Origin: Nitrospinota bacterium
GTDB lineage: Bacteria; JADFOP01
Assembly: GCA_022562795.1 (NCBI GenBank)
Contig: JADFOP010000047.1
Location: 1 to 15,182, forward strand
DNA: 15,182 nucleotides
Reading direction: 5' to 3'
Positions 1 through 15,182 of this stretch are shown here, one piece after another. The translations under genes and the position numbers were made by a program. Position 1 is the stretch's first letter. Every line of letters starts with the position of its first letter. Below the pieces are notes generated by a model, which was not told where the DNA came from, ran no database searches, and saw nothing but the letters and a program-made list of their open reading frames with translations.

Positions 1-1
1 C

Positions 2-1183
2 ATAACCGTCCAGAAGTCTTCCAGGATTTTGCCTCAGCTGTTGGGGGCCCGGTACCTGAAGGACATGCTCTACAAGAAGCCCTTCCTTATGGGGCTTGTC
101 GCCCTGAGGGCCGCCTCCTGGTTGGCCATAGGGTTGGCTACGTTCTATTGGGGGACGTCTAATCCGACGCTGGTAATAGTCGTTTTTTTCATCGGCATTA
201 GCCTGTTTTATGCGACCGGCGGGATCGGCCTAGTGGCTTTCAACGACTTCACCAGAAAGACCATCGACCGCCAAGAGCGGGGCTCATTTTTCGGCTGGCG
301 CGCCCTTTTAGGTGGTGCGGCGGCTATAGTTACGGCCCTGGTGGCCTGGTGGATACTCTCTCTAATGGAGCCCTTTCCCCGTCCAACCCAACATGGCCTC
401 TTGTTTTTCTTGGCGGCCCTTTTCATCGCGGTACAGATCTTTTTCTTTCTGCCCATGAAAGAGCCCGCGACACATACGGTTTCGCAGCGAGAACCCCTAA
501 AGGATTACTTTAAAGAACTCGCAATGATCCTTAAATCCAGCCGCTGGTTTCGAACCCTGACGATTACCAAACTCCTTTTGAGCGGGGCCGTGCTGGCGAC
601 CCCCTTTTACGTTACCTTCGCCATCACGAAGCTGGGCCAGCCGTTGATGTCCGTGGGGGCCTATACCATCCTCCTCGTGGTGGCGAAGGGCTTGGGCGGC
701 TTCCTCTGGGGAAAGCTGGCCGACCGCAAGGGTCACAGGTCAGTCCTGATCGTGGTCGGATCCCTCGGTCTATTGCCGCCGCTTTTGGCCCTCCTATCAG
801 GCCTCCATCATCCCTTCTGGATGTACGGAGTTTTCTTTAGCCTCGGGCTTACCCTGGATTCCACTGAGCTGCTGGAGCGCAATTACCTCTTAGAGTTGAG
901 CCCAGAAGATAGCGTTCCTACCTTCTCGGCACTCCACAACACCCTGGCGGCTCCAGTCATATTGTTTCCTCTCATAGGAGCCTTGACAATCAACCTTGTG
1001 GGCCACCAGGGATTGTTCATCTTGGTCCTGGTTGTCATTGCGGGAGGAATTGGTGTAGCGGTCAACCTTCCCGAAACGAGCGACTCCCCAAGTCTAACGC
1101 CGCCTCTCGGACAAATTAGATGGGCAGGAGACGTCCTACACGATGGGCAAAGAACTCATCTAGGTAACATAGGGCATGCATGA
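2..1183 (+). CDS. MFS transporter, 5' end cut by window edge
   Basis: This is an integral membrane transporter of the major facilitator superfamily; its substrate cannot be told from the sequence. The reading frame is open to the first base of the window, and about ten hydrophobic segments remain, matching TM3-TM12 of the usual twelve. TM1-TM2 and the true start are therefore missing to the left. A TTG at 29 is the first possible internal start but is not credible as the real one. The loop at about 710-739 reads GKLADRKGHR, the motif-A-like cytoplasmic loop normally found between TM8 and TM9, with the basic and acidic residues that gate MFS proteins. The tail after the last membrane segment is short and polar. 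The gene ends 29 bases before the thioredoxin start, so the two may be co-transcribed. Membership of MFS is secure; any more precise role is unknown. Confidence 0.85.
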   Translation: MTVQKSSRILPQLLGARYLKDMLYKKPFLMGLVALRAASWLAIGLATFYWGTSNPTLVIVVFFIGISLFYATGGIGLVAFNDFTRKTIDRQERGSFFGWRALLGGAAAIVTALVAWWILSLMEPFPRPTQHGLLFFLAALFIAVQIFFFLPMKEPATHTVSQREPLKDYFKELAMILKSSRWFRTLTITKLLLSGAVLATPFYVTFAITKLGQPLMSVGAYTILLVVAKGLGGFLWGKLADRKGHRSVLIVVGSLGLLPPLLALLSGLHHPFWMYGVFFSLGLTLDSTELLERNYLLELSPEDSVPTFSALHNTLAAPVILFPLIGALTINLVGHQGLFILVLVVIAGGIGVAVNLPETSDSPSLTPPLGQIRWAGDVLHDGQRTHLGNIGHA

Positions 1184-1212
1184 TCGCCCTGAACAGAAAG
1201 GAGAACACAATC

Positions 1213-1554
1213 ATGGCAAAAACAGCGACGCACCTTGAACTAACGGACGAAAACTTCCAGGCCGAAGTCCTTGAAAGCCGCGAGCCGGTGCTGGTGGATT
1301 TCTGGGCTGACTGGTGCGGCCCGTGCCGCGCCATCGCTCCGGTGATCGAAGAACTGGCAGCTGATTTTGAGGGACAAGCTAAAGTGGGCAAGGTGGATGT
1401 TGACACCAACGCCCATGTGGCCGCGCAGTATGAAATCCGCTCCATCCCTAGCCTGCTCCTGTTTAAGGATGGTGGGGTCGTGGATCGGGTCGTCGGTGTG
1501 GTCCCAAAGAGGGTATTGGCCGACAAGCTCAACAGATTGGTCCAGGAGGCATGA
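1213..1554 (+). CDS. trxA: Thioredoxin
   Basis: Cytoplasmic thioredoxin of 113 residues, a small dithiol-disulfide oxidoreductase that passes electrons from thioredoxin reductase to protein disulfides. The redox motif WCGPC is intact (Cys35 and Cys38), preceded by the usual VDFWADWCGPC strand-helix junction. The conserved cis-proline follows as SIPS (Pro79), where most thioredoxins have IPT. Length and single-domain layout are normal, and there is no signal peptide. The start at 1213 was chosen because an AAAGGAG site lies a few bases upstream; an ATG at 1180 in the same frame overlaps the transporter stop, lacks such a site and would add eleven non-thioredoxin residues. The next gene begins at or just after the stop codon. 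Whether this is the main thioredoxin of the cell or a dedicated one for this cluster cannot be told. Confidence 0.96.
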   Translation: MAKTATHLELTDENFQAEVLESREPVLVDFWADWCGPCRAIAPVIEELAADFEGQAKVGKVDVDTNAHVAAQYEIRSIPSLLLFKDGGVVDRVVGVVPKRVLADKLNRLVQEA

Positions 1555-1559
1555 ACCAG

Positions 1560-1829
1560 ATGAAAGAAATCAAGCATAAAAGCCTCGCCGAAATTAACTC
1601 GGAGCAATCAGGACTGATGACTGACTATCGCCATGGTCGGGCGGCCCCCTACACATGTCCCACCTGCGGCGAGACGGTCGAGCGGGACATCTTGACCTTT
1701 CTGCGCCACACGGACAAGCACATCCTTGAGGCCCTGAAGGAGCTTCACCCAGAGTTGGTCGAAATCAACGGGGAGAGCCCCGCAGTGCTGAAATTCTACC
1801 GGGCCCAGCTGGGGCACGAACCATGGTGA
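1560..1829 (+). CDS. Small protein with C2H2-like zinc-binding pattern
   Basis: Unrecognised small protein, 89 residues from this start or 92 from the ATG at 1551. It carries CPTCG followed by HTDKH, giving a C-X2-C-X13-H-X3-H spacing (Cys36, Cys39, His53, His57 in the 92-residue numbering), very close to a classical C2H2 zinc finger. The rest is charged and probably helical (ILEALKELHPELVEI); no membrane segment or signal is seen. The start is ambiguous. The ATG at 1551 overlaps the thioredoxin stop as ATGA, but AGGAGG at 1544-1549 ends only one base before it and is ten bases from the ATG at 1560, so 1560 fits initiation better. The close link to trxA suggests a shared function, perhaps a thiol- or zinc-regulated partner; that is inference. 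A plain structural zinc ribbon is the main alternative. Confidence 0.8.
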   Translation: MKEIKHKSLAEINSEQSGLMTDYRHGRAAPYTCPTCGETVERDILTFLRHTDKHILEALKELHPELVEINGESPAVLKFYRAQLGHEPW

Positions 1830-1888
1830 AATTGGAATCCAGCGAGATGTACTACAACTTGGCCGGCTTGCCAACGCTGGCCCTTTAA
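1823..1888 (+). CDS. Possible 21-residue overlapping ORF
   Basis: A short frame begins with ATG inside the last codons of the zinc-finger-like gene (ATGGTGA overlap) and ends with TAA at 1886-1888, just before the AAGAAGGAG site of the next gene. It would encode MVKLESSEMYYNLAGLPTLAL. The overlap geometry would allow translational coupling and would carry ribosomes up to the next start site. There is no good Shine-Dalgarno sequence of its own, and frames this short occur by chance, so it is listed as a weak candidate only. Confidence 0.15.
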   Translation: MVKLESSEMYYNLAGLPTLAL

Positions 1889-1901
1889 GAAGGAGACAGA
1901 C

Positions 1902-2483
1902 ATGAGAGCATACAGAGAGCGACAGGACAAGAAGGGAATCACCACGGGCGTGGTATCATGGTTGACCGCTCTCACGGTAACCCTGAGCCTTTTGATAGGC
2001 GCTTCCTCGGCCGGGGCGATGGGGCGGGCCCAATTCCTAGAGCACCTCTCGTCCAAGGACGCCACTCGACTTCTAGAGAGCATCGAGTGGAATCGTTACC
2101 AGATGATCCAGATCAACATCGCCCAGGTCAACCTTACCGAATTGGAAGGCTGGCAGGACTCAGCCGTCATACTCGACCTAAAGGGCGACGAATGGAAGGT
2201 CGAATTCCCCAAGGACTACTACCTCTCCGCCAACCGCTTCTTCTTTGTAGACGGGGCCAACCCGCGGCCGGTGGAGGGCGATGCTTGGGTTGCCGCACTG
2301 TCGCTGCTCGAGCGCAACCGCCTGAAGGTCTACCACGTTCGCCTCGGTGGGGCCGAGTCTCCGGACCGTGCCATCATCCTGACGCCCTACACCATCCGGG
2401 TCTCCACTATCGGCGACGCAATCCAGATCAAACTAGACAACCAAGGCCTCAATGACCGGCAAGAGTACGAGGCCCGGGAGTAG
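1902..2483 (+). CDS. Secreted protein of unknown function
   Basis: A 193-residue protein that I do not recognise. The N-terminus has a basic stretch (RERQDKK), a hydrophobic core at about residues 15-36 and a plausible signal peptidase I site after ASSAGA near residue 39, so export to the periplasm or beyond is likely. There is no lipobox cysteine, and no cysteine anywhere in the protein. The mature part of about 150 residues alternates short beta-like stretches (SAVILDLKGDEWKVEF, RFFFVDG, LKVYHVRLGG, AIILTPYTIRVSTIG) with polar loops, suggesting a small beta-rich domain. AAGAAGGAG lies a suitable distance upstream of the ATG. The last codons come close to the start of the SRPBCC gene, so the two are probably translated from one message. 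No catalytic motif is visible. Confidence 0.85.
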   Translation: MRAYRERQDKKGITTGVVSWLTALTVTLSLLIGASSAGAMGRAQFLEHLSSKDATRLLESIEWNRYQMIQINIAQVNLTELEGWQDSAVILDLKGDEWKVEFPKDYYLSANRFFFVDGANPRPVEGDAWVAALSLLERNRLKVYHVRLGGAESPDRAIILTPYTIRVSTIGDAIQIKLDNQGLNDRQEYEARE

Positions 2484-2487
2484 AGAA

Positions 2488-2961
2488 ATGACACGAATTA
2501 CCGATGAGATTCGAATAAATGCCCCGAAGAACAAGGTCTGGGAGATCATCTCCGACCTCGGTGGCATAGAGAACTATCATCCCGGTGTTAAAAAGTCGTA
2601 CTACACCTCGGAGATTAGGAAAGGTGTGGGGGCGAGTCGATTTTGCGAGCTTCTCCCGATGGGTTCGATAGAGGAATCCGCCACTGAGTGGGAGGAAGGC
2701 GAAGGCTACGTATTGGAAGTCCTTTCCGGAGAAAAGCTTCCGCCATTCAGGAAGGCGCACCTCAGGTTTACGGTAAAGGAAGAGGGACAGGAGACCCTCG
2801 CAACCATCAGCTTCGACTACACTTTGAAGTTTGGGCCCATTGGCAGGCTACTGGATGCATGGAAGGTTAGGCCTATGTTTCGCAAGGTCATTCCTCGCGT
2901 CCTTGACGGACTTAAGCAAAACAGCGAGAACGGCGGGAGAACGGTCCCATCCGGAAAGTAG
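2488..2961 (+). CDS. SRPBCC (START-like) family protein
   Basis: A 157-residue cytoplasmic protein with the SRPBCC helix-grip fold, the family of polyketide cyclase-like and START lipid-binding proteins that hold hydrophobic ligands in a deep cavity. Family signs are the opening strand and helix (ITDEIRINAPKNKVWEIISDLGGIENYHPGV), repeated beta strands (RFCELL, YVLEVLS, HLRFTVKEE, TLATISFDYTLKFG) and the closing helix region GPIGRLLDAWKVRPMF, which resembles polyketide cyclase/dehydrase-type members. The ligand is unknown. The start at 2488 sits five bases after the stop of the upstream gene and has GGGAG at 2476-2480; an in-frame ATG at 2452 would overlap that gene and add twelve residues that do not belong to the fold. 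A gap of about 125 bases follows before the dehydrogenase gene. Confidence 0.85.
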   Translation: MTRITDEIRINAPKNKVWEIISDLGGIENYHPGVKKSYYTSEIRKGVGASRFCELLPMGSIEESATEWEEGEGYVLEVLSGEKLPPFRKAHLRFTVKEEGQETLATISFDYTLKFGPIGRLLDAWKVRPMFRKVIPRVLDGLKQNSENGGRTVPSGK

Positions 2962-3045
2962 AAGCTGTATTACCGTTCGTTTGGGCCGAGGGGCGAGAAA
3001 CATCGCTTAAGAACAAGTTGGGCAGTAAGCCTCGAACAAGGCAAT

Positions 3046-3117
3046 TCAAAACAGTTCAGTGACAAGACACGGAAGGAAATAAAATCATGACCACACCAAG
3101 TAACATCAAAACAGTTC
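3046..3117 (+). repeat. 12-base direct repeat spanning the SDR start
   Basis: TCAAAACAGTTC occurs exactly at 3046-3057 in the leader and again at 3106-3117 within codons 7-11 of the dehydrogenase gene, 60 bases apart, so the pair brackets the ribosome-binding site and start codon. It may be two protein-binding sites, a small duplication scar or chance. Confidence 0.4.
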
Positions 3118-3836
3118 TTATCACGGGAGCATCCAGCGGCATCGGGTTGGGCGTTGCTCAAGCGTATCTGGACCTGGGTGCGAACGTCGTCCTGAACGCC
3201 CGCAACGAAGCGAAGCTGACCGAGGTGGCGAAAAACCTCGGGCGCTCGGACCAGATAGCCGTTGTGCCTGGTGACATTGGCCTCAAGGAGACGGGCCAGA
3301 GGATGGTCGACGCAGCCGTCGAGCGCTTCGGGCGAGTCGACGTTCTCCTCAACAATGCGGGCCACTTCTTTTCCAAGCCGTTCACCGAATATACGGAAGA
3401 AGATCTCGACGGTTTTCTCTCAGCCCATCTCAAGGGGACATACCTCACCTCCCAGGCCGCCGCGAGGCAGATGCGCACACAAGGCGGCGGGGCCATTATC
3501 AACATCACCACCGTCTTGGCGTCTCGCGGGGTCACCGCGATTCCCGCCAGCGCGCTCGTGGCCGCCAAAGGGGCCATGAATGCGATAACCACGAGTCTTG
3601 CGATCGAGCTCGCACCGGACAACATCCGTGTGAATGCCGTTGCGCTGGGCATTATCAAAACTCCTATCCATGGCATGACCGACGAGCAGTTCGAAGAGCT
3701 GAACGCCATGCAGCCGCTGGGCCGTGTCGGCGAAATCAAGGACGCCGTCGACGCGGTGCTATACCTTGCCGACGCGAATTTCGTCACAGGCGTCGTCTTG
3801 CCGGTCGATGGCGGCGTCGCTGCGGGAGGCGAGTAG
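3087..3836 (+). CDS. SDR-family protein lacking the catalytic tyrosine
   Basis: A 249-residue classical short-chain dehydrogenase/reductase by fold. The nucleotide-binding motif TGASSGIG (residues 13-20) and NNAG (89-92) are intact, and the LNARN stretch after beta-2 has an arginine that usually favours NADP(H). The active site is not canonical. The Tyr-X3-Lys motif reads ALVAAK, with Leu157 where tyrosine should be and Lys161 kept; the usual catalytic serine region reads INITTV, with threonine; and the VNAVAPG motif reads VNAVALG, proline replaced by leucine. The codons at these places are unambiguous in the sequence (CTC for Leu157, CTG for Leu187). The reading frame is otherwise intact and full length, so this is either a subfamily with altered chemistry or a binding protein. 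GGAAGGA lies 8-10 bases upstream. The HtrA-like gene starts five bases after the stop. Confidence 0.88.
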   Translation: MTTPSNIKTVLITGASSGIGLGVAQAYLDLGANVVLNARNEAKLTEVAKNLGRSDQIAVVPGDIGLKETGQRMVDAAVERFGRVDVLLNNAGHFFSKPFTEYTEEDLDGFLSAHLKGTYLTSQAAARQMRTQGGGAIINITTVLASRGVTAIPASALVAAKGAMNAITTSLAIELAPDNIRVNAVALGIIKTPIHGMTDEQFEELNAMQPLGRVGEIKDAVDAVLYLADANFVTGVVLPVDGGVAAGGE

Positions 3837-3841
3837 CAGCC

Positions 3842-4909
3842 ATGAACGAGGTATTCGGGATGGAATCAGGCAATGGCTTCGAGAGAGTGGGGCCGCCGAC
3901 CGCTGAGGTCGACTCGGATTCGGATGATGGTATTCTCGACGCCTATTCGCGGGCGGTAATCAGAGTAGCCGAAGAAGTAAGCCCCTCGGTGGTGAATATC
4001 GAGGTCCGTCATCGGCGCAGGGGCCGGAAGGCAATGGATCCGCGATTCCCGCAGGAGGCGCGGGGGAATGGCTCTGGATTCATCTTCACACCGGACGGAT
4101 TTGTTCTTACCAACAGCCACGTCGTGCATGGAGCGACATCTATCGAGGTGACGCTGCCTGATGGACGCCGGTTTGAGGCGGACCTCATAGGCGGGGACCC
4201 TCACACCGACCTTGCCGTGCTCAGAATCGATGCGCCAAAGGTTGTGCCGGCGGCGTTGGGGGACTCGCAATCCATTCGCGTGGGCCAGCTGGTCGTTGCC
4301 ATTGGCAACCCGTACGGCTTTCAGGCGACGGTAACTGCGGGCGTTGTGAGCGCGCTCGGCCGCTCGCTTCGGTCGCGCTCGGGCCGCCTCATCGATAACG
4401 TCATCCAGACCGATGCCGCGTTGAACCCCGGCAACTCGGGCGGTCCGCTCGTCACCTCTGGTGGGGAGGTCATCGGAGTCAACACCGCCGTAATTCTCCC
4501 GGCACAGGGCATCTGCTTCGCGATCGGCATTAACACTGCCAAGTTCGTGGCCGGACGGCTCATCCGAGACGGGAAGGTCATGCGAAGCTACATCGGAGTC
4601 GGAGGTCAAAATGTGCCCCTCCAGCGCCGGGTTGTACGCTTTCATGGCTTACCGGCTGAAAGCGGCATCCTCGTCGTCTCAATTGAGAAGAACAGCCCGG
4701 CCCGGCGCGCCGGCCTTCAAGAAGGAGACGTTATCGTTGCGTACGACGGCAACGAAGTTGTTGGAATAGATGATTTACATAAATTGTTGACAGAGGAGCG
4801 GGTGGGTGTGAGTTCGGCGCTGACGATCATCAGGGGCCACGAGAAGAGAGTCCTCTCGGTCGTCCCGGAAGAGTCGCCGGCTAATGCAGGAGGGGCGGAC
4901 TCGCCATGA
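3842..4909 (+). CDS. HtrA/DegP-type serine protease (S1C) with one PDZ domain
   Basis: A 355-residue trypsin-like serine protease of family S1C. The catalytic triad is complete: His93 in TNSHVV, Asp123 in HTDLAVL and Ser199 in GNSGGP. A single PDZ domain occupies about residues 250-340 (SGILVVSIEKNSPARRAGLQEGDVIVAYDG is its core, written here only to mark the position near 274-303). Unlike DegP or DegS, the N-terminus (MNEVFGMESGNGFERVG) is polar and acidic with no signal peptide or membrane anchor, so the enzyme is predicted to act in the cytoplasm. Two starts are possible: 3842, with GGGAGG twelve bases upstream, or the in-frame ATG at 3860, with a closer GAGG; the protease domain is unaffected. 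The neighbouring sigma factor suggests a stress setting. Signal-less members of this family are known in bacteria. Confidence 0.93.
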   Translation: MNEVFGMESGNGFERVGPPTAEVDSDSDDGILDAYSRAVIRVAEEVSPSVVNIEVRHRRRGRKAMDPRFPQEARGNGSGFIFTPDGFVLTNSHVVHGATSIEVTLPDGRRFEADLIGGDPHTDLAVLRIDAPKVVPAALGDSQSIRVGQLVVAIGNPYGFQATVTAGVVSALGRSLRSRSGRLIDNVIQTDAALNPGNSGGPLVTSGGEVIGVNTAVILPAQGICFAIGINTAKFVAGRLIRDGKVMRSYIGVGGQNVPLQRRVVRFHGLPAESGILVVSIEKNSPARRAGLQEGDVIVAYDGNEVVGIDDLHKLLTEERVGVSSALTIIRGHEKRVLSVVPEESPANAGGADSP

Positions 4910-4989
4910 CACCATACATAAGACCACAGCGCTTACAGGTCGTTGGAGGACGAGTGCGATGGACCGGTTTGACATCAACGCAAATGTAG
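4906..4989 (+). CDS. Possible 27-residue leader ORF between htrA-like gene and sigma gene
   Basis: An ATG overlapping the protease stop codon (ATGA) opens a frame ending with TAG at 4987-4989. AGGAGGGG at 4888-4895 lies ten bases upstream. The peptide is short and basic (MTPYIRPQRLQVVGG at its start) and resembles nothing I know. It could be a coupled micro-ORF carrying ribosomes toward the sigma gene, or chance. Confidence 0.2.
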   Translation: MTPYIRPQRLQVVGGRVRWTGLTSTQM

Positions 4990-5018
4990 CGCTGAAGGAT
5001 GGAAATCATGTCAACTAA
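4959..5018 (+). CDS. Possible 19-residue leader ORF overlapping sigma start
   Basis: An ATG at 4959 with GGAGG nine bases upstream (4945-4949) opens a frame that ends with TAA at 5016-5018, just inside the sigma factor gene in another frame. The peptide would be MDRFDINANVALKDGNHVN. Overlap of a leader stop with the downstream start is the geometry of translational coupling, but the frame is very short and chance is a real alternative. Confidence 0.25.
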   Translation: MDRFDINANVALKDGNHVN

Positions 5019-5859
5019 AGCGGAAAATCCCGGAAAAAGCAACGTGGATCCGATGTCGCAGTATCTCAGAGATATATCATCCCTCCCTATGCTAACGAGG
5101 GAAGAGGAGATCGAGCTTGCCCGCCGCGTCCAAAAGGGGGACCGGGATGCGATTCGCAAGCTTGTCGAGGGCAACCTGCGATTTGTCGTCAGCGTGGCCT
5201 CGAAGTTCAGCGCCTCCTCAATTGCCCTGATCGACCTCGTAAACGAAGGAAACATAGGCCTCATCAGGGCGGCCGAGAAATTTGATCCAGACAGGGGGGT
5301 GAAATTCATCACCTACGCCGTCTGGTGGATCAGGGCCGCCATCCAGAGTGCGCTTGCCAAGCAGAGCGGAGTTATCGGGATGCCGCAAAAGCAACGCGAT
5401 GTGGTCTACAAGATCCACCAGAAGGAGCAGGAGCTCACCAAACTATTGGGGCGCGACCCCAGTCGAGACGAGGTGGCCGAGGCTATTAGGCTCACCCCTG
5501 AGGAAATCGAGGTCAAGCTCAGGGCCGCCAGTCTACCGCTCTCCCTTGATGAATTGATTTCCAATGAGCCGAGCCTCAACTATTTGAACACCCTAAAGGC
5601 CGACTTCCAGGTGGACGAGGGTCTGATCGCTGAGGACCTTCAGGAAGAGATCGAAAGTCTCGTGAAGACCTTGAGCAGGCGCGAACGGGACATTATCAGC
5701 ATGAGATTCGGCCTGAACGGATACGATCCGATGACCCTGCATGAGATTGGTGAGATAATGAAGTTGTCGAAAGAGCGGATTCGCCAGATTGAGGCCGAGG
5801 CCCTCAAAGAGCTCCAGGAGACAGCCAGGGACCGCGACCTGGAAGCGGCATTGAGTTAA
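5008..5859 (+). CDS. Sigma-70 family RNA polymerase sigma factor, no region 1.1
   Basis: A 283-residue sigma factor that directs RNA polymerase to a set of promoters. It begins almost directly with region 1.2 (MSQYLRDISSLPMLTREEE, residues 16-34), followed by region 2 (about 55-125, with LIDLVNEGNIGLIRAAEKFD), region 3 (about 130-205) and region 4 (222-270, ending KERIRQIEAEALKEL). Region 1.1 of housekeeping factors is absent, so this is a group 2-like or RpoH-like alternative factor. In region 2.4 it reads TYAVWWIRAAIQSALAKQ, where primary factors have QAITRAI: the glutamine and threonine that read the -10 box are alanine and glutamine here. The -35-reading helix is near-standard. The ATG at 5008 has AAGGA eight bases upstream (4995-4999); the in-frame ATG at 4999 overlaps that site and is less likely. 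It closes the left block. Confidence 0.93.
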   Translation: MSTKAENPGKSNVDPMSQYLRDISSLPMLTREEEIELARRVQKGDRDAIRKLVEGNLRFVVSVASKFSASSIALIDLVNEGNIGLIRAAEKFDPDRGVKFITYAVWWIRAAIQSALAKQSGVIGMPQKQRDVVYKIHQKEQELTKLLGRDPSRDEVAEAIRLTPEEIEVKLRAASLPLSLDELISNEPSLNYLNTLKADFQVDEGLIAEDLQEEIESLVKTLSRRERDIISMRFGLNGYDPMTLHEIGEIMKLSKERIRQIEAEALKELQETARDRDLEAALS

Positions 5860-5901
5860 CCTCAGCCAAGGATTGGACAGAACTAAGGAACTACTTCATA
5901 T

Positions 5902-5938
5902 TATTGTTATTATCCTATTGATAATATTGGGAACAATA
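5902..5938. promoter_or_regulatory. AT-rich two-part inverted repeat upstream of promoter
   Basis: Inner arms TATTATC (5908-5914) and GATAATA (5920-5926) enclose a five-base loop; outer arms TATTGT (5902-5907) and ACAATA (5933-5938) continue the symmetry after a six-base bulge on one side. No T-run follows, so it does not look like an intrinsic terminator. Its place, just upstream of a promoter-like sequence, suggests an operator or a DNA-bending element. It is the only visible structure between the sigma gene and that promoter. Confidence 0.45.
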
Positions 5939-6097
5939 GCCCTGAGCTTTGTCAACCCGAAAGTTACTTGCATAATACAGTAGGATTAAGTAATACTTGA
6001 CCCACTTCATTTCTTCTGCTCAAGCTCTTAGAATTAAGAATAGCCACGAAGCTGACTAAGTAGGCGGTGACTCTAATTCGGATTGTAGCCCTGGGCT
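5937..6097 (+). repeat. Imperfect 12-base direct repeat flanking the promoter
   Basis: TAGCCCTGAGCT at 5937-5948 and TAGCCCTGGGCT at 6086-6097 match at 11 of 12 positions. The first copy abuts the -35 box and the second lies in the leader. Each is nearly palindromic around AGCCC-T-GGGCT. A pair of operators allowing looping across the promoter is possible; chance cannot be ruled out. Confidence 0.35.
5949..5976 (+). promoter_or_regulatory. Sigma70-type promoter for the glucose/pentose-phosphate operon
   Basis: TTGTCA at 5949-5954 (five of six matches to TTGACA) and CATAAT at 5971-5976 (five of six to TATAAT) are separated by 16 bases. Transcription would start near 5983, giving a leader of about 157 bases before the glucose dehydrogenase ATG at 6140. 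The surrounding 5880-6060 is distinctly AT-rich compared with the coding DNA. The 280-base gap 5860-6139 otherwise holds an inverted repeat at 5902-5938 and an imperfect direct repeat, but no gene. Confidence 0.55.
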
Positions 6098-6139
6098 GGT
6101 GGGGGGCTCGTCAAACGGGCGGCCAAGGAGTCATATTAT

Positions 6140-7219
6140 ATGAAAGCCGTTGCTGTACACCCAGGAGAGAAGGGGAGCGCCCACCTGCGGGAGGTGCCCA
6201 CGCCCGATGTCGGTCCAGGTGAGGTTCTGGTCCGCGTGGTCCAGGTGGGGCTCGACGGCACCGATACCGAGATCAACGATGGCTTATACGGCGAGGCCCC
6301 CCCTGGCGACGATTACCTCATTATCGGACACGAATCGTTGGGCGTCGTCGAAGATGTGGGCTCGGAAGTTTCCGATTTAAGCGTCGGAGATCTGGTCGTC
6401 GCTACGGTCCGTCGGCCGGGCGGTTGCATCAACTGCCAGGCCGGGGAAAATGACATGTGTCTTGACGGCGACTACACCGAGCGGGGCATCAAGGGCGCCC
6501 ACGGTTTCCTCGCCGACTATTACGTAGAGGTCCCCGACTACCTAGTCACATTGCCCGCGGGGTATGAGCCGGTCGGCGTGCTCTTAGAGCCTGTCACCGT
6601 TGCCGAGAAAGGGATCGTCCAGGCCCTGGAAGTTCAGCGGCGCATGGCCTGGGAGCCTGGGCGCGCCCTCGTGCTCGGGGCGGGCCCCCTTGGCCTTCTG
6701 GCCACGGCCCTGCTGAGGATAATGGGTCTGGAGACCTACACTGTGGCCCGCGCGCCGGCTGACGGGGCGAGCCTGAAGCAGCAACTGATTGCCGAGATGG
6801 GGGCCGCCTACCTGAGCAGTCGGGAGCACCCGGTCCACGAGCTGGGAAGCGAGCTTGGCCGCATAGACCTCATCTTTGAGGCCACGGGCCACTCCGGGGT
6901 AGTCTTCGATGCGATGCAAGCCCTCGGGGTCAATGGGGTGATGTGTCTGACCGGGATCACAGGCGGCGACGCCGTGAGGGAAATTCCCGCCGACAAGATC
7001 AACCTTGAGATGGTGCTCGGCAACAAGTTGGTCTTCGGCAGCGTAAACGCAAACCGTCGCTACTTCGAGCTGGGAGTGGGCCACATTGGAGAGATCCGCG
7101 ACAGGTGGCCCGGCCTTCTGGAGCGCTTCTTCACCCAACGTCTTTCCATCGAGGAGTTCGAGAAGGGGCTCTATCGCCCCAAGGACGACATCAAGACGGT
7201 GGTGGAGCTGCAGTCGTAA
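6140..7219 (+). CDS. gdh: Glucose 1-dehydrogenase, archaeal medium-chain type
   Basis: A 359-residue zinc-dependent medium-chain dehydrogenase resembling glucose 1-dehydrogenases of Haloferax, Thermoplasma and Sulfolobus, which oxidise glucose to gluconolactone with NAD(P)+. Catalytic zinc ligands follow the haloarchaeal pattern: Asp39 (in [15 protein letters not shown]), His64-Glu65 (GHESLG) and Glu150. The structural-zinc loop has Cys96, Cys99 and Cys107 within [17 protein letters not shown]. The Rossmann motif GAGPLG starts near residue 180, and beta-2 ends in TVARAP, where Arg204 could hold the NADP phosphate. AAGGAG at about 6125-6130 precedes the ATG. It opens the right-hand operon and lies 17 bases upstream of a GH15 hydrolase that can release glucose, which fits its substrate. 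Other sugar specificity, for example galactose, is possible in this family. Confidence 0.88.
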
Positions 7220-7236
7220 AGAAAGGGTACCGAGCG

Positions 7237-9042
<1,806 letters not shown>

Positions 9043-9043
9043 C

Positions 9044-10393
9044 GTGGCGACGCCGCCCGGTGTTTCCGCCTCACCCGCCATCGGTCACGTCCTGGCCCGG
9101 CCGTCGACCTCGCTTGCCCCGCGCATCCTGATCCTTGGAGGCGGGTTCGCCGGTGTCACCACCGCCCTGGAGTTGGCCAAGCGGTGCGCAGGCGTCCTGC
9201 CGGTCCATATTACCCTCGTCTCAAACCAGAACTTCTTCCTGTTTACCCCGATGCTCGCTGAGGCCGCCGCCGGGGCGGTGGAAACCCGACACGTCCTCTA
9301 TCCCATCCGGCCACTTTGCGTAGCCTGGGGTGTCGAGTTCGGTGAGATGTCGGTCGAAGCCATCGACCTCGAGCGTCACCGGGTAATTGCCGGTCACCGC
9401 CGGTCCCAGATACGCCAGCGGCTCTACTACGACAAGCTGGTGCTGGCCCTCGGCGCCAGACCCAACATGGCGCTGGTGCCGGGCGCGGCGGAGCACGCCC
9501 TCGCCTTTAAAGGGGCGGGCGACGCCGTCCGAATCCGAAACCATGTGATAAACCTTTTCGAGGCGGCCGTCTTGACCGACGACCCGTGGGCACGGCAACG
9601 CCTGCTGACGTTCGTCGTCGTGGGGGCGGGCCACGCTGGAACAGAGCTCATCGCGGCCCTGGAAGAGCTTACGCGTGGGATTTTGCTCCGACACTATCCC
9701 TCCATACCCCCCGAGAGCATCCGCCTGGTCCTGGTCGGCAGGACTGTTCTTCCCCAAACGGCCACGAACCTCGCCGACTATGCGCGGGAGCAGCTTATCA
9801 AAAGGGGGATTGAGTTAGAATCTAGCAGGGGGGCGGAGGTCTCGCCAGAGGGCCTGACTCTAAAGGACGGTCGGGTCATTCCAAGCAACTGCGTCATCTG
9901 GACCGCCGGCAACCGCGTTAGCCCGGTTGTGGCCGACCTGCCGTTGGAAAAGGCGAAGGACGGGCGGCTGCAGGTCAACGAGTTCTTCGAGGTAAAGGGG
10001 GTGTGCAACGTCTACGCCCTCGGGGACAATTCCTACCAGATTGACCCACACACAGAGAAGCCGTACGTCGCAACGGCGCAGGTCGCAATCCGCCAGGCCC
10101 GGGCGCTGGCTGCTGTGGTGGAGGCGGAGCTGATCGGCCGCGAGAAGAAACCTTTCAGATTCCGCCTGCTTGGTGAGATGGTGCCCCTAAGCCGTCGGAC
10201 CGCAGTCGCCGATCTTAAGGGGTTTAAGCTCGTCGGCTTCCCCGCCTGGCTCATCTGGAAGACGGTCTACATGCTCAAACTACCGACCCTGGTCGCCCGC
10301 GTGAGAGTTTTTCTGGATTGGATGGTCGAACTCTTCTTCGAGCGGGATGTTTCGGAATTCACAATGGAAGAGGAGAAGGGTAGGGGAGGCTGA
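9044..10393 (+). CDS. ndh: Type II NAD(P)H:quinone oxidoreductase
   Basis: A 449-residue FAD enzyme of the NDH-2 family, a peripheral membrane protein that transfers electrons from NAD(P)H to quinone without pumping protons. FAD is bound by GGGFAG (residues 32-37) and by the ALGD motif near 325; the second Rossmann motif GAGHAGTEL is at 194-202. The C-terminus (about 396-435, FPAWLIWKTVYMLKL) is hydrophobic and amphipathic, as in NDH-2 membrane anchors. Beta-2 of the NAD(P)H domain ends LVLVGRTVLP, with Gly-Arg where NADH-specific enzymes carry an acidic residue, which suggests acceptance of NADPH. The start is taken as GTG at 9044 with GGGAGGG just upstream; an in-frame TTG at 9026 lacks such a site. 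It overlaps nothing and sits one base from both neighbours, so it is firmly in the operon. Confidence 0.9.
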   Translation: MATPPGVSASPAIGHVLARPSTSLAPRILILGGGFAGVTTALELAKRCAGVLPVHITLVSNQNFFLFTPMLAEAAAGAVETRHVLYPIRPLCVAWGVEFGEMSVEAIDLERHRVIAGHRRSQIRQRLYYDKLVLALGARPNMALVPGAAEHALAFKGAGDAVRIRNHVINLFEAAVLTDDPWARQRLLTFVVVGAGHAGTELIAALEELTRGILLRHYPSIPPESIRLVLVGRTVLPQTATNLADYAREQLIKRGIELESSRGAEVSPEGLTLKDGRVIPSNCVIWTAGNRVSPVVADLPLEKAKDGRLQVNEFFEVKGVCNVYALGDNSYQIDPHTEKPYVATAQVAIRQARALAAVVEAELIGREKKPFRFRLLGEMVPLSRRTAVADLKGFKLVGFPAWLIWKTVYMLKLPTLVARVRVFLDWMVELFFERDVSEFTMEEEKGRGG

Positions 10394-10394
10394 G

Positions 10395-11813
10395 ATGCCA
10401 CGGGGTGAAGCGCGGAGACCCTTGAAGGCCCGTCTGCCGGTGTGGAGACGTTTGGGGTGGCGCCTTGGTGCGACCATCCTGGTGCTGACCGCCCTTGGGA
10501 TATTGCTGAGCGGCCTCCTCCAGTACCGGGCTCAGGATCGGCTGCTACGTGAGTCCCTGGGCTCCCTCCTGCTCAACATCGCTCGAACCGGCACACTGGT
10601 GCTGGACGGGGATCTGCACCAGAGGGTCGTGAAGGAGGGACGGAACGACACGGAAGCATATCAGACAATCCGAGCGAAGCTCAAGCAGATTCAAGAGACG
10701 AACCAGCTCGGGGACCCGGTATACACAATCGTGGACGTTATGGGTGAGAAGGCCCGTTTCGCTGTCATCAGCCAGGGTTCGGTGTCGGTTGGCAAGCCCT
10801 ATCAGCTGGCCCCGTCGATCCAGCCCATTCTGGTGCGCGTGTTGGCCGAGGGGGCCGCCGCGTACACCGACATCTACCAGAACGAGCACGGCGTCTGGAT
10901 CACCGCTTTCGCTCCGATTTTGAACGAAGCGGGCCAGACCGTGGGCGCCCTCGACGTAGATTTTAGGGCCGATGTCTACCTTGCCGAGCTGGGAGCCGTC
11001 AGGCGACGGCTCTATCTCCACTCGCTGGCCGCTGCCATCCTGGCTCTGGTTGCAGGGGTCCTGCTCGCACGCCAAATTACCCGCCCGTTGGCCGAGTTGG
11101 CGTCGTCTGCCCGGAAGGTGGTCGAGGGGGATCTGACCACCAGGGTCCAGATCGACTCCCGGGATGAGATTGGCATGTTGGGCAACGTCTTCCATCTCAT
11201 GGTCGAGCGTCTGCAGGTCTCCCACCGGAGCATGGTGGACGTGTTGGTTCGAGCGTTGGAGGCGCGTGGAGGAGAGGACGGCTCGCTCCGGCGTCTGGCC
11301 ACAGCCGCGCTCGCCCTTGCCGATGGCCTGGAGGTTACTCCGACCCAGCGTGAGGCCCTCGAACTCGGAGCGCTCTTGCACGACATAGGCGAGATCAGGA
11401 CCCCCGAGGCGGTCCTGCAAAAGCCCGGCCCCCTCACGCCCGAGGAGCGCCGATTGGTCGAGCAACACCCGGCAGTAGGCGTGGACCTCTTGGAGACGGT
11501 GCCCTTGCTGACCCCGGCCCTCGACGTGGTGGGCGGCCACCACGAACGCTATGAAGGAGGTGGCTACCCGCAGGGGATAGGTGGAGACGACATCCCCTTA
11601 ACGGCCCGCATCTTCGCCGTAGTCGACGCCCTCGACGCAATGGCCCACGACCGGCCGTACCGGAGCGCCCGTCAGGTCGCCGAGGCGCTGGAGGAGCTCA
11701 AACTGCAGGCCGGCAAACAGTTTGACCCGCGGATCGTGGAGGTTGCCTTGTCGATCGACGAGTCGAGGTGGGAGGAGCTCCTGGGAAACCAGGAGACGGG
11801 GCAGAGTGACTAA
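10395..11813 (+). CDS. Membrane sensor with HAMP and atypical HD-GYP domain
   Basis: A 472-residue signalling protein. Order: a membrane helix at about 21-43; an extracytoplasmic sensor region (about 50-200, Cache-like, with PVYTIVDVMGEKARFAVIS); a second membrane helix at about 206-225; a HAMP linker (ARQITRPLAELASSARKV to about 275); and a C-terminal HD-GYP domain (about 280-455) of the kind that hydrolyses c-di-GMP. The HD pair is His329-Asp330, followed by His358, His382-His383, GYP (390-392) and Asp411. Two family residues differ: HDIGK reads HDIGE (Glu333), and the first metal-binding histidine, normally in a GHSERV-like motif, is replaced by DGSLRR at 295-300. Activity may be changed or lost. 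GGGGAGG at 10383-10389 precedes the ATG. It is odd inside a metabolic operon. Confidence 0.87.
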   Translation: MPRGEARRPLKARLPVWRRLGWRLGATILVLTALGILLSGLLQYRAQDRLLRESLGSLLLNIARTGTLVLDGDLHQRVVKEGRNDTEAYQTIRAKLKQIQETNQLGDPVYTIVDVMGEKARFAVISQGSVSVGKPYQLAPSIQPILVRVLAEGAAAYTDIYQNEHGVWITAFAPILNEAGQTVGALDVDFRADVYLAELGAVRRRLYLHSLAAAILALVAGVLLARQITRPLAELASSARKVVEGDLTTRVQIDSRDEIGMLGNVFHLMVERLQVSHRSMVDVLVRALEARGGEDGSLRRLATAALALADGLEVTPTQREALELGALLHDIGEIRTPEAVLQKPGPLTPEERRLVEQHPAVGVDLLETVPLLTPALDVVGGHHERYEGGGYPQGIGGDDIPLTARIFAVVDALDAMAHDRPYRSARQVAEALEELKLQAGKQFDPRIVEVALSIDESRWEELLGNQETGQSD

Positions 11814-11816
11814 CTG

Positions 11817-11844
11817 ACGAGAACGCTTCGCTGGAGGTTCTCGT
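11817..11844 (+). promoter_or_regulatory. Hairpin between the sensor gene and gnd
   Basis: Arms ACGAGAAC (11817-11824) and GTTCTCGT (11837-11844) pair perfectly over eight bases, and after one bulged G the stem continues CTTC/GGAG around a three-base loop. No T-run follows, so an intrinsic terminator is unlikely. It lies in the 61-base gap upstream of gnd, whose AAGGAG is at 11861-11866. It could stabilise or process the message, or mark an internal expression change. Confidence 0.5.
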
Positions 11845-11874
11845 GGCTGGCCGAGACCATAAGGAGTAATCAGC

Positions 11875-12783
11875 ATGGAAATTGGAATGATAGGTTTAGG
11901 CAAGATGGGAGCCAACATGGCCGAGCGGCTCATCCGAGGGGGACACCGAGTGGTCGGTTACGATCGGACCCAGGAGTCGCTAGAGCGGGCCGCCGAAAAG
12001 GGGATCGTTGCCGTGGACTCCTTAGAAGCCCTGGTCGGGGAGCTGAGCGCGCCTCGAGCGGTCTGGGTGATGGTCCCGGCCGGCCCTCCCGTGGACGAAA
12101 ACATCGAGGCCCTCCTCGGCCTGCTCGCCGAGGACGATGTCATTTTGGATGGCGGTAATTCAAACTACAATGACACGCAGAAGCGGTCGGCGATGGTCGG
12201 CGATCGGGGCCTCCACTATGTGGATGTGGGAACAAGCGGCGGCGTTTGGGGCCTCGACGAAGGAGACAGCATGATGATCGGCGGGCCAGAGGAGGCCGTG
12301 GAGCGACTAAGGCCAATCTTCGAGACCCTGGCGCCGGCTGCGGACAAAGGCTGGGGCCGGGTAGGCCCGAGCGGAGCCGGCCACTTCGTGAAGATGGTCC
12401 ACAACGGGATCGAGTACGGAATGATGCAGGCCTTTGCCGAGGGGTTCGCCATCATGAAGCGGAAAGAGGCATTAGGGCTCGACCTCCATCAGGTATCCGA
12501 GATATGGCGTTACGGGAGCGTGGTCCGCTCCTGGCTTCTCGACCTCCTCGCCCCGGCTCTGGCCGAAGACCAAACGCTCGAAGGCGTGGCCCCCTACGTC
12601 GCCGACTCCGGCGAGGGGCGCTGGATGGTCTTCGAGTCGATCAATCTCGACGTGCCCGCTCCCGTCACAGCGCTATCGCTCATACAACGCCTCCGCTCCC
12701 GCGACGAGGAGTCCTACGGCGACCGGCTCCTCGCCGTCCTAAGACGCCAGTTCGGAGGCCACGCCATCAAGCCGAAGGAGTGA
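11875..12783 (+). CDS. gnd: 6-phosphogluconate dehydrogenase, short NAD-type form
   Basis: A 302-residue decarboxylating 6-phosphogluconate dehydrogenase, which converts 6-phosphogluconate to ribulose-5-phosphate and CO2. The N-terminal Rossmann motif GLGKMG is at residues 7-12, the substrate loop GTSGGVWG at 119-126, and Lys173, Asn177 and Glu180 form the conserved catalytic helix. The length of about 300 residues marks the short form (GndA/YqeC-like) rather than the 470-residue NADP enzyme of enteric bacteria. Beta-2 ends VGYDRT with Asp30, where NADP enzymes have NRT; this fits NAD+ preference and is an inference. AAGGAG lies eight bases upstream of the ATG, and the stop is two bases from the zwf start, so gnd and zwf are translated together. 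The 61-base gap before it carries a hairpin. Confidence 0.93.
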   Translation: MEIGMIGLGKMGANMAERLIRGGHRVVGYDRTQESLERAAEKGIVAVDSLEALVGELSAPRAVWVMVPAGPPVDENIEALLGLLAEDDVILDGGNSNYNDTQKRSAMVGDRGLHYVDVGTSGGVWGLDEGDSMMIGGPEEAVERLRPIFETLAPAADKGWGRVGPSGAGHFVKMVHNGIEYGMMQAFAEGFAIMKRKEALGLDLHQVSEIWRYGSVVRSWLLDLLAPALAEDQTLEGVAPYVADSGEGRWMVFESINLDVPAPVTALSLIQRLRSRDEESYGDRLLAVLRRQFGGHAIKPKE

Positions 12784-12785
12784 CG

Positions 12786-14246
12786 ATGAGAGAAAATCGC
12801 GCCGAGCCTCATATCTTCGTAATATTTGGTGGGACTGGAGACCTTTCGCGCCGGAAGCTCCTACCTGCGATTTCAAACCTCTCAAACCAGGGGCTTCTTC
12901 CGGATGAGGGCTCCATCGTACTCGGCGTGGCGCGGGATTCGGAACACGACGACGAGAGCTTTAGGGCCTTGGTCCACGAAGCGTTGCTCTCAAAGGGTTT
13001 TTCAGCCGAAGACGTCGGCAGGTGGTGCGAGGGGTGTGTGCGTTACCAGACCATCGGGGGGCATGGGGCGGAAGACTTCCTGGCCCTCGCCTCCCGCATC
13101 GATGCTATAGAGGGCGAGCACAACCTTCCCGGCAATCGGGTCTTCTACCTCGCGTTGCCGCCTGTGGCGTTTCCCAGAACCATCACTGGACTTGGGGAGG
13201 CAGGGCTTAATTCGAGCTCCGGCTGGACGCGTGTCGTACTCGAGAAACCCTTCGGGCACGACCTCGCTTCGGCCCAGGAGCTCCACCGGCTTATCCACGC
13301 CAACTTCGACGAATCCCAGGTCTACCGGCTCGACCATTACCTCGGGAAAGAGACGGTCCAGAACCTGCTCGTTTTCCGCTTCTCCAATCCCATTTTTGAG
13401 TCCATCTGGAACAGGGACCGGGTCCAAAGCATTCAGATAACCGTGGCTGAGGATCTGGGGGTTGAGCAGCGGGCAGGCTACTACGAGCAGTCGGGGGCGC
13501 TTCGCGACATGGTGCAAAACCACCTCATCCAGCTGGTGACGCTGATTGCGATGGAGGTCCCATCGGCCTTCACGGCCGATGCGGTTCGCTACGAGAAGAC
13601 CAAGGTGCTGCGCTCGATCGCGCCCCTTCTTCGCCACGACGTGGTTTTCGGCCAATACGCCCGAGGCACCATCGAGGGAATCGAGGCGCCCGGCTACCTC
13701 GAAGAGCCCGGCGTCGCGCCTGATTCCCGGACGGAGACCTTCGTGGCCATGAAGCTTGAGGTGGATACGTGGAGATGGCAAGGTGTCCCCTTTTACATCC
13801 GAACGGGAAAGCGCCTGCCTCAAAAGCTGACCCAGGTGGCCGTGACCTTCCGACGTCCCCCCGTGTACATGTTTGACTCGCTTGGGTTTTGCCCTATCAC
13901 CTCCAACGTGCTTTTGCTTACGTTGCAGCCCGACGAGGGCTTCTCCCTCTTCTTTGACGTCAAGACGCCGGGTGAGCCCTTCAACGTGGAGACCGTGCCT
14001 TTGCACTTCAATTACGAAGATGCCTTCGGCTCTCTTCCGGATGCTTACGAAACCCTGCTCCTTGACGTCCTAACCGGAGACCAGACCCTCTTCGTCCACG
14101 CCGACGAGGTGGAGACCTCCTGGAAAATCTTCACACCGTTGTTTGAGAAGGGTCTGGAGGTCCATCCCTACGAGGCCGGCGCATGGGGGCCTCCTGAGGC
14201 AGACCAGCTGCTTTATCAGTACGGGCACATGTGGCGTAACGCGTAG
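12786..14246 (+). CDS. zwf: Glucose-6-phosphate dehydrogenase
   Basis: A 486-residue glucose-6-phosphate dehydrogenase, the first enzyme of the oxidative pentose-phosphate pathway, which yields 6-phosphogluconolactone and NADPH. The nucleotide motif reads GGTGDLSRRKL (residues 15-25; GxTGDL type), and EKPFG at 153-157 supplies a substrate lysine. The active-site motif YRLDHYLGKE (180-189) holds Asp183, His184 and Lys188, and the base His246 sits in DMVQNHLIQL; these correspond to the residues known in Leuconostoc G6PDH. Length is normal. The frame stays open upstream to 12246 inside gnd, but the start at 12786 has GAAGGAG close by and gives the proper family N-terminus. Linked two bases downstream of gnd and followed by pgl, this completes the oxidative branch. 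Confidence 0.96.
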   Translation: MRENRAEPHIFVIFGGTGDLSRRKLLPAISNLSNQGLLPDEGSIVLGVARDSEHDDESFRALVHEALLSKGFSAEDVGRWCEGCVRYQTIGGHGAEDFLALASRIDAIEGEHNLPGNRVFYLALPPVAFPRTITGLGEAGLNSSSGWTRVVLEKPFGHDLASAQELHRLIHANFDESQVYRLDHYLGKETVQNLLVFRFSNPIFESIWNRDRVQSIQITVAEDLGVEQRAGYYEQSGALRDMVQNHLIQLVTLIAMEVPSAFTADAVRYEKTKVLRSIAPLLRHDVVFGQYARGTIEGIEAPGYLEEPGVAPDSRTETFVAMKLEVDTWRWQGVPFYIRTGKRLPQKLTQVAVTFRRPPVYMFDSLGFCPITSNVLLLTLQPDEGFSLFFDVKTPGEPFNVETVPLHFNYEDAFGSLPDAYETLLLDVLTGDQTLFVHADEVETSWKIFTPLFEKGLEVHPYEAGAWGPPEADQLLYQYGHMWRNA

Positions 14247-14247
14247 A

Positions 14248-14330
14248 TGGAAATTCCGGGAAATCGCGTAAAATCGTCATTTGGCATGGCGCCGTATTCG
14301 GAAATTCCCGGAAATTCGCGGAAAATCGTC
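14248..14330. repeat. Pair of 30-base repeats built from 10-base units
   Basis: Two near-identical repeats lie between zwf and pgl, at 14249-14278 and 14300-14330, matching at 28 of 31 aligned positions. Each consists of three units of about 10 bases. In the right copy these are CGGAAATTCC, CGGAAATTCG and CGGAAAATCG (14299-14328); the left copy has TGGAAATTCC, GGGAAATCG and CGTAAAATCG. Both end in TC. The 21 bases between them contain GGCGCC. The 98-base gap has nothing else except the pgl ribosome-binding site. A protein-binding array or a dispersed repeat family are possible explanations. Confidence 0.6.
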
Positions 14331-14344
14331 CCTTAGGAGGGCGC

Positions 14345-15139
14345 ATGGGAGTTCGCCAAATTTTCGTCTTCGACGATATATCTTCCCTGGAGGAGGCCGC
14401 GGCCCGCGAGGTCGTCCGCACGGCTAGAAACGCGGTCTCGCGCCGAGGGGTCTGTCACGTGGCGCTGGCCGGGGGCTCCACGCCGCGCGGGGTGTACGCG
14501 CGCTTGAGCGAAGAGCCCCACCGCGGGCGGATCGACTGGTCGAAAGTGCACCTATTCTGGGGTGATGAGCGATGTGTCCCGCCCGACGACCCGAAGAGCA
14601 ACTACCGGATGGCGCATGAGGCGCTCCTCTCAAGGACTCCCCTGCATGAGAGCTCGGTCCACCGAATCCACGTCGAGCTTGGCCCTGAACGGGCGGCGGC
14701 CGCGTACGAGGAAGAGATACGTGCCGTCGTCGGCGGGGCCACGCCACGTTTCGATTTGATTCTCCTTGGGATGGGCGCCGACGGACACACGGCCTCGCTC
14801 TTCCCCAACACCCCCGCGCTTCGGCAGGTTCGGCAAGAACCTCGCCTGGTGGCGCCGACCGTAGCGCCATCGCCTCCCCGGAGGCGGGTGACGCTCACTC
14901 TTAGGGCGATAAACGCGGCTCGCAAGGTGTTGTTCCTCGTGGCAGGCGGGGAGAAGGCCCGCACCCTCGCCAGAGTGTTTGAGGAGGGAGGCCGGACCTC
15001 GGAAGGGAGCCTGCCCGCGTCCCTCGTGAGGCCGCCCAAAGGGCGTCTGCTCTGGATGGTTGACCGCGCCGCGGCGGCCCGTTCATCTTCTGCCGGCAAC
15101 ATCGGCTCTAAAACCTCCTCTTTGCTAAGAAGAGACTAG
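14345..15139 (+). CDS. pgl: 6-phosphogluconolactonase
   Basis: A 264-residue 6-phosphogluconolactonase of the DevB/SOL type (NagB/RpiA-like fold), which hydrolyses 6-phosphogluconolactone from Zwf to 6-phosphogluconate for Gnd. Family motifs are GGSTP (residues 43-47), the GDER loop with FWGDERCVPPDDPKSNY (71-87) and GMGADGHTASLFP (142-154), which holds the catalytic histidine. The C-terminus extends about 20 residues beyond the usual end (after WMVDRAAA) with a serine-rich polar tail. AGGAGG at 14335-14340 is five bases from the ATG. The gene lies 98 bases downstream of zwf, separated by a repeat array, so it could be controlled partly on its own. No terminator is visible in the remaining 43 bases of the window. 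Confidence 0.94.
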   Translation: MGVRQIFVFDDISSLEEAAAREVVRTARNAVSRRGVCHVALAGGSTPRGVYARLSEEPHRGRIDWSKVHLFWGDERCVPPDDPKSNYRMAHEALLSRTPLHESSVHRIHVELGPERAAAAYEEEIRAVVGGATPRFDLILLGMGADGHTASLFPNTPALRQVRQEPRLVAPTVAPSPPRRRVTLTLRAINAARKVLFLVAGGEKARTLARVFEEGGRTSEGSLPASLVRPPKGRLLWMVDRAAAARSSSAGNIGSKTSSLLRRD

Positions 15140-15163
15140 CAGAAACAAAGAGACCTGTCGTCA

Positions 15164-15181
15164 CGTACTTCCCGTACTTCC
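15164..15181 (+). repeat. 9-base tandem repeat at window edge
   Basis: CGTACTTCC occurs twice without a gap (15164-15172 and 15173-15181) at the very end of the window, downstream of pgl. It may be the start of a longer array; only two units can be seen. Confidence 0.4.
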
Positions 15182-15182
15182 T

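Follow-up and report, generated by a model that had tools for sequence, protein, structure and literature searches.

The closest described relatives of the repeats considered here are bacterial families of short tandem units dispersed over intergenic DNA. Heptamer arrays of the GGGNATC or GGGGA(C/T)T type in Xanthomonas and Nostoc contain few units each, are scattered through the genome, lie about 90% in intergenic sequence and were reported without a leading- or lagging-strand preference (PMC4692102). TAACTGA direct repeats occur in gene gaps of Beggiatoaceae, cyanobacteria and Bacteroidetes, where arrays of 2 to 6 units lie beside unrelated genes, with a patchy, lineage-specific occurrence and no known way of spreading (PMC4679880). 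In filamentous cyanobacteria, the short tandemly repeated repetitive (STRR) sequences mentioned in PMC2670836 are heptamers that likewise recur across intergenic DNA. REP/REPIN sequences are also high-copy short extragenic repeats, but they are palindromic and tied to a RAYT transposase (PMC3116915, PMC2817692).

The arrays that fill most of the gap between zwf and pgl in a Nitrospinota bacterium belong to a family of the STRR, GGGNATC and TAACTGA kind, in that head-to-tail arrays of a few units recur at many loci with an excess in intergenic DNA, and this family has its own 10-base unit, left edge and downstream bodies. The STRR unit is not known to be related in sequence to this 10-base unit. 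The arrays are not members of the GGGNATC or TAACTGA families proper, since the unit is CGGAAAATCG and the period is 10 rather than 7. Nor do they share the four G-tracts of at least three bases behind the G-quadruplex feature of GGGNATC, because the units here hold GG only, and the preference for positions near stop or start codons reported for that family (PMC4692102) is not seen. The TAACTGA repeats of Beggiatoaceae are concentrated immediately 5′ of start codons with a single orientation, unlike the present arrays, and the portion of PMC4679880 relied on here reports no downstream bodies, whereas some of the present arrays have them.

The window, by which we mean the whole 15,182-nucleotide stretch of contig JADFOP010000047.1, holds two copies of the repeat in the 98-nt zwf-pgl gap, both gene names being backed by Pfam. 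The array begins immediately 3′ of the zwf stop codon (TAG, 14244–14246) and ends 4 nt 5′ of the pgl Shine-Dalgarno sequence (AGGAGG, 14335–14340; ATG at 14345), which is left intact. An earlier note had described two repeats of about 30 bases, alike in 28 of 31 columns, between zwf and pgl and just 5′ of the pgl ribosome-binding site; that observation is confirmed, and the three differing columns are two substitutions and one 1-base gap. Its description of each copy as three 10-base units is exact for copy 2 alone, which is spaced strictly 10-10; in copy 1 a step of 10 is followed by one of 9. The gap is organized as follows.

14248..14278, + strand: copy 1, a degenerate array of three units whose cores are 10 and then 9 bp apart, lacking a TATT edge, grouped with the family by sequence
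14279..14294, + strand: spacer separating copy 1 and copy 2, without kin at other loci except CCG before TATT
14295..14298, + strand: TATT left-edge motif directly 5′ of the first unit of copy 2, from a flank alignment of 51 arrays
14299..14330 (about), + strand: copy 2, a clean run of three 10-bp units, CGGAAATTCC CGGAAATTCG CGGAAAATCG, matching the family consensus exactly in sequence

Copy 1 reads GGAAATTCCGGGAAATCGCGTAAAATCGTC (14249–14278), with GGAAA cores at 14249, 14259 and 14268. Copy 2 reads GGAAATTCCCGGAAATTCGCGGAAAATCGTC (from 14300), with cores at 14300, 14310 and 14320, and shows the canonical left edge, GCCGTATT followed by CGGAAATTCC; it alone was called by Tandem Repeats Finder (14299–14324, period 10, 2.6 copies, 93% matches). 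The 30-mer with up to three mismatches matched one place in the window, a result reached by none of 200 shuffles. Single 10-mers with up to two mismatches numbered 37 against 31.3 ± 6.1 expected, no excess over chance, so the evidence within the window lies in the tandem arrangement and not in the unit as such. The RNA of the gap folds no better than its shuffles (z −0.33), and a scan of the gap for a promoter or terminator found neither, which led us to reject an RNA hairpin or attenuator. Most likely, the array leaves expression at zwf-pgl largely or entirely unchanged. At the far end of the window, positions 15164–15181 carry CGTACTTCCCGTACTTCC, the beginning of another dispersed repeat (CACTTCCCGTACTTCC...) that is present in stretches L005 and L006; the location of the contig end inside this repeat may explain why the assembly stops there.

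The earlier note had allowed that the repeat might belong to a dispersed intergenic family and proposed a search of the whole genome with the repeat unit, and that search bears the suggestion out: the array is not confined to zwf-pgl but has many intergenic copies. In the 2,151,810-bp genome (84 contigs, 97% complete), BLAST found 50 places, CGGAAATTCSCGGAAA with up to two mismatches gave 127 matches versus 2 for a reversed-pattern control, and the 20-mer with up to one mismatch gave 64 versus 0. The sequence around the matches resolves into about 50 loci that together carry about 64 arrays, 37 of these arrays with three units, 24 with two and 3 with four; these counts cover about 145 kb around matches, a few weaker or single matches lying beyond. 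The unit consensus is CGGAAA[A/T]TC[G/C], and its commonest form, CGGAAAATCG, accounts for 66 of 107 perfect units, followed by CGGAAATTCG (17), CGGAAAATCC (15) and CGGAAATTCC (9). Consecutive GGAAA cores are exactly 10 bp apart in 102 of 155 cases, with a minor class at 15 to 17 bp (14 cases) that mostly bridges adjacent arrays. The family is strictly directional, no opposite-strand core having been seen within 80 bp of the arrays. When the 51 arrays without another array in their upstream flank were aligned, TATT directly preceded the first unit in most of them (positions −4 to −1: T 65%, A 78%, T 67%, T 67%) and an A-rich stretch lay at −14 to −10, conservation was absent upstream of about −25, and in the last unit it faded past CGGAAAA. 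Seven arrays (C4, C6, C10, C11, C21, C37 and C48) are followed, 12 to 49 nt downstream, by a complete or half GGAACGRA/TYCGTTCC palindrome, and none is preceded by one; as a general part of the arrays this palindrome, GGAACG..CGTTCC as suspected by eye, was rejected, its core words being present downstream of only 7 of 53 sites. A search of Rfam with 13 array loci and the yqeC-like locus returned tRNAs and weak or chance matches only.

Thirty-seven of the 40 strong loci lie outside predicted open reading frames, compared with about 84% coding sequence in the sampled genome (p 3e-26). Gene boundaries here are approximate, as they come from a home-made caller, and the 240 kb of background stretches, picked where no match was listed, calibrate the score and the coding fraction, not the density of arrays. 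By gene pair, the strong loci comprise 9 convergent, 7 divergent, 9 codirectional on the same strand, 5 codirectional antisense, 7 at contig edges and 3 inside genes, while the intergenic bases of the sample are 59% codirectional, 22% divergent and 19% convergent. Because the classes track the available intergenic DNA, none stands out, and the arrays have no orientation bias relative to genes. Their neighbors, most of them named by eye from translations, include zwf/pgl, purE-like, glyQ-like, htpX-like, iscA-like, L32-like, larC, etfB-like, glycerate kinase and yqeC-like genes. One copy (C3:34705) ends the larC frame, and another (C16:2716) lies in frame within the glycerate kinase gene. The protein is three codons longer there than in the same-genus genome G001, a difference too small for that copy to be a simple 30-bp insertion. 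The arrays most likely sit in gene gaps because insertions are tolerated there.

The comparison with relatives covered three genomes of the class: this one, G001 (85% complete) and a class-level relative, G002. The zwf-pgl gap, which the earlier note had proposed to compare in related genomes, is occupied in G001 by an unrelated 72-nt sequence without an array, between genes that are 75% identical in DNA to those described here. The 20-mer with up to one mismatch has no match in G001; looser settings gave two array-like places, at the yqeC-like locus (C499) and in C597, both parts of one shared segment. The C499 sequence is 94% identical to the present genome, suggesting that it was possibly transferred or misbinned. 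No matches above control were found in G002. Among 84,980 species genomes, a scan that near relatives may fall outside, the exact 20-mer occurs at only 26 isolated places in unrelated taxa. The sparse signal in G001, the null result in G002 and the isolated 20-mers elsewhere indicate a family that is confined, as far as sampled, to this lineage and for the most part to the species. An exact empty site was not recovered, since in G001 the zwf-pgl gap and the glycerate kinase gene, both without an array, are too diverged to define a junction, and larC has no match in G001.

Six arrays (C2, C28, C42, C55, C62 and C67) have in common a further ~70 to 100 bp directly downstream, termed body 1, whose copies are 73–97% identical to the body consensus and which was not found without an array anywhere in the genome. 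Pairwise alignments of these copies begin no more than about 13 nt from where the array starts; upstream of it, apart from the short TATT, the DNA is unrelated. In G001, C597 and C499 have in common the array and ~70 bp of a different body, and again not the upstream DNA; both contigs end soon after, as at an assembly repeat. This body 2 is 90–93% conserved between the two genomes, though zwf-pgl is only 75% identical, and its two copies in G001 are at contig ends. The bodies are located as follows.

Body 1: L006 1534–1610; L005 1541–1615; also C2, C28, C42 and C62
Body 2, array followed by AACCCATAAAA..TGATTATACACAAATGGTAAATGCAGGCGCC: L033 581–699 (C29 of the present genome); L107 26–121; L128 6285–6381

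Body 2 also contains a DnaA box-like sequence, TTATACACA. Elsewhere, a 66-aa ribbon-helix-helix-like open reading frame (L006 2136–2336; Pfam TacA1 antitoxin, 6e-8; NikA-like, 4e-6) lies downstream of the C55 array in a stretch with dispersed repeats around it.

In two genomes, shared downstream DNA joined to unrelated upstream DNA places the left boundary of repeated segments at the array; this boundary is sharp, and the right one is variable. Most copies have no downstream body. Terminal inverted repeats, target-site duplications and a related transposase were not noticed in the flanks read, a look that was unsystematic and in which the right end is undefined.

We propose that the zwf-pgl arrays are members of a lineage-restricted, dispersed, directional family in which a moving segment has the array as its left terminus. 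Taken whole, this account is probably correct; membership in a dispersed family is very likely, and the terminal role of the array in a moving segment is tentative. The family takes the form TATT then (CGGAAAATCG)2-4 at about 50 loci. Copies may spread by a copy-paste process, some bringing a downstream body with them and most consisting of the array alone, and the number of units per array probably shifts by replication slippage. Alternatively, the array may be a favored target for insertion, and the conserved A-tract and TATT flanks could also reflect such a target or a binding site. A bolder version of the mobile reading, which we think unlikely, casts the arrays as the recognition end of a hitherto undescribed type of non-autonomous mobile element in a little-sampled bacterial lineage. 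One directional end of helically phased CGGAAA sites would then be bound by a putative oligomerizing transposase or recombinase and joined to varied downstream bodies.

The repeats are distinct from REP sequences. They are direct repeats without a palindromic unit or inverted pair, and the fold of the zwf-pgl copy is not above shuffles. Three Y1 transposase genes are present, two of them closely flanked by GTAGGGACAG...CTGTCC repeats and none by arrays, the nearest array lying ~700 bp from one. A RAYT/REP-like system therefore exists in this genome but with another repeat, and REP/RAYT identity of the arrays was rejected. Besides the arrays, the genome holds a REP-like dispersed repeat, GTAGGGACAGGG...CCCTGTCC, with a GTAG head and palindrome, which flanks two Y1 (RAYT-like) genes (L173 1317–1984; L175 1317–1423; downstream halves of L005 and L006). 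The 10-mer head of the GTAGGGACAGGG repeat has 9 copies in 240 kb of background and 4 in 114 kb of G001, and a further palindrome, TCCGCCTNAGGCGGA, is dispersed in both genomes.

A rival reading, improbable though with some support, is that the arrays are multi-site platforms for a putative nucleoid- or chromosome-organizing protein, with the phased CGGAAA cores under selection and the genomic scatter constituting the function. The strict 10-bp phasing, the single orientation of the cores, the conserved A-rich stretch and TATT edge, and the array position at the yqeC-like locus kept in one same-genus genome are consistent with this idea, as is a predicted bend of 39 versus 18 degrees per 50 bp for background in a wedge model. 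However, tandem duplication of a 10-bp unit yields phasing by itself, and among random 10-base units with matching composition 28% reach that bend once in tandem, so the bending is no evidence of selection and A-tract bending was set aside as a special feature. Of the earlier suggestion that a 10-base period suits protein binding or bending, the phasing thus stands and the special bend does not. Near-absence from G001 would be unexpected for a chromosome-organizing system, and the link to downstream bodies better fits mobility.

Still less probable is a role for the arrays as operators bound by a regulator of transcription or translation that counts zwf-pgl among its targets. The end of the zwf-pgl copy so close to the pgl Shine-Dalgarno sequence and the placement of certain other copies upstream of genes favor this possibility, which is countered by gene-pair classes that fit the available intergenic DNA, by the unrelated functions of the genes, by the lack of a promoter, terminator or notable fold in the gap, and by the array-free gap of the sister genome. 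The earlier note had expected copies near sugar-metabolism genes if a regulon were involved; the neighbors are instead unrelated housekeeping genes without orientation bias, and a sugar regulon was rejected.

That the arrays are replication iterons of phage or plasmid origin is scarcely credible, since the period-10 CGGAAATTCC arrays that several viral contigs carry inside a phage replication initiator-like frame lie within coding sequence and lack the TATT edge, CGGAAATTCC makes up only 9 of the 107 perfect units here, no plasmid match was found, and about 50 dispersed copies are ill suited to an origin. The viral arrays (L165, L167–L172) occur in the frame GRMLSK...HTDDFGR...GLHKRTKS and may themselves be origin iterons.

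For the dispersed, directional family that we favor, the zwf-pgl gap is an instance in which an attractive regulatory explanation for part of a metabolic operon gives way to a genome-wide repeat family. The family offers a compact case for how non-palindromic short repeats without an obvious transposase multiply in bacteria, and its shared left edge and variable bodies provide a testable entry to the question of how the arrays spread.
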